Shown piece after piece: positions 1 through 64,000 of a DNA stretch of 64,000 bases (its first letter is position 1; every line of letters starts with the position of its first letter). Below the pieces are notes generated by a model. That model was not told the DNA's origin and made no database searches. It worked only from the letters and a program-made list of their open reading frames with translations. This DNA comes from Aquipluma nitroreducens (GTDB taxonomy: Bacteria > Bacteroidota > Bacteroidia > Bacteroidales > Prolixibacteraceae), in the NCBI RefSeq assembly GCF_009689585.1, contig NZ_AP018694.1, positions 2,061,001 through 2,125,000 of the forward strand, written 5' to 3'. A program made the position numbers and the translations under genes.

Positions 1-3000
1 TTTATGGTGGCCTCGTTCGATTCAATCCTCCCAGTTACAGTGCCAGCAGCCCCCGAATTATTGGAGCTTGTTATTGTAACTACTCGTTTGACTTTATATG
101 TGCCTGCTTCGAAAATGGAATTTGATGGCGTATAAGAATCTCCATTTGCTCCCGAAATTTCCACCCATTGTGTTGATGGGTTCTTTTGATAATACCATTT
201 ATAGGATGGCGTTATACCAGTTGGCAGAGAATTACCATTGTCCAACTTTAGCGTTCCGTTAATTGCAGTAAGTGGGTCACCTTCACAAATTGTTTGATCA
301 ATGTAATCAGTCAGATTATTTTGAATTTCCCGAATGTTATTATAGGCAACTTGATTCTGACCAGTGTTTTCATAATATTCAAGCGCCAATAAATTTGAAC
401 TACTTAAAGGAACCAGAACATCGGAAGCTAACCTTGGTGCATGATTTGTCCAGTCACTAAAAATGATATTACCATCGAGCGACAAACGGATGCCATCATC
501 GCTATTTAAATCGACCAGATACAATCCGGTTTTATTAGAATTCATCAGGAAACGCGCAGAAAAAGTAGCGCTTAAGATTGATCGATCCTGTATGCCATTT
601 GAAAATAAAGGAATGCAGGTAGCATCGTTATCGCCTCCAAAATTTGTGCTGAATGATTCTGGCTGTAAAAGATATCCGGCATATGTGTTGAAGCTTATCC
701 CATCATAGACGTAACCTATCCAAGAATTGTCACCTGGGGTTTGAATGTCGATTGGAGATACAACCTGAATTACATTGACTGTCGTTGAGCCCTCACAGCC
801 AATGGCATCCTTTACCCAAACTATATAATTATCGGGTGCAAGGCCGCTAAAGGTATTTGAACTCGCATAGGTGCCTGAGTTAAGTTTAAATTGATAAGGC
901 GATTGGCCCCCACTTCCTGTAGCTGTAATTATACCATTACTATTACCAATACAAGTAATATCTGTAGGGTCGGCAGACACCGAAAGGACAGAATTTACTG
1001 TCACCGTTCCACTAATTGAAGAGGCAATGCAAGGTGATGTATGACCGCCCGTGGTTATGGTATAAGTTCCAGTTGCTGTTGGCGTACCACTGATGGTTAC
1101 GGTCTTGTTAGTCGTATTTACAGAATAAGCCAGCCCATTGGGCAAGCCTGATACACTAGCGCTTGTGGCACTGCCACCAAAGGTATAAACTGTTGTGGAG
1201 ATTGCAGTGCCCGAACATATGGTCGGATTTTGCATCCCACTAGTCAAAATTATAATTGATGCTGTATTCACAGTTGCTGTTACCCCGGTGCGGGCTGCAG
1301 ATATACATCCCTGAGGGCTTATCGCTTCCGCATAATAGGTGGTATTTGAACTAATTGTTGGATTAAGTAAAGAAATCTCATTTCCACCGGTTAAAGCATC
1401 ATACCATTTTATTGATCCGGAGCTTGCTGTTGCTGAAAAAGTAACCTGGGCTGCCCCACAAACCGATGATGGGGATACTGTTGCTGAACTTACCGTCGGT
1501 AAAGCCTTGACAGTTGCTGTTACCCCCGTGCGGGCTGCAGATATACATCCTTGAGGGCTTATCGCTTCCGCATAATAGGTGGTATTTGAACTAATTGTTG
1601 GATTAAGTACAGAAATCTCATTCCCACCGGTTAAAGCATCGTACCATTTTATTGATCCGGAGCTTGCTGTTGCTGAAAAAGTAACCTGACCTGCCCCACA
1701 AACCGATGATGGGGATACTGTTGCTGAACTTACAGATGGCAACGGATTCACCGTAATGGAACCTGTAATACTTGCCTCTGCGCAAGGACTTATCGTACCT
1801 GAAGTTGTAATTCTATAGGTACTATTGGCTCCTGGGCTGCCACTTATGGTAACTATACCTGCATTAAATGAAGATGTCACTCCGGAGGGTAAGCCGGTTA
1901 CTGTCGCTCCGCTAGCGCCGCCGCCAACTGCATAAGTTATAGAGGTAATGAGCGTATTAATACAAACTGTTTGAGCGTCGGTTCCCGTATTAGAAGTTAA
2001 ACTCAAGGTTCCATCTACACAGGCCGGGGCAATATTAACCGTATAATCCTCAACTTCCCCAAAGGAGAAAGTTTCACATGGTTCTGGATAAGGTGTGTCG
2101 TCAATCTCAAATAGTTCCCATTCTCCTAATTGTAGAATTGTACCTGAATTATTGGTCATGTTTAACCGGTAATATCCGTATGCGATGTTATTCGTAAATG
2201 TATATTCCTTTTTCAACCATCTGGTTGGAAAATCCTCATTAGATCTCGAATCAATTGTAAACCAACTAGAACCATCATTTGAACCTTGTAGGTTCCAAGT
2301 CAAAGGATCACGTTCAGGAAAATCATTTGCAGAAGTCATTGAGTATTTTGTTACAGTATATTTTTCCCCAAGTGGAAATTGATACTGAACCCACCCTGAT
2401 GCATGAAAAGTCAAATATTTTGATAGGTTTGATTGATTAACTACATTATCAACCAGCTTAGTAATATCCTCACCATTAGGCCAATCTGTATATTGAGAAG
2501 AAACATTTCCACCAGGAACTGTTAAATCATCGGTATGAATACCTTTCATTGCAACTCGCATCGTTGTATTTACAGTTACATCAGGTATTGTAAATGAGCT
2601 TGTTAATGCACTCACAGAATTTCCATTATACAATTCTTCTCCTGGGTCTAAATAATCGCCATCCTTATTAAGATCAATCCACACTTTCCAATACTCAACA
2701 AAGCCCGAAGCAGGAACACCAGGTGTCAGCGTAACCGTTTGATTTGTATTCCCATCCAGGTTAATAACATCGGAGGTGTAATCCGAATAATTTGAAGCTC
2801 CTGAAGTCTTGGAAAAGCTTCCTATATCCACCTTCGAAATCCAATCGACCTGTCCACTTGCATTAATCCCCATTGGATTACAATCGGCCATTGTAACTGT
2901 AACCGTAAAGGAGCAGGCCGCCGTATTTAACGAATTGTCTTTAGCAGTATAAGTTACAGTTGTTGAACCTAAATTAAAAAAATCACCCGAAGTATGACTA

Positions 3001-6000
3001 CTGGTAAAGGTTGTTACCCCGCAATTGTCCGTAACAGTGGGTGCAGTCCAGTACACATTTGCACCAGAATTGCCAAAGGGTACTTCTATATTTATGTTTG
3101 CCGGACAGTCGGCGATGGTTGGTAAAGTAACATCCCTGACTGTCACAGTGGCTGTGCAGGTAGCGGTTTTAGAGTTGCCATCATCTTTTACCGTAAGGGT
3201 AACAGTGTTGCTTCCCAAATTTGCGCAAGTGAAATTACTTGGAGAAACAGTGTATGACAAGGTATTTCCACAAGGTGAGGTACTGCCGTTATTCACTTGA
3301 TTACCAGATATTATAACATTTCCACTAGCATCCAAATCAACAGTAATATCCTTACAAACCGCAACAGGCGCTGTTACACAGGCTGACATAATATTTAATG
3401 TATAATCTTCTGCCTGTCCATATGAATTTGTTCCATCTGAAATCGCACAGAAATTCGTGTTGTATCCTCCAAACTGACCTATAACGCGCATCCTTGTATT
3501 ACCTAAAGGTGCTGAGATTGGAATAGCAATATTTGCTGTGGTTTGTTGTCCATCAACCCCAGTGGAACTATTGAGCGTACCAACTTGGAATGATTCACCG
3601 GCATCAGAAAAACTGCCGTTCTGGTTCCAGTCAAAATAGACGGAATAATAATACGTATTGTTATTACTTGAAATTCCCCATGTATTACCTTCAACTGTCA
3701 TGCTGTATATTTGTCCAACTTGCACATTTGCTGTGATTGAAGTAAAATCCTCATAAGATGAGGTTACTGTGTTTACATTAGAGCTTGTATTATTGATGCC
3801 ATCAAATATTACCCGAGTAATAGGTCTTGAATTAGTGGCTGAGATAGCACAATAACTAAGGCAGGCCGAACTGGCTGTGGTAAATGTCCATGTACTTGCG
3901 CCTGTCGCATCTCCACACGCATTTTTAGGTACTACTTTCCAATAATAAGTTGTGTTAGCCGACAATGCGCCTGTTGTAAATGAATTTGTGGGAACATTTG
4001 ATGTAACCGAACCGGGCAAACTTCCTGCGCCAAAATAAACGTCGTAAGAGGTAGCTCCTGATACAGCCGCCCAGGAAGCAGAATTTACGGCTCCCACGCC
4101 AGAATAACAAACATCTGATACACCATCGACAGGACTGGGGGTGACAGCAGCTATTGGTAAAGGGTTTCCAGTTCCAGTTAATGAATTAGTCGGTGAGTTG
4201 CTACCAGCAGTTGTACTTGCGACCGTGATGGTAGCACTTTGAGGACCAATAGCATTAGGTGTAAAAGTTACATCACATGTTGCGTTGCCACCGCCGGCAA
4301 TTGTTGTTGATGATAGGTTACTTACCACAAACTGCGCATCATTGGAATTAACCGTGACCCCACTGGCAGTTGATGAGCCTGTATTGGTAATTGTATATTG
4401 TATTGTTGCTGCAGCTGTTCCAACACAGGCAGAACCATGATTAGTTGTGCCTGAAATTGCCAAAGCCGGTGCAGATACCTTAGGTACGAGTTCGCCTGAT
4501 GCTAGGATCTGTGCCCCAGTGGTGTATCCTGAAAAACTAACATTAACTAACTGTGCGGCAGTTAATCCACCAACCCCTACAACTATTTTCCCTTCAGTAC
4601 CGGATGAGCCTGCCGTTCCTGTCCATCCAGTGATTGATAATGTCCCTGTCCATGAAGCCGAACTGCTATTGGCAATCGTAATTGTATGGAGTCCTGCGCC
4701 CAAAGCAATCGTTGAACTTGAACCCATTGTAAGAATACCTAAAGACGAACTAAAACCACCAGAGTTAAATGTAACCCCATTTATTGCAGTTGTTCCGTTG
4801 ACAGCAATTGCCCCACCGGCAGTTTTTGTTCCACTTCCCAACAATTTCAGATTACTGTAAGTTGTATTCTTGATCGTTTGATTTCCTACTCCACCATACG
4901 TTACGGTATTACCAGACACGGCTGCTGTGAGGATATTAATAAAACTATTATCGGCAACCAGAGCATTGACATTCAATGTGCTGGTTGTTGTTGCATTATT
5001 AAACGTACCAATAGTTTGTGATGTATTTTCAAAATTAGCTGTACTTCCTGCATTGTTGGTAATTCCTGTAATATATCCTGTTCCATTCAGGTTAATTGTA
5101 CCTGTATTGGTGAAACTTGCAGTTGGTGTACCAATAGTCCCAGTTGAAGTTAGGTTAATTGTACCTTGATTTGTCAAAGTTGTAGGATTCGTGTAAGTTG
5201 TTCCGCTAATATTTAGAATTCCAGTACTTGTGTTTACTAATGTATTAGGGGTTAAGTTGTTACTGCTTGCATTTAAAGTTCCTTGATTTGTCAAGTTCGA
5301 AATTGTTAAGCCAGCAGTACTATTAATCGTACCCGTAGAAGCATTGGTTAAAGTTCCCGTACCTGAAAAATTTGAATTCAGCGTTAAAGTTCCATTGTTG
5401 GTGAGATTAATTCCGGTAACAGTAACAGCTGCACCGGTCATATTTATGTTTCCTGTAAGTGCTTGCGCATTTGTATCAAATGTTTGAGGACCAGTACCCA
5501 CAGAAAATGTTCCATTATTGGTAATACCTCCTCTGAAATTTACCGGAAGATTGGCAGAGTTATTCCATGTACCTCCTGATTTAATTGTAACAAGTCCCGT
5601 AAATATTTCAGTTGTACTCCATCCACTAATATTAAGGGTTCCACTTGTGCCACCACCCACGGTGGTGGTTCCTGCTACGGTTAAACGATTTGCGCCGGCC
5701 AAAGTAAAGGTACTTCCGTCACTAACATTTAAATTTCCGTTAATAGTCAGGTTCGCTCCGGTAGTTGTGGTTCCGCTAATGGTGGTTAAATTATAAAATG
5801 TTGTAAATATTGTGGCAGGTAAGGTATTATCTGTATCCAAAACAACTGTTCCAGTACCATATGTCCAAGTATTACCAGTAACTGTATTGACCTCCAAACT
5901 GCCAGTTCTAAGTGTTCCGCCATTTGTCATCGTAATTATTCCAGCAGCAGGCTTAGCCTGATTACTCCCAAGGGTAACGCTTGCGGCATCAAGTGTTGCC

Positions 6001-6386
6001 CCACTTTGAAAGGTAATAGTCCCAGTTCTAGCTGTTTGTCCATTTCCACCGACTTGAACATTTCCAATTACGATAAGTTTTGGAGATCCTGTCGTAGCAA
6101 ATGCAAGAGTGCCGTAATTGTTCCCGTTAGTCGGATCACCTCCAATTTGAAGAGTTGAACAAGTTGCATTTGTTACATTCACCGTCACTGTATAGCCACC
6201 TCTAATAATGACTATATCCGTAGATGTAGGCACAACTCCACTATTCCAAGTATTAGTTGCATTCCAATTTCCGCTACGTACTGATATTATTGTTGCCCCA
6301 TTCACGCTACCAGCCCCCACCAACAGCGCTACCAGCAAAATCAGGTAAACCCCTATTTTTTTGGAAAGAAGTAAATTTCTTCTCAT
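1..6386 (-). CDS. Giant modular surface adhesin (GEVED/HYR/SprB/Ig-like), partial at the C-terminus
   Basis: The minus strand is open from an ATG at 6386 to the window edge, about 2,128 residues, and the stop lies outside. Residues 1-28 form a signal peptide (basic MRRNLLLSKK, then a hydrophobic core). I read the domains as follows: a Thr/Asn/Gly-rich beta-helix-like stretch (about 30-630), a choice-of-anchor/ASPM-Hydin-like domain (635-739), an FnIII-like domain (740-835), a first GEVED domain ending GQAEDYTLNI (840-1002), HYR-like modules (to about 1165), a second GEVED domain ending FGEVEDYTVNI that contains a discoidin-like insertion (1165-1449), Ig-like modules including two near-identical 80-residue CHU_C-type copies (1546-1705), a SprB-like repeat (about 1799-1875) and a PA14-like domain (about 1873-2018). 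Such proteins are usually secreted by type IX secretion and carry a C-terminal sorting domain. That end is not visible, so secretion by T9SS is inferred. The role is probably adhesion or glycan binding. Confidence 0.85.
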   Translation of the reverse strand, partial: MRRNLLLSKKIGVYLILLVALLVGAGSVNGATIISVRSGNWNATNTWNSGVVPTSTDIVIIRGGYTVTVNVTNATCSTLQIGGDPTNGNNYGTLAFATTGSPKLIVIGNVQVGGNGQTARTGTITFQSGATLDAASVTLGSNQAKPAAGIITMTNGGTLRTGSLEVNTVTGNTWTYGTGTVVLDTDNTLPATIFTTFYNLTTISGTTTTGANLTINGNLNVSDGSTFTLAGANRLTVAGTTTVGGGTSGTLNISGWSTTEIFTGLVTIKSGGTWNNSANLPVNFRGGITNNGTFSVGTGPQTFDTNAQALTGNINMTGAAVTVTGINLTNNGTLTLNSNFSGTGTLTNASTGTINSTAGLTISNLTNQGTLNASSNNLTPNTLVNTSTGILNISGTTYTNPTTLTNQGTINLTSTGTIGTPTASFTNTGTINLNGTGYITGITNNAGSTANFENTSQTIGTFNNATTTSTLNVNALVADNSFINILTAAVSGNTVTYGGVGNQTIKNTTYSNLKLLGSGTKTAGGAIAVNGTTAINGVTFNSGGFSSSLGILTMGSSSTIALGAGLHTITIANSSSASWTGTLSITGWTGTAGSSGTEGKIVVGVGGLTAAQLVNVSFSGYTTGAQILASGELVPKVSAPALAISGTTNHGSACVGTAAATIQYTITNTGSSTASGVTVNSNDAQFVVSNLSSTTIAGGGNATCDVTFTPNAIGPQSATITVASTTAGSNSPTNSLTGTGNPLPIAAVTPSPVDGVSDVCYSGVGAVNSASWAAVSGATSYDVYFGAGSLPGSVTSNVPTNSFTTGALSANTTYYWKVVPKNACGDATGASTWTFTTASSACLSYCAISATNSRPITRVIFDGINNTSSNVNTVTSSYEDFTSITANVQVGQIYSMTVEGNTWGISSNNNTYYYSVYFDWNQNGSFSDAGESFQVGTLNSSTGVDGQQTTANIAIPISAPLGNTRMRVIGQFGGYNTNFCAISDGTNSYGQAEDYTLNIMSACVTAPVAVCKDITVDLDASGNVIISGNQVNNGSTSPCGNTLSYTVSPSNFTCANLGSNTVTLTVKDDGNSKTATCTATVTVRDVTLPTIADCPANINIEVPFGNSGANVYWTAPTVTDNCGVTTFTSSHTSGDFFNLGSTTVTYTAKDNSLNTAACSFTVTVTMADCNPMGINASGQVDWISKVDIGSFSKTSGASNYSDYTSDVINLDGNTNQTVTLTPGVPASGFVEYWKVWIDLNKDGDYLDPGEELYNGNSVSALTSSFTIPDVTVNTTMRVAMKGIHTDDLTVPGGNVSSQYTDWPNGEDITKLVDNVVNQSNLSKYLTFHASGWVQYQFPLGEKYTVTKYSMTSANDFPERDPLTWNLQGSNDGSSWFTIDSRSNEDFPTRWLKKEYTFTNNIAYGYYRLNMTNNSGTILQLGEWELFEIDDTPYPEPCETFSFGEVEDYTVNIAPACVDGTLSLTSNTGTDAQTVCINTLITSITYAVGGGASGATVTGLPSGVTSSFNAGIVTISGSPGANSTYRITTSGTISPCAEASITGSITVNPLPSVSSATVSPSSVCGAGQVTFSATASSGSIKWYDALTGGNEISVLNPTISSNTTYYAEAISPQGCISAARTGVTATVKALPTVSSATVSPSSVCGAAQVTFSATASSGSIKWYDALTGGNEISLLNPTISSNTTYYAEAISPQGCISAARTGVTATVNTASIIILTSGMQNPTICSGTAISTTVYTFGGSATSASVSGLPNGLAYSVNTTNKTVTISGTPTATGTYTITTGGHTSPCIASSISGTVTVNSVLSVSADPTDITCIGNSNGIITATGSGGQSPYQFKLNSGTYASSNTFSGLAPDNYIVWVKDAIGCEGSTTVNVIQVVSPIDIQTPGDNSWIGYVYDGISFNTYAGYLLQPESFSTNFGGDNDATCIPLFSNGIQDRSILSATFSARFLMNSNKTGLYLVDLNSDDGIRLSLDGNIIFSDWTNHAPRLASDVLVPLSSSNLLALEYYENTGQNQVAYNNIREIQNNLTDYIDQTICEGDPLTAINGTLKLDNGNSLPTGITPSYKWYYQKNPSTQWVEISGANGDSYTPSNSIFEAGTYKVKRVVTITSSNNSGAAGTVTGRIESNEATI
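1271..1728 (-). repeat. Two in-frame 240-bp tandem repeats in the adhesin gene
   Basis: Units begin at 1271 and 1511, exactly 240 bp apart, and each encodes one 80-residue Ig-like (CHU_C type) module. They differ at only a handful of bases over about 217 bp, then diverge. Because 240 is a multiple of three, gain or loss of a unit keeps the reading frame. The high identity suggests a recent duplication or ongoing homogenisation. Confidence 0.9.
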
Positions 6387-6760
6387 ACGCTTTGGGGTTT
6401 TAAGTGGATACCCAAAGCCGAAAATGCAGCAACAATGATCGCGAAGAAATTTAAAAAGAATTTCGAAGTATTTCTGAAAAAATAAAAATGCAAATCCGTT
6501 TGCGTAATTAACCAATACATATTTTGGTCAATAAAAGCAATCCAACTTTTAGAAAAACAACTGACGTAAAATCCCCCCATGCGCACCAAGTAAAAATCCT
6601 ATGCTGGTAAAAATAGTTTTATATTTTTACCAGCATAGGAGAAACTAGCAAAGTGCCAAGTAAAGGTATCAAACCTATGTTTTCAATGATCCAGAATATG
6701 GTCAAATATACAGAAAGCTCCCGAGAATAAAGGACTTACAGATCTTTATCTATTTATTTT
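6387..6760. other. 374-base intergenic region upstream of the adhesin gene
   Basis: Apart from the hairpin terminator at 6592-6640 I see no gene here. No clear TAnnTTTG promoter box is visible upstream of the adhesin start, although its promoter must lie between 6386 and the terminator. Confidence 0.6.
6592..6640 (-). terminator. Strong intrinsic terminator
   Basis: Two perfect 19-base inverted arms (6597-6615 and 6622-6640) enclose a 6-base loop. On the minus strand the hairpin is followed by ATTTTTAC, a short T tract. It lies downstream of the minus-strand S4-domain gene and would separate that transcript from the giant adhesin gene. Confidence 0.8.
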
Positions 6761-6973
6761 TTACTTGATGTGGATTTTATATTCAAATACCTCGATCAAA
6801 TCACCCGCCCTTAATTTGGCACGTTTCCGAAATTCAGGTTCCCCATTCCGGAAAACAATCCCGTCTTCAACCATCAGCTTAGCTTGTCCACCCGATTCAC
6901 TAATCCGCATTGTTTTTAGTAATTTGATCAGTTCAATGTATTCTTCACCTTTTAATTCGTAAGTTTCCATCAA
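6761..6973 (-). CDS. Small S4-domain RNA-binding protein (YbcJ-like)
   Basis: A 70-residue protein made almost entirely of one S4 RNA-binding fold. The typical core is present: LIKLLKTMRISESGGQAK, then VEDGIVFRNGE, a basic RKRAKLRAGD turn and a beta strand IEVFEY. Stand-alone S4 proteins of this size (YbcJ/RlbA type) bind structured RNA, often rRNA or tRNA, but the target cannot be read from the sequence. The start is MM; either Met could serve. It lies 21 bases downstream of the MmcQ-like gene on the same strand and is probably co-transcribed with it, ending at the hairpin at 6592-6640. Confidence 0.8.
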   Translation of the reverse strand: MMETYELKGEEYIELIKLLKTMRISESGGQAKLMVEDGIVFRNGEPEFRKRAKLRAGDLIEVFEYKIHIK

Positions 6974-6994
6974 TTTGTTTTCAGGTTAATGAAA

Positions 6995-7360
6995 TTACAG
7001 TTTGTTTTTCAAAATTGCCAACTCCAGTTTTGTCTTTCCCGGTAACTTGGCAACAACCAAATCGTACGAGTGGTCGATCATTTCCAGAATCAGCTTTGAA
7101 TGGAGAGAACCGTCTATCGCCACGGTGTTCCAGTGTACCTTGCTCATGTGGAAACCGGGTTGAATAGCCGGATACTGTTCCCGGAGTTCGATTGCCCGAT
7201 CTGGATCACACTTTAATGCAAGAGACCAATCACCATCCAGATTGGTTAATGCAAACATCTTACCCATGACTTTAAAAACTAACGTCGCTTCATCGAACGG
7301 AAATTCTTCGCTAACTCCGGGTTTCGAAACACAATATTCCCTCAGTTCTTCAATGTTCAT
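6995..7360 (-). CDS. MmcQ/YjbR family protein
   Basis: A 121-residue protein with the features of the MmcQ/YjbR family: an N-terminal helix MNIEELREYCVSKPG, then EEFPFDEATLVFKVMGKMFAL, and near the middle NLDGDWSLALKCDPDRAIELREQYP followed by GFHMSKVHWNTVAIDG. The length matches the family, which has a CyaY-like (frataxin-like) alpha/beta fold and has been proposed to bind DNA, although its biological role is not established. A perfect TAnnTTTG box 21-28 bases upstream of the ATG supports this start. It is the first gene of a two-gene unit with the S4 protein. Confidence 0.85.
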   Translation of the reverse strand: MNIEELREYCVSKPGVSEEFPFDEATLVFKVMGKMFALTNLDGDWSLALKCDPDRAIELREQYPAIQPGFHMSKVHWNTVAIDGSLHSKLILEMIDHSYDLVVAKLPGKTKLELAILKNKL

Positions 7361-7380
7361 CGATTCGAATTTACAACCGT

Positions 7381-7388
7381 CAAATATA
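7381..7388 (-). promoter_or_regulatory. Bacteroidota -7 box for the MmcQ-S4 unit
   Basis: Minus-strand TATATTTG is a perfect match to TAnnTTTG, the sigma-ABfr -7 element. It lies 21 bases upstream of the MmcQ start codon, giving a short leader. I do not see a clear -33 TTTG element. Confidence 0.5.
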
Positions 7389-7565
7389 CAAATTGGAACA
7401 ATACGGCTTAGAAGTTGTAAAAGTCAAATTTAAGATCACAGCGTCTTGATTCGATTTTCGAGCCTAAGTCATTTGTATTTAAAATATTCAACCCATCATT
7501 CTTAATAAATTATAAAATTCAGTGTCGATATTACGCCAAAGAGTATAACCAATATTACCTTTATG

Positions 7566-7573
7566 TACCTTTG
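7566..7573 (+). promoter_or_regulatory. Bacteroidota -7 box for kup
   Basis: TACCTTTG matches TAnnTTTG and lies 32 bases before the kup ATG, so transcription would start about 25 bases upstream of the gene. No convincing -33 element is visible. Confidence 0.5.
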
Positions 7574-7605
7574 ATGTCAATTTCCTAAAAAAATAAATCG
7601 TTGGC

Positions 7606-9555
7606 ATGCCGGAGACGAAGAATCATCATTCACAATTAAGCAAAGTTACATTTGCAGGGCTGTTAATCACCATGGGAATTGTTTTTGGTGACATCGGAAC
7701 CAGTCCACTGTATGTAGTAAAAGCAATCATTTCTGGTGCCGATAAATTTGACCAACTTCTGGTTTATGGAGCTTTATCGTTGGTGTTTTGGACCCTGACC
7801 CTTCAGACTACTCTTAAATATGTCATCATCACCTTGCGCGCCGACAACCACGGTGAAGGTGGAATTTTTGCCTTGTTTGCCCTGATGAAGAAAAAGTCGA
7901 CTTGGGCCGCAACTTTAACCATGATTGGCGGGAGCGCTCTGCTGGCCGACGGTGTAATTACTCCATCCATTACGGTTTCGTCGTCGATCGAAGGGTTGCG
8001 AATGATAAACCCACAGATTCCGGTCATACCAGTCGTTCTTTTCATTATTTCAGCATTGTTCTTTGTCCAGCAATTCGGCACAAAATTTATCGGAAAATCG
8101 TTTGGCCCAATCATGGTCATTTGGTTCGGAATGCTTGCCGTACTTGGATTTACTCAAATCATCACTTATCCTGAAATTCTGAATGCAGTGAACCCTGTTT
8201 ATGCATTCAATTTTCTGACCCAATATCCGAAGGGATTTATTCTGCTTGGAGCGGTGTTTCTGTGTACCACCGGAGCCGAGGCATTGTATTCTGATCTGGG
8301 TCATTGCGGAATCAAAAACATCCGGATTTCGTGGATCTTTGTAAAACTTGCATTATTGCTCAACTATTTTGGGCAAGGAGCGTGGTTGATGAACCATCCA
8401 CAACCGGTCGAAGATTTGAATCCGTTTTACTCCATCATGCCCAGTTGGTTTCTTTTCCCCGGAATACTCATCTCGACTGCTGCTGCGGTAATTGCCAGTC
8501 AGGCTTTGATCACCGGATCGTATACGCTCATCAGCGAGGCCGTTTCTATGAATTTCTGGCCTAAAATAAAAGTATTGCACCCAACAACAATCAAGGGTCA
8601 GGTTTATATTCCTTTTGTTAACTGGCTGTTGTGGGTCTCGGTTTGTTTTGTTGTTCTGTTCTTTCAGGAGTCATCGAATATGGAAGCAGCATATGGATTG
8701 TCAATTACCATCACCATGATGATGACTTCGTTGCTATTGCTTCATTACCTCTACCAAAAAAATGTCCATTTTACTTTTTTAATCATACTTGGGGTTCTTT
8801 TTGGCTCAATCGAGACTTCATTTCTGATCGCCAATCTGCATAAATTCGCCAATGGCGGATGGTTTTCAATTGCTTTAGCTTGTGCCTTTTTGCTCATCAT
8901 GCTCGGATGGTTTTTCGGGCGCAGGATCAAGAACCGACACATCAGTTTCTCAAACATCAATAAATACCTGCATTTATTCGAAGATTTAAGCAAGGATAAA
9001 ACAATTCCACAAATAGCTACCAACCTGGTTTACATCATCAAGGCCAACGAACTTCACCAGATCGAATCCAAAATCATGTATTCGATCTTCAATAAACAGC
9101 CCAAACGTGCTCAAACCTACTGGTTACTTCATGTTGACACAGTTGGCGAACCCGATACTTTTAGCTATGAAGTTAACCAGTTTATTCCCGGCACATTGAT
9201 TCGGATCGATTTTCATCTTGGATTTAAGATCGAACCGCGAATTAATCTATATTTTAAAGAAGTACTGAAAGACTTGGTTGCCAGTGGCGAAATAAAACTA
9301 AACAGTTCATACGAATCACTAAAAAAGCATCATTTCCCAGCCGACTTTCTTTTTGTAAATCTCGATCGGGTCATGACTCAGGATTACAAATTATCTCCAT
9401 GGGAAACCATGATAATGGGACTGCATGCATTCGCCAGACTGTTCAGCATCAACGATGTAAAGGCTCTTGGATTGGATTCGAGCAGTGTGATTGAAGAAAA
9501 AGTTCCAATTTCAGTAGAGCGTCCGCTGAACCGCAAAATACAACGGGTAGAGTAA
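7606..9555 (+). CDS. kup: KUP-type potassium uptake permease
   Basis: A 649-residue inner-membrane K+ transporter, probably a K+/H+ symporter as in other KUP/HAK/KT family members. The family signature GDIGTSPLY is at residues 28-36 in the first membrane helix. About twelve hydrophobic helices follow up to residue 445, including NHGEGGIFALFALMKKK and a GTSPLY-like helix set, then a soluble C-terminal domain of about 200 residues with the conserved PxxLxxN-like region (FLFVNLDRVMTQDYKLSPW). The length is close to E. coli Kup (622). It is monocistronic, preceded by a TAnnTTTG box and followed by a pair of REP-like hairpins. The start gives MPETKNHHSQLSKVTFAGLL, which fits the family N-terminus. 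Confidence 0.97.
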   Translation: MPETKNHHSQLSKVTFAGLLITMGIVFGDIGTSPLYVVKAIISGADKFDQLLVYGALSLVFWTLTLQTTLKYVIITLRADNHGEGGIFALFALMKKKSTWAATLTMIGGSALLADGVITPSITVSSSIEGLRMINPQIPVIPVVLFIISALFFVQQFGTKFIGKSFGPIMVIWFGMLAVLGFTQIITYPEILNAVNPVYAFNFLTQYPKGFILLGAVFLCTTGAEALYSDLGHCGIKNIRISWIFVKLALLLNYFGQGAWLMNHPQPVEDLNPFYSIMPSWFLFPGILISTAAAVIASQALITGSYTLISEAVSMNFWPKIKVLHPTTIKGQVYIPFVNWLLWVSVCFVVLFFQESSNMEAAYGLSITITMMMTSLLLLHYLYQKNVHFTFLIILGVLFGSIETSFLIANLHKFANGGWFSIALACAFLLIMLGWFFGRRIKNRHISFSNINKYLHLFEDLSKDKTIPQIATNLVYIIKANELHQIESKIMYSIFNKQPKRAQTYWLLHVDTVGEPDTFSYEVNQFIPGTLIRIDFHLGFKIEPRINLYFKEVLKDLVASGEIKLNSSYESLKKHHFPADFLFVNLDRVMTQDYKLSPWETMIMGLHAFARLFSINDVKALGLDSSSVIEEKVPISVERPLNRKIQRVE

Positions 9556-9566
9556 TTTGTTTGCAC

Positions 9567-9599
9567 ATGTCCGTTCAATTCAGTGAACGGCAAAGGATA
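9567..9599 (+). repeat. REP-like hairpin, copy 1
   Basis: The stem CCGTTCA/TGAACGG with a 6-base loop is preceded by ATGT and followed by the conserved tail CAAAGGATA. It belongs to a family with further copies at 9638, 21912, 24999, 61196 and 61264. It faces copy 2 tail-to-tail. As a hairpin just after kup it could also affect transcript ends, but no T tract follows. Confidence 0.75.
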
Positions 9600-9637
9600 G
9601 CCAATCTATATGAGAGAAAATTCTCGTCAATGTTAGA

Positions 9638-9670
9638 TATTCTTTGCCGTCTGCTTTAGCTGACGGGCAT
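9638..9670 (-). repeat. REP-like hairpin, copy 2 (inverted partner of copy 1)
   Basis: On the minus strand this reads ATGCCCGTC, a loop, GACGGCAAAGAATA: the same layout as the other copies, with one change in the tail (GAATA for GGATA). Its tail faces the tail of copy 1 across 38 bases. This is the arrangement of bacterial paired REP elements (BIME). Confidence 0.75.
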
Positions 9671-9678
9671 CAAAAAGA

Positions 9679-10836
9679 CTACTTTTTCTCCGGAATCAGA
9701 TTCACTACAACCCGAACCAACAAAATCAAAATCAAAAAGTAAACTGCCGGATTAAATTGTTGCCCAGCCACAAACGAAAGAATTAATAGAGCTCCGGATA
9801 GCCAGAAATAGTAGCGTGCCTGGGGTCTCCATTTCTTAACAGCCCACAATCCGGCAAAAAACAGGTTCAGCGGAAATGCCCACAACAAATTGTAATTCGG
9901 GCTCATCGCCGGATGCTCCGAATATAAAGTGAACCAGCCAATGATTAGTCCGGCAAACCCGCTCAATCCAAGCAACCAATAATCCAGCCAGTCAATTCTC
10001 TTTTTCTGAAGAAAGCTACGAACCGAAAATGCAGCAATAATCAGGAACAAAATACCGAAAACGATAGCAGGCCAAGGCCAATCAGAATTGAGTTTAGAAT
10101 TCGGATATTCACGTAAAGTACGGGTTTCAAGAACCAACGGTTGAGGTTTTCCATCGACCGTAATTTCAGCTTTGGCAAACTGATCTTTCAGGTAATCGGG
10201 CAAAAACATTTGACCATATGCCGAAACCGGCTGATCTGCCTTTTTGCCGACCAAAAGGTCGATGCCCAGATCGAACCAACGAAACGAATGATGAAATTTT
10301 TTGATCAGGTCACGGTAGCTTTCTGTAGGATGGTTATCGGTAAATTGAATTGGCTCTCCGGCGTTACGTTCAATCATGTCGCGAACACGGGTCGCACAAT
10401 TGTCCATAAAGAAATTGTATCGGTACACCCGGTTTTCGGGTTTAGCATTTTCGAGCAATGCCTGAAAAAGTTTGTTCTTCCCTTCCGTGGTAAGGTTGAG
10501 CACCTGTTCGTACACACTACGCTTTTCTTCGTCGTACTGTGGCAACCAGCTTTTAAACCGTTCTCCTCCCATGGCATAATCCGTCTGGCCTTTGGCAAAG
10601 CGATACATAAAATTTGGTGTCTCGAAACTGAAAAGACCGTAATTGAACACAGCATCCAGATTCAAAGTTGGATCGGCAATGCGAATGGCAGAGTGTCCAT
10701 ACCACTCGCCCACATCGGTACCCGGATCGCAAGTCAAAATACTAACCGTTGCTTCCGGACTTAGTTGTTGTGCACTAACTTTGGACTGAAAAATCAGCAA
10801 TGAAAGTACGATCAGGAAAAAATAACGAATTTGCAT
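9679..10836 (-). CDS. DUF4105 / Lnb N-terminal-domain membrane protein
   Basis: A 385-residue protein with a signal peptide (residues 1-22, cut near VSA-QQ), a periplasmic DUF4105 domain (about 30-250) and four C-terminal membrane helices (about 254-275, 287-308, 317-333, 345-380). DUF4105 is the domain of the lipoprotein intramolecular acyltransferase Lnb and has an NlpC/P60-like catalytic layout. The conserved His (EWYGHSAIRI) and Cys (FFMDNCATRVRD) are both present, so the protein is probably an active thiol acyltransferase or hydrolase in the envelope. Bacteroidota homologues are uncharacterised, so lipoprotein acylation is only a suggestion. A perfect TATCTTTG box lies 20 bases upstream of the ATG. 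It is single-gene, with REP-like repeats after the stop. Confidence 0.85.
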   Translation of the reverse strand: MQIRYFFLIVLSLLIFQSKVSAQQLSPEATVSILTCDPGTDVGEWYGHSAIRIADPTLNLDAVFNYGLFSFETPNFMYRFAKGQTDYAMGGERFKSWLPQYDEEKRSVYEQVLNLTTEGKNKLFQALLENAKPENRVYRYNFFMDNCATRVRDMIERNAGEPIQFTDNHPTESYRDLIKKFHHSFRWFDLGIDLLVGKKADQPVSAYGQMFLPDYLKDQFAKAEITVDGKPQPLVLETRTLREYPNSKLNSDWPWPAIVFGILFLIIAAFSVRSFLQKKRIDWLDYWLLGLSGFAGLIIGWFTLYSEHPAMSPNYNLLWAFPLNLFFAGLWAVKKWRPQARYYFWLSGALLILSFVAGQQFNPAVYFLILILLVRVVVNLIPEKK

Positions 10837-10855
10837 AATCCCAAAATTTAAGATT

Positions 10856-10863
10856 CAAAGATA
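10856..10863 (-). promoter_or_regulatory. Bacteroidota -7 box for the DUF4105 gene
   Basis: Minus-strand TATCTTTG is a perfect TAnnTTTG match, 20 bases before the ATG at 10836. This supports the annotated start and a leader of only about 13 bases. Confidence 0.5.
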
Positions 10864-11002
10864 GATGTTTTGCGCTTATCATGCAGAAATGATTGATTTA
10901 GGAATTGAATGCAGTTCTATCCGTTTCGCTATTTAGACAGAATAAAAATAGCAAGTTTGCCCAAAATTTGATAATATTGTCGTTCGTTTTAAAAAGAGAG
11001 AT

Positions 11003-12292
11003 ATGGGATGCAGTGGATGCAACACAAATAATGACCTTGACAGACCAGCCATGCTTGGCGTTTATGATTGGCTCGACGATATACCTGATACAACAAACGA
11101 ATCGAACATTGTCGAAATACGGTTCAAAGGAACCCGGAAAGAGTTCTTTCTGAATGAAGAAGGTATTCATCTGAAACGTGACGAGTTAGTCGTTGTTTCC
11201 TGTTCACCAGGACATGATGTTGGAGCCGTTTCGCTTACAGGGAAGCTGGCCGAACTTCAGTTTAAACGGAAAGTAAAAAAACCGGAACGCTACGAATGGA
11301 ATAAGATTTACCGTAAAGCGACCCCAACCGATGTAATTAAATGGGAAGAAGCCAAAGCCCGCGAAAACAAAGTGATGATTCGTGCCCGTCAATTGGCCAA
11401 CGAACTGAAGTTGAACATGAAGATTGGCGATGTGGAGTTTCGTGGCGATAACAACAAAGCTATTTTCTATTACATTGCCGACGACCGTGTCGATTTCCGG
11501 GAGTTGATTAAACTGTACGCCAGAGAATTTGCCATCAAAATAGAGATGAAGCAAATTGGCGCCCGTCAGGAAGCTGGCCGGATTGGCGGAATTGGTTCAT
11601 GCGGACGTGCTTTGTGCTGCTCAACCTGGAGAACCGACTTTTCGAGTGTAACTTCGGATGCAGCCATCAAACAGGGATTGTCGCCCAATGCCGAAAAAAT
11701 GGCAGGTCGATGCGGCAAATTGAAATGCTGCCTGACCTACGAACTCGATCATTACCTCGAAGCTCTGGAAGATTTTCCGCACGAATTATTGGCTATTGAA
11801 ACCGACAAAGGATTGGCACGCCACTTCAAAACCGATATTCTTCAGAAAAAAGTTTGGTACAGCTACTCACAATCTGATGGAGGCCGGGTTTTTGTGCTCG
11901 ATCTGGAAGATGTCAAAAAATTCCTGAACATGAACAAGCGTGGCCAAAAGCCATCGTTCGAAGGATACAACGAGCCTGAAGCCAAGAAGGAAAATATGAT
12001 GAATGTTGGCGAATTGGATCAGAAGTATTTCGACAAACCGGTAGTAAAGAAAAACCGCAACAACCGAAACCGGAGACCAAACCGACCTCCGGAAGGAAAA
12101 GTTCAGGAAGTCAGGGCTCAGGAGAACAAACCCCAGGGAAATAGGCCAGTGGTGAATAAAGCCAGTGAGAACAGAACAAGCGAGAACAAGCCGAATGAAA
12201 ATCGCCAACATCGGAACAGGCCAAGACCGAACCGCAATCGGCCGCAGGTAAACAAAGGCCCAAGACCTGATAATACAGCACCAAAGGAGTAA
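11003..12292 (+). CDS. PSP1-domain protein, RicT (YaaT)-like
   Basis: A 429-residue cytoplasmic protein. The N-terminus MGCSGCNT carries a CxxC. The PSP1 domain (about 40-290) includes FKGTRKEFFLNEEGIHLKRDE, the ARENKVMIRARQLA region, FYYIADDRVDFRELIK, GARQEAGRIGGIGSCGRALCC and GRCGKLKCCL. In Bacillus RicT these cysteines help bind an Fe-S cluster, and the RicTAF complex modulates RNA processing. Bacteroidota homologues are widespread but their role is not settled. After residue about 335 comes a long, low-complexity, basic Asn/Arg/Pro-rich tail, probably disordered and able to bind nucleic acid. A perfect bidirectional hairpin ends the gene. In many relatives it sits beside holB/gldH; those genes are not here. 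Confidence 0.9.
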   Translation: MGCSGCNTNNDLDRPAMLGVYDWLDDIPDTTNESNIVEIRFKGTRKEFFLNEEGIHLKRDELVVVSCSPGHDVGAVSLTGKLAELQFKRKVKKPERYEWNKIYRKATPTDVIKWEEAKARENKVMIRARQLANELKLNMKIGDVEFRGDNNKAIFYYIADDRVDFRELIKLYAREFAIKIEMKQIGARQEAGRIGGIGSCGRALCCSTWRTDFSSVTSDAAIKQGLSPNAEKMAGRCGKLKCCLTYELDHYLEALEDFPHELLAIETDKGLARHFKTDILQKKVWYSYSQSDGGRVFVLDLEDVKKFLNMNKRGQKPSFEGYNEPEAKKENMMNVGELDQKYFDKPVVKKNRNNRNRRPNRPPEGKVQEVRAQENKPQGNRPVVNKASENRTSENKPNENRQHRNRPRPNRNRPQVNKGPRPDNTAPKE

Positions 12293-12307
12293 AAAAATAG
12301 AAGCATT

Positions 12308-12344
12308 TTAGTGATCGGGTGACTTAAAGTCACCCGATCACTAA
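12308..12344. terminator. Bidirectional terminator between convergent genes
   Basis: Two perfect 18-base arms (12308-12325 and 12327-12344) around a single central base lie between the end of the RicT-like gene (+) and the end of mevalonate kinase (-). They are A/T-flanked on both sides, as expected for a shared terminator. Confidence 0.75.
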
Positions 12345-12346
12345 TT

Positions 12347-13261
12347 TCAACCCACCATCAACAATTCAATTCCACGTTTCTTCGACCACTGATCGAGAAC
12401 ATCCTGCGATTCGGCAAAAGCCAGTAAATAACCACCACCGCCCGACCCCAGCAATTTGATGTACACTTTCTCGCAGTGTGCGAAGGAAATTACCCGATGA
12501 AAACCAGCGGGAATCATCTCGTGAAAATGATAGACCTGAAACTTGACCAATTGCGCTAAGTAAGAGAAGAATTTCTCCATATCCCCACTAAGTAACGACT
12601 CAATACAGCCATTATTCGCCGGCATAAACTGCTGTTGGAAAGCCAGTTCAAATTCCGGCAAGTTAAAAAGATCGATAAAATGCTGAACCAAAGGGCCTGT
12701 TGCTCCGGTAGTTTTGGTATCGATTAAAGCCATTGCCAATCCGGATTTGCCCATGTCAAATTCAATCGGACAAATTTGCTTTTTCGAGTCGATTAAAATG
12801 GGTTTATTCAGAAACGAAATCAACGGATCAAGACCTGAGCTTTTCCCATGAAAATAGCTTTCAAGTATCGAAAAATCAGCTTTTAAGATTTCAGGAGCGA
12901 GTTCCTCTTTCGGAACAGAATTTACTGCATAACGGCTAAAAAGTGCCGCCACCAATGCTCCTGAGCTGCCAAGTCCATATTGCTGTGGAATGTTTGAATG
13001 AAAGAACAGTCCCTGATCAAGATCACTTTCAAACCTGTCCAGATCGAACGGATAATTCAACGGATGAGCAGTATCTAACGATTTCAGATACTCGTAAAAT
13101 TTCCTGATTTCAGTAACGCTTTCCAAATGAGTCTGATCCAAGTCAAAATCCAGATAACCTGAAAACTTTGGAAACGGAACTGACAGAGCCATCGCATCGT
13201 AAATCAGTCCGTATTCGCCAAACAGAAGAAATTTTGAGTTAAATGCAGTTCCAAATTCCAT
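12347..13261 (-). CDS. mvk: Mevalonate kinase
   Basis: A 304-residue GHMP-superfamily kinase that phosphorylates mevalonate to 5-phosphomevalonate. Motif 1 is near the N-terminus (KFLLFGEYGLIYDAMAL), motif 2 is the phosphate-binding loop PQQYGLGSSGALVAA (93-105), the catalytic Asp is in HGKSSGLDPLIS (D145), and motif 3 is KLLGSGGGGYLLAF near the C-terminus. The HGKxSGxD motif is typical of mevalonate kinases. It is the last gene of the minus-strand run fni-hmgR-GYDIA-mvaD-mvk, separated from mvaD by a 78-base spacer holding an inverted repeat. It is the only clear mevalonate kinase here; the neighbouring GYDIA kinase presumably does the second phosphorylation. Confidence 0.9.
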   Translation of the reverse strand: MEFGTAFNSKFLLFGEYGLIYDAMALSVPFPKFSGYLDFDLDQTHLESVTEIRKFYEYLKSLDTAHPLNYPFDLDRFESDLDQGLFFHSNIPQQYGLGSSGALVAALFSRYAVNSVPKEELAPEILKADFSILESYFHGKSSGLDPLISFLNKPILIDSKKQICPIEFDMGKSGLAMALIDTKTTGATGPLVQHFIDLFNLPEFELAFQQQFMPANNGCIESLLSGDMEKFFSYLAQLVKFQVYHFHEMIPAGFHRVISFAHCEKVYIKLLGSGGGGYLLAFAESQDVLDQWSKKRGIELLMVG

Positions 13262-13287
13262 ATTTCATATTTTGTTGCGGGTTACGA

Positions 13288-13341
13288 GATACGCGTTACG
13301 GGTTTTTCCCAACTCGTAACACGAAACCCGTAACTCGTATC
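13288..13341. repeat. Inverted repeat between mvaD and mevalonate kinase genes
   Basis: The arms 13288-13305 and 13324-13341 match at 17 of 18 positions around an 18-base loop, and the loop itself repeats the ACTCGTAACACG theme. The right arm overlaps the mvaD stop codon. Palindromic intergenic repeats rich in GTTACGGGTT/CTCGTAAC are common in Bacteroidota; no T tract makes it a clear terminator. Confidence 0.55.
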
Positions 13342-14389
13342 AGTTATTTAATCTTTCCGGTCTTGTGCCAATCCGGTCATCAATCCACTTTCCGTTCTCG
13401 CAGAAAGCCAACAATTCGCTTTCAATGAAAGCCTTCACCTCTGGCTCATTCTCCTGAAAATAAAGTAAATGAATGTTTGGCCCGGCATCGATGGTAAAAC
13501 AAACCGGGATCTGCGATTTTTCGCGAAAGCGCCGAATCCTGTTGATCAGTTCCAGACTGTTTGGTTTTAGCAACAAAAACGACGGGTTTGAAGTCATCAT
13601 CATCGCATGCAAACTCAGCGCCTCGTTTTCAACCACGGCAATGAATTTTTCCAGATCGCCGGTGAGCAAAGCCAGATAAAGTTCATTGATGTTTTGGTGC
13701 GCCTGTGCAATGCGCGAACGCTGATAGTGGTGGTCGTCCATCAACCGGTGGCCAACCGAACTGGAAACTTCCTTCGTTCCCGAATCAACCATCAGGATGG
13801 CATCCCGAAGACCTGAAAATACCGGATGAACGCCATCCAATAACGGGATTGCATGGTAGTCGCTGCTTGACTCAAACAATTGAGTTTCTCCCCATATCGA
13901 AAAGCCCGGATACACCGAGCGGCAAGCGCTTCCGCTACCCATGCGCGCCAGTTCCGAAGCCTTTTGCCAAAACTCAAAACTGTCCGTTTCCCTTCCTGAA
14001 TGCATAAAATCCAACTCGGTTAAACACAAAGCCATCGCCCCAAACGATGAAGCCGACGAAGCAATTCCGGCCGAATGCGGAAAACTATTGTGACTGTGAA
14101 TCCTAAAATTGTATTTATTTATCCACGTAAACTGACTGGAAACGTGATTTAGGTAGTTTTCAATACGTTCGCCAAACGGGCTTTCCACTCCTTCAAAATA
14201 GTACGCCACCTTTTTGTCTCCATCTTTATGCAATTCCACCGATGTTTCGGTAAAAGCATTGCGAAGCACAAAACTCAGCGACGGGTTCATCGGTTTCTGG
14301 AAATCGCGTTTGCCCCAGTATTTCACCAAAGCAATATTCGACGGGCATCGCCACCCACTCCGATGAATATGTTTTGTATTTCCTGTCAT
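13340..14389 (-). CDS. mvaD: Diphosphomevalonate decarboxylase
   Basis: A 349-residue GHMP-fold enzyme that converts 5-diphosphomevalonate with ATP to isopentenyl diphosphate, CO2 and phosphate. Diagnostic features are the N-terminal PSNIALVKYWGKRD (residues 17-29), the phosphate loop PHSAGIASSASSFGAMA (104-120), the GSGSACRSVYPGF motif (151-163) and a C-terminal FTIDAGPNIHLLY segment with the catalytic Asp. All of these are characteristic of this enzyme and separate it from mevalonate kinase. Its ATG overlaps the stop of the upstream GYDIA kinase (ATGA), which indicates translational coupling. The length is typical (about 330-400). Confidence 0.95.
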   Translation of the reverse strand: MTGNTKHIHRSGWRCPSNIALVKYWGKRDFQKPMNPSLSFVLRNAFTETSVELHKDGDKKVAYYFEGVESPFGERIENYLNHVSSQFTWINKYNFRIHSHNSFPHSAGIASSASSFGAMALCLTELDFMHSGRETDSFEFWQKASELARMGSGSACRSVYPGFSIWGETQLFESSSDYHAIPLLDGVHPVFSGLRDAILMVDSGTKEVSSSVGHRLMDDHHYQRSRIAQAHQNINELYLALLTGDLEKFIAVVENEALSLHAMMMTSNPSFLLLKPNSLELINRIRRFREKSQIPVCFTIDAGPNIHLLYFQENEPEVKAFIESELLAFCENGKWIDDRIGTRPERLNN

Positions 14390-15336
14390 CTTTTCAAAAT
14401 CAAATCACCCCATTTAAACACTGTCTTCAATCCTTTGTTTTCAAAGTATTGTCTTACCCCTGAAAAAGGCAAAGAGGTTGAAGCCAGAAAAAAATCACCA
14501 CCCCAAGCCCCGAGCGATTTAATTTCACCTTTAAAATCAGCGAAGAACTCGGGTTTAATTGGTAATCGCCCTGTTACATCGCTAATTAGCTTTTCGTGTT
14601 GCCGAATCAAAAGGTTAAATTCATCCTGATCATCGCACCGGGAAAATTCACCTGCCAATGCCGATCCTTCTTCAATCTGCTGAGCCGAAACTTTTCTCTC
14701 CTTTAAGAAATCACTGACCGCTGTTGCCGTTTTCTTCTTTATTCCGGAATACACCAGAAACAATTGATCAGAAAACGGATAATTCAACGAAATAGTCTCA
14801 ACCGGTTTACTGCGCGTGTAAAAAATCGGTCCGTCAGCTGTGGCGCAGGCAATATCGAAACCTGAACCTTTAAAAACCAAGTCGTTCAAGACAAAAGGGT
14901 CAACTCCCGTCCATTGCGAAAGCAAACTAATCAGCGTGCTGCTGCTGCCAAAACCCCACTCAGGATTAGATTCCAGTATGGTTTCGAAATTTGTTCCAGA
15001 TTTTGGTGCAAATTCAGGATTCAGGCTTTTTATCGTTTTAAAAATCTGGCTGAGCGATTCGGCCTTCTCCGGATGACTCGTACTTATAACCGAAAAATCA
15101 TTTGGGTTCAATTCGCATGAAAACCAAGCCCTTCCATCGTAAAGAGCCAGCCATACAAGAGATTTAGGCGTATTCGTTTCAGAAACAGTCAACTGCTGAC
15201 CAACGTTCAATGGTAGCGCAATTGCCTTCGCCCCGTGAAGAACCAAATATTCACCGGTTAAAAGCAATTTGCCATTGGCGTGATATGTAGAAAGAATAGA
15301 CAATAGATACCAGATTTTAGAACAAAGATTGGGCAC
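14386..15336 (-). CDS. GYDIA-family GHMP kinase, probable phosphomevalonate kinase
   Basis: A GHMP kinase of about 305-316 residues. The N-terminal motif HANGKLLLTGEYLVLHGAKA, the phosphate loop PEWGFGSSSTLISLL and SGFDIACA (the family's name motif GYDIA, here GFDIA) are all clear. Bacteroidota with a mevalonate pathway often lack a classical phosphomevalonate kinase and keep this family in the cluster, so the second phosphorylation is the likely role (inference from context). The longest frame starts with GTG at 15336, but that codon sits inside an inverted repeat (15334-15374). A TTG at 15303, twelve codons before HANGK, fits the family N-terminus better. The stop overlaps the mvaD start by four bases. 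Confidence 0.85.
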   Translation of the reverse strand: MPNLCSKIWYLLSILSTYHANGKLLLTGEYLVLHGAKAIALPLNVGQQLTVSETNTPKSLVWLALYDGRAWFSCELNPNDFSVISTSHPEKAESLSQIFKTIKSLNPEFAPKSGTNFETILESNPEWGFGSSSTLISLLSQWTGVDPFVLNDLVFKGSGFDIACATADGPIFYTRSKPVETISLNYPFSDQLFLVYSGIKKKTATAVSDFLKERKVSAQQIEEGSALAGEFSRCDDQDEFNLLIRQHEKLISDVTGRLPIKPEFFADFKGEIKSLGAWGGDFFLASTSLPFSGVRQYFENKGLKTVFKWGDLILKR

Positions 15337-15374
15337 GAAGGCACAAAGAAATATTTCAACTTTGTGCCTTCGTG
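15334..15374. repeat. Perfect 15-base inverted repeat between hmgR and GYDIA
   Basis: The arms 15334-15348 and 15360-15374 (CACGAAGGCACAAAG and its complement) flank an 11-base loop. The sequence resembles GCACGAAGGCACAAAG-type intergenic repeats found in many Bacteroidota. It overlaps the GTG proposed as the GYDIA start, which argues against that start. Confidence 0.65.
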
Positions 15375-15380
15375 GCTGAA

Positions 15381-16691
15381 TTACTTTTGCAAGTAAGCTT
15401 CAACTGCCGAAAACGACACAGTTTTATCCTGAAAATAGAGTTGTATTTCAGCCCGACTTTCTTCAGGAATATTTAGTTGGTTCATGATATTACTCAAATG
15501 CATTTTCATGTGGCCTTGCTGAATTCCAACTGAAACCAGCGCTTTGACTGCACCAAAGTTGGATGCTAACCCGGCTACAGCCAGATACATCATTAATTCC
15601 GAAGCAGAAGGGTTATCCAAAATCTGCATCGCGAGTTTTGCCAGCGGATGAACCGCAGTTACACCACCAACCACGCCAACAGCCAAAGCCAGTTCAATGC
15701 TAAAGCGGAATTTTCCATCCTGAATTTGCACATCGGTTAACCCTGAATAATTACCATTTCTTGCAGCAAAAGCATGGCCACAAGCCTCAATGGCACGAAA
15801 ATCGTTTCCGGTTGCTACCGTAAGCGCATCGATACCGTTGAAAATCCCTTTGTTGTGGGTTACAGCCCGCGAAACATCGAACTGTGAAATTCGAATCGCC
15901 TGCTCAAACTTCCGGGCGAACTGATGGCATTCCACTTCTGTTTTTCCATCGAGCAAATCAGCAACCGAACATTCTACCCAAGCTCGCACCCGACTTTCAG
16001 GCGTATAGTTCGATAAAATTGCCATGATGATTTCGCATTCGCGTTGGCTGGTCGATACCTTTTCGCTGGTCAGAAAATAATCCTGAAGGCTTTTGCCAAA
16101 CTGCTCCAGACACGAGTTGATGAAGTTTGCTCCCATGGCATCACAGGTTTCAAAACCAGCATCCAACTGATAATAATTCGGCAAAATATGTGGCAACAAT
16201 TTCAGTTCAATCCCGGTAATTCCACCGCCGCGCTCTTCCATCTTTGTCGTCAGGAAAGCACTTTCGGTCAGTAATTTTGATCGGATTTCAGGAAAAAGTG
16301 ATTGTAAATACTCCGGATTTCCATTCCATGTAAAATGAACCTGCCCTTTTTTTTCAGTACCCAAAACTTCAGCATGAAAACCTCCGCGCTTTGCCCAAAA
16401 GCCAGCTGCATTTGCCAAAGCAGCAACCACCGAACTTTCTTCGGAAACCAAAGGGAAAAACAGGTTTTTGCCATTCACCACAAAGTTTGGGACAACGGAA
16501 AACGGAAAAGGAAAACAGGAAATGGGATTCTCACTGAGCTCGTCAATAACTTTTTGAACCGATTGATCAGAAACTTCACAGGACTTTAACCAGTGCTGAA
16601 AATCTGAATCAAAGCCGTATTTCTGAATCAGCGCATCAATGCGCTCTTGTTTATTGTACTTCGAAAACCCTTGTATGATGGAGTTATCCAT
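15381..16691 (-). CDS. Class II hydroxymethylglutaryl-CoA reductase
   Basis: A 436-residue soluble enzyme that interconverts HMG-CoA and mevalonate with NAD(P)H. It is class II, with no membrane anchor. The segment ENPISCFPFPFSVVPNF (54-70), LVSEESSVVAALANAA (81-96, catalytic Glu about 85), the lysine motif THNKGIFNGIDALTVATGNDFRA and the C-terminal GHMKMHLSNI histidine region are all present. Class II enzymes work in the biosynthetic direction when clustered with mevalonate genes, as here, and in the degradative direction in Pseudomonas mevalonii. The start overlaps the end of fni by eight bases, so the two are coupled. HMG-CoA synthase is not in the window. Confidence 0.93.
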   Translation of the reverse strand: MDNSIIQGFSKYNKQERIDALIQKYGFDSDFQHWLKSCEVSDQSVQKVIDELSENPISCFPFPFSVVPNFVVNGKNLFFPLVSEESSVVAALANAAGFWAKRGGFHAEVLGTEKKGQVHFTWNGNPEYLQSLFPEIRSKLLTESAFLTTKMEERGGGITGIELKLLPHILPNYYQLDAGFETCDAMGANFINSCLEQFGKSLQDYFLTSEKVSTSQRECEIIMAILSNYTPESRVRAWVECSVADLLDGKTEVECHQFARKFEQAIRISQFDVSRAVTHNKGIFNGIDALTVATGNDFRAIEACGHAFAARNGNYSGLTDVQIQDGKFRFSIELALAVGVVGGVTAVHPLAKLAMQILDNPSASELMMYLAVAGLASNFGAVKALVSVGIQQGHMKMHLSNIMNQLNIPEESRAEIQLYFQDKTVSFSAVEAYLQK

Positions 16692-17691
16692 GATAATCGG
16701 GATTAATTTTCAAATATGCTTTCGCCAGGCTCAGTACTTGAATTTGATTTTGGAGAAAGTTTTGGAGCGATTCGTAATTTTCTGATGCGTGTTTTAAAAC
16801 GGCAGATGCCATGCCAAACACGGCTGGAAGCTGGCTTTTGGAAGTGAGGTAATAGCCATCCAAAGCATTTTGGATACCTCCGGAAATAATCAATTGCCGG
16901 CAAGCTGGATTTGGATTTTCCTTCAGGATTTGGTTGACCGAATCGACCATTTGGCTCGCCGACTGACCCACAAATGCAAACGGCAAGCTGGCGTCCAGCT
17001 TTTGCTGATCGTCGCGCAACATTTCCAGTTTTGAAAAATTGGTTCCTCCGTAAGCGCCAAATTCAATGGCTTCAATCGGCAAAGCAAGCAATTCGCGCAA
17101 GCTTTCAGGGCCAAAACCCTGCCCAACTTCCTTCACGATTACCTTCAGCGAAATCTGATCCAACAGTTGCTGAATGGTCTGCAAAGGCGATTGTTTCAGG
17201 CGGTTTCCTTCGGGCTGGAACCATTCCTGTAGTGGATTGACATGAACAATCAACCCATCGGCCCGCAATTCGCCAACCAAATCAATAATGGCTTGAATAT
17301 TTTTGGAAGCAAGTAATTCTTCGACCTGCGCCACACCCAGATTGGCCCAAAATGGCTGGTCTCCGATTTCATTTCGAAAATCAAAGTCGGCCCAATCGTT
17401 TTTGTTGAACAGGATTTTGCGGCACGATCCCAATCCCATTCCCATTCCAAATTCGCGACAGGCACGGGCAATATTTCCGTTGATCGATCGGGCAACGCCC
17501 GTTCCGCCCGTCATGCTCGAAACCCAGATGGGAGCCTGCAACTTTTTCCCAAGAAAATCGATGCTCAAGTCCGTATTTTCAGGATGGGCAGCCAGTAAAG
17601 GTTCGTAATTGAAACGAAGATCCTGCTCCGAAAGTTTGGTCTGCGATTCGAGTGCCAGTTGAATGTGTTCGAGTTTGCGGTCGGAAGCCAT
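16684..17691 (-). CDS. fni: Type 2 isopentenyl-diphosphate delta-isomerase
   Basis: A 335-residue FMN-dependent TIM-barrel enzyme that interconverts IPP and DMAPP. The family features are RKLEHIQLAL at the N-terminus, PIWVSSMTGGTG (62-73, FMN and substrate loop), GMGMGLGSCRK, the VHVNPLQEWFQPEGNR segment with the conserved NPLQE, and the C-terminal VKEVGQGFG and GGIQNALDG phosphate-binding loops. It is unrelated to the type 1 (Nudix) isomerase. It heads the mevalonate gene run and overlaps hmgR by eight bases. The 119-base gap upstream contains a 14-base tandem repeat and no good TAnnTTTG box, so transcription may continue from the leucine genes. Confidence 0.95.
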   Translation of the reverse strand: MASDRKLEHIQLALESQTKLSEQDLRFNYEPLLAAHPENTDLSIDFLGKKLQAPIWVSSMTGGTGVARSINGNIARACREFGMGMGLGSCRKILFNKNDWADFDFRNEIGDQPFWANLGVAQVEELLASKNIQAIIDLVGELRADGLIVHVNPLQEWFQPEGNRLKQSPLQTIQQLLDQISLKVIVKEVGQGFGPESLRELLALPIEAIEFGAYGGTNFSKLEMLRDDQQKLDASLPFAFVGQSASQMVDSVNQILKENPNPACRQLIISGGIQNALDGYYLTSKSQLPAVFGMASAVLKHASENYESLQNFLQNQIQVLSLAKAYLKINPDYHG

Positions 17692-17696
17692 TAAAA

Positions 17697-17724
17697 ATGA
17701 TGAATTATGAATGATGAATTATGA
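17697..17724. repeat. 14-base tandem duplication
   Basis: ATGATGAATTATGA occurs twice back to back just upstream of the fni start. It is too short and too few in number to be a CRISPR array. AT-rich duplications of this kind are common in Bacteroidota intergenic DNA. Confidence 0.6.
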
Positions 17725-17810
17725 ATGCCAAAACTTTTTGCAAATTACGGAATTTCCGGTTAGCATTATAGCACTTTAGGCACTCCAAACTTTAGCTCAC
17801 TCCAATCTTT

Positions 17811-18965
17811 TTACTCTTTCAGGATATTCCGTGAAATCACCATACGCAGAATTTCGGACGTTCCTTCACCAATTTGCAGCAAGCGCTGGTCTCGGTAGAA
17901 ACGTTCGATTGGCCATTCGCGGTTCTTGAATAAACCGGCTCCGCCTAAAATTTGCACCGCTTCGTCGGCTATTTCACGGGCAATTTCGGCACAATACAGT
18001 TTGGCCATTGCCGCCTGTTGTCCAAACGAATGGCCGTTATCTTTCAGCCAACAGGCATTGTATAAACTATTTCGGGCATTCTCAATTTTCAAAGCCATAT
18101 CGGCCAATTTGAATGCAATGACCTGAAATTCGCTCAACGATTTGCCGAATTGTTTCCGCTGTTTGGCGTAAGCTTTGGCCATTTCGTAAGCTCCCTGTGC
18201 CAATCCAAGTCCAATGGCAGCGATCGACAAGCGACCTGAATCCAGCGTTTTCAGCATAATTTTAAAGCCATAGCCACGTTCGCCCAACTGATTTTTAACC
18301 GGTACACGGCAATTGTTAAAATAGAGCATACCGTTATCGGCAGCCCGCCACACCAACTTACTTTTCATGGTTTCGCGGATAAAACCTTCGCGCTCCTTTT
18401 CGATCAGGATAGCAGTGAATTCTTTACGACCATCATTTTCTCCGGTAAGAGCCAGAGTAGTCATGCCAGCCGAAATCTCAGAAGTTCCGTTGGTAATGTA
18501 CTTTTTCGATCCGTTCACAATAAACTCATTCCCTGAAATTTGAGCGGTGGTTTCAACACCTTGCGCATCCGAACCCGCGTTCTCTTCGGTCAAGCCAAAA
18601 GCCCAGAGTTTTTCGCCGGTACAAAATGCCGGAAGGAAGGTTTCCTTCTGTTCCTGCGTGCCAAACTCAACAATCGGCCCAACGCCAAGCGAGTTGTGCG
18701 CCGCAAGCGTTGCAGCCATCGAACTGTCGACACGAGCCATCTCTTCAATAGCAATGACATACGAAAGGTAATCACTTCCCAACCCGCCAAATTCCACTGG
18801 AGCAGTCATTCCCAACACGCCAATTTTGCCCATTTCGCGAACCAATTCGATCGGGAAAATCTCTTTTTCATCAAAATCATCGATCACCGGCTTGATAATC
18901 GCTTCTGCGAACAGCCTGACTTTCGCCCTGATCAGGTGATGTTTTTCTTGTAATAATGCATTCAT
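17811..18965 (-). CDS. Acyl-CoA dehydrogenase, probable isovaleryl/branched short-chain
   Basis: A 384-residue FAD enzyme of normal length. It has WAFGLTEENAGSDA (121-134, FAD/substrate loop), the KQFGKSLSEFQ segment, QILGGAGLF and the C-terminal IGEGTSEILRMVISRNI. By context, between methylcrotonyl-CoA carboxylase and mevalonate genes, it should oxidise isovaleryl-CoA to 3-methylcrotonyl-CoA. However, the catalytic Glu is at the butyryl/medium-chain position (E367, EGT), whereas classical isovaleryl-CoA dehydrogenases have Ala there and place the base on the LDxER helix. The equivalent residue here is G244 (LDSGRL). The substrate is therefore likely branched or short-chain but not certain. 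Confidence 0.88.
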   Translation of the reverse strand: MNALLQEKHHLIRAKVRLFAEAIIKPVIDDFDEKEIFPIELVREMGKIGVLGMTAPVEFGGLGSDYLSYVIAIEEMARVDSSMAATLAAHNSLGVGPIVEFGTQEQKETFLPAFCTGEKLWAFGLTEENAGSDAQGVETTAQISGNEFIVNGSKKYITNGTSEISAGMTTLALTGENDGRKEFTAILIEKEREGFIRETMKSKLVWRAADNGMLYFNNCRVPVKNQLGERGYGFKIMLKTLDSGRLSIAAIGLGLAQGAYEMAKAYAKQRKQFGKSLSEFQVIAFKLADMALKIENARNSLYNACWLKDNGHSFGQQAAMAKLYCAEIAREIADEAVQILGGAGLFKNREWPIERFYRDQRLLQIGEGTSEILRMVISRNILKE

Positions 18966-19048
18966 ATTTTAAGTTCCAAATTTCGGCTTCGACAGGCTCA
19001 GCCACCGTCTCTATTTTGAACTGAATACCTGTTATTTAATTTGTCTGA

Positions 19049-21049
19049 TCACTGAGACTGCAAACTAATCTCTTCCAACTCCACCAACAATTGCTTTTCA
19101 ACCACGGCATTTCCTTCCTTCACAAAAATCTTTTTCACTCGTGCATCTACCTGACAAAGCACATGAATTTCGGTCTTCATCGACTCCAAAGTCAGCAAAA
19201 TCTGTCCGGCGCGCACCACATCGCCCTCTCTTGTATTTAATTTCAATACCTTCCCAAACAAATCGGCGCAAATAAGGTTCTGAAAAATCTTTTGTTCAAG
19301 TTCATTTTTACGCATCGACAAAACCTGGTTTCGCAGCAAATTACTTCGTAATGTAAATGCAAATCCTCCGGAAATAATCTTCGTATGCTTCTCATCTTCC
19401 TGAAAACAAAAAGATTTAAGCTCATGATTGATCAGCAATTCAAGTAAATTTTCATTCATCAGAACCACTTTCGTTAAATATTCTTCCTGATTTATCCTGA
19501 AAATCTGACGCTCAGGATTAAAACTGATCGTACATTCGTATTTTTCATCATCCACATAAACCACAACCCAAGGCATCATTCGCCAGAAGCCGATCTGATT
19601 CCAAACCGACTTCACTGAGTTTTCATCCTGCTTAAAATGAAAAACAAGATAAGCGATAACTAATTTATGCTTGTTTAACTGCTGTCTTTTCTCCTGAAGC
19701 CCGGAATTAATCAAATCCAAATTTTCATCTACATATCGGGTGTAAATTTTGTTTTCCTGAACAACTACACTTTCAACCAATCCGGATAAAAACGAAAGGT
19801 TGGTGTGAACTCCTGAAATGTAGGTTTGCGATAGAACCTTGTTCATTTGGGCAATCGCTTTTGTACGGGTTTCGCCCCAAACAATCAATTTTGCAAGTAA
19901 AGAATCATAGTTTGATGAAATGATTATTCCTCTCTCAACAAAGGTTTCTTTCCTCAAATTTACCATCTCCGGAATTTGCCACAGTACCAGTTTTCCTGCT
20001 GAAGGATTAAAATTATTTCCGGCATCTTCGGCACACAAACGGGCCTCGATAGCATGACCGGAAATCTGAATATCTTCTTGTTTTAGTGACAGTTCATTTC
20101 CCAAAGCAACCTGTAATTGCAACGAAACCAAATCCGTATTGGTAATCATTTCGGTAACCGGATGCTCCACCTGAATGCGGGTATTCATTTCCAGAAAGTA
20201 GAATTTTCCACTTTCATCTAACAAAAATTCGATGGTTCCGGCGTTGCGGTAACTCATTGATCGGGCAATTTCTACTGCTGCCGAAGTCAGTTCTTCCCTT
20301 AGTTTTTCATCAACCGAAGGTGATGGCGCTTCTTCAATAATCTTCTGAAAGCGGCGCTGCACCGAACATTCGCGCTCAAAAAAGTGCAATACTTTTCCAT
20401 GGTTATCAGCCATCAGTTGCACTTCGATGTGCCGTGCACGCGGTAAATATTTTTCAACAAACAGCTCTCCATTTCCGAAGTAACTGTGGGCTTGTCGTTC
20501 GGCTTTTTCAAGAGCCGGAGGTAATTCTTCAACTGAATTGCAAATTACCATACCTTTTCCGCCTCCTCCCCCTGACGCTTTTACCATCACCGGAAAATCC
20601 ATTTCCGAAGTATATTTCAGAATCTCAGTTGTTGTTCCCCTGAACGATTTCAGGATCGGAAGTCCAAGCGATTCGACATAAGCGAGCGCACGGTTCTTTT
20701 CGCCCATCAGGCGAATATTTTCAGGAGTTGGGCCTATAAAAACTAATCCGGCATCAGCAACTTTTTGAGCAAACACAGCATTTTCAGACAAAAACCCATA
20801 GCCCGGATGAATGGCCTCAACTTTTAGGTCCAGGGCAGTCTGAATAATTTTATCCTGATTCAGGTAAGTTTCAGCAAGTGTCACTCCTGGAAGCAAAATC
20901 GCCTCATTGGCCAGCGAAACGTGCAAAGAATCTGCATCATCAGCCGCATAAACAGCCACCGAACGAATGCCGTTCTTTTGCGCCGCACGAATAATCCGGA
21001 CAGCAATTTCTCCTCGATTAGCTATGAGTATTTTTTCGAATTGCTTCAT
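19049..21049 (-). CDS. mccA: Methylcrotonyl-CoA carboxylase, biotin-carrying alpha subunit
   Basis: A 666-residue subunit that carboxylates its own biotin with ATP and bicarbonate and carries it to the beta subunit. The biotin carboxylase N-domain begins IANRGEIAVRIIRAA. The ATP-grasp domain includes KASGGGGGKGM, HFFERECSVQRRFQKIIEEAPSP read in two parts, and FYFLEMNTRIQVEHPVTE. A poorly conserved linker follows (about 450-590), then the biotinyl domain with LTLESMKTEIHV, biotin on K625. One polypeptide combining BC, a BT linker and BCCP is the layout of acyl-CoA carboxylase alpha subunits (MCC/PCC). Adjacent mccB-type beta and a methylglutaconyl-CoA hydratase point to MCC. Its start lies 25 bases after the hydratase stop. 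Confidence 0.92.
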   Translation of the reverse strand: MKQFEKILIANRGEIAVRIIRAAQKNGIRSVAVYAADDADSLHVSLANEAILLPGVTLAETYLNQDKIIQTALDLKVEAIHPGYGFLSENAVFAQKVADAGLVFIGPTPENIRLMGEKNRALAYVESLGLPILKSFRGTTTEILKYTSEMDFPVMVKASGGGGGKGMVICNSVEELPPALEKAERQAHSYFGNGELFVEKYLPRARHIEVQLMADNHGKVLHFFERECSVQRRFQKIIEEAPSPSVDEKLREELTSAAVEIARSMSYRNAGTIEFLLDESGKFYFLEMNTRIQVEHPVTEMITNTDLVSLQLQVALGNELSLKQEDIQISGHAIEARLCAEDAGNNFNPSAGKLVLWQIPEMVNLRKETFVERGIIISSNYDSLLAKLIVWGETRTKAIAQMNKVLSQTYISGVHTNLSFLSGLVESVVVQENKIYTRYVDENLDLINSGLQEKRQQLNKHKLVIAYLVFHFKQDENSVKSVWNQIGFWRMMPWVVVYVDDEKYECTISFNPERQIFRINQEEYLTKVVLMNENLLELLINHELKSFCFQEDEKHTKIISGGFAFTLRSNLLRNQVLSMRKNELEQKIFQNLICADLFGKVLKLNTREGDVVRAGQILLTLESMKTEIHVLCQVDARVKKIFVKEGNAVVEKQLLVELEEISLQSQ

Positions 21050-21074
21050 CCTTAAAACTGATTACTGAGACAAT

Positions 21075-21866
21075 CTACTTTCCCCATTCCGGTTTCCTTT
21101 TGTCAAAAAATGCATGAATTCCTTCCTGACCATCAGGAGATAAAAGAGCCTTGGCCAAAATTGTGGAAGTGGCTTTGGTATCAGTAACATCAATACTTCC
21201 GGAAACCACATCATTAATCAATTGTTTGGCCCTTTTCACTGCAGACGGTGATGCAGATTTAAACGAAGCAATTAATGCTGACAGTTCGCTTTCAAAGTTT
21301 TCTTCGCTATAGATTTCGTCAACCAGACCAATCCGGTGAGCTTCATTTACAACAAACAGGTTTCCCGTTAATATCCATTTCCGGAGATTTTGAACAGACA
21401 AACGGTTCGCAACAAACGGCAAAATCGTGGCGGGTAGAAGACCAAGTTTCACTTCGCTAAACATGAAACGGGTATTTGCTTCGGCCAAAACAAAATCGCA
21501 GGCTGCCATTAATCCTATTCCGCCTCCAAATACGTTTCCGCGAACTGCTGCGATGGTAATCTGAGGTAATTGAAAAAGTCGGAGCAGTAAATCGGCCAGA
21601 TGCTTGTATTGCTCAATACTTTGTTCAATCGAGTGTTCTTCCGAACTATAAAACCAATTCAGGTCAGCACCGGCACAAAACGAACGGCCATTTCCGGAGA
21701 GCACTACAAAAAGTACTTCATTCATTCCCGAGATCTCTTCCAAAGCCTGATCCAGCTCGTCAATCATTTCTAAAATCAGGGCATTGTGTCGTTCAGGACG
21801 ATTTAGATTAATCCCAATTACTTGTCCTTTATGCTGAATTTCGATATATCGATAGTCGTTTTTCAC
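21075..21866 (-). CDS. liuC: Probable methylglutaconyl-CoA hydratase
   Basis: A 263-residue crotonase-superfamily protein. It should hydrate 3-methylglutaconyl-CoA to HMG-CoA, the last step before the branch between HMG-CoA lyase and HMG-CoA reductase. Family motifs are GRSFCAGADLNWFY (CoA/oxyanion loop; CAGADLNW is typical of LiuC/AUH), GNVFGGGIGLMAACDF and FSEVKLGLLPATILPFV with the catalytic Glu. The last two segments closely resemble LiuC rather than general enoyl-CoA hydratases, so the assignment rests on both sequence and context. It lies between mccB and mccA on the same strand, and a REP-like hairpin separates it from mccB. Confidence 0.85.
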   Translation of the reverse strand: MKNDYRYIEIQHKGQVIGINLNRPERHNALILEMIDELDQALEEISGMNEVLFVVLSGNGRSFCAGADLNWFYSSEEHSIEQSIEQYKHLADLLLRLFQLPQITIAAVRGNVFGGGIGLMAACDFVLAEANTRFMFSEVKLGLLPATILPFVANRLSVQNLRKWILTGNLFVVNEAHRIGLVDEIYSEENFESELSALIASFKSASPSAVKRAKQLINDVVSGSIDVTDTKATSTILAKALLSPDGQEGIHAFFDKRKPEWGK

Positions 21867-21911
21867 CTTTTTATTTATTCGTATTTGTCCTTAAATCTTT
21901 TTTTAGCTATC

Positions 21912-21944
21912 ATGTCCGTCACATAAATGTGACGGCAAAGGATA
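21912..21944 (+). repeat. REP-like hairpin, copy 3
   Basis: ATGT, the stem CCGTCACAT/ATGTGACGG with a 2-base spacer (21916-21935), then CAAAGGATA. It sits in the gap between mccB and the hydratase gene, on the strand opposite to the genes, as a single unpaired copy. Confidence 0.75.
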
Positions 21945-22000
21945 ATGCTCCGAAATGTGATCTCAACTCGAAACACGCAACCCGGAATCCGGAACTCGCT

Positions 22001-23569
22001 TCACATCCTGAAAACCCCGTATCCCGGTTCTCCAAACGGACGATTAAGCGAAACTGATATAGCCATAGCCAAAACTTTTCGCGTATCGGCCGGATCGATA
22101 ATTCCATCATCCCACAAACGCGACGAACTATAATAGGCTGAACTTTCTTCGTTAAACTGTTCAAGTAAATTATCTCCAGATCCGTTACTACCGATGCTTT
22201 TCAGGACTCCTGAAGCCTGCTCGCCGCCCATCACAGAAATGCGCGAATGTGGCCACATAAACAAAAAATGTGGATCGAAAGCCCGACCAGCCATGGCGTA
22301 ATTTCCAGCGCCAAAAGAGCCGCCAATCACCACCGTAAATTTTGGAACTGCGGCATTGGCAACTGCATTGATCAGTTTTGCCCCATCGCGAGCAATGCCA
22401 CCATGTTCATATTTTTTACCAACGACAAAGCCGGTAATGTTTTGCAGAAAAAGCAACGGAATTTTACGCTGCACACACAACTGAATAAAATGAGCGCCTT
22501 TCAGCGAACTTTCTGAAGTCAGGAAACTGTTGTTGGCGATAATTCCGATTGGGAAACCCCATATTCGGGCAAATCCAGTTACCAGTGTTTTTCCGTAGTT
22601 CGCTTTAAATTCCTGAAACTCGCTTCCATCGACCAATCTGCTAATGATTGCATGTGTGTTGATTGGCTTTTTCAAATCTGCTGGTAGCAAACCATACAAT
22701 TCTTCAGAAGGATAAAGCGGTTCTTTTTCTTTTTGAATTTCTATCTTTTGTTTCTCCTGAACAGGTAATCCAGCCACAATATCGCGGCAAATTCGCAAAG
22801 CATCCAGATCATCTTCAGCCATGTGATCGGCCACACCCGAGATGGTAGTATGCACCTCGGCACCACCCAATTCTTCCGGTGTAACTTCTTCGCCAGTAGC
22901 AGCCAATACCAGTGGTGGCCCGCCAATAAAAATGGTTCCCTGGTTGCGCACCATGATGGTTTCGTCGCTCATCGCCGGAACGTAAGCGCCGCCAGCAGTA
23001 CATGAACCCATCACCACCGAAATCTGCGGAATTCCTTCGGCCGACATGCGTGCCTGATTGTAAAATACCCGGCCAAAATCGAACCGGTCTGGAAAAACAT
23101 GAGCCTGTTCAGGCAGATAAATTCCGCCCGAATCGACCAGATAAATGCAAATGAGTTTATTTTGACGGGCAATTTCCTGTGCCCGAACGTGTTTTTTGAT
23201 GGTTTCGCGGATGTAAGTTCCACCTTTTACAGTGGCGTCATTGGCAATAATCAGGCACTCGCGCCCCTTAACAATGCCGATTCCGCTAACAATTCCAGCC
23301 GATGGAAAAGCATTTTCGTATTGATTGTAGGCTGCAAACGATGAAAGTTCGAGAAACGGAGTATTCTGATCGACCAACAAATTGATGCGTTCGCGAGCTA
23401 GCAGTTTTCCCCGGGAGCGATGTTTTTCAACCGCGGCTTCGCCTCCATGCGAACTGACTAAAGCCAACTCATCACGAAAAATTTTCAGTATTTCCGAATA
23501 ATTCCTGAAATTCTCCTGAAATTCGGGAGAAGAAGTTCGTACATCGCTTTGTTTAATTTTTGTGGTCAT
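22001..23569 (-). CDS. mccB: Methylcrotonyl-CoA carboxylase, beta (carboxyltransferase) subunit
   Basis: A 522-residue crotonase-fold carboxyltransferase that moves CO2 from biotin to 3-methylcrotonyl-CoA, giving 3-methylglutaconyl-CoA. The N-half begins with [15 protein letters not shown]. The middle [20 protein letters not shown] and [19 protein letters not shown] are the strongest MCC-type signatures, followed by [37 protein letters not shown], and in the C-half [19 protein letters not shown]. Its length fits MCC beta (about 535). It is the first of the leucine-degradation genes in the direction of transcription, 39 bases after mtaB, so part of its expression may come from mtaB. Confidence 0.93.
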
Positions 23570-23608
23570 TTGATTAAACAGAATTGTTTCAATCCATAGA
23601 CAAAAAAA

Positions 23609-24943
23609 CTAATCGTTTAGTTCACCAAACAAGTACATATTTTCTCCCGTCCCCCTGATTTCGGTTAGCAGAATGGAGTGAACCGTATTTTTTTGTACCC
23701 CGCTCGACTTAAAACGAACCGGAATGTAATGTTGTCCATACCCATTGGCGATGCCCTGAGTTATCTTCTCGACCAAAACTTGCTGCGTTTTCCCAATGAA
23801 TGAAGTCAAATATTGCTTTTTATTTTCTTCGGAAAGTTCCCTGATTTTAGCCGATCGTTCGGTCTTAATTTTCTCTGGAATATGATTCTCCAATCGTTCG
23901 GCACGTGTTCCTCGGCGAACTGAATATTTGAAAGTGTGTACATGGCTGAAATTGAACTCGTGCACTGCATCCAATGTCTCCTTAAATTCCTCCTCCGTTT
24001 CACCCGGAAAGCCCACGATAATGTCGGTAGTGAAATTAAAATCAGGATAAACTGACCGGAAACGATTCACTGTTTTACGGAATTGCTCCACGTCATACAT
24101 GCGACGCATCCTCAGCAACGTTTTGTCGGAACCGCTTTGTAAGCACAAATGCAGGTGCGGCATCAGTTTCGGATGCTTAAACAAGTCAACAAAACGGTCG
24201 CCAAAACCATCGGGTTCGAGCGACGAGATGCGCACCCGGAAATCTCCCGGGACTTCAAGAACCTGAGCCAGTAGATCTTCAAACCGTGCTTCTCCGTCTT
24301 CATACCGGCCGATATTTACACCGGTAATTACAATTTCTTTAAATCCGTTTTCGATGGTTTTGCGCACACTCTCCAGAACTTCAGAAACGGGTCTCGAAAC
24401 GGCACGACCACGTACCATGGGAATGATGCAAAACGTACAGAAATTATCGCATCCATCCTGAATTTTCACGGCACTGCGTGTATGCAGACTTTTCTGAACC
24501 GGCTCGTAACGAAAAACATCCTGTGGTAACTGATTTGGATGCAAAATTTCTCCTGAAAAATGAGCATCAACCAATGAAAGAATCGAACTTTTGCGATTGT
24601 TCTCCACCACAAAAGTAATGTTGTCCTGAGATTCGAGCTTTTCCTTGAAATTATTGGCCATACAGCCGGTCACTACTACCACGGCATTGCTGTTGGCGCG
24701 GGCGGCCTGACTAATCGTTGTTCGTGATTTTTGGTCGCTTTGATTGGTTACCGTGCAGGTATTGACCACCACCACATCAGGCGATTCATCAAAATTAACG
24801 AGTTGGTAACCAGCCTTGTCGAAATCGGTGACCAAAGCATCGGTTTCGTATTGATTGAGCCGACAGCCAAGGGTTTTAAAAGCGACTTTTTTAGTATTCG
24901 TTAGATTCACTATCTTATTTTCTGGATTTACATAGCGGCGCAT
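23609..24943 (-). CDS. mtaB: tRNA t6A methylthiotransferase MtaB
   Basis: A 444-residue radical-SAM enzyme that adds a 2-methylthio group to t6A37 in tRNA. The N-terminal Fe-S domain has cysteines in TLGCRLNQYE (C27), VNTCTVTNQSD (C63) and VTGCMANN (C94). The radical-SAM motif CDNFCTFC has C165, C169 and C172, then IIPMVRGRAVSRP. FTTDIIVGFPGETEEEF is the usual SAM-binding segment, and a C-terminal TRAM-like region includes VLVEKITQGIANGYGQHYIPV. GCRLNQYE is typical of MtaB rather than MiaB. It lies between miaB and mccB. Confidence 0.93.
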   Translation of the reverse strand: MRRYVNPENKIVNLTNTKKVAFKTLGCRLNQYETDALVTDFDKAGYQLVNFDESPDVVVVNTCTVTNQSDQKSRTTISQAARANSNAVVVVTGCMANNFKEKLESQDNITFVVENNRKSSILSLVDAHFSGEILHPNQLPQDVFRYEPVQKSLHTRSAVKIQDGCDNFCTFCIIPMVRGRAVSRPVSEVLESVRKTIENGFKEIVITGVNIGRYEDGEARFEDLLAQVLEVPGDFRVRISSLEPDGFGDRFVDLFKHPKLMPHLHLCLQSGSDKTLLRMRRMYDVEQFRKTVNRFRSVYPDFNFTTDIIVGFPGETEEEFKETLDAVHEFNFSHVHTFKYSVRRGTRAERLENHIPEKIKTERSAKIRELSEENKKQYLTSFIGKTQQVLVEKITQGIANGYGQHYIPVRFKSSGVQKNTVHSILLTEIRGTGENMYLFGELND

Positions 24944-24998
24944 ACAGCATTCTCAATTCAAATCTGATTCCTGGATGCGCCTTGTTTTTTGTTGTTTC

Positions 24999-25031
24999 AT
25001 ATCCGTCGCATAAATGTGACGGCAAAGGATA
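24999..25031 (+). repeat. REP-like hairpin, copy 4
   Basis: The stem CCGTCGCAT/ATGTGACGG keeps one G-U type pair, then CAAAGGATA. It lies between the miaB stop and the mtaB start, opposite to the genes. The base change relative to copy 3 preserves RNA pairing (G-U) but not full DNA complementarity. Confidence 0.75.
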
Positions 25032-25044
25032 TTATCGCGTTGAT

Positions 25045-26397
25045 TCACTGATTACTGTGACTGAACACTTCCTGAAGTTCGCCACTCATCGAAAAATCGG
25101 CAGCCGAAGTGATTTTCACATCAACGATTTTCCCCATCAGCGAGTTGTTTTGACAATCAAGACGTACAATCAGCTTGCCTTCATTCAAACCGGTTGAGAA
25201 GCCCGTCTTTCGGTCGGTTCCATTAATCAGGACACGCATCGTTTTGCCTATCAAGGTTTCGTTGTAGGCTCTCGAATGTCCTTTCAAAATTTCGGAAAGC
25301 CGGTGAAGCCGATCTTTTTTGTCGTCCGAAGAAACTTCGTTTTCCCAACGGTAACTGGCAGCTCCCGGTCGCGGTGAATACATGGCAATGTAGGCCATGT
25401 TAAACTGAAATTCATTCATTGCTGCCGCGGTGTTCTGAAACTCAGCTTCTCCTTCGCTAGAAAAACCAACAATGATGTCGGTAAACAAAGTAGCCTGTGG
25501 AATCAGTTCGCGAATATCGGCCACAATGTGGCGATATTTGTCCATCGAATGGCGGCGGTTCATCTTAATCAGTACACGCTCATCGCCGCTTTGCATGGGC
25601 AAATGAATTTGTTTGGCCAGACAATCATATGCAGCAATCACTTCAATCACTTCGCGGTTCATGTCCTGCGGATGCGGCGAAGTGAAATACACCCAGAATT
25701 CTTCTCCGGAAGCTTTTCCATATTCGCCAATCTGCCGGAGTAATTCAGCAAAATTAATTTCTTCGCCGTTTTTGTCCAGTCCATACGAATTCACATTTTG
25801 CCCCAACAGGGTAATCGATTTGTAACCCTGATTAACCAGATGGCGCACCTCATCTATAATTTCTCCGGAAGGGCGCGAAACTTCACGGCCACGGGTATAA
25901 GGAACAGCGCAGAAGGTGCAGAATTTATCGCAACCATTCTGGATTGGGACAAAGGCTTCGTAAGTCGACTGGTATTTGGGTTTGATGTGCCACATTTCCG
26001 CAATGTGTTCGTTTTTGGGCATGGTAGGTTGTGGAGTTCTCAAGCCGGCTGGCGTCACCACTCCATATTCACGAATCATTTCGGGCAATTGAGCCAATTC
26101 GCTCATCTGGAAAATCAAGTCGAACGATTTCAGGAATTTCTCTTTATCGGCAGGCAAAATGCATCCGGAGACAAAAGTGACCACATTGCGTTTGTTTTTC
26201 CATTTGTTCCATTGGGCAATTTTGTTGTAAACCTTATCGATGGGTTTTTGCCGCACCGAACAGGCTAACATTCCGAGCAGACTGGCTTCTTCCTCGTTTT
26301 CCGTACGTTCGTAACCCATGCTTTCGAGTACAGAACTCACGCGCTCGCTATCGGAAAGGTTCATCTGGCAACCCAATGTAATCAGGTGGTATTTCAT
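25045..26397 (-). CDS. miaB: tRNA i6A methylthiotransferase MiaB, atypical
   Basis: A 450-residue radical-SAM methylthiotransferase that converts i6A37 to ms2i6A37. Cluster cysteines are C10 (TLGCQMNLSDSER), C46 (LLGMLACSVRQK) and C79 (VSGCI). The radical-SAM cysteines are C156, C160 and C163 (GCDKFCTFCAVPYTRG). A TRAM domain closes the protein (RVLINGTDRKTGFSTGLNEG). GCQMN and CSVRQK are MiaB-like. Two normally conserved segments are changed: VVNTCSVR reads LGMLACSVR, and GFPGETE reads GFSSEGE. The overall look recalls MiaB-like proteins of candidate-phyla type more than the usual Bacteroidota MiaB, so horizontal origin is possible. MiaB needs isopentenylated tRNA, and isopentenyl groups come from the pathway encoded downstream. 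Confidence 0.88.
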   Translation of the reverse strand: MKYHLITLGCQMNLSDSERVSSVLESMGYERTENEEEASLLGMLACSVRQKPIDKVYNKIAQWNKWKNKRNVVTFVSGCILPADKEKFLKSFDLIFQMSELAQLPEMIREYGVVTPAGLRTPQPTMPKNEHIAEMWHIKPKYQSTYEAFVPIQNGCDKFCTFCAVPYTRGREVSRPSGEIIDEVRHLVNQGYKSITLLGQNVNSYGLDKNGEEINFAELLRQIGEYGKASGEEFWVYFTSPHPQDMNREVIEVIAAYDCLAKQIHLPMQSGDERVLIKMNRRHSMDKYRHIVADIRELIPQATLFTDIIVGFSSEGEAEFQNTAAAMNEFQFNMAYIAMYSPRPGAASYRWENEVSSDDKKDRLHRLSEILKGHSRAYNETLIGKTMRVLINGTDRKTGFSTGLNEGKLIVRLDCQNNSLMGKIVDVKITSAADFSMSGELQEVFSHSNQ

Positions 26398-26412
26398 TTT
26401 TTAATTTTATAG

Positions 26413-26522
26413 AACCACATAGTCAGATAGGTCACAATAGAAAATTTCCAAAAACCCAATTGAGAATTGATATTGAACCTGAGCTCAATAAAATCCTATG
26501 TGTTCTATGTGTCTATGTGGTT
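26413..26522. repeat. 110-base nested inverted repeat
   Basis: AACCACATAG (26413-26422) is matched by CTATGTGGTT (26513-26522), and ATTGAG (26459-26464) by CTCAAT (26484-26489). CTATGTG is repeated near the right end. It lies between miaB and the ferredoxin-reductase gene and looks like a small palindromic intergenic repeat unit. No coding potential. Confidence 0.4.
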
Positions 26523-26532
26523 ATTTCTTCGA

Positions 26533-27213
26533 CTAAAAATATACTTCGCAGTGGATTTGGTCGCGTTCAAAGCCTTTGTCTTTCAGGATTTCGAGGGCAT
26601 CGAAAATCATGTCGCTGTTGCCGCAAAGGTAAAAATGTGTTTCAGGAGAAAAAGTACAACCTTTCAGGTAACCGGTCAGTCGCCCGTGGTAAGTTCCTTT
26701 TTTATCGCGGCTGGAGCAAAGAATGTATCGGTCGGTGGCGTATTCGTTACGGTCGTATGCTTCTTCAGAATGCCGAACTCCATGAATCAAGGTGTAATCA
26801 ATTTCAGGATATGTACGAACCATGCTGCGGAAGGGCGCAATACCTGTTCCACTTGCAATGAACACAAATTTTCCGGTTTCGGCATCTTTGGGTTCCATCC
26901 CAAATTTTCCGAATGGTCCGTGAATTTCGACCAGATCACCAACTTTCAGCTTCCGGAGTTTGGGTGTAAAATAACCATTCTGCACTTCTTTCACCAACAC
27001 TTCAAGATTTTCGTCGTCGGCACCGCTGTAAATCGAATATTCGCGACTTTGGTAATCGCCGTGAATGCCCAGCGAAATATGCTGACCTGCCTTAAACGCA
27101 AAACGGGCTTTGGGCAGTTTCAGCGAAAATGTTTCATTGGTCAATTGTCTGACCTCTTCAACCTTATAAAAACTTTCGTCGATTTTTATCTCGTGTCTAA
27201 TTAAATTCATCAT
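26533..27213 (-). CDS. Ferredoxin-NADP(+) reductase-like flavoprotein
   Basis: A protein of about 226 residues in the FNR/oxygenase-reductase superfamily. The FAD domain has the RxYS motif (REYSIYS) and GDLVEIHGPFGKF. The NAD(P) domain has IASGTGIAPFRSM and a C-terminal HCEVYF with the aromatic end typical of plant-type FNR. No 2Fe-2S domain is attached, so it should exchange electrons with a separate ferredoxin or flavodoxin. The longest frame begins at a TTG at 27234, but that TTG is part of a perfect TAACTTTG box (27232-27239). The ATG at 27213 (or 27210) is therefore the likely start. It appears monocistronic. Confidence 0.85.
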   Translation of the reverse strand: MMNLIRHEIKIDESFYKVEEVRQLTNETFSLKLPKARFAFKAGQHISLGIHGDYQSREYSIYSGADDENLEVLVKEVQNGYFTPKLRKLKVGDLVEIHGPFGKFGMEPKDAETGKFVFIASGTGIAPFRSMVRTYPEIDYTLIHGVRHSEEAYDRNEYATDRYILCSSRDKKGTYHGRLTGYLKGCTFSPETHFYLCGNSDMIFDALEILKDKGFERDQIHCEVYF

Positions 27214-27231
27214 GGCAATCAATTTTGGCTG

Positions 27232-27239
27232 CAAAGTTA
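27232..27239 (-). promoter_or_regulatory. Bacteroidota -7 box for the FNR-like gene
   Basis: Minus-strand TAACTTTG matches TAnnTTTG. It overlaps the upstream TTG of the longest frame and so decides the start in favour of the ATG at 27213. Confidence 0.55.
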
Positions 27240-27391
27240 ATCAAATCTTTTATTTCAGACAATGAAGTCTTTTATTCGAAATTAAAAATAACATTTGGGA
27301 TACTAACCAAAAATCCAACGTTTTGTTTGATCGATAAATTTTATGGGGAATTGATACTGGAAAGTCGACAAAAGCCTCGGGAAAAGCTCAA

Positions 27392-28111
27392 TTAAAATTT
27401 CAGGTAAAAATCTTTAGTCAGCTCCCTGTATTCGGGCGTGTAATCGTGGTGTTTTTCGAATTCGATCATTAATTCTGATTCCTGAATCACGCATTCGGAA
27501 TTGGTCAATTCAATCAATATCCTGAAAACAGGTTTCGGTGGGTTGGGTTTTACACGGCACAACCGCGAAATAAAAAGGCCATTCGATTGCGCCAGATTTT
27601 CAATTTCCGGAAGTGTTTCGATGGGCAAAACAAGAGCAATTCTTCCTTTCTCAGAAAGCATGCCAGTTGCTCCTGAAATTAAAACATCCAAAGGCAGCGA
27701 ATCGGAATGACGAGCCTGTGCGCGGCTTTCGAGCGGCGCTTTTATGCCGTTAGTAAAGAATGGCGGATTGCTCACAATCAGATCATATTTCTGAGCTGTG
27801 CCTTCAGCAAACTCCTGTAAGCTGCACAATTCCAATCTAATCCGATCAGTCCACGACGATTGCTGACAATTCAGAGCTGCTTCGCTAAAAGCCTCCTGAT
27901 CAACTTCAATGGCATCAATTTGCGCCCGATTGTTTTTCTGAGCCATCATCAGGGCGATCAGTCCGGTGCCGGTACCAATATCGAGAATTCGTTCAGCGCC
28001 TGAAGGATCAGCCCACGCCCCCAGCAATACGCCGTCCATGCCCACTTTCATGGCCGATCGTTCTTGAATAATCCAGAATTGCTTAAATTGGAAATAGTTA
28101 TTTCGGGGCAT
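27392..28111 (-). CDS. trmN6: tRNA1(Val) A37 N6-methyltransferase TrmN6
   Basis: A 239-residue SAM-dependent methyltransferase. Motif I is ILDIGTGTGLIALMMA, the acidic loop is DAIEVDQEAF, and the catalytic NPPF motif is in DLIVSNPPFFTNG. The N-terminal FxQFxxxQERSAMKVGMDGVLLGAWA segment is diagnostic for the YfiC/TrmN6 family, which methylates A37 of tRNA1(Val). The length matches E. coli YfiC (245). Its ATG lies only two bases after the hipA stop, so it is probably co-transcribed and coupled with hipBA, an unusual partner. Confidence 0.92.
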   Translation of the reverse strand: MPRNNYFQFKQFWIIQERSAMKVGMDGVLLGAWADPSGAERILDIGTGTGLIALMMAQKNNRAQIDAIEVDQEAFSEAALNCQQSSWTDRIRLELCSLQEFAEGTAQKYDLIVSNPPFFTNGIKAPLESRAQARHSDSLPLDVLISGATGMLSEKGRIALVLPIETLPEIENLAQSNGLFISRLCRVKPNPPKPVFRILIELTNSECVIQESELMIEFEKHHDYTPEYRELTKDFYLKF

Positions 28112-28113
28112 AA

Positions 28114-29406
28114 TTAAATAATCAGCAGTGTTTTTCCGATAGCGTCCCTCAGCTCTGACTCAACTTTTACCTGTTCTGCAAATTCGCGCCACCTTTCAAC
28201 CACTTCCGAAATTTGGCTGATAATTTCCGGAGCCTTTTTTACATTCATCTGGCGGCCAACTTCCAATAAATCATCACGCGAAATTCCTTGCCGTTTGCCG
28301 TTTATACTGAGGGCATGTTGGCTTACCCAACTGCTTCCGGGACGGTAGGCATGGCAAATATCGTAAGCAGGCGCAAGCTTCCACTCTCCCACTTGATTCA
28401 TTGTAAATGCAAAGTTTTTAGTATGATCGTCACAATTTTGGGCCATCACATTAAACACCATCCGGCGAAACATTTGTTCAGCTTCAGGGTAAGTCAGCCG
28501 CAGCATTCTCATCGTCTGAAACAGTTGCTCGTAGCTGTACGAATAAATGTCGTTAAAATCGTAGTGTATCAAGCCACAAAACGTTTGTACGTGCAATTTC
28601 TCGTTATCAGAGGGTCGATCGAACCGTCGGGTCATAAAATGAGCGCGTCCGTTCTCCTCGATCAATCTGCATTCGGTCATCTCAATGCCGCAATCCAGAG
28701 CCATCAGGTGGTAGGCCATCTCAACCCTGCCATAGCCCCAGGTTGCTCCAAACTGACTGTCATCGACCCCATCGAACTTAAGAAGCCATTGTGTAAAGCC
28801 TTCAGGAGCATCGGTCTGACCAGATCGGACTTCGCCCGTTTCAGCGTTCCAGGCAACAATTGCTTTTGCCCTGGCACCACCTGCTGAAGTTCCTATTTTC
28901 AGAATATCTGATAGAGATTTCTGTTCGTCGTGAGATAATTGAGACTGAAACGATTGTCTCCCGGTCAGGATTTGCTGTGCTACATCAACCAAACTTCCTA
29001 TTTCCACAATGGTTGCCTGATTGGCAGATTTTGGTACTACCGGTTCGAACTCCAAGGCTCCCATTCCACGTTTTCCGATAAAGCAGAGCATTTCAACCGG
29101 GTTCATACTTCCTGAAGGGCGACCAACACGGGCAAGCCAGGTATTAATAAGCTCGTTCCCGTAACGATCGGGCAAAACATCGGCCAGCAAACCTGGCAAA
29201 CCCTTAAATGTTTTGCTTCCGGCAAGTTCGCGAAATGAAAATATATTATCGGAGGCTTCTCTGATTGGCATTTTCAGTGGCGACACATCCAACCCATACT
29301 GGGAAAACGCCGGATCAAACTCAAAATCAGCAAATCCCGATTCTGAATTCCAATGAATAGCGCCAATGCGTTTATTCCAAATATTTATGAAAGCATTTTC
29401 AATCAT
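28114..29406 (-). CDS. hipA: HipA-family serine/threonine kinase toxin
   Basis: A kinase of about 430 residues. The N-terminal HipA domain includes RELAGSKTFKGLPGLLADVLPDRYG, the family motif IGTSAGGARAKA (about 173-183), TRRFDR, and in the C-domain QNCDDHTKNFAF with the catalytic Asp (about D328, equivalent to E. coli D309) and PAYDICHA with the metal-binding Asp. All kinase residues look intact. HipA proteins phosphorylate translation factors such as glutamyl-tRNA synthetase and induce dormancy; the target here is unknown. The longest frame begins at TTG 29412, but the ATG at 29406 overlaps the hipB stop as TGATG, the classic coupling arrangement, and is the better start. Confidence 0.92.
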   Translation of the reverse strand: MIENAFINIWNKRIGAIHWNSESGFADFEFDPAFSQYGLDVSPLKMPIREASDNIFSFRELAGSKTFKGLPGLLADVLPDRYGNELINTWLARVGRPSGSMNPVEMLCFIGKRGMGALEFEPVVPKSANQATIVEIGSLVDVAQQILTGRQSFQSQLSHDEQKSLSDILKIGTSAGGARAKAIVAWNAETGEVRSGQTDAPEGFTQWLLKFDGVDDSQFGATWGYGRVEMAYHLMALDCGIEMTECRLIEENGRAHFMTRRFDRPSDNEKLHVQTFCGLIHYDFNDIYSYSYEQLFQTMRMLRLTYPEAEQMFRRMVFNVMAQNCDDHTKNFAFTMNQVGEWKLAPAYDICHAYRPGSSWVSQHALSINGKRQGISRDDLLEVGRQMNVKKAPEIISQISEVVERWREFAEQVKVESELRDAIGKTLLII

Positions 29407-29762
29407 CACCAATCGGGTAAAGAATATGGTTTTAGATCATCAGTTTTGTGGGTTCGGGCCCGCCTTCGCTTTTTCACTTCCAGCTTCGCAAGATACATGG
29501 GACTAATTTTCTCTTCAACCTGAAAAACTTTCAGGAACGACATTTGATTGAGCACTCTCAAAATCTGGATCAGAGAAAGGAGAGTTCCTCCACGACCGTT
29601 TTCGACCTGACTCAAGGTACTCCGGTTAACTCCGGCAGCATCGGCCACCTGTTGCTGACTCTTATTTTGACGAAGGCGTGTTTGCTGAACAAATTGGCCA
29701 ATCTTTTCAAGCAATGCTCCATCGCTTAACTCATTCCAATTAATGTTTGTATTTTCCATCAT
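29406..29762 (-). CDS. hipB: HipB-like antitoxin, XRE-type HTH
   Basis: A 118-residue DNA-binding antitoxin. The HTH lies at about residues 22-75 (VQQTRLRQNKSQQQVADAAG, then VNRSTLSQVENGRGG). A basic patch KVKKRRRAR-like stretch (EVKKRRRARTHK) follows. The protein ends in Trp (SLPDW), as does E. coli HipB, where the terminal Trp docks into HipA. The gene precedes and overlaps hipA. HipB normally represses its own operon; a TATATTTG promoter box sits 38 bases upstream in a very AT-rich region. Confidence 0.9.
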   Translation of the reverse strand: MMENTNINWNELSDGALLEKIGQFVQQTRLRQNKSQQQVADAAGVNRSTLSQVENGRGGTLLSLIQILRVLNQMSFLKVFQVEEKISPMYLAKLEVKKRRRARTHKTDDLKPYSLPDW

Positions 29763-29800
29763 TATATTGTATTTTAATAGTTATTGATGGTTTTTATACA

Positions 29801-29808
29801 CAAATATA
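29801..29808 (-). promoter_or_regulatory. Probable hipBA promoter -7 box
   Basis: Minus-strand TATATTTG is a perfect TAnnTTTG match, 38 bases before the hipB ATG. The surrounding 29763-29947 gap is extremely AT-rich. I do not see an unambiguous HipB operator. Confidence 0.45.
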
Positions 29809-29947
29809 ATACTTAATTGGAAATTAAATAAATTTTACCACTATTTTTACATATTCAGTTGGTTTTATACATCATTAACGTCAAATTAGTTTATTTATGT
29901 CGGTTTTTGACATCATAAAAATTCAAAATATAAATTCTTAAATCTTA

Positions 29948-31486
29948 TCATCCGCCCCAATTTTCCCGATCCAGACTTCGGTACTGAATGGCTTCAGACA
30001 GATGATGACTTTCAACCCGCTCATTTCCTTCCAGATCGGCAATAGTGCGCGAAACTTTCAAAATACGATCGTAGGCACGAGCCGATAATCCGAGTTTCTC
30101 CATGGCATTTTTCAGCAAACTACTGCTAGCTTCGTCCAAATCGACATATTGACGGATCATTTTTGACGACATTTGAGCATTGCAAAAAACGCCCTCGCTT
30201 TTGGCAAACCGCTCGGACTGAATTTCGCGCGCCTTGATTACTCGCTCACGAATGGCTGAACTAGGTTCAGTAGCCGCTTGATCGGACAGTTTTTTGAACG
30301 GCACAGGCACTACTTCCAAATGAATGTCAATTCGGTCGAGCAATGGCCCTGAGATTTTATTAAGGTACTTGGGAACCATTCCCGGAGCACAAACGCACTC
30401 TTTGGTCGGATGATTATAGTATCCGCACGGACACGGATTCATCGAAGTCACCAGCATAAAACTTGCCGGATATTCAACCGTGAATTTTGCCCTTGAAATG
30501 GTGATTGTCCGATCTTCCAAGGGTTGCCGCATCACTTCGAGCACCTGCCTTTTGAACTCAGGAAGTTCGTCCAGGAAAAGGACTCCGTTGTGCGCGAGGC
30601 TAATTTCCCCTGGCTGAGGAAAGGCCCCTCCGCCAACGAGAGCTACATCAGAAATTGTATGGTGCGGACTCCTAAAAGGACGTTGAGTCATCAAAGAGGT
30701 ATCGCGATCAATTTTCCCGACTACCGAATGAATTTTAGTGGTTTCCAGCGCTTCACGAAGGGTAAACGGTGGCAATATCGTAGGAATCCGTTTCGCCAAC
30801 ATGGTTTTTCCTGCACCAGGAGGACCAATCATGATAATGTTATGACCGCCGGCAGCAGCAATTTCCAGAGCACGCTTCACATTCTCCTGACCTTTAACGT
30901 CAGAGAAGTCGACATCACACTCGTTTACTTTCGAGAAAAACTCTTCGCGGGTATTGACAATGGTTTGCTCCAGTTCCACTTCGTCATTGAAAAACCCGAC
31001 CACTTCGCTGAGGCTTTCTACGCCATAAACTTTCAAGGTATCGACCACAGCCGCTTCGCGTGCATTTTCCTTTGGAAGGATAAAACCTTCGAAACCTTCT
31101 TCGCGTGCTTTGATGGCAATGGGCAAGGCTCCTTTTACGGGCTGAAGATTTCCGTCGAGTGACAATTCGCCAACCATCAGGAAATTTGAAATTTTGTCTG
31201 ATTTTATTTGTTCGTTCGCAGCAAGAATACCAATCGCAAGTGGCAAATCATAAGCCGAACCCTCTTTACGAATATCTGCCGGAGCCATGTTGATCACTAC
31301 TTTTTTGTGGGGCCATTTAAAGTTATTGAGCCGCATGGCCGATTCGATGCGCTGCTGACTCTCTTTTACAGCATTATCAGGCAGGCCTACCATGAAAAAT
31401 TTAATGCCCTGAGAAATTTCGGTCTCAATCGTAATTGTTGTTGCATCGATGCCATGAACGGCGCTGGCGAAAGTTTTGATCAGCAT
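29948..31486 (-). CDS. comM: YifB/ComM-type Mg-chelatase-like AAA+ ATPase
   Basis: A 512-residue cytoplasmic AAA+ protein. The N-terminal ChlI-type domain begins with FASAVHGIDATTITIE and contains VVINMAPADIRKEGSAYDLP. The Walker A loop is IMIGPPGAGKTMLAKRIPT, the sensor/Walker B stretch is GVLFLDELPEF, and the cysteine motif NPCPCGYY with later CVC may bind zinc. The C-terminal YifB region has GLSARAYDRILKVSRTIADL. ComM is a hexameric helicase that drives branch migration when natural-transformation DNA is integrated. No other competence genes are nearby. It stands alone on its strand. Confidence 0.95.
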   Translation of the reverse strand: MLIKTFASAVHGIDATTITIETEISQGIKFFMVGLPDNAVKESQQRIESAMRLNNFKWPHKKVVINMAPADIRKEGSAYDLPLAIGILAANEQIKSDKISNFLMVGELSLDGNLQPVKGALPIAIKAREEGFEGFILPKENAREAAVVDTLKVYGVESLSEVVGFFNDEVELEQTIVNTREEFFSKVNECDVDFSDVKGQENVKRALEIAAAGGHNIIMIGPPGAGKTMLAKRIPTILPPFTLREALETTKIHSVVGKIDRDTSLMTQRPFRSPHHTISDVALVGGGAFPQPGEISLAHNGVLFLDELPEFKRQVLEVMRQPLEDRTITISRAKFTVEYPASFMLVTSMNPCPCGYYNHPTKECVCAPGMVPKYLNKISGPLLDRIDIHLEVVPVPFKKLSDQAATEPSSAIRERVIKAREIQSERFAKSEGVFCNAQMSSKMIRQYVDLDEASSSLLKNAMEKLGLSARAYDRILKVSRTIADLEGNERVESHHLSEAIQYRSLDRENWGG

Positions 31487-31586
31487 GAGATGGAAGTTAG
31501 AGAATTGATAATCCCTAATTTACAAAGACCTGTGCAGACAACCAAAATTATGATGTCTTTTTTGATTTTTAACCCGATTCATCAAA

Positions 31587-32297
31587 TCAAACGTCTTTAC
31601 CGCCTTCCATGAAGTCGAGTAAATAAAACATTCTGTTATTGACCTCGTTGATGAATTGAACATAGCCGAGAATCGTTTCGGCAGATTGAACATACCGGTC
31701 GATTACCAGTTCTTCGCCACAAAAAGTAATCATTTGATGAAGCGAATTCTCAGTTACTTCAAAGTGAAATTGCAATCCGATAACCTTATGATTATAAATA
31801 AATGCCTGATTTAAACAAGCCTCGCTCGAAGCAAGCCTGAGCGCTCCGGATGGCAAATCAAAAGTGTCGCCGTGCCAATGAAAAACAGGAAATGGATCGA
31901 GGTTTCCACTCAATAGATTTTTGTTCATTCCGTATTCTGTTGAAAAAACTGGATACCAACCGATTTCCTTTTCGGCATTTGGATAAACTTTTGCGCCCAG
32001 ACTCGAAGCAATCAATTGCGCACCCAAGCAAATGCCAATTACCGTTTTCCCTGCCTGAATTGCATCCCGGATGAATTCTTTTTCAGCGGGCAACCAGTCA
32101 AATTTCATTTCGTCATAAACTCCCATCGGCCCACCCATAACAATTAACCAATCAAAATCAGCAAGTTTAGGCAAATTCGTGTTCTCATAAAATTTAGTTG
32201 CTGAAAGCGAATGTCCTTTAACTGATGCCCAATCGGCAATGCAACCCAAACCTTCAAAAGGAACGTGTTGCAGATAATGAATCCGGAGTGTTTTCAT
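31587..32297 (-). CDS. Class I glutamine amidotransferase-like protein
   Basis: A 236-residue stand-alone GATase1 protein. The nucleophile elbow is VIGICLGAQLIA (C90), the catalytic His and Glu lie in GLQFHFEVT (H178, E180), and VMGGPMGVYD forms the oxyanion loop. All three catalytic residues are present. No synthetase domain is attached. Proteins of this type resemble the GMP-synthase amidotransferase domain or gamma-glutamyl hydrolase-like enzymes; the substrate is not predictable. It is separated from comM by about 100 bases. Confidence 0.85.
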   Translation of the reverse strand: MKTLRIHYLQHVPFEGLGCIADWASVKGHSLSATKFYENTNLPKLADFDWLIVMGGPMGVYDEMKFDWLPAEKEFIRDAIQAGKTVIGICLGAQLIASSLGAKVYPNAEKEIGWYPVFSTEYGMNKNLLSGNLDPFPVFHWHGDTFDLPSGALRLASSEACLNQAFIYNHKVIGLQFHFEVTENSLHQMITFCGEELVIDRYVQSAETILGYVQFINEVNNRMFYLLDFMEGGKDV

Positions 32298-32329
32298 AGT
32301 TGTATTTGAATGTCAGATGAACAAAAACC

Positions 32330-33472
32330 TTAGAATCCTTTCAAATCAAGATTGGCACTATCGATCATAGTCACCCATTTGCCCATCTTTTTCTGAATAA
32401 TCCGGAAATGATGCTGATCTTCAGGCGTAACAAACGAAATGGCCTCGCCGGGATTTTCAGCCCTACCGGTTCGTCCAATCCGGTGAACGTAGTCTTTGGG
32501 CGAGCGTGGCAATTCGTAGTTGATTACATGCGGCAAAAACTCAATGTCGATGCCACGCGCCAACAAATCGGTAGTGACCAAAACCCGAAGCGTACCCGTT
32601 TTAAACTCTCGCAAAGCTTCAGTTCTGGCGCCCTGACTTTTTTTGCTGTGAATTGAAACGGCATCGATTCCATTCTTGCAGAGTTTATCGGCCACATTAT
32701 CGGCCTGAAAAGTTGAAGAGGTGAAAACCAATACCTGCTGCAGGTTGTTCTTTTTGATGATGTAGCGCAACAGCGGACCTTTCCTTTCCAGCGGAACAAA
32801 ATAGCCCGTCTGCTCAATTAAATCAATGTTTTCTTTTTCCGGTTCAATTTTGATCACCACCGGATTGTTCAGAATAATTTGGTTGATACTGTCCAATTTA
32901 TCACTCAACGTAGCCGAAAACAAAAGATTCTGACGTTTTTTTGGCAACAGTGCAAAAATGCGTGTCATCTCTTCCTGAAAACCAAGATTGAGCATTTTAT
33001 CGGCCTCATCCAAAACCAACGTTTCAATTTCGGACAAGTGTACCGCTTTCGAATCAACCAGTTCAAGTAACCTTCCGGGAGTAGCAACCAAGACCTGAAC
33101 ACCCTGTAATCCTATCATTTGCGGATTAATTGAAACACCTCCAAAAACAGCAATCGTTTTTACACGTTCCGGAAGTTCGGTTCCAAATTGGATGAAAACA
33201 TCACGAACCTGCACCGCCAATTCGCGGGTTGGCACCAAAACCAAAACCCGGGCATGCCGGTTTTTAGGAGCCACCTGACCTTGCAGATTCGTTAAAATAG
33301 GCAAAACATAACTCGCCGTTTTACCCGAACCCGTTGGGGCTATGCCCAACAAATCTTTTTGTTGCAAAATTGCCGGAATAGCTTCTTTTTGAATAGGGTA
33401 CGGCTGTGTATAATGCTGCGCAGTCAAAATGTTCACAAGAGCAGGCGATAAACCGAAGGATGAAAAGGACAT
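32330..33472 (-). CDS. DEAD-box RNA helicase, RhlE-like
   Basis: About 380 residues from the ATG at 33472, which gives MSFSSFGLSPALVNIL, the classic RhlE-type start. Motifs in order: PIQKEAIPAIL (Q motif), APTGSGKTASYVLP (Walker A), PTRELAVQ, ATPGRLLELV, LDEADKML (DEAD), FSATLS (SAT), ARGIDIEFLPHVINYELPR and HRIGRTGRAE. It lacks the long basic C-terminal tail of many RhlE proteins. It should unwind short RNA duplexes in ribosome assembly or decay. A perfect TATCTTTG box at 33497-33504 overlaps the longer frame start at 33499 and rules it out. Confidence 0.92.
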   Translation of the reverse strand: MSFSSFGLSPALVNILTAQHYTQPYPIQKEAIPAILQQKDLLGIAPTGSGKTASYVLPILTNLQGQVAPKNRHARVLVLVPTRELAVQVRDVFIQFGTELPERVKTIAVFGGVSINPQMIGLQGVQVLVATPGRLLELVDSKAVHLSEIETLVLDEADKMLNLGFQEEMTRIFALLPKKRQNLLFSATLSDKLDSINQIILNNPVVIKIEPEKENIDLIEQTGYFVPLERKGPLLRYIIKKNNLQQVLVFTSSTFQADNVADKLCKNGIDAVSIHSKKSQGARTEALREFKTGTLRVLVTTDLLARGIDIEFLPHVINYELPRSPKDYVHRIGRTGRAENPGEAISFVTPEDQHHFRIIQKKMGKWVTMIDSANLDLKGF

Positions 33473-33496
33473 ATTGAATTGAATAAGTTTCTGAGG

Positions 33497-33504
33497 CAAA
33501 GATA
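33497..33504 (-). promoter_or_regulatory. Bacteroidota -7 box for the DEAD-box helicase gene
   Basis: Minus-strand TATCTTTG matches TAnnTTTG. It lies 25 bases before the ATG at 33472 and fixes that start. Confidence 0.5.
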
Positions 33505-33578
33505 GAGGAATAAATTTTTAGTGAAGGAGAAAATTCGACACAGAGATTTCAAAATCAGCAGACTCAAAGCTTCGCCAA

Positions 33579-34403
33579 TCATTTTTTCTGATAAACCCTG
33601 ACATAATCAATCGCCATTGAACGTGGAAAAATGCTGTCGTCAATGCCCTGAGCGCCACCAAAAGTACCTCCAACAGCAACATTCAGGATAAGGTGAAACT
33701 GTTTATCGAAAGGCCAGACCAAGTATCCAGTTCCTTCATTCTTGAAAGTTTGGTAGAGTTTTGAATCAACATAAATCCGTAATTCTCTGCTTTCCCATTC
33801 AAGGATGTAATTATGAAATTGGGTATAACAATCAGGAACTCCAGTAATGGCTTGCTTTTGAGAATTACTCCGGAAATTGTAGGATTGCGTTTGAACAGTT
33901 GCGGAAATAAAATATGGAATATATCCCAAATTTTCCATAATGTCGATTTCCCCACTAGCAGGCCATCCACCATAAGCCCAATCGGTTGGCAGCATCCAAA
34001 TTGCCGGCCACATCCCTACTCCTTCAGGAAGTTTGGCTCTCACCTCAATTCGTCCATACAGCCAGTCGCCTTTTGTTCGTGTGACTAACCGGGCTGAGGT
34101 ATATTTTTTGCCCTCGAAATCTTCCTTTATGGCATTAATGAAAAGGTAACCACCTTTTACTTCGGCATTCGCTAAACGTGAATCGGTATAATATTGTGCT
34201 TCTTCGTTTCCCCAACCGCCTCCTCCAATATCATAGCTCCATTTTGACGCATCGGGCAACCCGGTGTAGTTAAATTCATCACTCCATACCAATTGATAAC
34301 CCGCTGGTATTTCAGAGTCTGGACTCGGATCCTTTGGATTATCCTTACAACCTCCTGAAATTAACAAGGTCAAAACACAAACAAAAAAGAAGAATTGTTT
34401 CAT
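33579..34403 (-). CDS. GH16 beta-glucanase lipoprotein
   Basis: A 274-residue glycoside hydrolase family 16 enzyme, exported as a lipoprotein (signal peptide with lipobox LISGGC, lipidated Cys19). The catalytic motif is GEIDIMENLG with nucleophile E152, D154 and acid/base E157. Aromatic sugar-binding segments WPAIWMLPTDWAYGGWPAS and FHNYILEWESRELRIY surround it. The single jelly-roll domain with no CBM resembles laminarinases or lichenases acting on beta-1,3 or mixed-linkage glucan. No SusC/SusD genes are adjacent, so it is not part of an obvious PUL here. Confidence 0.9.
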   Translation of the reverse strand: MKQFFFFVCVLTLLISGGCKDNPKDPSPDSEIPAGYQLVWSDEFNYTGLPDASKWSYDIGGGGWGNEEAQYYTDSRLANAEVKGGYLFINAIKEDFEGKKYTSARLVTRTKGDWLYGRIEVRAKLPEGVGMWPAIWMLPTDWAYGGWPASGEIDIMENLGYIPYFISATVQTQSYNFRSNSQKQAITGVPDCYTQFHNYILEWESRELRIYVDSKLYQTFKNEGTGYLVWPFDKQFHLILNVAVGGTFGGAQGIDDSIFPRSMAIDYVRVYQKK

Positions 34404-34837
34404 TGGCCTGAATAATTTATACTACCAAAACCTTGATTTCCGGTTAAAAGTTTTCGATTACGCTAAGTCTTCAAACAATAACAACGATTAATAAACTTAA
34501 ACATACCGATTAACTATTTAAAAAACAACACTTAAGATACAGGATAACCTAATTTTCAATCAATTCTCATTGGGAGCTGGGAAAATCAGCCAGTGTACCT
34601 TTTCAATCCATATCTCTGAGAGGCTGACAAATATCAATCACCAAAAAATACACTCAATATAATTACATATTCATGTTTATTAACACCTATAGGCTACGAA
34701 TCAAAACTCAGCACATCATTTTGATTACAAATCATTTATTATTATACTCGCAAAACCAAAAATCGATTTATATATGAGCTACTCAGATTTATGCGAGCTC
34801 TGATTTAAATGTTAACTAACCAATTTAGAATTAACTT
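34404..34837. other. 434-base AT-rich divergent intergenic region
   Basis: This region lies between the GH16 gene (-) and the lyase gene (+). It must hold both promoters, but I see no perfect TAnnTTTG box, no riboswitch-like structure and no open reading frame of note. A short TCAGA...TCTGA inverted repeat lies about 45 bases upstream of the lyase start. Confidence 0.5.
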
Positions 34838-36304
34838 ATGGAGAATTTCGAACAATTGAGAACTGTAAAATTTTACAGCGGTGAAGTTACGCCACTTGAA
34901 ATGCATAAAGTGCGTGTAGTTCAAAAACTTAACCTTTTACCAATCGAAGAACGCAAAGAGTCAATATTTGGAGCCGGATTCAATACTTTTTTGCTTCAAA
35001 ACAAGGATGTTTACCTCGACATGTTAACCGACTCAGGCACTAATGCCATGAGCGATAACCAGGTGGCAGCAATGAGTGTTGCTGATGATTCGTATGCAGG
35101 ATCAGCCAGTTACACCAAACTCGAAAAAGCTATCAGCGACGTTTTCAATCAGAAATTCTTTCTTCCGGTTCATCAGGGCCGTGCCGCAGAACACATTATC
35201 GCCAAGTCTTTCTGCAAACCTGGAACCGTTGTTCCGATGAACTATCATTTCACCACAACCAAAGCTCACATCGAAATGATGGGTAGCGCTGTTGAAGAAA
35301 TTTATACCGACGAAGCCCTCAAAACAAAAAGCAGTTTCCCATTCAAAGGAAACATGGACATCAATAAACTGAACAGGGTTATCGAAAAATGGGGCGCTGA
35401 AAATGTAGCCTATATCCGTTTTGAAGCCGGAACCAACCTGATCGGCGGTCAACCATTCTCAATGGCAAACCTTCGTGAAGTTTCAGCAATTGCGAAAACT
35501 CATGGCATCATGGTTCTGATGGATATCAGCTTGATCAACGAAAATCTCTACTTCATTAAAGTCAGGGAAGAAGGGTATCAAAATAAACCAATCAAGGATA
35601 TTTTGCACGAGATGTTGAGCTACACTGATTTTTCTTATTTCTCAGGAAGAAAAGTTAGTTGTACGCGTGGTGGTGGAATATGCACAAACAATCATGATAT
35701 TTACATGAAAATGCGTGACTGGGTGCCACTCTACGAAGGTTTCTTAACTTATGGAGGTATGAGTGTGCGTGAAATTGAAGCAATGTCAGTTGGTTTGTAC
35801 GAAACCTTAGATTTTAATGTAATCAGCCATTCGCCAACATTTATCAAATATCTGGTCGATTCTCTTGATAAACGAGGTATTCCGGTAATCACACCTTCCG
35901 GCGGCTTGGGATGCCATTTGGATGCAGGGCAATTTTTATCGCACATTCCTCAAACCCAATATCCGGCCGGGGCGCTTGCCGCTGCCATGTATATTTGTTC
36001 AGGAATTCGTGGGATGGAACGCGGCACCATTTCGAGTGTTCGCGACGAAAATGGAGATGATGTTTTGGCCGATGTAGAACTACTCCGGTTGGCATTTCCT
36101 CGCCGGGTGTTTACTTTGTCGCAAATTAAATATGCCGAAGATCGTATCCAATGGCTTTATGACAACCGCCACCTTGTTGGTGGTCTGGAGTGGACAGAGG
36201 AACCTCCGGTTCTTCGTTTCTTCGTCGGAAAATTGAAACCGATCGGCGATTGGGTAGAAAAGCTTGTGGCCAAGTTCCGTGAAGATTTTGGAGACAGCCT
36301 GTAA
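34838..36304 (+). CDS. Tryptophanase / tyrosine phenol-lyase family beta-eliminating lyase, divergent
   Basis: A 488-residue PLP enzyme of fold type I. Conserved family segments include DSGTNAMSD, DDSYAGSASY, LPVHQGRAAEH, GGQPFSMAN and PRRVFT. The presumed PLP lysine is K272 in SGRKVSCTRGGG, and D229 should contact the pyridine nitrogen. Two residues normally kept in both tryptophanase and tyrosine phenol-lyase differ: the DATR/DSAR arginine that contacts PLP O3' is Leu (DISL, L232), and the Lys before the PLP lysine is Arg (R271). On the substrate side, R395 in GMERG corresponds to the tyrosine phenol-lyase arginine rather than the tryptophanase Ile. The enzyme therefore looks like a separate subgroup; the substrate is not assigned. 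A strong terminator follows. Confidence 0.85.
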   Translation: MENFEQLRTVKFYSGEVTPLEMHKVRVVQKLNLLPIEERKESIFGAGFNTFLLQNKDVYLDMLTDSGTNAMSDNQVAAMSVADDSYAGSASYTKLEKAISDVFNQKFFLPVHQGRAAEHIIAKSFCKPGTVVPMNYHFTTTKAHIEMMGSAVEEIYTDEALKTKSSFPFKGNMDINKLNRVIEKWGAENVAYIRFEAGTNLIGGQPFSMANLREVSAIAKTHGIMVLMDISLINENLYFIKVREEGYQNKPIKDILHEMLSYTDFSYFSGRKVSCTRGGGICTNNHDIYMKMRDWVPLYEGFLTYGGMSVREIEAMSVGLYETLDFNVISHSPTFIKYLVDSLDKRGIPVITPSGGLGCHLDAGQFLSHIPQTQYPAGALAAAMYICSGIRGMERGTISSVRDENGDDVLADVELLRLAFPRRVFTLSQIKYAEDRIQWLYDNRHLVGGLEWTEEPPVLRFFVGKLKPIGDWVEKLVAKFREDFGDSL

Positions 36305-36348
36305 TGGCTGAAACAAACAACAAATAATTATCCCCCAAATTAGGTTTT

Positions 36349-36386
36349 CGCCCTGCATCCCTTTAGTTTGCAGGGCGATTTTTTAT
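36349..36386 (+). terminator. Intrinsic terminator of the lyase gene
   Basis: The stem CGCCCTGC/GCAGGGCG (36349-36356 and 36370-36377) with a 13-base loop is followed directly by ATTTTTTATT. It is a textbook rho-independent terminator 45 bases after the stop. Confidence 0.85.
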
Positions 36387-36407
36387 TGTACCCGGCCTTA
36401 ACCTGAT

Positions 36408-36968
36408 TTAAACCGTAGCCAAAAAATGGCAGGTTTTATTTCCCCGGCGAACCGATTCCAGAATTTTCACATCAATTGGGCGACCCAATGCTGTTTCAAA
36501 AATGGTTTGATGCGTGGCACGCGTACATTCGCAATGCAAATCGTTAGGTTTTGCCGGCCGAAATTTGGCTGCCGGACAATAGCATCCCTGCGAAACTTCA
36601 CCGTAACGAATATGCACCGTATTTCCTTCTTTCCAGACTTCAAAGTTGTTTTTATAAGCTTCAATCAGCTTCTCTAAATCGCCCTTCCCCTTCACTGCAA
36701 TATCGCTTTTAAACTTGTGGCGATTGAAGCAGCCACGTCCACATCCGGCCATCAATTTCACTTTAGTAGCTTCATCAAGTTCAGTTTCGATAGTCCCGAT
36801 TAAATCAGAAAGCCAATTCTGAATAAACTCCTTCTCCTGAAGAAGATTTTTGTACTTTTCATCATCCGGAAGGGTTTCGGAAGCTATCAGGTTGTTTGCA
36901 GGTAATAAAAAACATCCGGCACAGGCACTAAGTGCAAGCGATCCCCGGAAAAAATCTTTTCTGTTCAT
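36408..36968 (-). CDS. Exported Cys-rich protein of unknown function
   Basis: A 186-residue protein that I do not recognise with certainty. It begins with a Tat-like or Sec-like signal (MNRKDFFRGSLALSACAGC) in which the twin Arg is Arg-Lys; an ACAGC stretch could also act as a lipobox. The mature part is rich in ordered cysteines: GCGRGC, GCYC, HCEC and a C-terminal KTCHF. The last 45 residues (CECTRATHQ, then GRPIDVKILESVRRGNKTCHF) resemble the Cys-terminated end of V4R/hydrocarbon-binding-like domains. A metal or Fe-S site or a redox role is plausible but unproven. It stands alone on its strand, with about 100 bases to cardiolipin synthase. Confidence 0.7.
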   Translation of the reverse strand: MNRKDFFRGSLALSACAGCFLLPANNLIASETLPDDEKYKNLLQEKEFIQNWLSDLIGTIETELDEATKVKLMAGCGRGCFNRHKFKSDIAVKGKGDLEKLIEAYKNNFEVWKEGNTVHIRYGEVSQGCYCPAAKFRPAKPNDLHCECTRATHQTIFETALGRPIDVKILESVRRGNKTCHFLATV

Positions 36969-37064
36969 GGCTTTGAGTTTAGCTTTAACAAAGAGACATT
37001 TTCCCAGAGAAATACCCTAATTAAAATAGTATGAATGACGGATCTATACGATTGAAAACCAAAA

Positions 37065-38528
37065 CTAAAGCATTGGAGCTAAAATACGGGCAAACGACTC
37101 TTTGATTTTGTTTATCCGAGGCCGTTTTTGCCATTCCTCCAAGATAACCAGCTCGCTTTTTTCCTGATCTTCCAAAAATTGATTCGTTAGGACTTTGGCT
37201 ATTTCTTCGTCATAAATCATGGCATTAACTTCAAAATTGGTTTCAAGGCTCCTGAAGTCCAGGTTTGCTGTTCCGACCGAAGAGAAAACACCATCAGAAA
37301 CAATAACTTTGCTGTGCGTGAACCCTGCTTTGTAGAAATAAACTTTCACACCAGCTTCAAGTAACTCTTCAACATACGAATTTGTTCCCCATTTGGGAGT
37401 TATGGCATCCGATAAACCCGGTACAATAATCCGCACATCAATACCTCCCAAAGCCGAAGTTTTCAGAGCCGTAACAATATCATCAGTTGGCATCAGGTAA
37501 GGAGTAGAAATATACACATAATCGGTAGCCGAAGAAATAGCAACAAAATAAGCCTGGCTAATGCTTTCCCAATCCGAGTCCGGGCCACTGGCCGTCATCT
37601 GAACCAATTTTCCATTCCCCGATGCAAACGGCTTAAAGTAATCCTCACCTTTCAAAATCTCTTTCGAAACGAAATACCAGTCGGCCATAAAAATAATTTG
37701 AAGAGCTGTAGCGCCGCCACCTTTCACTTTTAGGTGCGTGTCGCGCCATGGGCCGATTCCCGGAACTCCATCCTGATAACGATCGGCAAAATTCAAACCT
37801 CCAACAAAAGCCGTTTCACCATCGACCACCAAAATTTTACGATGATTGCGGTAATTAACTCTGGAAGTCAGCATCGGGAAACGAACCTTCATAAAACAAT
37901 CGACCTTGACTCCAGCATCCGACATCGACCTGATGAACTTCTTTTTCAGTTCCCAACTGCCCACATCGTCAAATATCAACCGGACTTCAATGCCTTCCTG
38001 AGCTTTCCTAATCAGAAGCTCTCTGAGATAATTCCCGATTCGGTCATTTTCAATAATATAATATTCAAGGTGAATGTGATGCTTCGCTTCCTCCATCGTG
38101 CGGAATATCTCCGGAAAGGTTTCTGCTCCATTGTGCAAAATCTGAACTTCGTTGTTGTTGGTCAAAATGGCGTTTGAATTGGAAAGCAACAAATTCATGA
38201 GCCTCTTTTTTGAATATAGCTTTTCGCTGATTTGAAAATGATTCTCCGGAAGGTTATCAAGTTGTTCCAAAGTTAAGTTCCGAAGTCTTTCAAGGTGTTT
38301 TAACCCCTTGCGCGAATACATTTTGGTTTTTCGATATTCCTGACCAAAAAACAAATAAATCACAATTCCAATAAACGGTAACAAAACCAAAACCAAAATC
38401 CAACTAATCGTTTTCTGAGGGTTTCGATTTTCTAAAATAATAAGAATAGCGGTAAAGACAACCGTTAGGAAATAAAGGATTGTAACCAAACTTGGCAATG
38501 ATTTCCAAATATCGAGCAAAAAAGCCAT
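37065..38528 (-). CDS. cls: Cardiolipin synthase
   Basis: A 487-residue inner-membrane enzyme of the phospholipase D superfamily. It has two N-terminal membrane helices (about 13-33 and 42-62), then two HKD motifs: NHRKILVVDGETAFVGGLNFADRY (H229, K231, D236, read in parts) and FTHSKVIVSDGVFSSVGTANLDFRS (second site near residue 402, read in parts). Both sites are intact. Length and layout match bacterial ClsA-type enzymes, which join two phosphatidylglycerols into cardiolipin plus glycerol. Gene neighbours do not extend the function. Confidence 0.95.
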   Translation of the reverse strand: MAFLLDIWKSLPSLVTILYFLTVVFTAILIILENRNPQKTISWILVLVLLPFIGIVIYLFFGQEYRKTKMYSRKGLKHLERLRNLTLEQLDNLPENHFQISEKLYSKKRLMNLLLSNSNAILTNNNEVQILHNGAETFPEIFRTMEEAKHHIHLEYYIIENDRIGNYLRELLIRKAQEGIEVRLIFDDVGSWELKKKFIRSMSDAGVKVDCFMKVRFPMLTSRVNYRNHRKILVVDGETAFVGGLNFADRYQDGVPGIGPWRDTHLKVKGGGATALQIIFMADWYFVSKEILKGEDYFKPFASGNGKLVQMTASGPDSDWESISQAYFVAISSATDYVYISTPYLMPTDDIVTALKTSALGGIDVRIIVPGLSDAITPKWGTNSYVEELLEAGVKVYFYKAGFTHSKVIVSDGVFSSVGTANLDFRSLETNFEVNAMIYDEEIAKVLTNQFLEDQEKSELVILEEWQKRPRINKIKESFARILAPML

Positions 38529-38761
38529 CGGTTTTCTCTGAATTGTTTATTGCGACTAAATGTCATTAAAAAACGACATAAAAACAAGTGAAATTTGCAG
38601 CATCTTATACAATCGTCTCGAATCAAGAATTAACGTTGACATCGCAATACCCTTTAGCTTGAAATGCTGATCATTCCGTTCTGTATATAATAGATAACAC
38701 AACAAGAAAGCATAAAATTCAGATAATCAAACGTGAACAATTAAATACCCTTCATGTTTAA

Positions 38762-39172
38762 ATGTCGATGAAAACCAGAATCTATTCAATCTTTTTCCTT
38801 GGGGTGCTGATCTTGTATGTTTTGAGACCAGTTATGCCTTTCATTGAATACGCACTGAACAAGGATTATATTGCCAAAAATCTTTGCATCAACCGCGACA
38901 AACCCAAAAGTTGTTGCCAGGGGAGATGCCACTTAAAAAAGCAACTCGCCAAGAGCGATGAATCAAGCGATACAGCCAAAAGCGAATCGTCGCAAAAACA
39001 GCAAAGAACCCAGATCGACGATTTTTTGAAAATTCAACCTTGCATCAAAGACGATTTTGATGCCGTCTTGCGGAGTTATCCGGTTTTCTTACAGCCGCAA
39101 ATCGCAATTCGTTTTGCTTCTGCCATTTTTGTTCCTCCCCAGCCGCAGTTCGACACACTCATTGTTTCGTAA
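38762..39172 (+). CDS. Small Cys-rich membrane protein of a copper cassette
   Basis: A 136-residue protein with one N-terminal hydrophobic helix (about 5-28) and then the Cys-rich motif NLCINRDKPKSCCQGRCHLKKQ. Similar short proteins with an NxCxNRxxPxxxCxGxCxLKKQ motif are common in Bacteroidota and often precede TonB-dependent receptors for metals. A Lys/Ser/Gln-rich hydrophilic stretch follows, with one more Cys and two short hydrophobic patches near the C-terminus. The cysteines may bind Cu(I). It leads a three-gene set with the lipoprotein at 39392 and the OprC-like receptor at 40403. Function is inferred only from this set. Confidence 0.75.
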   Translation: MSMKTRIYSIFFLGVLILYVLRPVMPFIEYALNKDYIAKNLCINRDKPKSCCQGRCHLKKQLAKSDESSDTAKSESSQKQQRTQIDDFLKIQPCIKDDFDAVLRSYPVFLQPQIAIRFASAIFVPPQPQFDTLIVS

Positions 39173-39391
39173 GTTTTACCTGAAACTCATTTTTAAATGC
39201 CCGATCAAAATAAGGTTTTGATCATTTGATGCCGGATTCACACTAATTCCGTGAGTTCAGTTTCGTTGCATTCAAACGCTACAAAATTAGGATTCAGGAT
39301 ATGGTATTTTTTAGGTCGAAGGCATTGCTACACATTCAACTGTGGCGAAATGCATTTTAACGGCCAATAGTCTATTCAAAAAAAATAAAAC

Positions 39392-40228
39392 ATGAAAATC
39401 AGTTTTGTCAAAACAATATACTTTATAATTTTTTCAGCATTTCTTTTTTCGTGCACCAGTAACAACGACGAACCCATTGTTGATCCGCTTGACGGTTATA
39501 CCAAACTTGCCGATGACTATGCTCTTGGCACTTCAGCAAAAGTTGAACTTTGGGGGCAAAAAAATTTCTTTATGGGTTACAATAAACTTATCGTGGTTTT
39601 ATACGATTCATTAAACCTGAAAGAAAAAATTACCGATGCACACATTCAATTTTTGCCGCTCATGACCATGACGATGAACGGAATGATTACCCAACATGCA
39701 GCTCCCGTTGAAAATCCGGAAGAAAATGCTGTTGACGATGTTTTCCCCGGAGCGGTGGCTTTTGTCATGCCAACGTCAACCGGCGGAACATGGAAACTTG
39801 GCATATCTGTTCACAATCACAAGTCGGGGAAAGAAGGTGAAGCAAATTTCGACATCACTGTCGATAATCCGGCAACTGTAGTAATGAATGTTTTTACAAC
39901 CATCACTCCTGATGCCAGCAAACTGGTTTTGTCGTTGCTCGAACCAATGGCGCCGAAGGTTGGAATGAACGACATTGAATTTACAATCCACCGAAAGGCA
40001 AGCATGATGGATTGGCCGGCTGATGACAGTTACACCATTGAGATTACTCCTGAAATGCCAAGCATGGGTCATGGCTCGCCCAACAATGTTAATCCAGTTA
40101 GCTCCGGAAATGGCCACTACAAAGGCAAAGTGAATTTCACCATGACCGGAGAATGGCGTGTAAATGTGCTGGTAAAGAAAGACGGACAAGCCGTCTCTAA
40201 GGATTTGTATTTCAATATAACCTTTTAA
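39392..40228 (+). CDS. Met-rich YtkA/FixH-like lipoprotein
   Basis: A 278-residue lipoprotein (signal peptide with FLFSC, lipidated Cys about 21). The mature protein holds two similar beta-sandwich units. The first has FLPLMTMTMNGMITQH and PTSTGGTWKLGISVHN. The second has ITPEMPSMGHGSPNNV and FTMTGEWRVNVLVKK. The second resembles the YtkA/FixH-type domain with the xMPxMGH metal-like motif. The dense Met/His clusters (MTMTMNGM, MPSMGHG) are typical of periplasmic or surface copper handling. It sits between the Cys-rich membrane protein and the OprC-like receptor and may present copper to the receptor. This role is inferred. Confidence 0.75.
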   Translation: MKISFVKTIYFIIFSAFLFSCTSNNDEPIVDPLDGYTKLADDYALGTSAKVELWGQKNFFMGYNKLIVVLYDSLNLKEKITDAHIQFLPLMTMTMNGMITQHAAPVENPEENAVDDVFPGAVAFVMPTSTGGTWKLGISVHNHKSGKEGEANFDITVDNPATVVMNVFTTITPDASKLVLSLLEPMAPKVGMNDIEFTIHRKASMMDWPADDSYTIEITPEMPSMGHGSPNNVNPVSSGNGHYKGKVNFTMTGEWRVNVLVKKDGQAVSKDLYFNITF

Positions 40229-40235
40229 ACAAAAA

Positions 40236-40389
40236 GAGGCTGTTTTAATGGTAATGTTTCAATGATAGCAATCACCACGTATTTAGTTCGGGGTCTGTCA
40301 GCCTTTCTGTTGAGATTCTGAAACCCCGCATGCCAAGCGAGCGGGCAGGAAGTTCAGGATGACAGGACTGATTACCTTGAAACAGCCTC
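40236..40389. repeat. 154-base MITE-like intergenic repeat
   Basis: Imperfect terminal inverted repeats GAGGCTGTTTTAATGGTAAT (40236-40255) and ATTACCTTGAAACAGCCTC (40371-40389) enclose a segment that itself folds back (GTCTGTCAGCCT against AGGATGACAGGAC, and GCCCGCT/AGCGGGC-like pairing). GAGGCTGTTTCAA ends and GTCATCCTGA-type interiors recur in Bacteroidota genomes as non-autonomous repeats. It sits directly before the receptor gene, 13 bases from the ATG. No coding potential. Confidence 0.6.
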
Positions 40390-40402
40390 ATATTTTTCAC
40401 TT

Positions 40403-42466
40403 ATGAATAAGCTTTACCAAATGCTTCTACTGTCATTTTTGCCTGTAATCTCTATGGCACAAATGCCGGACAGAACGGATATGACTCGTGATACAATTCA
40501 CCTGAGCGAGGTCGTCATTTCGGCAAACCTGCCGCTTGGCAATAAAGATTTGCTCGACTATTACCGAACCAACCATTTCGCAACTATCGACAACATCAAT
40601 GCGCGACTGGAAGGGATGTCGCTCATCAAACGCGGCGCGTATGCGCTGGAACCCATGCTTCATGGTTTTTCAGGAGGGCAACTGAATGTGACCATCGACG
40701 GCATGAAAATGTTTGGCGCCTGCACCGACAAAATGGATCCGGTGACTTCGTACATCGAACCGACCAATTTGAAAAACATCTCCATCAACCAGGGAACCAA
40801 CGGAAATATGAACGGCTGCAACGTTGGCGGCTCGGTTGATATGACCCTTCAGGAACCGGAAGAAACCAGCTCCGATATTCCTTTTACGTCCGTTGGGTTT
40901 GGCTACGAATCGGTGTCGCGCGGCAGGAATATACTCTTTTCTTCAGGACTAAGTAAAAACAAGTGGGCCTGGGGAATTGACGGTGTTTACCGCAAAAACG
41001 AAAATTACCGCGATGGCAACAACCAACTTATTCCATTTTCGCAATTCGAAAAAACCAACATTCATTCGGTCCTGAAATACACAACTTCAGGAAATAGCTT
41101 TATGAAAGCTGATTTTTTGTACGATCTGGCTCACAATGTGGGTTATCCGGCATTGCCCATGGACGTTTCGAAAGCGCGAGCCACGCTGGCAGCGCTCGAA
41201 TTCAACAGAAACGGAAAAACCAAACTGAAAGCTAAAGTCTATTTCAATTCGGTTTTGCATGTCATGGACGACTCGAAACGCGACAGCACTTTCTTCCTGA
41301 AAAACAACACTACAGGAAAGAATGACACCGTTTTCATGCGCATGGACATGCCGGGCGAAAGTTCAACTTTTGGCACATACCTTCAGGCGGAACGATTTTG
41401 GAACCCGAAAAATAAGTTGAGCCTGAAAATTGACAATTACACCAATCATTCGCTGGCCGAAATGACAATGCACATGAACCGCAAATCGACCGTTCCGGAA
41501 CCACCCATGTACATGCAAACCTGGCCCGAAATGCTCCGGAATGTTACAGGACTTTTTCTGCAGAATACAACCTTTGCATCAGATAAATTTCAGCTTACTG
41601 TAAACGGAAGGCTTGATTATAACATCGATGTTTTGCAATCGGAATACGGGCAGCAGCAATTTTCGGTATTCGGTTACTCGCTTGCCAAAAAGCAAAGCCG
41701 ATTGGTAAAAAGCCTGAATCTATCGTCGCAATACAGCCTGGGAAAATACGTCTCGGCAAATGCGACGTTGGGTTATTCGGAGCGTCTGCCAACGATTACC
41801 GAACGACTGGGATTTTATTTGTACAATGCATACGACGGCTACGACTACATCGGGAATCCTTACATCAAAACCGAAAAATCAGATTTTATCCGGATGGAAA
41901 TTCAACTGGCAAAAAGTAACTTAAAAATCAACTTAAGCCAATCGCTTAGTTTGGTACACGATTATATTCTGGGGATCACCAATCCGGATATTCCGCCGAT
42001 GAATTTCTACACAAACGGAACTCGCATATATTCAAATATTCCATCCGCCCGACTATTCAGCACTGATTTGGATTTACTGTATACTCCGGTCAAAGCAATT
42101 TCCGTTTTCATGATCAGTAAGTTTACGTTTGGTGAGTTAAATTCAGGAGAAGCCATTCCGCTGATTCCTCCGCTGAAAAATATCATTTCGGTCAAATATC
42201 AAAAAGAAAATTTCTCAGTTCAGGTTGAAAATGAGTCGTCGCTGGCGCAAAACCGCATCAATAAAAGTTACGGAGAAACTACAAGTCCAGCCTATTCAAT
42301 TTTTCAGGTAAAAGGAAGTTATGTCATTCATTTCAGGCATGTTGTTGCAGATATTGGGTGGGGAATTTCGAACCTTTTGAACAAAGCTTATTACGATCAT
42401 TTGGATTGGGGTCGCATCAACCGGCCGGGCAGAAATGTGGAATTGCTTCTCAAATTCTCGTTCTGA
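40403..42466 (+). CDS. TonB-dependent receptor, OprC/NosA-like copper importer
   Basis: A 687-residue outer-membrane receptor with a signal peptide (1-19), a TonB-box region (EVVISANLPLG), a plug domain and a beta-barrel ending in Phe (ELLLKFSF). In the plug, GMKMFGACTDKMDPVTSYIEP carries a CxxxM motif (C107, M111, quoted for position only), and in the barrel LHVMDD gives HxM (H286, M288). In Pseudomonas OprC copper is bound by C143, M147, H323 and M325. The spacing between the two motifs is almost the same here (179 versus 180 residues). Many additional Met residues occur in loops (MHMN, MYMQ, AEMTMHM). This makes copper the likely substrate. There is no N-terminal carboxypeptidase-like extension, unlike SusC proteins. 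Confidence 0.9.
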   Translation: MNKLYQMLLLSFLPVISMAQMPDRTDMTRDTIHLSEVVISANLPLGNKDLLDYYRTNHFATIDNINARLEGMSLIKRGAYALEPMLHGFSGGQLNVTIDGMKMFGACTDKMDPVTSYIEPTNLKNISINQGTNGNMNGCNVGGSVDMTLQEPEETSSDIPFTSVGFGYESVSRGRNILFSSGLSKNKWAWGIDGVYRKNENYRDGNNQLIPFSQFEKTNIHSVLKYTTSGNSFMKADFLYDLAHNVGYPALPMDVSKARATLAALEFNRNGKTKLKAKVYFNSVLHVMDDSKRDSTFFLKNNTTGKNDTVFMRMDMPGESSTFGTYLQAERFWNPKNKLSLKIDNYTNHSLAEMTMHMNRKSTVPEPPMYMQTWPEMLRNVTGLFLQNTTFASDKFQLTVNGRLDYNIDVLQSEYGQQQFSVFGYSLAKKQSRLVKSLNLSSQYSLGKYVSANATLGYSERLPTITERLGFYLYNAYDGYDYIGNPYIKTEKSDFIRMEIQLAKSNLKINLSQSLSLVHDYILGITNPDIPPMNFYTNGTRIYSNIPSARLFSTDLDLLYTPVKAISVFMISKFTFGELNSGEAIPLIPPLKNIISVKYQKENFSVQVENESSLAQNRINKSYGETTSPAYSIFQVKGSYVIHFRHVVADIGWGISNLLNKAYYDHLDWGRINRPGRNVELLLKFSF

Positions 42467-42474
42467 TTACTGAT

Positions 42475-43512
42475 TTATTTGTTTTTCAGGACATGCAGTT
42501 TGCAATCGTCTAGTTTTCGGTAGGCAATAGTTTTTCCTGAAATATGAGGAGCGGCAACACCTTTCCCGAAAAATTGATTTCCAGTATAAACAAATGCTTC
42601 ATCCCACAAATTCAGTTCAAGAAAACTATTCAACAATTCGCTGCCGCCTTCAACAATAACCGAAAGAATATCTCTTTTGTAGAGCTCTTCCATCATTTGT
42701 GGCAGAATATTCCGTCCGAAATCGAGTTTGATGAATTTCAGGTTTTCCCGATCCTCCTGATCAATCCCAGTAAAAACCCAGGTTGGAGCTTTGCCATCAA
42801 AAATGATCAAATTTGGGTTCAATCGTCCGGAGCGATCGAGCACCATTCGGATGGGTTGTGAGCCTGTCCATTCGCGTACAGTTAGCGCCGGATTATCATA
42901 CTCTGCCGTATTTGTACCAATCAAGATGGCCGATTCTTCGGATCGCTGTTTGTGAACCAACCGTTTCGACAAAGCATTTGTAATCCAGGTCGGATGTTTC
43001 GTTTCGGTGCGATCGGTATCGATAAAACCATCGAGCGTTTGAGCCCATTTCAGGATAATATACGGTCGTTTTTGTTCGTGAAAAGTAAAAAACCGGCGGT
43101 TAATCGTTCGGCATTTTTTCTCCAGAAGTCCCACTTCAACCTCAATTCCTGCTTTTTGCATGCGCTCAATTCCTTTGCCGGCAACTGCAGCAAAGGGATC
43201 AATAGTTCCTATTACGACTTTAGGAATCTGGGTTTCGATGATCAAATCGGAGCACGGTGGAGTTTTCCCAAAATGCGCGCACGGTTCAAGCGAAACATAC
43301 AAAGTTGACTCCTTCAGCAATTCCGGATTTTTTACCGAACGAATGGCATTCACTTCAGCATGAGGTTGCCCAAATTTTTCGTGGTAACCCTCTCCTATGA
43401 TCTTCCCATTGTGCACAATTACACAACCGACCATGGGATTGGGAGCCACGTCACCTATTCCAAGCAGTGCAAGATCGAGACAACGTTGCATAAAAGTTTC
43501 GGGCGTACTCAT
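42475..43512 (-). CDS. ribD: Bifunctional riboflavin deaminase/reductase RibD
   Basis: A protein of about 345 residues that catalyses deamination and then reduction of the pyrimidine intermediate in riboflavin synthesis. The deaminase half has the zinc motif HAEVNAIRSV and CAHFGKTPPC with APNPMVGCVIV. The reductase half has PYIILKWAQTLDG and SVIVEGGSELLNSFL. The longest frame starts at 43566 with a hydrophobic stretch (MQYLLSLLLFLPK) that is not part of RibD. The ATG at 43512 (MSTPETFMQRCLDLA) is the family start, and the extra stretch is upstream sequence overlapping the prmC promoter. It converges with the receptor gene, eight bases apart, and diverges from prmC. Confidence 0.93.
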   Translation of the reverse strand: MSTPETFMQRCLDLALLGIGDVAPNPMVGCVIVHNGKIIGEGYHEKFGQPHAEVNAIRSVKNPELLKESTLYVSLEPCAHFGKTPPCSDLIIETQIPKVVIGTIDPFAAVAGKGIERMQKAGIEVEVGLLEKKCRTINRRFFTFHEQKRPYIILKWAQTLDGFIDTDRTETKHPTWITNALSKRLVHKQRSEESAILIGTNTAEYDNPALTVREWTGSQPIRMVLDRSGRLNPNLIIFDGKAPTWVFTGIDQEDRENLKFIKLDFGRNILPQMMEELYKRDILSVIVEGGSELLNSFLELNLWDEAFVYTGNQFFGKGVAAPHISGKTIAYRKLDDCKLHVLKNK

Positions 43513-43524
43513 CGGCGAAAAAAT

Positions 43525-43532
43525 TAACTTTG
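43525..43532 (+). promoter_or_regulatory. Bacteroidota -7 box for prmC
   Basis: TAACTTTG is a perfect TAnnTTTG match, 15 bases before the ATG at 43548. It overlaps the TTG at 43530 of the longer frame, so the shorter start is correct. Confidence 0.55.
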
Positions 43533-43547
43533 GCAAAAATAACAATA

Positions 43548-44396
43548 ATGAAAGCAGGTATTGCATTCGTCAAAAAAGAATTGGAAGGAATCTACGCGAG
43601 AGAGGAAATTGAGAGCTTGACTTTCCTGATTTTTGAGAAGTTGAAAGGATACTCGCGCACACAGTTTTTGTTGGCGAAAGACGAAAAACTCTGCCAGGAA
43701 GAGTTTTCAGAAATCGAAAAAATAGTTGCGCGCCTTAAAAATCATGAACCAATCCAGTACATTCTGGGAACGACTGAATTTTATGGATTGCCATTCTATA
43801 CAGTTCCTGAAGTGTTGATTCCGCGCCCGGAAACGGAGGAGCTTGTGCAATGGATCATTCAGGAAAATAAAAGTTCGAAACCATCCATTCTGGATATTGG
43901 AACAGGAACAGGCTGTATCGCCATTTCACTCCAAAAAAACATACCTCAATCGACAGTTTTGGCCTGCGACATTTCGCCTGTTTGTCTCGAAACCGCCAAA
44001 CGGAATTCGGAGCTAAATTCCGCTGAAGTCTCTGTCATTCCATATGATATTTTAAACAATGTACCTGACTTTAGTTTTCCTGAACTGGATATTATTGTAA
44101 GCAACCCACCTTACATTCGTGAAAAAGAAAAGCCCCTGATGGAGAAAAATGTGCTTGACCACGAACCCGAATTGGCCTTGTTCGTATCTAATGAACAACC
44201 CTTGATTTTCTACCAACGGATTGCCGATTTCTCCAGAATTCACCTAAAGAATCAAGGTCATCTCTACTTCGAAATTAACGAAGCTTTTGGACCGGAATGT
44301 TACGAAATGCTTCAGGAGAAAGGGTTTTCGGAAATTATACTAAAAAAAGACATTCACGGTAAAGACCGAATGATTGGATGCCGTTGGGTTCTGTAA
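43548..44396 (+). CDS. prmC: Release-factor glutamine methyltransferase PrmC
   Basis: A protein of about 282 residues that methylates the GGQ glutamine of peptide-chain release factors. Motif I is ILDIGTGTGCIAISL. IPRPETEELVQWII and the catalytic DIIVSNPPYIRE (NPPY) are diagnostic. The N-terminal helical domain is present. The ATG at 43548 (MKAGIAFVKKELEG) is used because the longer TTG start falls inside the promoter box. Divergent from ribD with a 35-base gap. No hemA or prfA lies next to it, as is usual for Bacteroidota. Confidence 0.92.
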   Translation: MKAGIAFVKKELEGIYAREEIESLTFLIFEKLKGYSRTQFLLAKDEKLCQEEFSEIEKIVARLKNHEPIQYILGTTEFYGLPFYTVPEVLIPRPETEELVQWIIQENKSSKPSILDIGTGTGCIAISLQKNIPQSTVLACDISPVCLETAKRNSELNSAEVSVIPYDILNNVPDFSFPELDIIVSNPPYIREKEKPLMEKNVLDHEPELALFVSNEQPLIFYQRIADFSRIHLKNQGHLYFEINEAFGPECYEMLQEKGFSEIILKKDIHGKDRMIGCRWVL

Positions 44397-44446
44397 TTGG
44401 ATTTCTTTGCTCTTCTTTATTCTGTCTTCTGACTCCCAAAATTTCC

Positions 44447-44454
44447 TATATTTG
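44447..44454 (+). promoter_or_regulatory. Bacteroidota -7 box for the EEP-family gene
   Basis: TATATTTG matches TAnnTTTG and lies 51 bases before the TTG start at 44506. Confidence 0.45.
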
Positions 44455-44505
44455 TTGAAGGAGCAAGCGATCAAATGTGAAGTTGGAATCTAAACCACAA
44501 TCTCG

Positions 44506-45570
44506 TTGAAACAGTTTTTTGTATATACCCTTTTCCTTTTTAATCTGATAGCAGCAGCGGCACTTGTGTTTGCAACCATATCAGTTTTTCTAAGCCCCGA
44601 AAAGCTTTGGTTTGCTGCCTTATTCGGAATGGCATATCCATACATTCTGGTGATCAATCTTATTTTCATCGTATTATGGATATTTCTCAAGCCTGTATTT
44701 ATCCTTTTATCCCTGGTTGTTATTCTATCCGGGTATAACCAAATTGGCAACTATCTGCAATTTCATGGACAGCAAACAAAGGAAAAGGGGATTAAGATTA
44801 TCAGTTACAATGTCAAGTATTTTATGGGAAGCAATCAGTTTCCGACCAAAGAAAATGCCGATCATATTTTGGATTATTTGCGACAAAATAATGCTGATAT
44901 TATTTGTTTACAGGAAGTAAGACTAAACAAACGGCAGATTTTTGATGTAGCCAACAGTAAACTTCCGCAGATTAGTCACATGCAATTGGCCCATACCAGT
45001 CATGAAGGAGGGCAGCTTACGCTAACCCGTTTCCCAATCCTGAACATGGGTGAAATTAGATTCAACAATTCTGGGAACATGATTATTTATACCGATATTT
45101 TACTGAATTCGGATACGGTAAGAGTTTATAATTGCCACCTTCAATCGTACCGCTTACGCCCAACCGAAATCAATTCAATCGACTCGATGAATTTTGAAAA
45201 CCAGAAGAAAACGATGACTCAAATAAAGGAGTTGAGCGCGAAATTCAAAGATGCCATCATCAAAAGAGCCGAGCAGGCAGCCACCTTGCGCGAACATCTG
45301 AATCAGTGTCCCTATCCGGTAATTGTTTGCGGCGATTTCAATGATACCCCGGTCTCGTTTACATACCGAACTGTTCGGGGCGATCTGAAAGATTCGTTTA
45401 CCGATTCAGGAAAAGGAACAGCCAATACATACAACGGAAAACTGCCATCGTTCCGGATCGATTACATTTTATACAGCCCTAAATTTACCAGTTATAATTT
45501 CGAAGTTTCCTCGCTAAATCACTCCGATCATTACCCTATTAGCTGCGACTTATTTCCAGCAGAAAAGTAA
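44506..45570 (+). CDS. Membrane-anchored endonuclease/exonuclease/phosphatase family protein
   Basis: A 354-residue protein with three N-terminal membrane helices (about 5-30, 33-53, 58-78) and a periplasmic or cytoplasmic EEP domain. EEP motifs: IKIISYNVKYF (Asn), ADIICLQEVR (metal-binding Glu), YNCHLQS, VIVCGDFNDTPVS (catalytic Asp/Asn) and LNHSDHYPISCD (His). Catalytic residues are present, but the superfamily covers nucleases, phosphodiesterases and sphingomyelinases, so the substrate is open. The start codon is a TTG: an in-frame stop 15 bases upstream and no earlier ATG force this choice. Confidence 0.88.
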   Translation: MKQFFVYTLFLFNLIAAAALVFATISVFLSPEKLWFAALFGMAYPYILVINLIFIVLWIFLKPVFILLSLVVILSGYNQIGNYLQFHGQQTKEKGIKIISYNVKYFMGSNQFPTKENADHILDYLRQNNADIICLQEVRLNKRQIFDVANSKLPQISHMQLAHTSHEGGQLTLTRFPILNMGEIRFNNSGNMIIYTDILLNSDTVRVYNCHLQSYRLRPTEINSIDSMNFENQKKTMTQIKELSAKFKDAIIKRAEQAATLREHLNQCPYPVIVCGDFNDTPVSFTYRTVRGDLKDSFTDSGKGTANTYNGKLPSFRIDYILYSPKFTSYNFEVSSLNHSDHYPISCDLFPAEK

Positions 45571-45605
45571 AACAAAACCATTGCTCTAGCTTTTTAGCCT
45601 TCAAT

Positions 45606-45640
45606 AATTACTTATTGTTGTGTTAAGTTATTGTATTTTT
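45606..45640 (+). terminator. Weak AT-rich terminator after the EEP gene
   Basis: The arms AATTACTTA and TAAGTTATT (45606-45614 and 45624-45632, one mismatch) are followed by GTATTTTTTTG. The hairpin is weak because it is A/T-rich, so this is tentative. Confidence 0.35.
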
Positions 45641-45673
45641 TTGCTCAAGACTTTTAATTCTGAAAAAAGGATT

Positions 45674-45681
45674 TATATTTG
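45674..45681 (+). promoter_or_regulatory. Promoter -7 box of the tetR gene
   Basis: TATATTTG matches TAnnTTTG and directly abuts the operator at 45682. A repressor bound there would cover the start of transcription. Confidence 0.6.
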
Positions 45682-45701
45682 CATACCGATCGTTTAGTAT
45701 G
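45682..45701 (+). promoter_or_regulatory. TetR operator 1 (autoregulation)
   Basis: CATACCGATCGTTTAGTATG, an imperfect palindrome with ATAC...GTAT ends. It recurs three times upstream of the efflux genes. Its position between the -7 box and the ATG of the regulator indicates autorepression. Confidence 0.8.
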
Positions 45702-45708
45702 TAAAGAT

Positions 45709-46296
45709 ATGGATAACACAAAAGATTTTATCATCGAAGAATCGTTTAAGCTATTTTTAAATAGTAGCTACGAAGCAGTCTCAATTAGCGACATCAGTAA
45801 AGCCATTGGATTAACCAAAGGTGCTTTGTATCATCACTTTAAAAATAAAGAAGAATTGTTCATTGGTGTAATTGACAAATACTTCCGAATCGTCGCATTT
45901 GATGCTGAAATTGAAACAATAACGCTTGAAGAGTTCATTCAATTGTCAGTCAAGCAAACGGAAAAGATTTTTAGATCATTATTCCAGCATTCGATGACTT
46001 TTTCGCCAATCTCCTATATTTCACTGATTGCCGATGCATTAAAGCATTATCCTGGCTTTGCCGAAAATCAAGGAAACTTCATCAATGGCGAAATAGAAAA
46101 AACTGTTCAGGTTTTGAAAAATGCAATTTCAAATGGTGAGATCAGAAGCGATATTGATCCTGACCTTGTAGCAAACAATTTCTTCGCAATTAACATGGGA
46201 CTTGCCGGAAATGTAATGCGAAACTTCTCGATTGAAGACGCCATTGAACTGCTAAAAAAACAAACATCTGAATTTTATAAACTTCTAAAAAAATAA
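45709..46296 (+). CDS. TetR/AcrR family repressor of the efflux operon
   Basis: A transcription factor of 195 residues from the ATG at 45709. The N-terminal HTH has FLNSSYEAVSISDISKAIGL and TKGALYHHFKNKEELFIGV, the classic TetR pattern with the GALYHHFKNKEEL recognition helix. The C-terminal ligand domain is helical and undefined. The longer frame starting at 45679 is excluded because that TTG lies in the promoter/operator. One operator covers its own promoter and three more lie upstream of the adaptor gene, so it should repress both. The inducer is unknown. Confidence 0.93.
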   Translation: MDNTKDFIIEESFKLFLNSSYEAVSISDISKAIGLTKGALYHHFKNKEELFIGVIDKYFRIVAFDAEIETITLEEFIQLSVKQTEKIFRSLFQHSMTFSPISYISLIADALKHYPGFAENQGNFINGEIEKTVQVLKNAISNGEIRSDIDPDLVANNFFAINMGLAGNVMRNFSIEDAIELLKKQTSEFYKLLKK

Positions 46297-46340
46297 ATTC
46301 GACTTAATCCAAAATGAAATATTTAATTCCGGACACAACA

Positions 46341-46360
46341 CATACCAGTCGTTCAGTATC
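46341..46360 (+). promoter_or_regulatory. TetR operator 2
   Basis: CATACCAGTCGTTCAGTATC, the same 20-base palindrome as operator 1 with three changes inside and one at the end. Confidence 0.8.
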
Positions 46361-46371
46361 TTTCAATAAAA

Positions 46372-46391
46372 CATACCGGTTGTTTAGTATG
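46372..46391 (+). promoter_or_regulatory. TetR operator 3
   Basis: CATACCGGTTGTTTAGTATG, 31 bases after the start of operator 2, close to three helical turns. Confidence 0.8.
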
Positions 46392-46406
46392 TTTTATTAT
46401 CAGCCA

Positions 46407-46426
46407 CATACCAGTCGTTCAGTATC
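46407..46426 (+). promoter_or_regulatory. TetR operator 4
   Basis: Identical to operator 2, 35 bases after the start of operator 3 and 14 bases before the adaptor ATG. The three operators span the whole 46297-46439 gap where the efflux promoter must lie. Confidence 0.8.
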
Positions 46427-46439
46427 TAATAATTAAACA

Positions 46440-47474
46440 ATGATAGTTATGCAGAAAACAATGATTTTATCAGCAATCGTAATCATCTTATTCGGTTGCA
46501 AACAGAAACAAGAAGCAGTTAAACAAGAAGTTACTGCCATTAAAGTAAAAGCGCAGGCCGTGCAAACATTTAATGGTTTGTCCGACCTGCGCTACAGCGG
46601 AACCGTCGAGGCTGCACAAACTATTCCGCTTTCGTTCCAAAGTTCAGGAACTGTAGAGCAGGTTTTGGTACAGGAGGGAGATGCCGTGCGTAAAGGACAA
46701 TTGCTGGCTACAGTCAATAAGGCCGACAATCAAAGTATGTATAATTTGTCGCTGGCCACCTACCAGCAGGCCAAAGATGCCTACGACCGCCTCAAACAAG
46801 TTTACGATAACGGCAGTTTGTCGGAAGTTAAATGGGTGGAGATGGAAACGAACCTGAAAAAGGCAGAATCGCAGTTGCAGGTCTCCAAAAACAGCCTTGA
46901 GAAATGCAATTTATATGCGCCTGTTAGTGGAATTATCGGTAAACGAAATGTTGAACCGGGCCAGTCGTCCCTTTCTAGTTTTTCTCCTTTGGAACTGGTG
47001 AAAATTGAGACCATTCTGGTAAAAATATCAGTTCCTGAAAACGAAATTGGGAAAATAAAAAAAGGCATGAACGCTTCGTTTACCATCTCGGCACTCGAAA
47101 ATAAACAATACGAAGGAACAATAACGAATGTGGGAGTTGTTGCCGACCAGTTTTCAAGAACCTACGAGGTGAAAATAACAGTGAAGAATACGAATCTTGA
47201 AATTAAACCTGGAATGGTTTGCGATGTGACATTGAATACAACCGCCGAAAAGCAAATGGTTTTGATCCCATACAATGCCATATCAAAAGATACCGATGGC
47301 AGTTCATTTGTGTATGTTGTTACCGACGATCAGAAAAGCGTCAGAAAACAGATCGTTAAACTTGGAGACTACCAGAATAATGGTTTAGAGATACTTAGCG
47401 GATTAACAGCAAACCAGTCAATTGTGGTGGAAGGAAAAGAGAAACTAACAGACAACAGTCAAATTATCCTTTAA
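46440..47474 (+). CDS. RND efflux periplasmic adaptor (membrane fusion protein), lipoprotein
   Basis: A 344-residue HlyD/AcrA-type adaptor with a lipoprotein signal (IILFGC, Cys about 20). The lipoyl-like motif is GTVEQVLVQEGDAVRKGQLLATV. An alpha-hairpin of moderate length follows (about 95-155), with the second lipoyl half LYAPVSGIIGKRNVEPGQ, then beta-barrel and membrane-proximal domains with SKDTDGSSFVYVV and VKLGDYQNNGLEI. It links the inner-membrane pump to the outer-membrane channel. It precedes the fused pump by one base, so they are coupled. An in-frame ATG at 46449 is an equally good start. Confidence 0.93.
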   Translation: MIVMQKTMILSAIVIILFGCKQKQEAVKQEVTAIKVKAQAVQTFNGLSDLRYSGTVEAAQTIPLSFQSSGTVEQVLVQEGDAVRKGQLLATVNKADNQSMYNLSLATYQQAKDAYDRLKQVYDNGSLSEVKWVEMETNLKKAESQLQVSKNSLEKCNLYAPVSGIIGKRNVEPGQSSLSSFSPLELVKIETILVKISVPENEIGKIKKGMNASFTISALENKQYEGTITNVGVVADQFSRTYEVKITVKNTNLEIKPGMVCDVTLNTTAEKQMVLIPYNAISKDTDGSSFVYVVTDDQKSVRKQIVKLGDYQNNGLEILSGLTANQSIVVEGKEKLTDNSQIIL

Positions 47475-47475
47475 T

Positions 47476-50400
47476 ATGAGCCATAAAAAGACTGGGTTTA
47501 TCGAGGCCGCCATGCGGAATCGTAACATTGTTATTCTTATCGCTGTTTTATTTATGCTGGTCGGGGGAATTGCCCTGAAAAAAATGGCCAGAAACGAATT
47601 TCCACAATTCACTATCCGCCAGGGAGTTGTTGTTGGAGTTTATCCGGGAGCCACTTCTGCAGAAGTTGAAGCACAGCTGACTACGGTTGTCGAGAATTAT
47701 ATTTTCGGATATTCGGAAGTAAAAAAAGCCAAGACCTATTCCCAATCGAAAGAGGGAATGATGTACATTTTTGTTGAGCTAAACGACAATGTGAAAAATG
47801 CCGATCAGTTCTGGTCGAAACTCAAACACGGATTGAGCGAAATGAAAGGAACATTACCTTCAGGAGTTCTTGCATTGGTGGCCAACTCCGACTTTGGTGA
47901 TACTTCGGCTTTACTTATCACCTTGTCGTCGGACACAAAGAGTTACAAAGAGCTTGAAAAAGAACTGAAAAAGCTCGAAGCCGAATGCCGCAAATTACCG
48001 GCAACTTCAAAAATTAAACATTTCGGACTTCAGAAAGAAAAGATATTTGTAAACGTAAAGCCTGAATTGCTGAACGAATACAACATTAAATCGATCTCAC
48101 TGCTAGGATCTTACATGCCCAATGGGATGGTTAATTACGCCGGAACGTTAAAAGATGGCAAATACAATCTGGCAATTCACCTTCCAAATAGCTTCGAATC
48201 GGAAAAAGACCTGGCCGACCAGATTGTTTATTCCGACCCCAAAGGGAATGTGGTCAGACTTAAAAACATAGCCACCATCGAACGCCGTTATGACGATCCG
48301 GACAATTACATCAGACAGAACGGGAAGAAGACCATCTTACTTTCGCTCGAAATGCAAACCGGCAACAACATTGTTGAATATGGCGCTGATGTTGATAAAG
48401 CCATTGAAACTTTCAAGAAAAATTCATCACCCGAAATTGAAGTGGCTAAAATATCGGAATTACCCAAATATGTGGATGAGTCGGTTTCGAATTTTATGCG
48501 CGAATTTCTGATTGCTATCATCGCTGTTATTCTGGTAACCATGTTGTTGCTTCCGATGCGTGTGGCTTCGGTAGCCGGAATTACGGTGCCAATCTCTGTC
48601 TTAATTACGCTGGCTTTCCTTTATTTCTTTGGCATTGAACTTCATACAGTTTCTCTGGCTGGACTTATTCTGGTTTTGGGGATGATTGTTGACAACTCAA
48701 TTGTGGTAATTGATAATCATGTTGAGAAAATCGACCATCGGATTTCGCCTTGGCACGCGGCCATAAAAAGCGCAAAAGAGCTGCTAACCCCAATTATAAC
48801 TGCCACGCTGGCCATCATGGCAGCTTATATTCCACTTGGCTTTATGGTACCCGGAACTGCGGGCGAATTTATGCAGCCACTTCCAATCGTGATCAGTATA
48901 GCATTAATTGTATCAGTTTTGGTTGCAGTTCTTTTGGTTCCCTATCTCAATTTCGTGTTCATTAAAAAGGGATTGAAGAAACCTGAATCGGAAAAGAAAA
49001 GCAAATCACTGCTTGACATTTTACAGGGTTGGTTCGATTCTTCGCTCGAATGGGCTTTCAAAAATCCTAAAACGATCCTATTGGGAGGCGTTGCGTCCAT
49101 TGTTCTGGCCATAGTTCTATTTAAAAATCTCGATCAGCAGATGTTCCCCGAAATGGAACGTAACCAGTTTGCCGTTGAGGTTTATCTCCCTACCGGATCG
49201 TCGCTCGAAAGTACGGCACAGGTTGTGGATAGCCTCGAAAAAGTGTTGATGAAAGATAATCGTGTAACCAATGTAACCAGTTTTATTGGTACCAGTTCGC
49301 CACGTTTCCACACGGTTTATGCGCCTAATATGCCATCGCCAAACTATGGGCAATTGCTCATCAATACCATATCGAACGAGGCTACCCGGGCAGTTGTAAC
49401 AGATTACAGCTCAAAATATACCGATGGTTTTACCAATGCACATGTCAAGTTTAAAATATTGGCACTTCAAGCATCCAAAGCCCCGGTCGAAATCCGTATT
49501 TCATCTGATTCAATTAAAGATATTCGAAGCACCGAGGCGCAAATCAACGAAATTCTGAAGAAAACCAAATCGGTTGGTTGGGTTCGCGACGACTGGGACC
49601 AAAAACAACAAATCCTGAAAGTGAATCTCGACCGCGACAAAGCCAACCGGATGAGCTATTCAAAATCGATGGTTTCAACATCCCTGATGATCGGACTTGA
49701 TGGATTGCCACTTACTACCATTTGGGAAAACGACTATCCGGTTGATGTTCGTTTGTCGCAGGAAACCAAGGGACCCAAAAATCTGAACACGCTTAGCAAC
49801 CAATACATTACATCTCCGATTGGTTTTACCGGAACTCCTTTACGTTCGTTTGCCACTTTTTCGCCTGATTGGACTGAAGGTTGCATCGTTCGCCGGAACG
49901 GGACAAGAACATTAACCATGTTAATTGATAATCAACCAGAACGGGCAGCTTCAGCCATCTTCGAGGAAGTTAGGGCTCAAATTGAAAAGCTGAAACTTCC
50001 GGAAGGAACATCCATTAATTACGGTGGCGATTATGAAGGGCAGCAGGAAACATTCATCCCGATGTCGTACGCCTTAGCATTGAGCATCGTGTTGATATTC
50101 TTCATTATCCTGTTCCAGTTTAAGAAGATCAAACTATCGTTAATAATCATGTTAACCATGATTTTGTCGCTTCCCGGAACTGCAATCGGCTTGAATTTAA
50201 TGGGCTACCCTTTCAGCACGACTGCTTTCATCGGAATTATAAGTCTCTGTGGAATGGTGGTGCGAAACGGAATTATCCTGATTGATTACGCTACAGAGCT
50301 GAAGGAAAAACAACGAATGCCGATCCACGAGGCAGCGCTGGCAGCAGGGAAACGACGTATGCGCCCTATATTCCTGACTTCGGCAGCAGCTTCAGCAGGA

Positions 50401-51933
50401 GTTATAACGATGATAATCAGTCGATCGCCATTATGGGGTCCGGTTGGCACAGTCATTTGTTTTGGGTTACTGGTTGCTATGGTTTTAACCCTTTATATTC
50501 TGCCAATTCTTTACTCGCTGGCTTACACTGATAAATCAAAATCAGGAGAAGGATTCTGGACAGTTCCGCCTAAAGTGCAGAAGCATAAGCACAAACAGAT
50601 TATTACTTCAGTAGTAGTTTTAATGTTGATTTTTGCTTCGAATACCCAGGCGCAATCGTTGAGTTTGGATTCGTGCAAACATTTGGCCATCCAGAACAAC
50701 AAAAAAATTATTGAGGCTGGTTACGAAGTGAGATCGTCGGAAGAAGTTCGGAAAAATGCTTACACCAACTATTTCCCAAAAGTAAGCGCCAGCGCAATGG
50801 CCATGAAAGCTACAGATTACCTGATAAAGGGAAATATCCCGCAGATGAATTTACCAGTGTACGACGGCGATTTGGCAAACCTGGAAGGCGCTACCCAGTA
50901 TGCGTACGTTCCGTCAATCCCAATCAATGCCATTGACTATATGAATATGGCCACAGTATCGGTAGCTATGCCCATTTATGTTGGTGGGCAAATCAGAAAT
51001 GGAAATAAACTGGCAGCCCTGGGGGAAGAAGTAAGCCGTAAACAACAGGAAATGACGACCACCGACGTACTCATCCGCACGGAACAACTGTACTGGACCA
51101 CTATTGGCCTGATCGAGAAGCTCAAAACACTTGAAAGTTATGGCGAATTGCTTGTTACCCTAAATAAAGATGTAAGTAATTATACAAAAGCCGGCTTGAC
51201 CCAGCGCAACGATTTACTAAAAGTACAGCTCAAACAGAACGAATGGCAATCGAACCGGTTGAAGTTGCAAAATGGTATTGCTCTTACCAAAAGAGCTTTG
51301 TGCCAGCATATTGGAATAGGTTATGATTCGTTGCTGGTTCTTTCGGACAAACCGCTGACCAAAGGAGTAATTTCAGAAACGGTTTCGTCGAATGAGTCCG
51401 TTACCAATCGCAATGAATACCAATTGCTTAACAAAGCCGCCGAAGCTGAAGAACTTCAGTTAAAAATGAAACGGGGAGAGCTTATGCCTCAATTGGCAGT
51501 AAGTGGCATCGTGACAGCTGTTGATGTGATGGACTCAAACCTGACGCAAAAAATTGGGTTAATCAATTTGAGTATTCCAATTTCCGACTGGTGGGGAGGT
51601 TCGCATAAAATTAAAGAGCAACAACTTAAAATTGAAAAAGCACATAACAAACTTCAGGAAACCTCGGAGCTGCTTTCATTACAGATTGAACAGGCAAAGA
51701 ACGAAAAGCAGGAAAGCCTTGAACAGATAAAACTGGCAGAAAAAGCAGTCGAACAGGCCAAAGAGAACTTGAAGGTAACCGAAGATAATTATCGCACCGG
51801 GAATATTGGAATTTCTGATCTGCTGGAAGCACAGGCGCTTTTTCAATCGACAAATGACAACCTGACCAACTCTCGATGCAATTACGAGATTTCAAAATCA
51901 AAATATATGCAAGCCATAGGAAAGTATGAATAG
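47476..51933 (+). CDS. RND efflux pump fused to a TolC-like outer-membrane channel
   Basis: A 1,485-residue polypeptide in one uninterrupted frame. Residues 1-1035 are a complete RND transporter of the AcrB/HAE-like type: a first helix near the N-terminus, a large porter loop, then a helix bundle with GLILVLGMIVDNSIVVIDN (TM4 proton-relay Asp), a second porter loop and a second bundle with GMVVRNGIILIDYA. Residues 1037-1059 form a signal-peptide-like helix (HKHKQIITSVVVLMLIFA, cut after TQA). Residues 1060-1485 are a TolC-family channel with OEP repeats (SLSLDSCKHLAIQNNKKII, NLKVTEDNYRTGNIGISDLLEA). Fusions of metal RND pumps to OMFs are known in Bacteroidota; this one is under a TetR regulator. 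Cleavage at A1059 would release the channel. Confidence 0.93.
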   Translation: MSHKKTGFIEAAMRNRNIVILIAVLFMLVGGIALKKMARNEFPQFTIRQGVVVGVYPGATSAEVEAQLTTVVENYIFGYSEVKKAKTYSQSKEGMMYIFVELNDNVKNADQFWSKLKHGLSEMKGTLPSGVLALVANSDFGDTSALLITLSSDTKSYKELEKELKKLEAECRKLPATSKIKHFGLQKEKIFVNVKPELLNEYNIKSISLLGSYMPNGMVNYAGTLKDGKYNLAIHLPNSFESEKDLADQIVYSDPKGNVVRLKNIATIERRYDDPDNYIRQNGKKTILLSLEMQTGNNIVEYGADVDKAIETFKKNSSPEIEVAKISELPKYVDESVSNFMREFLIAIIAVILVTMLLLPMRVASVAGITVPISVLITLAFLYFFGIELHTVSLAGLILVLGMIVDNSIVVIDNHVEKIDHRISPWHAAIKSAKELLTPIITATLAIMAAYIPLGFMVPGTAGEFMQPLPIVISIALIVSVLVAVLLVPYLNFVFIKKGLKKPESEKKSKSLLDILQGWFDSSLEWAFKNPKTILLGGVASIVLAIVLFKNLDQQMFPEMERNQFAVEVYLPTGSSLESTAQVVDSLEKVLMKDNRVTNVTSFIGTSSPRFHTVYAPNMPSPNYGQLLINTISNEATRAVVTDYSSKYTDGFTNAHVKFKILALQASKAPVEIRISSDSIKDIRSTEAQINEILKKTKSVGWVRDDWDQKQQILKVNLDRDKANRMSYSKSMVSTSLMIGLDGLPLTTIWENDYPVDVRLSQETKGPKNLNTLSNQYITSPIGFTGTPLRSFATFSPDWTEGCIVRRNGTRTLTMLIDNQPERAASAIFEEVRAQIEKLKLPEGTSINYGGDYEGQQETFIPMSYALALSIVLIFFIILFQFKKIKLSLIIMLTMILSLPGTAIGLNLMGYPFSTTAFIGIISLCGMVVRNGIILIDYATELKEKQRMPIHEAALAAGKRRMRPIFLTSAAASAGVITMIISRSPLWGPVGTVICFGLLVAMVLTLYILPILYSLAYTDKSKSGEGFWTVPPKVQKHKHKQIITSVVVLMLIFASNTQAQSLSLDSCKHLAIQNNKKIIEAGYEVRSSEEVRKNAYTNYFPKVSASAMAMKATDYLIKGNIPQMNLPVYDGDLANLEGATQYAYVPSIPINAIDYMNMATVSVAMPIYVGGQIRNGNKLAALGEEVSRKQQEMTTTDVLIRTEQLYWTTIGLIEKLKTLESYGELLVTLNKDVSNYTKAGLTQRNDLLKVQLKQNEWQSNRLKLQNGIALTKRALCQHIGIGYDSLLVLSDKPLTKGVISETVSSNESVTNRNEYQLLNKAAEAEELQLKMKRGELMPQLAVSGIVTAVDVMDSNLTQKIGLINLSIPISDWWGGSHKIKEQQLKIEKAHNKLQETSELLSLQIEQAKNEKQESLEQIKLAEKAVEQAKENLKVTEDNYRTGNIGISDLLEAQALFQSTNDNLTNSRCNYEISKSKYMQAIGKYE

Positions 51934-52002
51934 GCTTAAAATATAATTGCATAACAAACGTCTTTAAGAATAAGATATAGACAGTTCAGAAGATGGCCCT
52001 GA

Positions 52003-52050
52003 TTCCTGCTCCGTTTATTGGTTTTCTCAATTCCAATATTGGAGTAGGAG
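52003..52050 (+). other. Imperfect hairpin after the efflux operon
   Basis: The arms about 52003-52021 and 52033-52050 pair with a few mismatches (TCCTGCTCC...TTATTGG against CCAATATTGGAGTAGGA). No T tract follows, so it may attenuate or protect the transcript rather than end it. Confidence 0.35.
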
Positions 52051-52094
52051 CTTTGCTTTGCTGAACAAACAGGATAAAATTACATGTTCAGAAA

Positions 52095-52853
52095 ATGGAA
52101 CCCAGGAAAATAGAAAACAATGAAAACAAAACTGCGAATTACGAATTCACAATCATAGTTCCTGTTTATAACGAAGAAGACAACATGCCGGCTCTCGAAG
52201 AAAAGCTTTCGGCATTTATTTTGAAGTCGCTACTAAAAACTTGCGTTTTGTTTGTTAACGATTGCTCGTCAGATCAAAGCTTGAAACGAATTCTCGAGAT
52301 ATGTGAACGCCGGGAACACTTTTGCTACCTCAGTTTTGAAAAAAATGCAGGATTGAGCGCCGCTCTGAAAGCTGGTATAGAAGCTACCCAATCCATCTTT
52401 GTTGGCTACATTGATGCCGATTTGCAAACAACTCCTGAAGATTTTAACCTGTTGATCCCTCATCTGAATGATTTTGAAATGGTTATGGGTATTCGAGCCA
52501 ACCGTAAAGACAGCTTTGTCAAAAATCTGTCATCCAAAATTGCAAATGGGTTTCGCCGGATGATGACCAACGATGGAGTTTCCGACACCGGTTGTCCGTT
52601 GAAAATAATCAGAACCGATTACGCCAAACGCATTCCGTTATTTAACGGAATGCACCGTTTTTTGCCTGCCCTCATTCAGCTTCAAAATGGCAAAGTAAAA
52701 CAGATACCCGTCAGGCATTTTCCACGTGTTGCCGGAAAATCAAAATTCAATCTGGGGAATCGGCTGGTTGCGCCGTTCATCGACTGCTTCGCCTATCGAT
52801 GGATGAAAAAACGGTACATCAATTTTAAGATTGCAGAAACGAATATTGATTAA
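52095..52853 (+). CDS. GT2 glycosyltransferase (dolichol-P-mannose synthase/ArnC-like)
   Basis: A 252-residue GT-A enzyme. It has FTIIVPVYNEEDNMP, VNDCSSDQS, and the metal-binding IDADLQTTPEDF with DxD-like residues. GVSDTGCPLKIIR and RHFPRVAGKSKFNLGNR are typical of polyprenyl-phosphate sugar synthases. It probably charges undecaprenyl phosphate with a sugar for the ArnT-like GT39 enzymes encoded downstream. No membrane helices, so it works at the cytoplasmic face. It begins the five- to seven-gene envelope cluster. Confidence 0.88.
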   Translation: MEPRKIENNENKTANYEFTIIVPVYNEEDNMPALEEKLSAFILKSLLKTCVLFVNDCSSDQSLKRILEICERREHFCYLSFEKNAGLSAALKAGIEATQSIFVGYIDADLQTTPEDFNLLIPHLNDFEMVMGIRANRKDSFVKNLSSKIANGFRRMMTNDGVSDTGCPLKIIRTDYAKRIPLFNGMHRFLPALIQLQNGKVKQIPVRHFPRVAGKSKFNLGNRLVAPFIDCFAYRWMKKRYINFKIAETNID

Positions 52854-52855
52854 AG

Positions 52856-53500
52856 ATGATTTACGTTTTAGGGTTCATATCGCAGGTGCTTTTCTTTACC
52901 CGCACTCTTATTCAGTGGGTTTTGTCGGAGCGTGCCAGAAAAGTGCTTTCGCCAACCATTTATTGGGTATTGAGCATTGTTGCCTCCTATCTTTTTGTCA
53001 TTTATGGATGGTTCCGAAACGACTTTGCCATCCTGCTAGGACAACTCATTTCGTATTACATCTACATCTGGAACCTCAATGAAACAGGGGTATGGAAACG
53101 GATAAACCGTTTTCTCCGGTCAATTCTTGTCATTACACCAATCATTGCGATTGTATTTGTACTGCAAAATGGCCACTATTTTATCGAGAACTTTTTTACC
53201 AACGAAAAAATTCCCGTTTGGCTGATCATTTTTGGCACTCTGGGTCAGATTCTATTTTCCTTGCGTTTTGTCTACCAGTGGCTTTATTCGATGAGCAAAA
53301 ATGAATCACTGCTTCCCATTGGCTTTTGGCTGATCAGCTTGATTGGTTCCGGAATCATTGCCATTTATGGTATCCTCCGGGTCGATCCAATCCTGATACT
53401 TGGGCAGTCGGTCGGGTTTATTGCCTACACACGTAACATCGTCATTTACAAAAAAGAACTAACGAAAAGATCTCAAAGTGAACCGATATATAACCAATAA
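52856..53500 (+). CDS. Duplicated lipid-A-disaccharide synthase N-terminal (LABN) membrane protein
   Basis: A 214-residue integral membrane protein made of two LABN-type units. Unit 1 is about residues 1-75 (FISQVLFFTRTLIQWVLSER, then LIYGWFRNDF-like text as VIYGWFRNDFAILLGQ). Unit 2 is about residues 118-200 (GTLGQILFSLRFVYQWLYS, then IAIYGILRVDPILILGQ). The paired QxxFxxRxxxQW motifs show an internal duplication. LABN proteins are multi-spanning helpers found next to lipid A and ArnT-type genes; their biochemical role is unclear. It begins two bases after the GT2 stop and its end overlaps the GT39 start by 23 bases, so the three genes are tightly coupled. Confidence 0.85.
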   Translation: MIYVLGFISQVLFFTRTLIQWVLSERARKVLSPTIYWVLSIVASYLFVIYGWFRNDFAILLGQLISYYIYIWNLNETGVWKRINRFLRSILVITPIIAIVFVLQNGHYFIENFFTNEKIPVWLIIFGTLGQILFSLRFVYQWLYSMSKNESLLPIGFWLISLIGSGIIAIYGILRVDPILILGQSVGFIAYTRNIVIYKKELTKRSQSEPIYNQ

Positions 53501-55052
53501 TGCCTTGAGGTATGCAATGTATTTCATTGCTGTTTTGCCTCTTTTCATCTTCCGCGATTTCACTCCGGACAATGAACTAAGGTACCTCAGTATTGCCGAC
53601 GAAGCGTTGCGGAATGGCAACATCTTCACATTTACCAACCACGGGTTGATTTATGCAGATAAGCCCCCTCTTTACCTTTGGATTGTGATGCTGGGCAAAT
53701 ATCTTTTTGGACATCACAGCATGCTATTTCTGAGTATTTTCTCATTTGTTCCCACATTGGTGGTGGTTTATATTATGGACAAATGGGTAGGAAATCTTCT
53801 GACGGAAAGCGAACGCCTAGCCGGCCAACTGATGCTTATGACCAGCGGATTTTTTATCGGTACTGCAATTATACTCCGGATGGATATGTTAATGTGTATG
53901 TTCATCGTCCTGGCTCTTTATACCTTTTTCAGAATTTATAGCGGACAAGGGAAACCGCGCGATTCAATCCTTTTCCCAATATATGTTTTCATGGCCATTT
54001 TCACCAAAGGACCAATAGGCCTGATCGTTCCATTATTTTCAATCCTCGTTTTTCTTCTCCTGAAAAAAGAAATTAAAACCATTGGCAGATATTGGGGGTG
54101 GAAAACGCTGACCATATTACTGGCACTTTGCGGTGCTTGGTTTGCAGGTGTTTATTCTGAAGGAGGAAGCTCATACCTGAACAACTTGCTTTTTAATCAA
54201 ACAGTGAACCGTGCGGTAAATTCGTTTCACCACAAGGCACCATTTTACTACTATTTTATTGCTTTTGTCTATTCGTTAGCTCCCTGGTCGCTTCTGATTG
54301 CAGGAGTTCTGATTTCGGGAATAAAACGGAAATTAGTGTCAAACGACCTGGAGCGTTTCTTTCTGACCATCGGGTTAACAACTTTTGTAACCCTCTCGCT
54401 TTTCAGTTCCAAACTGGCTGTTTACATGCTTCCGGCTTTCCCGTTCTTTGTTTATCTGTCGGTTATTTGGCTTGCAAAACTTGGTCCGCAAAAATGGATG
54501 TTCATCCTGGTCGGCATCCCGGCATGTTTACTTTGTTTGGCTTTCCCCGCAACACTTATTTTTCCACATTTCGTTGATTTAAATGGCTTTCACCTGTCAG
54601 CAATTGTTATTTTTTCAGGAGTTGTTTTATCGGCTTCAGGAATACTTGCCCTGAAATATTTACGCGGGAGCCACTTAAACCGCGGAATAATTACCCTGAG
54701 CGCAGGAATATTGCTGGCTGTATTTGTCGCTTCGTTTGCCTTACCAAAGAATAATGCCATGCTCGGCCTTAAAATCTTGTGCGATCAGGCAAAAACTACT
54801 GCCAAAGAAAAAGGAGGGGTAAACTACTATTATTGTGAAATGACCAAGGGCGATAACCTGGATGTGTACCTCGGAAAACCACTTGAAATGCTTGAAATAA
54901 AAGACCTGTACGAACCCAATAAAATTCAGACTCCGGCAATTCTGTTTACCTGGCAAAAGGCAATCGAAAGAAATGACTCTATCCAGGTATTCCTAAAAGG
55001 GAAAAAGATCCACCAGACCGGAAGTTACTACTACGTGGAAATAGAACATTAG
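53478..55052 (+). CDS. GT39 (ArnT/PMT-like) membrane glycosyltransferase 1
   Basis: A 524-residue polytopic enzyme with about 11-12 membrane helices. The N-terminal loop FRDFTPDNELRYLSIADEA has the conserved acidic residues (DNE) of GT39 active sites, followed by HGLIYADKPPLYLWIV with the KPP motif. It should transfer a sugar from a polyprenyl phosphate donor to a lipid or protein on the periplasmic side. The GTG at 53478 is the first codon; an ATG at 53517 could also serve. A soluble C-terminal tail (about 430-524) is present. Coupled to the GT2 and LABN genes upstream. Confidence 0.87.
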   Translation: MNRYITNNALRYAMYFIAVLPLFIFRDFTPDNELRYLSIADEALRNGNIFTFTNHGLIYADKPPLYLWIVMLGKYLFGHHSMLFLSIFSFVPTLVVVYIMDKWVGNLLTESERLAGQLMLMTSGFFIGTAIILRMDMLMCMFIVLALYTFFRIYSGQGKPRDSILFPIYVFMAIFTKGPIGLIVPLFSILVFLLLKKEIKTIGRYWGWKTLTILLALCGAWFAGVYSEGGSSYLNNLLFNQTVNRAVNSFHHKAPFYYYFIAFVYSLAPWSLLIAGVLISGIKRKLVSNDLERFFLTIGLTTFVTLSLFSSKLAVYMLPAFPFFVYLSVIWLAKLGPQKWMFILVGIPACLLCLAFPATLIFPHFVDLNGFHLSAIVIFSGVVLSASGILALKYLRGSHLNRGIITLSAGILLAVFVASFALPKNNAMLGLKILCDQAKTTAKEKGGVNYYYCEMTKGDNLDVYLGKPLEMLEIKDLYEPNKIQTPAILFTWQKAIERNDSIQVFLKGKKIHQTGSYYYVEIEH

Positions 55053-55073
55053 AACACTAAAAACAGAAAACAG

Positions 55074-56108
55074 ATGAAAATTTTAATTACAGGCGCAGCA
55101 GGCTTTATCGGATTTCATGCCGTGAAACATTTTGCAGAAAATGGAGACCGTGTTGTTGGAATTGACAACATTAACAATTACTACAATGTAGACCTAAAAT
55201 ATGACCGACTGAAAGAAACGGGCATCTGCAAGGCTCTGATCAAAAACCATAAAGCGGTGCAAAGTGTAAATTATCCGAATTACCGGTTTTTCAAAGCCGA
55301 TCTTTTGGATAAAGCATTCATCGACGAACTTTTCGAGCGCGAGCATTTTGATGTGGTTTGCAACCTCGCAGCCCAGGCCGGAGTACGATATTCAATCGAA
55401 AATCCGTATGCCTACATCGATACCAATATTGTTGGGTTTCTGAATATTCTGGAAGCCTGCCGGTTTCATCCGGTGCAACACCTGGTTTATGCCAGTTCGA
55501 GCAGCGTTTACGGCCTGAATAAAAAGGTTCCTTACAGCGAAGACGATCGGGTTGACGCGCCTGCGAGTCTTTATGCCGCCAGCAAAAAGTCGAATGAATT
55601 GATGGCTCACGCATACAGTCAATTGTATCACATTCCTTCGACCGGGGTTCGTTTCTTCACCGTTTATGGTCCATGGGGACGACCCGATATGGCTCCATTT
55701 ATTTTCATGGATTCGATTGTCAACCAAAAACCAATAAATGTATTCAATCACGGGAATCTCTCACGCGATTTCACTTACATCGATGATATTGTTAAAGGAC
55801 TGAGTTCCATTATCGGCCACGCCCCTTCCGGAGAAACACCTTACGAAATTTACAATGTCGGTAATGGAAAACCAGTAAAACTGTTCGATTTTATTGCGGC
55901 AATTGAAAATGAGACTGGCCAGAAAGCCATAAAACGAATGCTCGAAATGCAGGATGGGGACGTCCTTCAGACCTTTGCCGACACTCGAAAACTTGAGCAT
56001 GATTTAAATTACAAACCAGGAACGTCTATTCAGGATGGAATAAACCAGTTGTACAGCTGGTATTTGTTCTATACAAAGCGCTTCGAAAAGGTATGTTTCA
56101 ATCGCTGA
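55074..56108 (+). CDS. NAD-dependent sugar epimerase, UDP-glucuronate 4-epimerase-like
   Basis: A 344-residue short-chain dehydrogenase/epimerase. The nucleotide motif is ILITGAAGFIGFH, the catalytic Ser-x-Tyr-x3-Lys elements are YASSSSVYG and LYAASKKSNE, and the NPxAYIDTNIVGFLNILEA and GRPDMAPFIFMD segments match UDP-glucuronate 4-epimerases. It may supply UDP-galacturonate or a related sugar for the glycolipid modified by the neighbouring GT39 enzymes. It is 21 bases after the first GT39 gene and 56 bases before the second. Confidence 0.88.
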   Translation: MKILITGAAGFIGFHAVKHFAENGDRVVGIDNINNYYNVDLKYDRLKETGICKALIKNHKAVQSVNYPNYRFFKADLLDKAFIDELFEREHFDVVCNLAAQAGVRYSIENPYAYIDTNIVGFLNILEACRFHPVQHLVYASSSSVYGLNKKVPYSEDDRVDAPASLYAASKKSNELMAHAYSQLYHIPSTGVRFFTVYGPWGRPDMAPFIFMDSIVNQKPINVFNHGNLSRDFTYIDDIVKGLSSIIGHAPSGETPYEIYNVGNGKPVKLFDFIAAIENETGQKAIKRMLEMQDGDVLQTFADTRKLEHDLNYKPGTSIQDGINQLYSWYLFYTKRFEKVCFNR

Positions 56109-56164
56109 TTTTATAAACACTTATAAAAGCTCCGGCTGAGTCTAACTCTTTGATCTAATTCGCA

Positions 56165-57688
56165 ATGTATAAGTACATGAACCATACAGCTTCAGTATTT
56201 CTGAAAAAAGCTGTTGCAAACAAAAAAACATACTGGTTGATCGCAATTCTTTTGATCTTTACGATCCTCAAACTGTTTGTTGCGACTCATATTGAATTGA
56301 ACTCGGAAGAGGCTCAATATTGGACATGGAGCAAACATTTGCAACTCTCCTATTATTCCAAGCCTCCAATGATTGCTTACCTGAACTGGTTTTCAACTTC
56401 GATTTTTGGCAATACCGTATTTGGAATACGAATAAATGCAGTAATTATCGGACTGTTGATTTCTGTTGTCAGTTATTTGCTTTCATTTGAGCTATTTAAA
56501 AATCAAAATGCGGCTATTCTTGCTGCTTTAGTCACAAATATTTTCCCCTTTCTTCTCGATAGTTCTGTCTTTTTTACTACCGATTCGCCATTGCTTTTGT
56601 TTTGGCTTTGTGCCATGTTATTCTATTGGAAAGCTTTAGAAACCAACAAATTGAAATGGTGGTTGCTCTTTGGTATCAGCCTCGGATTGGGAGCTCTTGC
56701 AAAATACGCTATGCTCTTGATTATTATTCCTCTTTTGTTGTTCACCTGGAAGCACCAGCGGGAGATTTTAAAATCGCGAAGTTTTTATCTCTCGATCCTC
56801 ATCGGTCTGGCAATCTTTTCCCCGGTTATTTATTGGAACATCAATCAAAACGGAATTGGTCTGTTGCACTTGACCCACCTGGCCGGAGCAGGCAACCACT
56901 CCCATTCGGTTAATCAAATGGTCACGAACATGCTGGTGTTTACCCTCGGACAGATTGCGATTTTGTTGCCCTTTTACCAATATCAGAAAATATACCGGAA
57001 ATTCAGGCAAAAAACCTTGACTAGGCAGGAAGCGTTTTTAATCCTTCCGGTGATTATTACCTTTTTAATCTTTCTAATTGTTTCGGCCAACCGGGAATCG
57101 GAGGCATATATTAACTGGGCCATGTTTGCCTACATGGGTATGCCCATCCTTTTTTCGCATTACGCTTTAACCGATCACCGGCTAAAGTTCAACCTGCGCA
57201 TCATTCTCGTGATGGCGGCTGCCTTTTTCTTGTTCATTGGTTTGACTTCGCCTAAAAATACAGTTGCACCGCTTGGAAAGCACAACCCGGCAAATAAACT
57301 GATCGGTTGGTCGCAACTGGCAGCAAAAGTCGATAACATAAAAGGAACCTTACCACCTGAAGGCTATTATGTATTTTCTTCAAATTACCACATCACATCC
57401 GAGCTTTGGTTTTATCAAAAAGGCCAGTCTGAAACATACTTACTTAACCTGAATTCGCGCATGACTCAGTTTGACCTATGGCCCGGAATTGAGCAATTCA
57501 AGAACTCTGATAAAACAGGAATATTTGTAGACCAACTAAAAATTAGCCCGGAAGTTAAGGCAAGTTTTAGATCAATCCTACAGGAAGACTCCTGCATTGT
57601 TTATAGCCAGAACAGCAAGATTGATACCTATTATATATATCTTTTGAAAGGAATGAAAGATTTTCACAAACAAAATTCATCCTATTAA
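56165..57688 (+). CDS. GT39 (ArnT/PMT-like) membrane glycosyltransferase 2
   Basis: A 507-residue polytopic glycosyltransferase related to the first but clearly diverged. Active-site elements are ELNSEEAQYWTWSKHLQLSY with acidic NSEEA and SKPPMIAYLNW with the KPP motif. About 11 membrane helices follow and a soluble C-terminal domain (about 385-507) ends it. In such proteins the first periplasmic loop holds the catalytic acid residues. The acceptor is unknown; lipid A or a membrane glycolipid is suggested by the LABN neighbour. The ATG at 56165 could be replaced by the second ATG at 56177. Confidence 0.87.
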   Translation: MYKYMNHTASVFLKKAVANKKTYWLIAILLIFTILKLFVATHIELNSEEAQYWTWSKHLQLSYYSKPPMIAYLNWFSTSIFGNTVFGIRINAVIIGLLISVVSYLLSFELFKNQNAAILAALVTNIFPFLLDSSVFFTTDSPLLLFWLCAMLFYWKALETNKLKWWLLFGISLGLGALAKYAMLLIIIPLLLFTWKHQREILKSRSFYLSILIGLAIFSPVIYWNINQNGIGLLHLTHLAGAGNHSHSVNQMVTNMLVFTLGQIAILLPFYQYQKIYRKFRQKTLTRQEAFLILPVIITFLIFLIVSANRESEAYINWAMFAYMGMPILFSHYALTDHRLKFNLRIILVMAAAFFLFIGLTSPKNTVAPLGKHNPANKLIGWSQLAAKVDNIKGTLPPEGYYVFSSNYHITSELWFYQKGQSETYLLNLNSRMTQFDLWPGIEQFKNSDKTGIFVDQLKISPEVKASFRSILQEDSCIVYSQNSKIDTYYIYLLKGMKDFHKQNSSY

Positions 57689-57744
57689 TGCATCAGAAAA
57701 GACGTTAAATATAAATATAGTCAATAACTTTAAAGAACTAAAAT

Positions 57745-57993
57745 ATGCACATCATAGAATACAAATTTTCGCAGATATTCAAGTATATGGGATTACCCGA
57801 ACAAGAGATAAGGATGGATGCCTCGTTTGTAAACGATTTCGATTTTGAGGATTTTCAATTTAATTGTCTGGTCTTTTATATCGGTTCTTACTTTAAAATA
57901 AATATCGTTGAAAGCGATTACATCGAACTGGGAACGATTGGTAGCACAATGAATTTTGTGAAAAGAAAGCTTAAAGTCAATTCATATTGTTGA
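57745..57993 (+). CDS. Acyl-carrier-protein-like protein lacking the phosphopantetheine serine
   Basis: An 82-residue protein. Residues 25-72 align without gaps to E. coli acyl carrier protein: DASFVNDF matches NASFVEDL, then the helix II region FNCLVFYIGSYFKINI, and the C-terminal GTIGSTMNFVKRKL matches TTVQAAIDYI. The Ser36 of the DSL motif, to which phosphopantetheine attaches, is Asp36 here (FEDFQF). The fold is predicted to be ACP-like but it cannot carry an acyl chain. It may be a scaffold or partner for the adjacent envelope enzymes. It lies between a GT39 gene and the patatin gene on the same strand, and this ORF is too conserved in pattern to be random. Single-copy function unknown. 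Confidence 0.65.
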   Translation: MHIIEYKFSQIFKYMGLPEQEIRMDASFVNDFDFEDFQFNCLVFYIGSYFKINIVESDYIELGTIGSTMNFVKRKLKVNSYC

Positions 57994-58003
57994 TCAAAAT
58001 ACC

Positions 58004-60223
58004 ATGCTTAAGAAATTTATCCAAGTGTCAATCCTGAGCATTCTGGGGTTTTGTTTATTCTTGACTTACCCATTTACAGGCCATGCACAGGAAAATACGG
58101 AAAAAACAGGTCGACCGAAAGTAGCATTAGTCTTTAGTGGAGGCGGGGCAAAAGGGTTTGCTCATATTGGCGTACTGAAAGTTTTAGAAGAAGAAGGTAT
58201 TCCAATTGATATGATCGTTGGAACCAGCATGGGCGGTTTGGTTGGCGGCATATACTCACTTGGGTACAATTCTTCAGAGCTTGAGACTTTAGTCAAGTCC
58301 TTAAACTGGGAAACAGTTCTTAATGACGATGTACAAAGAGCTTTTCTTTCGAAAAATGATCAACTTCTGAAACAACGGTACATTTTTTCACTTCCCATCA
58401 CCAAAGACAAAAGACTCAGCCTGCCGCAAGGATTAATCAAAGGACAGAATGTTATAAATATATTTTGTGGCCTAGCCGGAAATGTTCCTTCTGATGCCGA
58501 CTTTTCGAAATTACCAATACCCTTTGCCTGTGTAGCCACTGACCTTGAAACCGGGGACGAAGTGATTATTAAAGACGGCTTTTTACCAACTGCCATGTTT
58601 TCCAGTATGGCTATTCCACTTGCTTTTCAACCGGTCAGCCACAATGGTCGTCTTTTGGTCGATGGCGGTATTGTTAATAATTTCCCGACCGACGTTGCTA
58701 AGAAAATGGGCGCCGATATTATTATTGGGGTCGATATCCGAGGCGATTTTCGTGATCAGATGAATCTGAAATCGATTAATGGCGTACTGAGCCAATTGGT
58801 CAATTTTTTTGATAAATCGAAAGATTCAATTAACAAAAGCCTATGCAACATCATTATCAAGCCTGATGTAAGCGGATATTCAGTTTCAAGCTTCAACAAC
58901 CAAGCCGTTGATACCCTGATTTTGAGAGGTGAAAAAGCTACTCGTAATTTCAGAACTGAACTCAGGCAACTTAAAACGAAATACGATCTTGAACCGAGGC
59001 AAATCTCAAGAGCTCTTGTTCAGACCAAAAGATGGCACATTAACAAGCTAACTTTTACAGGTAATTTTCATCTCGAACAAGAATTCCTCCAAAAAACACT
59101 CAACATGGAGATTCCCGGAGATTATTCTTCGTCAGAAATTAAAACGGCCATCGATAAATTATACGGATTGGGCGGCTTCGACCGGATTTTCTACAATTTG
59201 ATTGATACCGGAAATGGAGAAACCCTGAACTTCAATATCTCGACACAGGAAGTCTTCACTCAAAACGTTGGTTTTAAAGCCAACACGACAGATGCCGCAG
59301 CCATCATGGTTAACACAACACGAAAGAATTATAAAAATGTCTTTGGATTATTGTCGGCCAGCGTAGAATTATCGGTTAACCCGGGAATAATTCTGGTTGC
59401 TGAATCAAATCGAAAAAATGTTCCAACTTTGGGAATCAACTTAAAGGGCAAATATCAAAATTACAATGTGTTCGACAAAGGTAAAAAGGCTTTTGAGGCC
59501 AATATTCTCTATTCTTCAGGAGCATTTTACGTGTACCAACCGTTTATGAAACAGTTTCACCTGGGACTTGGATTTCAGGAAGAATATTACCACGGCGACA
59601 TTTTCAGTAAGAACAATACTTCGTTGACTATTAGCAACCAAATAGATCAATTCCTTACCAGCGCCTATTCGTACCTGTCGTTTGACAACATGGACGATTA
59701 CTATTTCCCGACAAGAGGCTCAGATTCGTATGCCGAATTTTCGATGATAACCGATTGGAAAAATTCAAACAAACTGAGTCCGATACTGCTATACAAAACT
59801 CGTAATGTAATACCACTATCGCCAAAAACAGCATTACTTATCGATCTTTATGGACGTAGCTTATTCAATTCCGATTATCCTCCAACAAAGACAACCATGA
59901 TTGGAGGTGAGCCCTACTCACAATATTTCAATTACCATCTGCCGTTTGTCGGACTTTCTGCAGTAAGTTTTGCCGATCGGTATGTAAACATTGGATTAAT
60001 CGGCCTCCGGTTTAATTTTGCTAATTCTCAGTATTTATCGATTCTTTTTAACGCGATGGTGCAAGGCAACGAATCGTTGGGGTTAACGAATGTGAGTACA
60101 ACTTATGGAGGAGGATTAAAATACGCTTTAAAAACATTTCTGGGTCCGCTGGATGTTACCTTGGGATATTCGGGATCAACCAGGAAACCCAGCTTTTCGG
60201 CAAACTTTGGGTACTGGTTCTGA
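58004..60223 (+). CDS. Patatin-like phospholipase fused to a BamA-type barrel (PlpD-like)
   Basis: A 739-residue outer-membrane protein. After a signal peptide (cut near GHA-QE), the patatin domain (about 38-300) has SGGGAKGFAHIG, the nucleophile GTSMGG (S75) and the catalytic Asp in VDGGIVNN (D220). A single POTRA domain follows (about 347-415, WHINKLTFTGNFHLEQEFLQ), then a beta-barrel to the C-terminal aromatic NFGYWF. This is the layout of Pseudomonas PlpD (type Vd), here without autotransporter cleavage signs. It should hydrolyse phospholipids, possibly in outer-membrane homeostasis. It follows the ACP-like gene by ten bases. Confidence 0.92.
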   Translation: MLKKFIQVSILSILGFCLFLTYPFTGHAQENTEKTGRPKVALVFSGGGAKGFAHIGVLKVLEEEGIPIDMIVGTSMGGLVGGIYSLGYNSSELETLVKSLNWETVLNDDVQRAFLSKNDQLLKQRYIFSLPITKDKRLSLPQGLIKGQNVINIFCGLAGNVPSDADFSKLPIPFACVATDLETGDEVIIKDGFLPTAMFSSMAIPLAFQPVSHNGRLLVDGGIVNNFPTDVAKKMGADIIIGVDIRGDFRDQMNLKSINGVLSQLVNFFDKSKDSINKSLCNIIIKPDVSGYSVSSFNNQAVDTLILRGEKATRNFRTELRQLKTKYDLEPRQISRALVQTKRWHINKLTFTGNFHLEQEFLQKTLNMEIPGDYSSSEIKTAIDKLYGLGGFDRIFYNLIDTGNGETLNFNISTQEVFTQNVGFKANTTDAAAIMVNTTRKNYKNVFGLLSASVELSVNPGIILVAESNRKNVPTLGINLKGKYQNYNVFDKGKKAFEANILYSSGAFYVYQPFMKQFHLGLGFQEEYYHGDIFSKNNTSLTISNQIDQFLTSAYSYLSFDNMDDYYFPTRGSDSYAEFSMITDWKNSNKLSPILLYKTRNVIPLSPKTALLIDLYGRSLFNSDYPPTKTTMIGGEPYSQYFNYHLPFVGLSAVSFADRYVNIGLIGLRFNFANSQYLSILFNAMVQGNESLGLTNVSTTYGGGLKYALKTFLGPLDVTLGYSGSTRKPSFSANFGYWF

Positions 60224-60246
60224 GAAATATCTGGGCAGAACAGAAC

Positions 60247-61176
60247 TCAATACAACCGCTTTCTCTTCAGCAAATAGGCGTAAAGCACATGCTTAAAATC
60301 TTCGTTGATGTCGGCTTCAGCCAGATCAATGTGGTATTGTCCGCAACGCACCCGCATTTCTTCGAAGTAGTCTGACATGGCCTGCTCGTAATTTTTCTTC
60401 AGGTCGTGAGGCGAAAAACGAAGGTGTTCGCCCGTTTCGAGATCAACAAAGCGGTAGGGCTGGTTCCTGAAATCGAATTCTTTTTCCTGACGGTGATCGG
60501 TTACATGAAAAAGCAACACTTCGTGCTTGTTGTATTTCAGGTGTTGAAGGGCTTCAAACAACTCGTCAGTATTTTCCTGAGCGATTAAATCGCTGAACAA
60601 AATGACCAGTGAGCGCTTGTGTATGTTTTCGGCAATCATGTGCAAAGCATCCACCGTGTTGGTCGTTTTCTGCAATTGAGACTGCTCCTGACGCAACAAA
60701 CTACCCAGTTGATTGTACAGCAAATCGATATGCACCGATGACAATCGGGCTTCGGAATGAAACTCAACTTCGTCGGAAAATAGCGAAAGTCCAACGGCAT
60801 CGCGCTGTTTCCGGAGCAAATAAATGATGGCAGCAGCCGAGTAAACCGAAAAAGCCAGTTTGTTGATTTTCGAAGGCTTCCCTTTTTCGTATGGAAAAAG
60901 CATCGACGATGAAGTGTCGATTACAATCTGGCAGCGAAGGTTGGTTTCTTCTTCGTATTGTTTCACAAACAAACGATCGGTACGAGCAAACAGTTTCCAG
61001 TCGAGATGTTTGGTCGATTCTCCGGTGTTGTACAATCGATGTTCAGCAAATTCGACCGAAAAGCCATGAAACGGGCTTCGGTGCAATCCGGTGATAAAAC
61101 CTTCGACTACCTCTTTCGAAATAAACTCAAGGTTATCGAATTGCTGAAACTGTTGTATGTCGAGTAGATTGTTCAA
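60247..61176 (-). CDS. DUF58-domain (von Willebrand A-like) protein
   Basis: A 309-residue protein with the DUF58 core: GLHRSPFHGFSVEFAEHR, then GESTKHLDWKLFARTDRLFVKQYEEE, then a VWA-type stretch CQIVIDTSSSMLFP with the metal-site DTSSS. LVILFSDLIAQ and LLFHVTDHRQEKEF follow. Such proteins usually sit next to a MoxR AAA+ ATPase and BatA/BatB; none are in the window downstream, so the partner may be elsewhere. It has no obvious membrane helix. Its stop faces the patatin stop across 23 bases, and two REP-like hairpins lie upstream. Confidence 0.88.
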   Translation of the reverse strand: MNNLLDIQQFQQFDNLEFISKEVVEGFITGLHRSPFHGFSVEFAEHRLYNTGESTKHLDWKLFARTDRLFVKQYEEETNLRCQIVIDTSSSMLFPYEKGKPSKINKLAFSVYSAAAIIYLLRKQRDAVGLSLFSDEVEFHSEARLSSVHIDLLYNQLGSLLRQEQSQLQKTTNTVDALHMIAENIHKRSLVILFSDLIAQENTDELFEALQHLKYNKHEVLLFHVTDHRQEKEFDFRNQPYRFVDLETGEHLRFSPHDLKKNYEQAMSDYFEEMRVRCGQYHIDLAEADINEDFKHVLYAYLLKRKRLY

Positions 61177-61195
61177 AAATCACTTATTTCTCCTC

Positions 61196-61228
61196 ATGCC
61201 CGTCAGCTAAAGCAGACGGCAAAGGATA
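61196..61228 (+). repeat. REP-like hairpin, copy 5
   Basis: ATGCCCGTCAGC, a TAAA centre, GCAGACGG, then CAAAGGATA. It closely matches copy 2 at 9638-9670 (in opposite orientation). It is followed 35 bases later by an inverted partner. Confidence 0.75.
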
Positions 61229-61263
61229 TTGCTTTTAATATGTTTTCACGGTCAACTGGGCTG

Positions 61264-61297
61264 TATCCTTTGCCGTTCGCCTTTCAGTAACTGACAT
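61264..61297 (-). repeat. REP-like hairpin, copy 6 (inverted partner of copy 5)
   Basis: On the minus strand ATGTCAG...GAACGGCAAAGGATA. The tail is conserved but the 5' half of the stem has degenerated. The tail faces that of copy 5, as in the 9567/9638 pair. Confidence 0.6.
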
Positions 61298-61324
61298 TTT
61301 GAATACATTCCAAATCTACAAATA

Positions 61325-61362
61325 AAAAAGGCATAAGAACCTTTGTTTCCTATGCCTTTTCT
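61325..61362 (-). terminator. Intrinsic terminator of trxA
   Basis: Minus-strand AAAAGGCATA pairs with TATGCCTTTT (arms about 61327-61336 and 61351-61360, with inner GGAA/TTCT pairing) and runs into TTTTTTATT. It sits 16 bases downstream of the trxA stop. Confidence 0.75.
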
Positions 61363-61377
61363 TCCTGAAAATATGGA

Positions 61378-61695
61378 TTAAAGTATCCCGTCAACTTTAG
61401 TAGAAAGTGTTGATTTTGGAGCAGCACCTACGTGTTTGTCAACAACTACACCATCTTTAAAAAACAGTATGGTTGGGATGTTGCGGATTCCAAATTTGGA
61501 AGCGATTCCGGGATTGCTGTCTACATCAACTTTTCCAACGACTAATCGTCCGGCGTAATCTTCTGAAATTTCCTGAACTACAGGAGCCACCATACGACAT
61601 GGGCCGCACCATTCAGCCCAAAAATCGACCAAAACCGGCTTATCCGACTGAAGAACCAATTCTTCAAAGTTTGCATCATTAATTTCTAAAGCCAT
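61378..61695 (-). CDS. trxA: Thioredoxin
   Basis: A 105-residue cytoplasmic thioredoxin that reduces protein disulfides. The active site WAEWCGPCRMVAP has C30 and C33. The conserved cis-Pro segment (RNIPTILFFKDG) and VDFW are present. The length is normal for TrxA. It is the last gene after dnaE on this strand, 60 bases downstream, and ends at a clear hairpin terminator. It may be expressed with dnaE. Confidence 0.96.
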   Translation of the reverse strand: MALEINDANFEELVLQSDKPVLVDFWAEWCGPCRMVAPVVQEISEDYAGRLVVGKVDVDSNPGIASKFGIRNIPTILFFKDGVVVDKHVGAAPKSTLSTKVDGIL

Positions 61696-61755
61696 TTTTT
61701 AAATATTTTTATATGTGAATATTGTAAAAGATCTCAGAGTCATCACAAAATTAGC

Positions 61756-64000
61756 CTAATTAATTTTAAAAGCAAGATCTTCATGCGTTTCAAAATAGGC
61801 AAGTAATTCATCTGTTATTTCGATCCGTGTATTTCTTGAAAACAGATTCACCATCATTTTTGTTTCGGGATCCCAAACATCAAATTTAAGCAGCGTCTTG
61901 CCTTTGCTGTTCAAGGTCAGGTCGCACAACTCTGTTACCAGCCCATTGGTAAGAGATGGCAGTGGTATTTTAACGGTTATACTTTTAAAGTACTTCTCTC
62001 GTATTTCTTCCATCAGCTCTATCCGATTCACTTTAAATTCAAGTTGCTCGCCGCCAAACCGGTTCTGAACCGAGCCCCTAACCATCAGAAAAAGGCCGGG
62101 CTTACAGTATTTGCCGAACTCGACGTAATCTTTCGCAAAAAAGAACATCTTGTACGAATCGGTATAGTCGGTCAAAACCATGTAACAGAATGGCTTCCCA
62201 TTTTTACTAAACGACTCTCGGGCTTCGGTCACCATTCCGGCAAAAGTCATCTCGCGCCCTTTCAGCGGCTCAATGTTGTTGTTCAGGTCTTTAAACGAAA
62301 CATCTTTAGTAACCAGGGTTTTAATTTCGATTTTGTACTTATCCAGAGGGTGCGAAGTCAGGTAAACGCCCACCAAGCTTCGCTCTTTTTCGAGCAATAC
62401 CAAATCAGCCCATTCAGGAACTATTGCCGGTTCAGGCTTCTGGACCGACTGATTCGACATGATTTCTCCGAAAAGCGAAAGGGTTGCATTATTGCTTTCG
62501 TATTGCATCTTACTTCCGTAGCGAGTCAACTTTTCAATGAAAGACTGGTCATTCTCGTCAGGCGCAAAATATTGACTGCGGGTGTGCATTTTAAACGAGT
62601 CGAATGCCCCGGCCATAGCCAACGCTTCCAGGTTTTTCTTGTTTACCGACTGTAGATTTACCCGTTCAACAAAATCGTAAATATCTTTGAATTCGCCACC
62701 TTTCCGTGCTTTGATGATATCCTGAACGGCTCCCTCGCCTACTCCCTTTATTGCGGCCATCCCAAACCTTACATTACCGGCTTTGTTTACTGTGAATTTG
62801 GCATAACTTTCGCTCACATCTGGTCCGAGCACATTCATATTCATGCGCTTGCACTCTTCCATCAGCTTCGTAATTTCAGTAATGTTGCTGAGGTTTCGGC
62901 TCATGTTGGCAGCCATAAATTCAGCTGGATAGTGTGCTTTTAAATAGCCGGTTTGGTAAGCAACGGCAGCATAACAAACCGAGTGCGATTTATTGAATGC
63001 ATAACTGGCAAATGCTTCCCAGTCTTTCCAGATTTTATCGATCAGTTTGCCCGGATCTTTACCTCCTTCGGTGCAGCCTTCAATAAACTTTGGGTTATTC
63101 ATACAGCCGTCGTGAAACTTTACTTTCAGTTTATCCATCATGGCTATCAGCTTTTTACCCATCGCTTTACGCAACGAATCGGAGTCTCCACGGGTAAAAC
63201 CTGCCAAAGCCCTTGACTGGAGCATTACCTGTTCCTGATACACCGTAATTCCGTAGGTATCATTCAGGTAGGGTTCCATCAGGGGTGAATCGTATTCAAT
63301 TTTCTCCTGACCATGTTTCCGCTTGATAAACGAAGGAATATACTCCATTGGTCCCGGGCGATATAGTGCATTCATGGCAACCAGATCTTCGAAACGACTG
63401 GGTTTCAGGTTACGGAGGTGTTTCTTCATTCCAGGCGACTCAAACTGGAAGATGCCTGTAGTGTCACCGTTACTGAAAAGCTCTAAAGTGAGCGGATCGT
63501 TCTCCGGGAGATGATCCATATCGATTGTTATTCCTCGCGAAAGCTTAATATTTTCAATGGTTTCCTTGATGATGGATAGGGTCTTCAGTCCCAGAAAGTC
63601 CATCTTCAAAAGGCCGATGTCTTCTACAAAATGCCCGTCATACTGGGTTGTCAGGAGAAAATCGTCGTCCTTGGTAGGCATAACCGGAATATGGTCGGTC
63701 AACGGGTCGCGGCTAATCAGGATCCCGCAGGCATGAATCCCGGTCTGACGAACCGAACCTTCAAGCGTCTGCGCAAACTTCAGGGTTGTACGAATCAATT
63801 CGTTTGGGGAATTCAGTTCCTGTTTCAACTCCGGACTATCCTTAAAAGCGATGTTGAAGTTCATCTTCGGAGCATCCGGAACCAGTTTTGTTAAACGATC
63901 GGCCTCCTGAAGTGGTAATTTCAACACCCGTGCCACGTCTTTGATCGCCGATTTAGTGGCCATTGTTCCGAAAGTACAGATGTGCGCAACTTTGTCGGCA
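61756..64000 (-). CDS. dnaE: DNA polymerase III alpha subunit DnaE, partial (N-terminus outside)
   Basis: About 748 C-terminal residues are visible; the frame continues past the internal ATG at 63963 to the window edge (AHICTFGTMATKSAIKD), so the true start lies outside. The catalytic palm is visible with TQYDGHFVEDIGLLKMDFLG containing the third catalytic Asp. The rest of the polymerase core includes GIFQFESPGMKKHLRNLKP, LYRPGPMEYIPSFIKRKHG and FNKSHSVCYAAVAYQTGYLKAHYP. A helix-hairpin-helix region, an OB fold (FAGMVTEARESF, RGSVQNRFGGEQLEFKV) and a C-terminal clamp/tau-binding region follow. This is the replicative polymerase subunit. The first two catalytic Asp residues lie upstream of the window. 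Confidence 0.96.
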   Translation of the reverse strand, partial: ADKVAHICTFGTMATKSAIKDVARVLKLPLQEADRLTKLVPDAPKMNFNIAFKDSPELKQELNSPNELIRTTLKFAQTLEGSVRQTGIHACGILISRDPLTDHIPVMPTKDDDFLLTTQYDGHFVEDIGLLKMDFLGLKTLSIIKETIENIKLSRGITIDMDHLPENDPLTLELFSNGDTTGIFQFESPGMKKHLRNLKPSRFEDLVAMNALYRPGPMEYIPSFIKRKHGQEKIEYDSPLMEPYLNDTYGITVYQEQVMLQSRALAGFTRGDSDSLRKAMGKKLIAMMDKLKVKFHDGCMNNPKFIEGCTEGGKDPGKLIDKIWKDWEAFASYAFNKSHSVCYAAVAYQTGYLKAHYPAEFMAANMSRNLSNITEITKLMEECKRMNMNVLGPDVSESYAKFTVNKAGNVRFGMAAIKGVGEGAVQDIIKARKGGEFKDIYDFVERVNLQSVNKKNLEALAMAGAFDSFKMHTRSQYFAPDENDQSFIEKLTRYGSKMQYESNNATLSLFGEIMSNQSVQKPEPAIVPEWADLVLLEKERSLVGVYLTSHPLDKYKIEIKTLVTKDVSFKDLNNNIEPLKGREMTFAGMVTEARESFSKNGKPFCYMVLTDYTDSYKMFFFAKDYVEFGKYCKPGLFLMVRGSVQNRFGGEQLEFKVNRIELMEEIREKYFKSITVKIPLPSLTNGLVTELCDLTLNSKGKTLLKFDVWDPETKMMVNLFSRNTRIEITDELLAYFETHEDLAFKIN

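Follow-up and report, generated by a model that had tools for sequence, protein, structure and literature searches.

A run of nine genes on the minus strand of the Aquipluma nitroreducens genome places enzymes of leucine breakdown directly in front of those of the lower mevalonate pathway. It is probably a leucine-fed mevalonate operon, in which HMG-CoA formed from leucine or isovalerate would feed mevalonate synthesis. Gene content and order are conserved in relatives, and neither HMG-CoA synthase nor HMG-CoA lyase was detectable in the complete 5.7 Mb genome, all of which was covered by our searches. The arrangement suggests that flux runs from the leucine half to the mevalonate half and that one transcript spans both. 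The window analysed comprises 64,000 nucleotides of contig NZ_AP018694.1 (positions 2,061,001 to 2,125,000). A reading-frame check found nine intact frames at 12347-23569, in the order mccB, LiuC-like hydratase, mccA, acyl-CoA dehydrogenase, fni, class II HMG-CoA reductase (HMGR), GYDIA kinase, mvaD and mevalonate kinase. The gaps between them are 134, 25, 83, 119, -8, 44, -4 and 78 nt in this order (134 nt at most), bearing out the preliminary description of nine genes on one strand with overlaps or short spacers.

Substrates of the leucine-half enzymes were assigned from family and context, and are to be taken as predictions. The product of mccB (22001..23569, 522 aa), the putative beta subunit of 3-methylcrotonyl-CoA carboxylase (MCC), matched PF01039 with 478 bits, and its best solved chain was MCC beta 3u9r (675 bits). 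Mitochondrial MCC beta (662 bits), AccD1 (661 bits) and 9tps, named a propionyl-CoA carboxylase beta chain (661 bits), also scored high; geranyl-CoA carboxylase reached 447 bits and other propionyl-CoA carboxylase beta chains at most 265. The candidate LiuC-like methylglutaconyl-CoA hydratase (21075..21866, 263 aa) matched ECH_1 (179 bits), and its top NCBIfam matches were a crotonase family (225 bits) and, second, gamma-carboxygeranoyl-CoA hydratase (201 bits). It has the SEVKLGL(I/L)PA stretch common to its best solved chains, 3i47 and 4kpk, and in loci with all nine genes its gene is flanked by mccB and mccA. MccA (19049..21049, 666 aa) contains biotin carboxylase domains, a C-terminal Biotin_lipoyl domain and the ESMKTE biotin motif, and MCC alpha was its best solved chain.

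The acyl-CoA dehydrogenase (17811..18965, 384 aa; Acyl-CoA_dh domains) is of the short-chain type by family and solved-chain matches, and operon context alone suggests isovaleryl-CoA as its substrate. It has Glu at what we take to be the catalytic position of short/medium-chain enzymes and Gly at the presumed position of the isovaleryl-CoA dehydrogenase base, as do the dehydrogenases of relatives in which the two halves are unlinked. MCC alpha and beta, methylglutaconyl-CoA hydratase and acyl-CoA dehydrogenase thus occur together as in a leucine (liu) operon, with a dehydrogenase that does not have the catalytic base of the isovaleryl-CoA type. The earlier proposal that the first four enzymes convert isovaleryl-CoA to HMG-CoA is consistent with the MccB, hydratase and MccA matches and is weakened at the dehydrogenase.

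The mevalonate half begins with fni (16684..17691, 335 aa), a predicted type 2 isopentenyl-diphosphate isomerase with MTGG, GSCR and GGTN stretches and 208 bits to TIGR02151, under the cut-off of 281. The class II HMG-CoA reductase (15381..16691, 436 aa) scored above the Pfam cut-off for PF00368 (254 bits) and reached 248 bits to an NCBIfam family termed 'degradative' (cut-off 260); its best solved chain was 7n7s (415 bits), and EESSV, THNKGI, ATGND and GHMKMH are present. The GYDIA-family GHMP kinase (14386..15336, 316 aa), which may act as the phosphomevalonate kinase, exceeded the NF040656 cut-off of 225 with 298 bits and shows GFGSSS and GFDIA motifs. Its match begins at residue 17, and its GTG start lies in an inverted-repeat arm, so that the true start may lie further in. 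Diphosphomevalonate decarboxylase (mvaD, 13340..14389, 349 aa) has MVD-like_N and MDD_C domains and KYWGK, SGSACR and DAGPN motifs, with 169 bits to TIGR01240, just under the cut-off of 171. For the mevalonate kinase (12347..13261, 304 aa; GLGSSG and SGLDP motifs), TIGR00549 was the top match at 67 bits, under the cut-off of 163. Reductase, mevalonate kinase, decarboxylase and IPP isomerase of the mevalonate pathway were thus all found, several of them below NCBIfam cut-offs.

The two halves meet at a junction of 119 nt (17692..17810). On the operon strand it shows no terminator-like hairpin, and it contains one promoter-like match, at 17731-17704. Junctions in 17 other loci were estimated at 1-257 nt, being 1, 2, 2, 11 and 15 nt in L055, L053, L060, L137 and L054 and, in the closest relatives, 257 nt (L133) and 247 nt (L134). 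With 119 nt here and roughly 250 nt in those two relatives, there is room for a separate promoter between the halves.

Synteny in relatives, proposed earlier as a check, proved to be conserved, other families included. The layout was found, whole or in part, in eight other genomes of the order and in ten named loci, among them that of Tangfeifania diversioriginum. All nine genes are present in L053, L055, L056, L059, L060 and L064; in G014 they extend across a contig break (L116 and L054), other frames separating mvaD from the mevalonate kinase gene, and G043 appears similar, split between L110 and L057. Among the named loci, L133, L136 (with mccA in two frames), L137, L172 and L174 show all nine, and L134, L148, L155, L147 and L159 are cut or partial. 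Since the order is kept in other families in which most of the proteins are only 33-65% identical, the arrangement reflects more than chance.

MccB and HMGR also co-occur in the order sample of 119 genomes, where MccB was present in 29 of 33 HMGR-bearing and 20 of 86 HMGR-less genomes. Four of the 53 MccB matches (G053, G062, G084 and G104; 46-51% identity) were excluded as paralogues and a partial match in G102 was kept; G075 and G117, with short HMGR matches, were counted as HMGR-bearing and excluded from the HMGR tree. A few 'unlinked' labels are uncertain because loci end at contig borders, for example in G045 and G013. On the HMGR tree the linked layout needs four changes, at least three of them forced by well-supported branches, with 18 of 28 inner branches open; a single origin was considered and set aside, as the tree does not separate ancestral linkage followed by losses from repeated linkage. 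In the phylum sample, MccB matched at E <= 1e-120 in all 20 HMGR-bearing genomes. Apart from the host and G259, these matches fall in a 45-51% identity band shared by 86 of 128 HMGR-less genomes, so MccB presence across the phylum was uninformative and was dropped as a test. MccB is also present in locus L126.

The preliminary description had noted a run lacking both HMG-CoA lyase and HMG-CoA synthase, and genome-wide searches agreed. The lyase model gave four weak matches, none above 48 bits (cut-off 246): a citramalate-synthase-like protein, 2-isopropylmalate synthase and pyruvate carboxylase subunit B (the last two exceeding their own family cut-offs), and a fragment nearest 4-hydroxy-2-oxovalerate aldolase. 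The last step of a liu operon was thus not found in the host genome. A lyase-like gene (E <= 1e-30) was present in 30 of 41 genomes of the order whose mccB is unlinked and in none of the eight linked ones (Fisher p 1.7e-4; counting G043 as linked gives 30 of 40 and 0 of 9). This contrast loses significance when relatedness is taken into account, only three phylogenetically independent pairs being available. Such a gene was also missing in 6 of 21 unlinked genomes with MccB and HMGR and in 5 of 20 that have MccB but lack HMGR. Genes for a lyase-like protein, 3-oxoacid CoA-transferase or acetoacetyl-CoA ligase lie near mcc in 13 of 30 unlinked stretches; the pairing of lyase with mcc, named earlier as evidence against the leucine-fed reading, therefore occurs in relatives whose mcc and mevalonate genes are unlinked and was not seen in linked ones.

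The HMG-CoA synthase N-domain model had no match in the host genome, in the 33 HMGR-bearing genomes of the order sample or in the nine searched named genomes with a linked locus. The synthase was likewise undetected in many HMGR-bearing Bacteroidota that have no linked mcc genes, such as Flavobacterium kayseriense, Muricauda, Aquimarina, Saprospira grandis and Fluviicola. A missing synthase as a mark of the linked operon was accordingly rejected: its absence, which had seemed special to this run, is common in mevalonate-pathway Bacteroidota, and is by itself no proof of a leucine route. A census of the KAS III superfamily with the archaeal HMG-CoA synthase model (E <= 0.1) returned two host proteins, of 332 and 360 aa. 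HQAN and GNT/GNS stretches, which we take to be typical of decarboxylating KAS III, are present in each. In the HMGR loci L205, L210 and L046, KAS III-like genes have the same stretches and were read as KAS III. A hidden synthase beside HMGR in mcc-less relatives was also considered and discarded; read by eye, eight such loci share upstream groEL, groES, secG and other genes.

In the proposed route, isovaleryl-CoA would come either from leucine, transaminated and then oxidatively decarboxylated, or from isovalerate taken up by the cell, and the dehydrogenase would convert it to 3-methylcrotonyl-CoA. MccAB would carboxylate this to 3-methylglutaconyl-CoA, and the hydratase would yield HMG-CoA, which, with no lyase to split it, would pass to mevalonate through the reductase. 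Mevalonate kinase, the GYDIA kinase and MvaD would then give IPP, and Fni DMAPP. The carbon added by MccAB would be the one lost at the MvaD step, leaving the five-carbon skeleton intact from leucine to IPP.

A different source of HMG-CoA is quite unlikely but deserves weighing: acetyl-CoA could feed the mevalonate half through a synthase too divergent to be recognised, the leucine half being a neighbouring catabolic operon that has stayed alongside for unrelated reasons. The HMGR-bearing Bacteroidota with neither linked mcc genes nor a detected synthase leave room for such an enzyme, and passages of two papers call the flavobacterial or Bacteroidetes mevalonate pathway complete except for phosphomevalonate kinase (PMC4026382, PMC4148732). 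However, the same model does find synthases of 70-85 bits in 7 of 148 phylum genomes, all seven with HMGR; both host KAS III-superfamily proteins have the stretches described above, and the 360-aa group is also present in HMGR-less G072. An ordinary leucine operon, moreover, should end in the lyase that was not detected. Highly improbable, in our estimate, is a run working in reverse, in which salvaged or imported mevalonate would be converted by a degradative reductase to HMG-CoA and on to isovaleryl-CoA, a starter of iso-branched fatty acids, as in myxobacteria. The 'degradative' NCBIfam match of the reductase is consistent with this, as is the alternative isovaleryl-CoA route described in part of a myxobacterial study (PMC7321100). 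MvaD, mevalonate kinase, GYDIA kinase and Fni in the same run nevertheless point to IPP. ATP is spent at the carboxylase step, and the established reverse route relies on a decarboxylase and a reductase of its own, neither of which is among the nine genes. In the myxobacterial pathway HMG-CoA is supplied by HMG-CoA synthase, undetected in the host genome.

It also seems unlikely that the dehydrogenase has a different short acyl-CoA as its substrate, with 3-methylcrotonyl-CoA supplied by some other source, a case in which the remaining route to IPP would hold. The Glu at the short-chain site favours this, and among solved chains the enzyme is closest to butyryl/short-chain or unspecified acyl-CoA dehydrogenases (best 342 bits), the best isovaleryl-CoA dehydrogenase reaching 248 bits. 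On the other hand, dehydrogenases 57-62% identical to it accompany the mcc genes in 16 of the 30 stretches fetched from unlinked relatives, and in Ancylomarina loci without neighbouring mcc genes the dehydrogenase is still found together with fni-HMGR.

The chemistry of the leucine-fed route is known from trypanosomatids, haloarchaea and myxobacteria; new, as far as the literature found goes, is a bacterial operon joining both halves. In Halobacterium salinarum, as Yamauchi is said to have reported in 2010, leucine enters isoprenoid lipid by way of mevalonate with isovaleryl-CoA dehydrogenase, a similar flow in an archaeon. We know of no operon of this kind there, nor of any for the trypanosomatid leucine-to-sterol route. 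Sections of two papers describe how leucine-derived HMG-CoA enters the mevalonate pathway in Leishmania and Trypanosoma, bypassing acetyl-CoA (PMC6832408, PMC5993337), the same entry as proposed here; that route differs in being eukaryotic, with HMG-CoA synthase in the scheme and a putative lyase encoded by T. brucei (PMC5993337). In myxobacteria, deuterated dimethylacrylic acid labels a sesquiterpene-nucleoside and acetate does not do so significantly; leucine degradation branches to isoprenoids in a like manner, beside the alternative isovaleryl-CoA route, and the text available mentions no joint operon (PMC7321100). Bacterial liu operons, as in several unlinked relatives, hold mccB, hydratase, mccA and acyl-CoA dehydrogenase together, whereas the host run has no HMG-CoA lyase, CoA-transferase or acetoacetyl-CoA ligase and continues into mevalonate genes. 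Many Bacteroidota loci contain fni-HMGR-GYDIA-mvaD-mvk in the same order, whole or partial, and the host run adds the leucine half in front. A bacterial operon joining the halves is not reported in the accessible portions of the open-licence literature, including PMC9201399, PMC4026382, PMC7321100, PMC6832408, PMC5993337, PMC6155224, PMC4148732 and PMC7852524.

If this reading is correct, a dedicated bacterial operon carries a five-carbon amino-acid skeleton into isoprenoids and bypasses HMG-CoA synthase, which would explain how the lower mevalonate pathway persists without its first committed enzyme. It would also mark a redox-consuming leucine sink, call into question published claims that phosphomevalonate kinase is all the Bacteroidota pathway lacks, and supply genes with which terpenoids could be produced from leucine or isovalerate. 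One carrier, Tangfeifania diversioriginum, is a culture-collection strain (DSM 27063), placing a labelling test within reach.

The host also encodes Dxr (1-deoxyxylulose-phosphate reductoisomerase; a 395-aa open frame, 144 bits) and so probably has the MEP route, beside which the leucine-fed mevalonate route would be a second supply. Isoprenoids therefore need not depend on leucine, nor need the mevalonate half be the source of IPP, and leucine as the sole isoprenoid source of this organism was rejected. The initial suggestion that leucine or isovalerate feeds isoprenoids retains the backing of the conserved run and the undetected synthase and lyase, and is qualified by this second route to IPP. 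It is possible, and we propose it tentatively, that HMG-CoA derived from leucine or isovalerate is a general mevalonate entry in Bacteroidota without HMG-CoA synthase, and the sole one in some lineages. The sharpest candidate is G101 (99% complete), in which Dxr, HMG-CoA synthase and a lyase-like gene were not detected. The two G101 stretches read showed no acyl-CoA dehydrogenase, fni, mvaD or mevalonate kinase; HMG-CoA reductase, GYDIA kinase and MccB-hydratase-MccA are present in this genome.

The nine genes of the run were all intact and lay on the minus strand of the window, from 23569 down to 12347, in the order mccB, LiuC-like hydratase, mccA, acyl-CoA dehydrogenase, fni, class II HMG-CoA reductase (HMGR), GYDIA kinase, mvaD and mevalonate kinase (mvk). 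Successive spacers were 134, 25, 83, 119, -8, 44, -4 and 78 nt, in agreement with the one-strand order with overlaps or short spacers given in the preliminary description. A MtaB-like methylthiotransferase gene (labelled by eye) was located upstream on the same strand, 39 nt off, and a convergent gene downstream. A terminator and promoter scan detected no hairpin of terminator type on the operon strand within the 119-nt junction between the leucine half (mccB to dehydrogenase) and the mevalonate half (fni to mvk), and one promoter-like match. In that scan terminator-like sites exceeded shuffled sequences and promoter-like sites did not; neither counts as evidence of function. The mvaD/mvk gap (13274-13341) contained inverted repeats whose arms measured 18 and 15 nt, with 94% and 87% complementarity, and a perfect 15-nt pair in the HMGR/GYDIA gap (15334-15374) covered the GTG start of GYDIA.

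The best solved chain for MccB was MCC beta (675 bits), followed by mitochondrial MCC beta (662 bits) and by AccD1 and 9tps (named propionyl-CoA carboxylase beta; 661 bits each), while geranyl-CoA carboxylase scored 447 bits and the remaining propionyl-CoA carboxylase beta chains at most 265. MccA carried biotin carboxylase and biotin carrier domains, with MCC alpha as its best solved relative, and the solved chains nearest to the hydratase were 3i47 and 4kpk. Motifs were intact in HMGR, MvaD, mevalonate kinase and GYDIA; several enzymes of the run scored under their NCBIfam cut-offs. The acyl-CoA dehydrogenase was short-chain-like: among 34 distinct alignment rows (33 relatives and the window), Glu occupied the short/medium-chain position in 33, the pattern being missing in one, and Gly occupied the catalytic base position of isovaleryl-CoA dehydrogenase in 31, the pattern being missing in three. 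We retained isovaleryl-CoA as its likely substrate, assigned by gene context, because it also accompanies the mcc genes of relatives in which mccB lies away from the mevalonate genes (unlinked).

The run would convert isovaleryl-CoA through 3-methylcrotonyl-CoA and 3-methylglutaconyl-CoA to HMG-CoA, and HMG-CoA through mevalonate, phosphomevalonate and diphosphomevalonate to IPP and DMAPP; direction, substrates and co-transcription are those we infer. In established chemistry the MvaD step removes the carboxylate that MccAB adds, and the five-carbon skeleton of leucine would therefore reach IPP whole.

Such a route had been proposed to operate without HMG-CoA synthase or lyase, and searches of the whole genome (one contig of 5,712,279 bases, 99.73% complete, with the window at 2061001-2125000) likewise detected neither. 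A profile search for HMG-CoA synthase (PF01154) gave zero matches. A census with the archaeal synthase model recovered two superfamily proteins of 332 and 360 aa, both bearing HQAN and GNT/GNS stretches, which we take to be typical of KAS III; the 360-aa group occurred also in a genome of the same family lacking HMGR (G072). The lyase model gave four weak matches, the best at 48 bits, and each was rejected as another enzyme: 2-isopropylmalate synthase and pyruvate carboxylase subunit B, a citramalate-synthase-like protein and a fragment resembling an aldolase. Because the 2-isopropylmalate synthase exceeds its own cut-off, this organism may be able to synthesise leucine itself. Dxr, the one gene searched of the MEP pathway that the preliminary description had suggested looking for, was found as a 395-aa open frame, and the pathway is therefore probably present.

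Among the matches listed for the source HMGR, the closest (82-84% identity) came from MAGs mostly labelled Prolixibacteraceae, followed by Sunxiuqinia (62%) and Tangfeifania diversioriginum (59%). HMGR was found in 33 of the 119 genomes of the order sample, and stretches were fetched for all except the window's own. All nine genes stood in order in 6 of these 32 (loci L053, L055, L056, L059, L060 and L064). In genome G014 they were spread over two contigs (L116 and L054), with other frames separating mvaD from mvk, and G043 was similar (L110 and L057); the remaining 24 loci had no mcc genes within the fetched stretch, and carried either HMGR alone or HMGR together with one or more of fni, GYDIA, mvaD and mvk. 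Among the best 80 of at least 588 named candidate loci, ten held at least acyl-CoA dehydrogenase-fni-HMGR and five all nine genes (L133, L136, with mccA in two frames, L137, L172 and L174); contig ends cut three linked loci (L134, L148 and L155), and two Ancylomarina loci (L147 and L159) kept of the leucine half the dehydrogenase only, ahead of fni-HMGR-GYDIA-mvaD-mvk. The junction between the halves, estimated at 17 loci, measured 1-257 nt: 1-2 nt in L053, L055 and L060 and close to 250 nt in the two nearest relatives. The layout thus recurs in relatives. Four loci with about 50% HMGR identity (L161, L169, L198 and L203) carried fni-HMGR-GYDIA-mvaD-mvk on contigs labelled Bacteriovoracaceae or Halobacteriovoraceae, indicating either gene transfer or mislabelled bins.

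The trypanosomatid leucine-to-sterol route, the reported conversion of leucine to mevalonate in Halobacterium and the myxobacterial leucine branch into isoprenoids work like the route proposed here. Unlike in those systems, one bacterial run here unites both halves in a genome where synthase and lyase were undetected, and a search limited to open-licence papers found no bacterial operon of this kind. The run is real and conserved, a new and probably functional arrangement of known chemistry; its parts are ordinary and its wiring unusual, and it is directly testable in a culture-collection relative such as Tangfeifania diversioriginum DSM 27063.

We fetched 30 stretches around unlinked MccB, several cut by contig ends. 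The same dehydrogenase (57-62% identity) was present in 16, and 13 contained lyase-like genes (protein clusters k4 and k5), 3-oxoacid CoA-transferase subunits (k8 and k9) or acetoacetyl-CoA ligase (k10); these stretches represent ordinary leucine breakdown to acetoacetate. Counted genome-wide at E <= 1e-30, lyase-like genes occurred in 35 of 119 genomes at 127-204 bits, none exceeding the curated cut-off of 246. They were present in none of the 8 linked genomes as against 30 of 41 unlinked genomes with MccB (Fisher p 1.7e-4), or 0/9 against 30/40 with G043 counted as linked, relatedness being ignored in both. Unlinked genomes with MccB had one in 15/21 cases with HMGR and 15/20 without. MccB itself co-occurred with HMGR (29/33 against 20/86, relatedness again ignored). 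On well-supported branches of the tree, the lyase contrast provided three independent pairs, of which 1.7 agree on average and none oppose; with just three, it cannot reach significance once relatedness is allowed for. A lyase paired with mcc genes in relatives, which the preliminary description had counted against its reading, is represented by the lyase-like genes of unlinked stretches, but not in the linked genomes (0/8).

Three stretches (L106, L108 and L125, from G031, G056 and G016) had a gene of one cluster (600-622 aa) between mccA and the dehydrogenase, and a scan of the copy in L108 identified it as AtuA (acyclic terpene utilisation); the E <= 1e-30 search found no lyase-like gene in these genomes. 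In six others (L097, L117 and L119-L122) cluster k7 (718-727 aa) adjoined mccB at the usual place of mccA. The one copy scanned (L119) showed HMGL-like, PYC_OADA and biotin domains, and k7 may serve as a partner of the transcarboxylase or decarboxylase type.

PF01154 was matched in none of the 33 HMGR-bearing genomes of the order sample, its two matches there (30 and 33 bits; cut-off 25) falling in genomes without HMGR. Among named genomes searched, it was matched in 0/9 with a linked locus and 2/33 overall (74-79 bits), with no match in Flavobacterium, Muricauda, Aquimarina, Saprospira or Fluviicola. In the phylum sample (n=148), HMGR occurred in 20 genomes and PF01154 in eight, seven at 70-85 bits and all seven HMGR-bearing; the probe therefore works here, and synthase tracks the pathway where present. 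A recognisable synthase occurred in just 7 of the 20 HMGR-bearing genomes, and, among the six of these from genus g124, in five, being absent from one. The many HMGR-bearing genomes without synthase are compatible both with leucine entry being more widespread and with a synthase that escapes recognition. Two papers say that only phosphomevalonate kinase is missing from flavobacteria or Bacteroidetes (PMC4026382, PMC4148732). Genome G101 (2.4 Mb, 99% complete; loci L037 and L109) yielded neither Dxr, HMG-CoA synthase nor a lyase-like gene when searched, and its two stretches as read showed no fni, mvaD, mevalonate kinase or dehydrogenase. It carries HMGR and a MccB-hydratase-MccA cluster, making it a candidate obligate leucine-fed isoprenoid maker.
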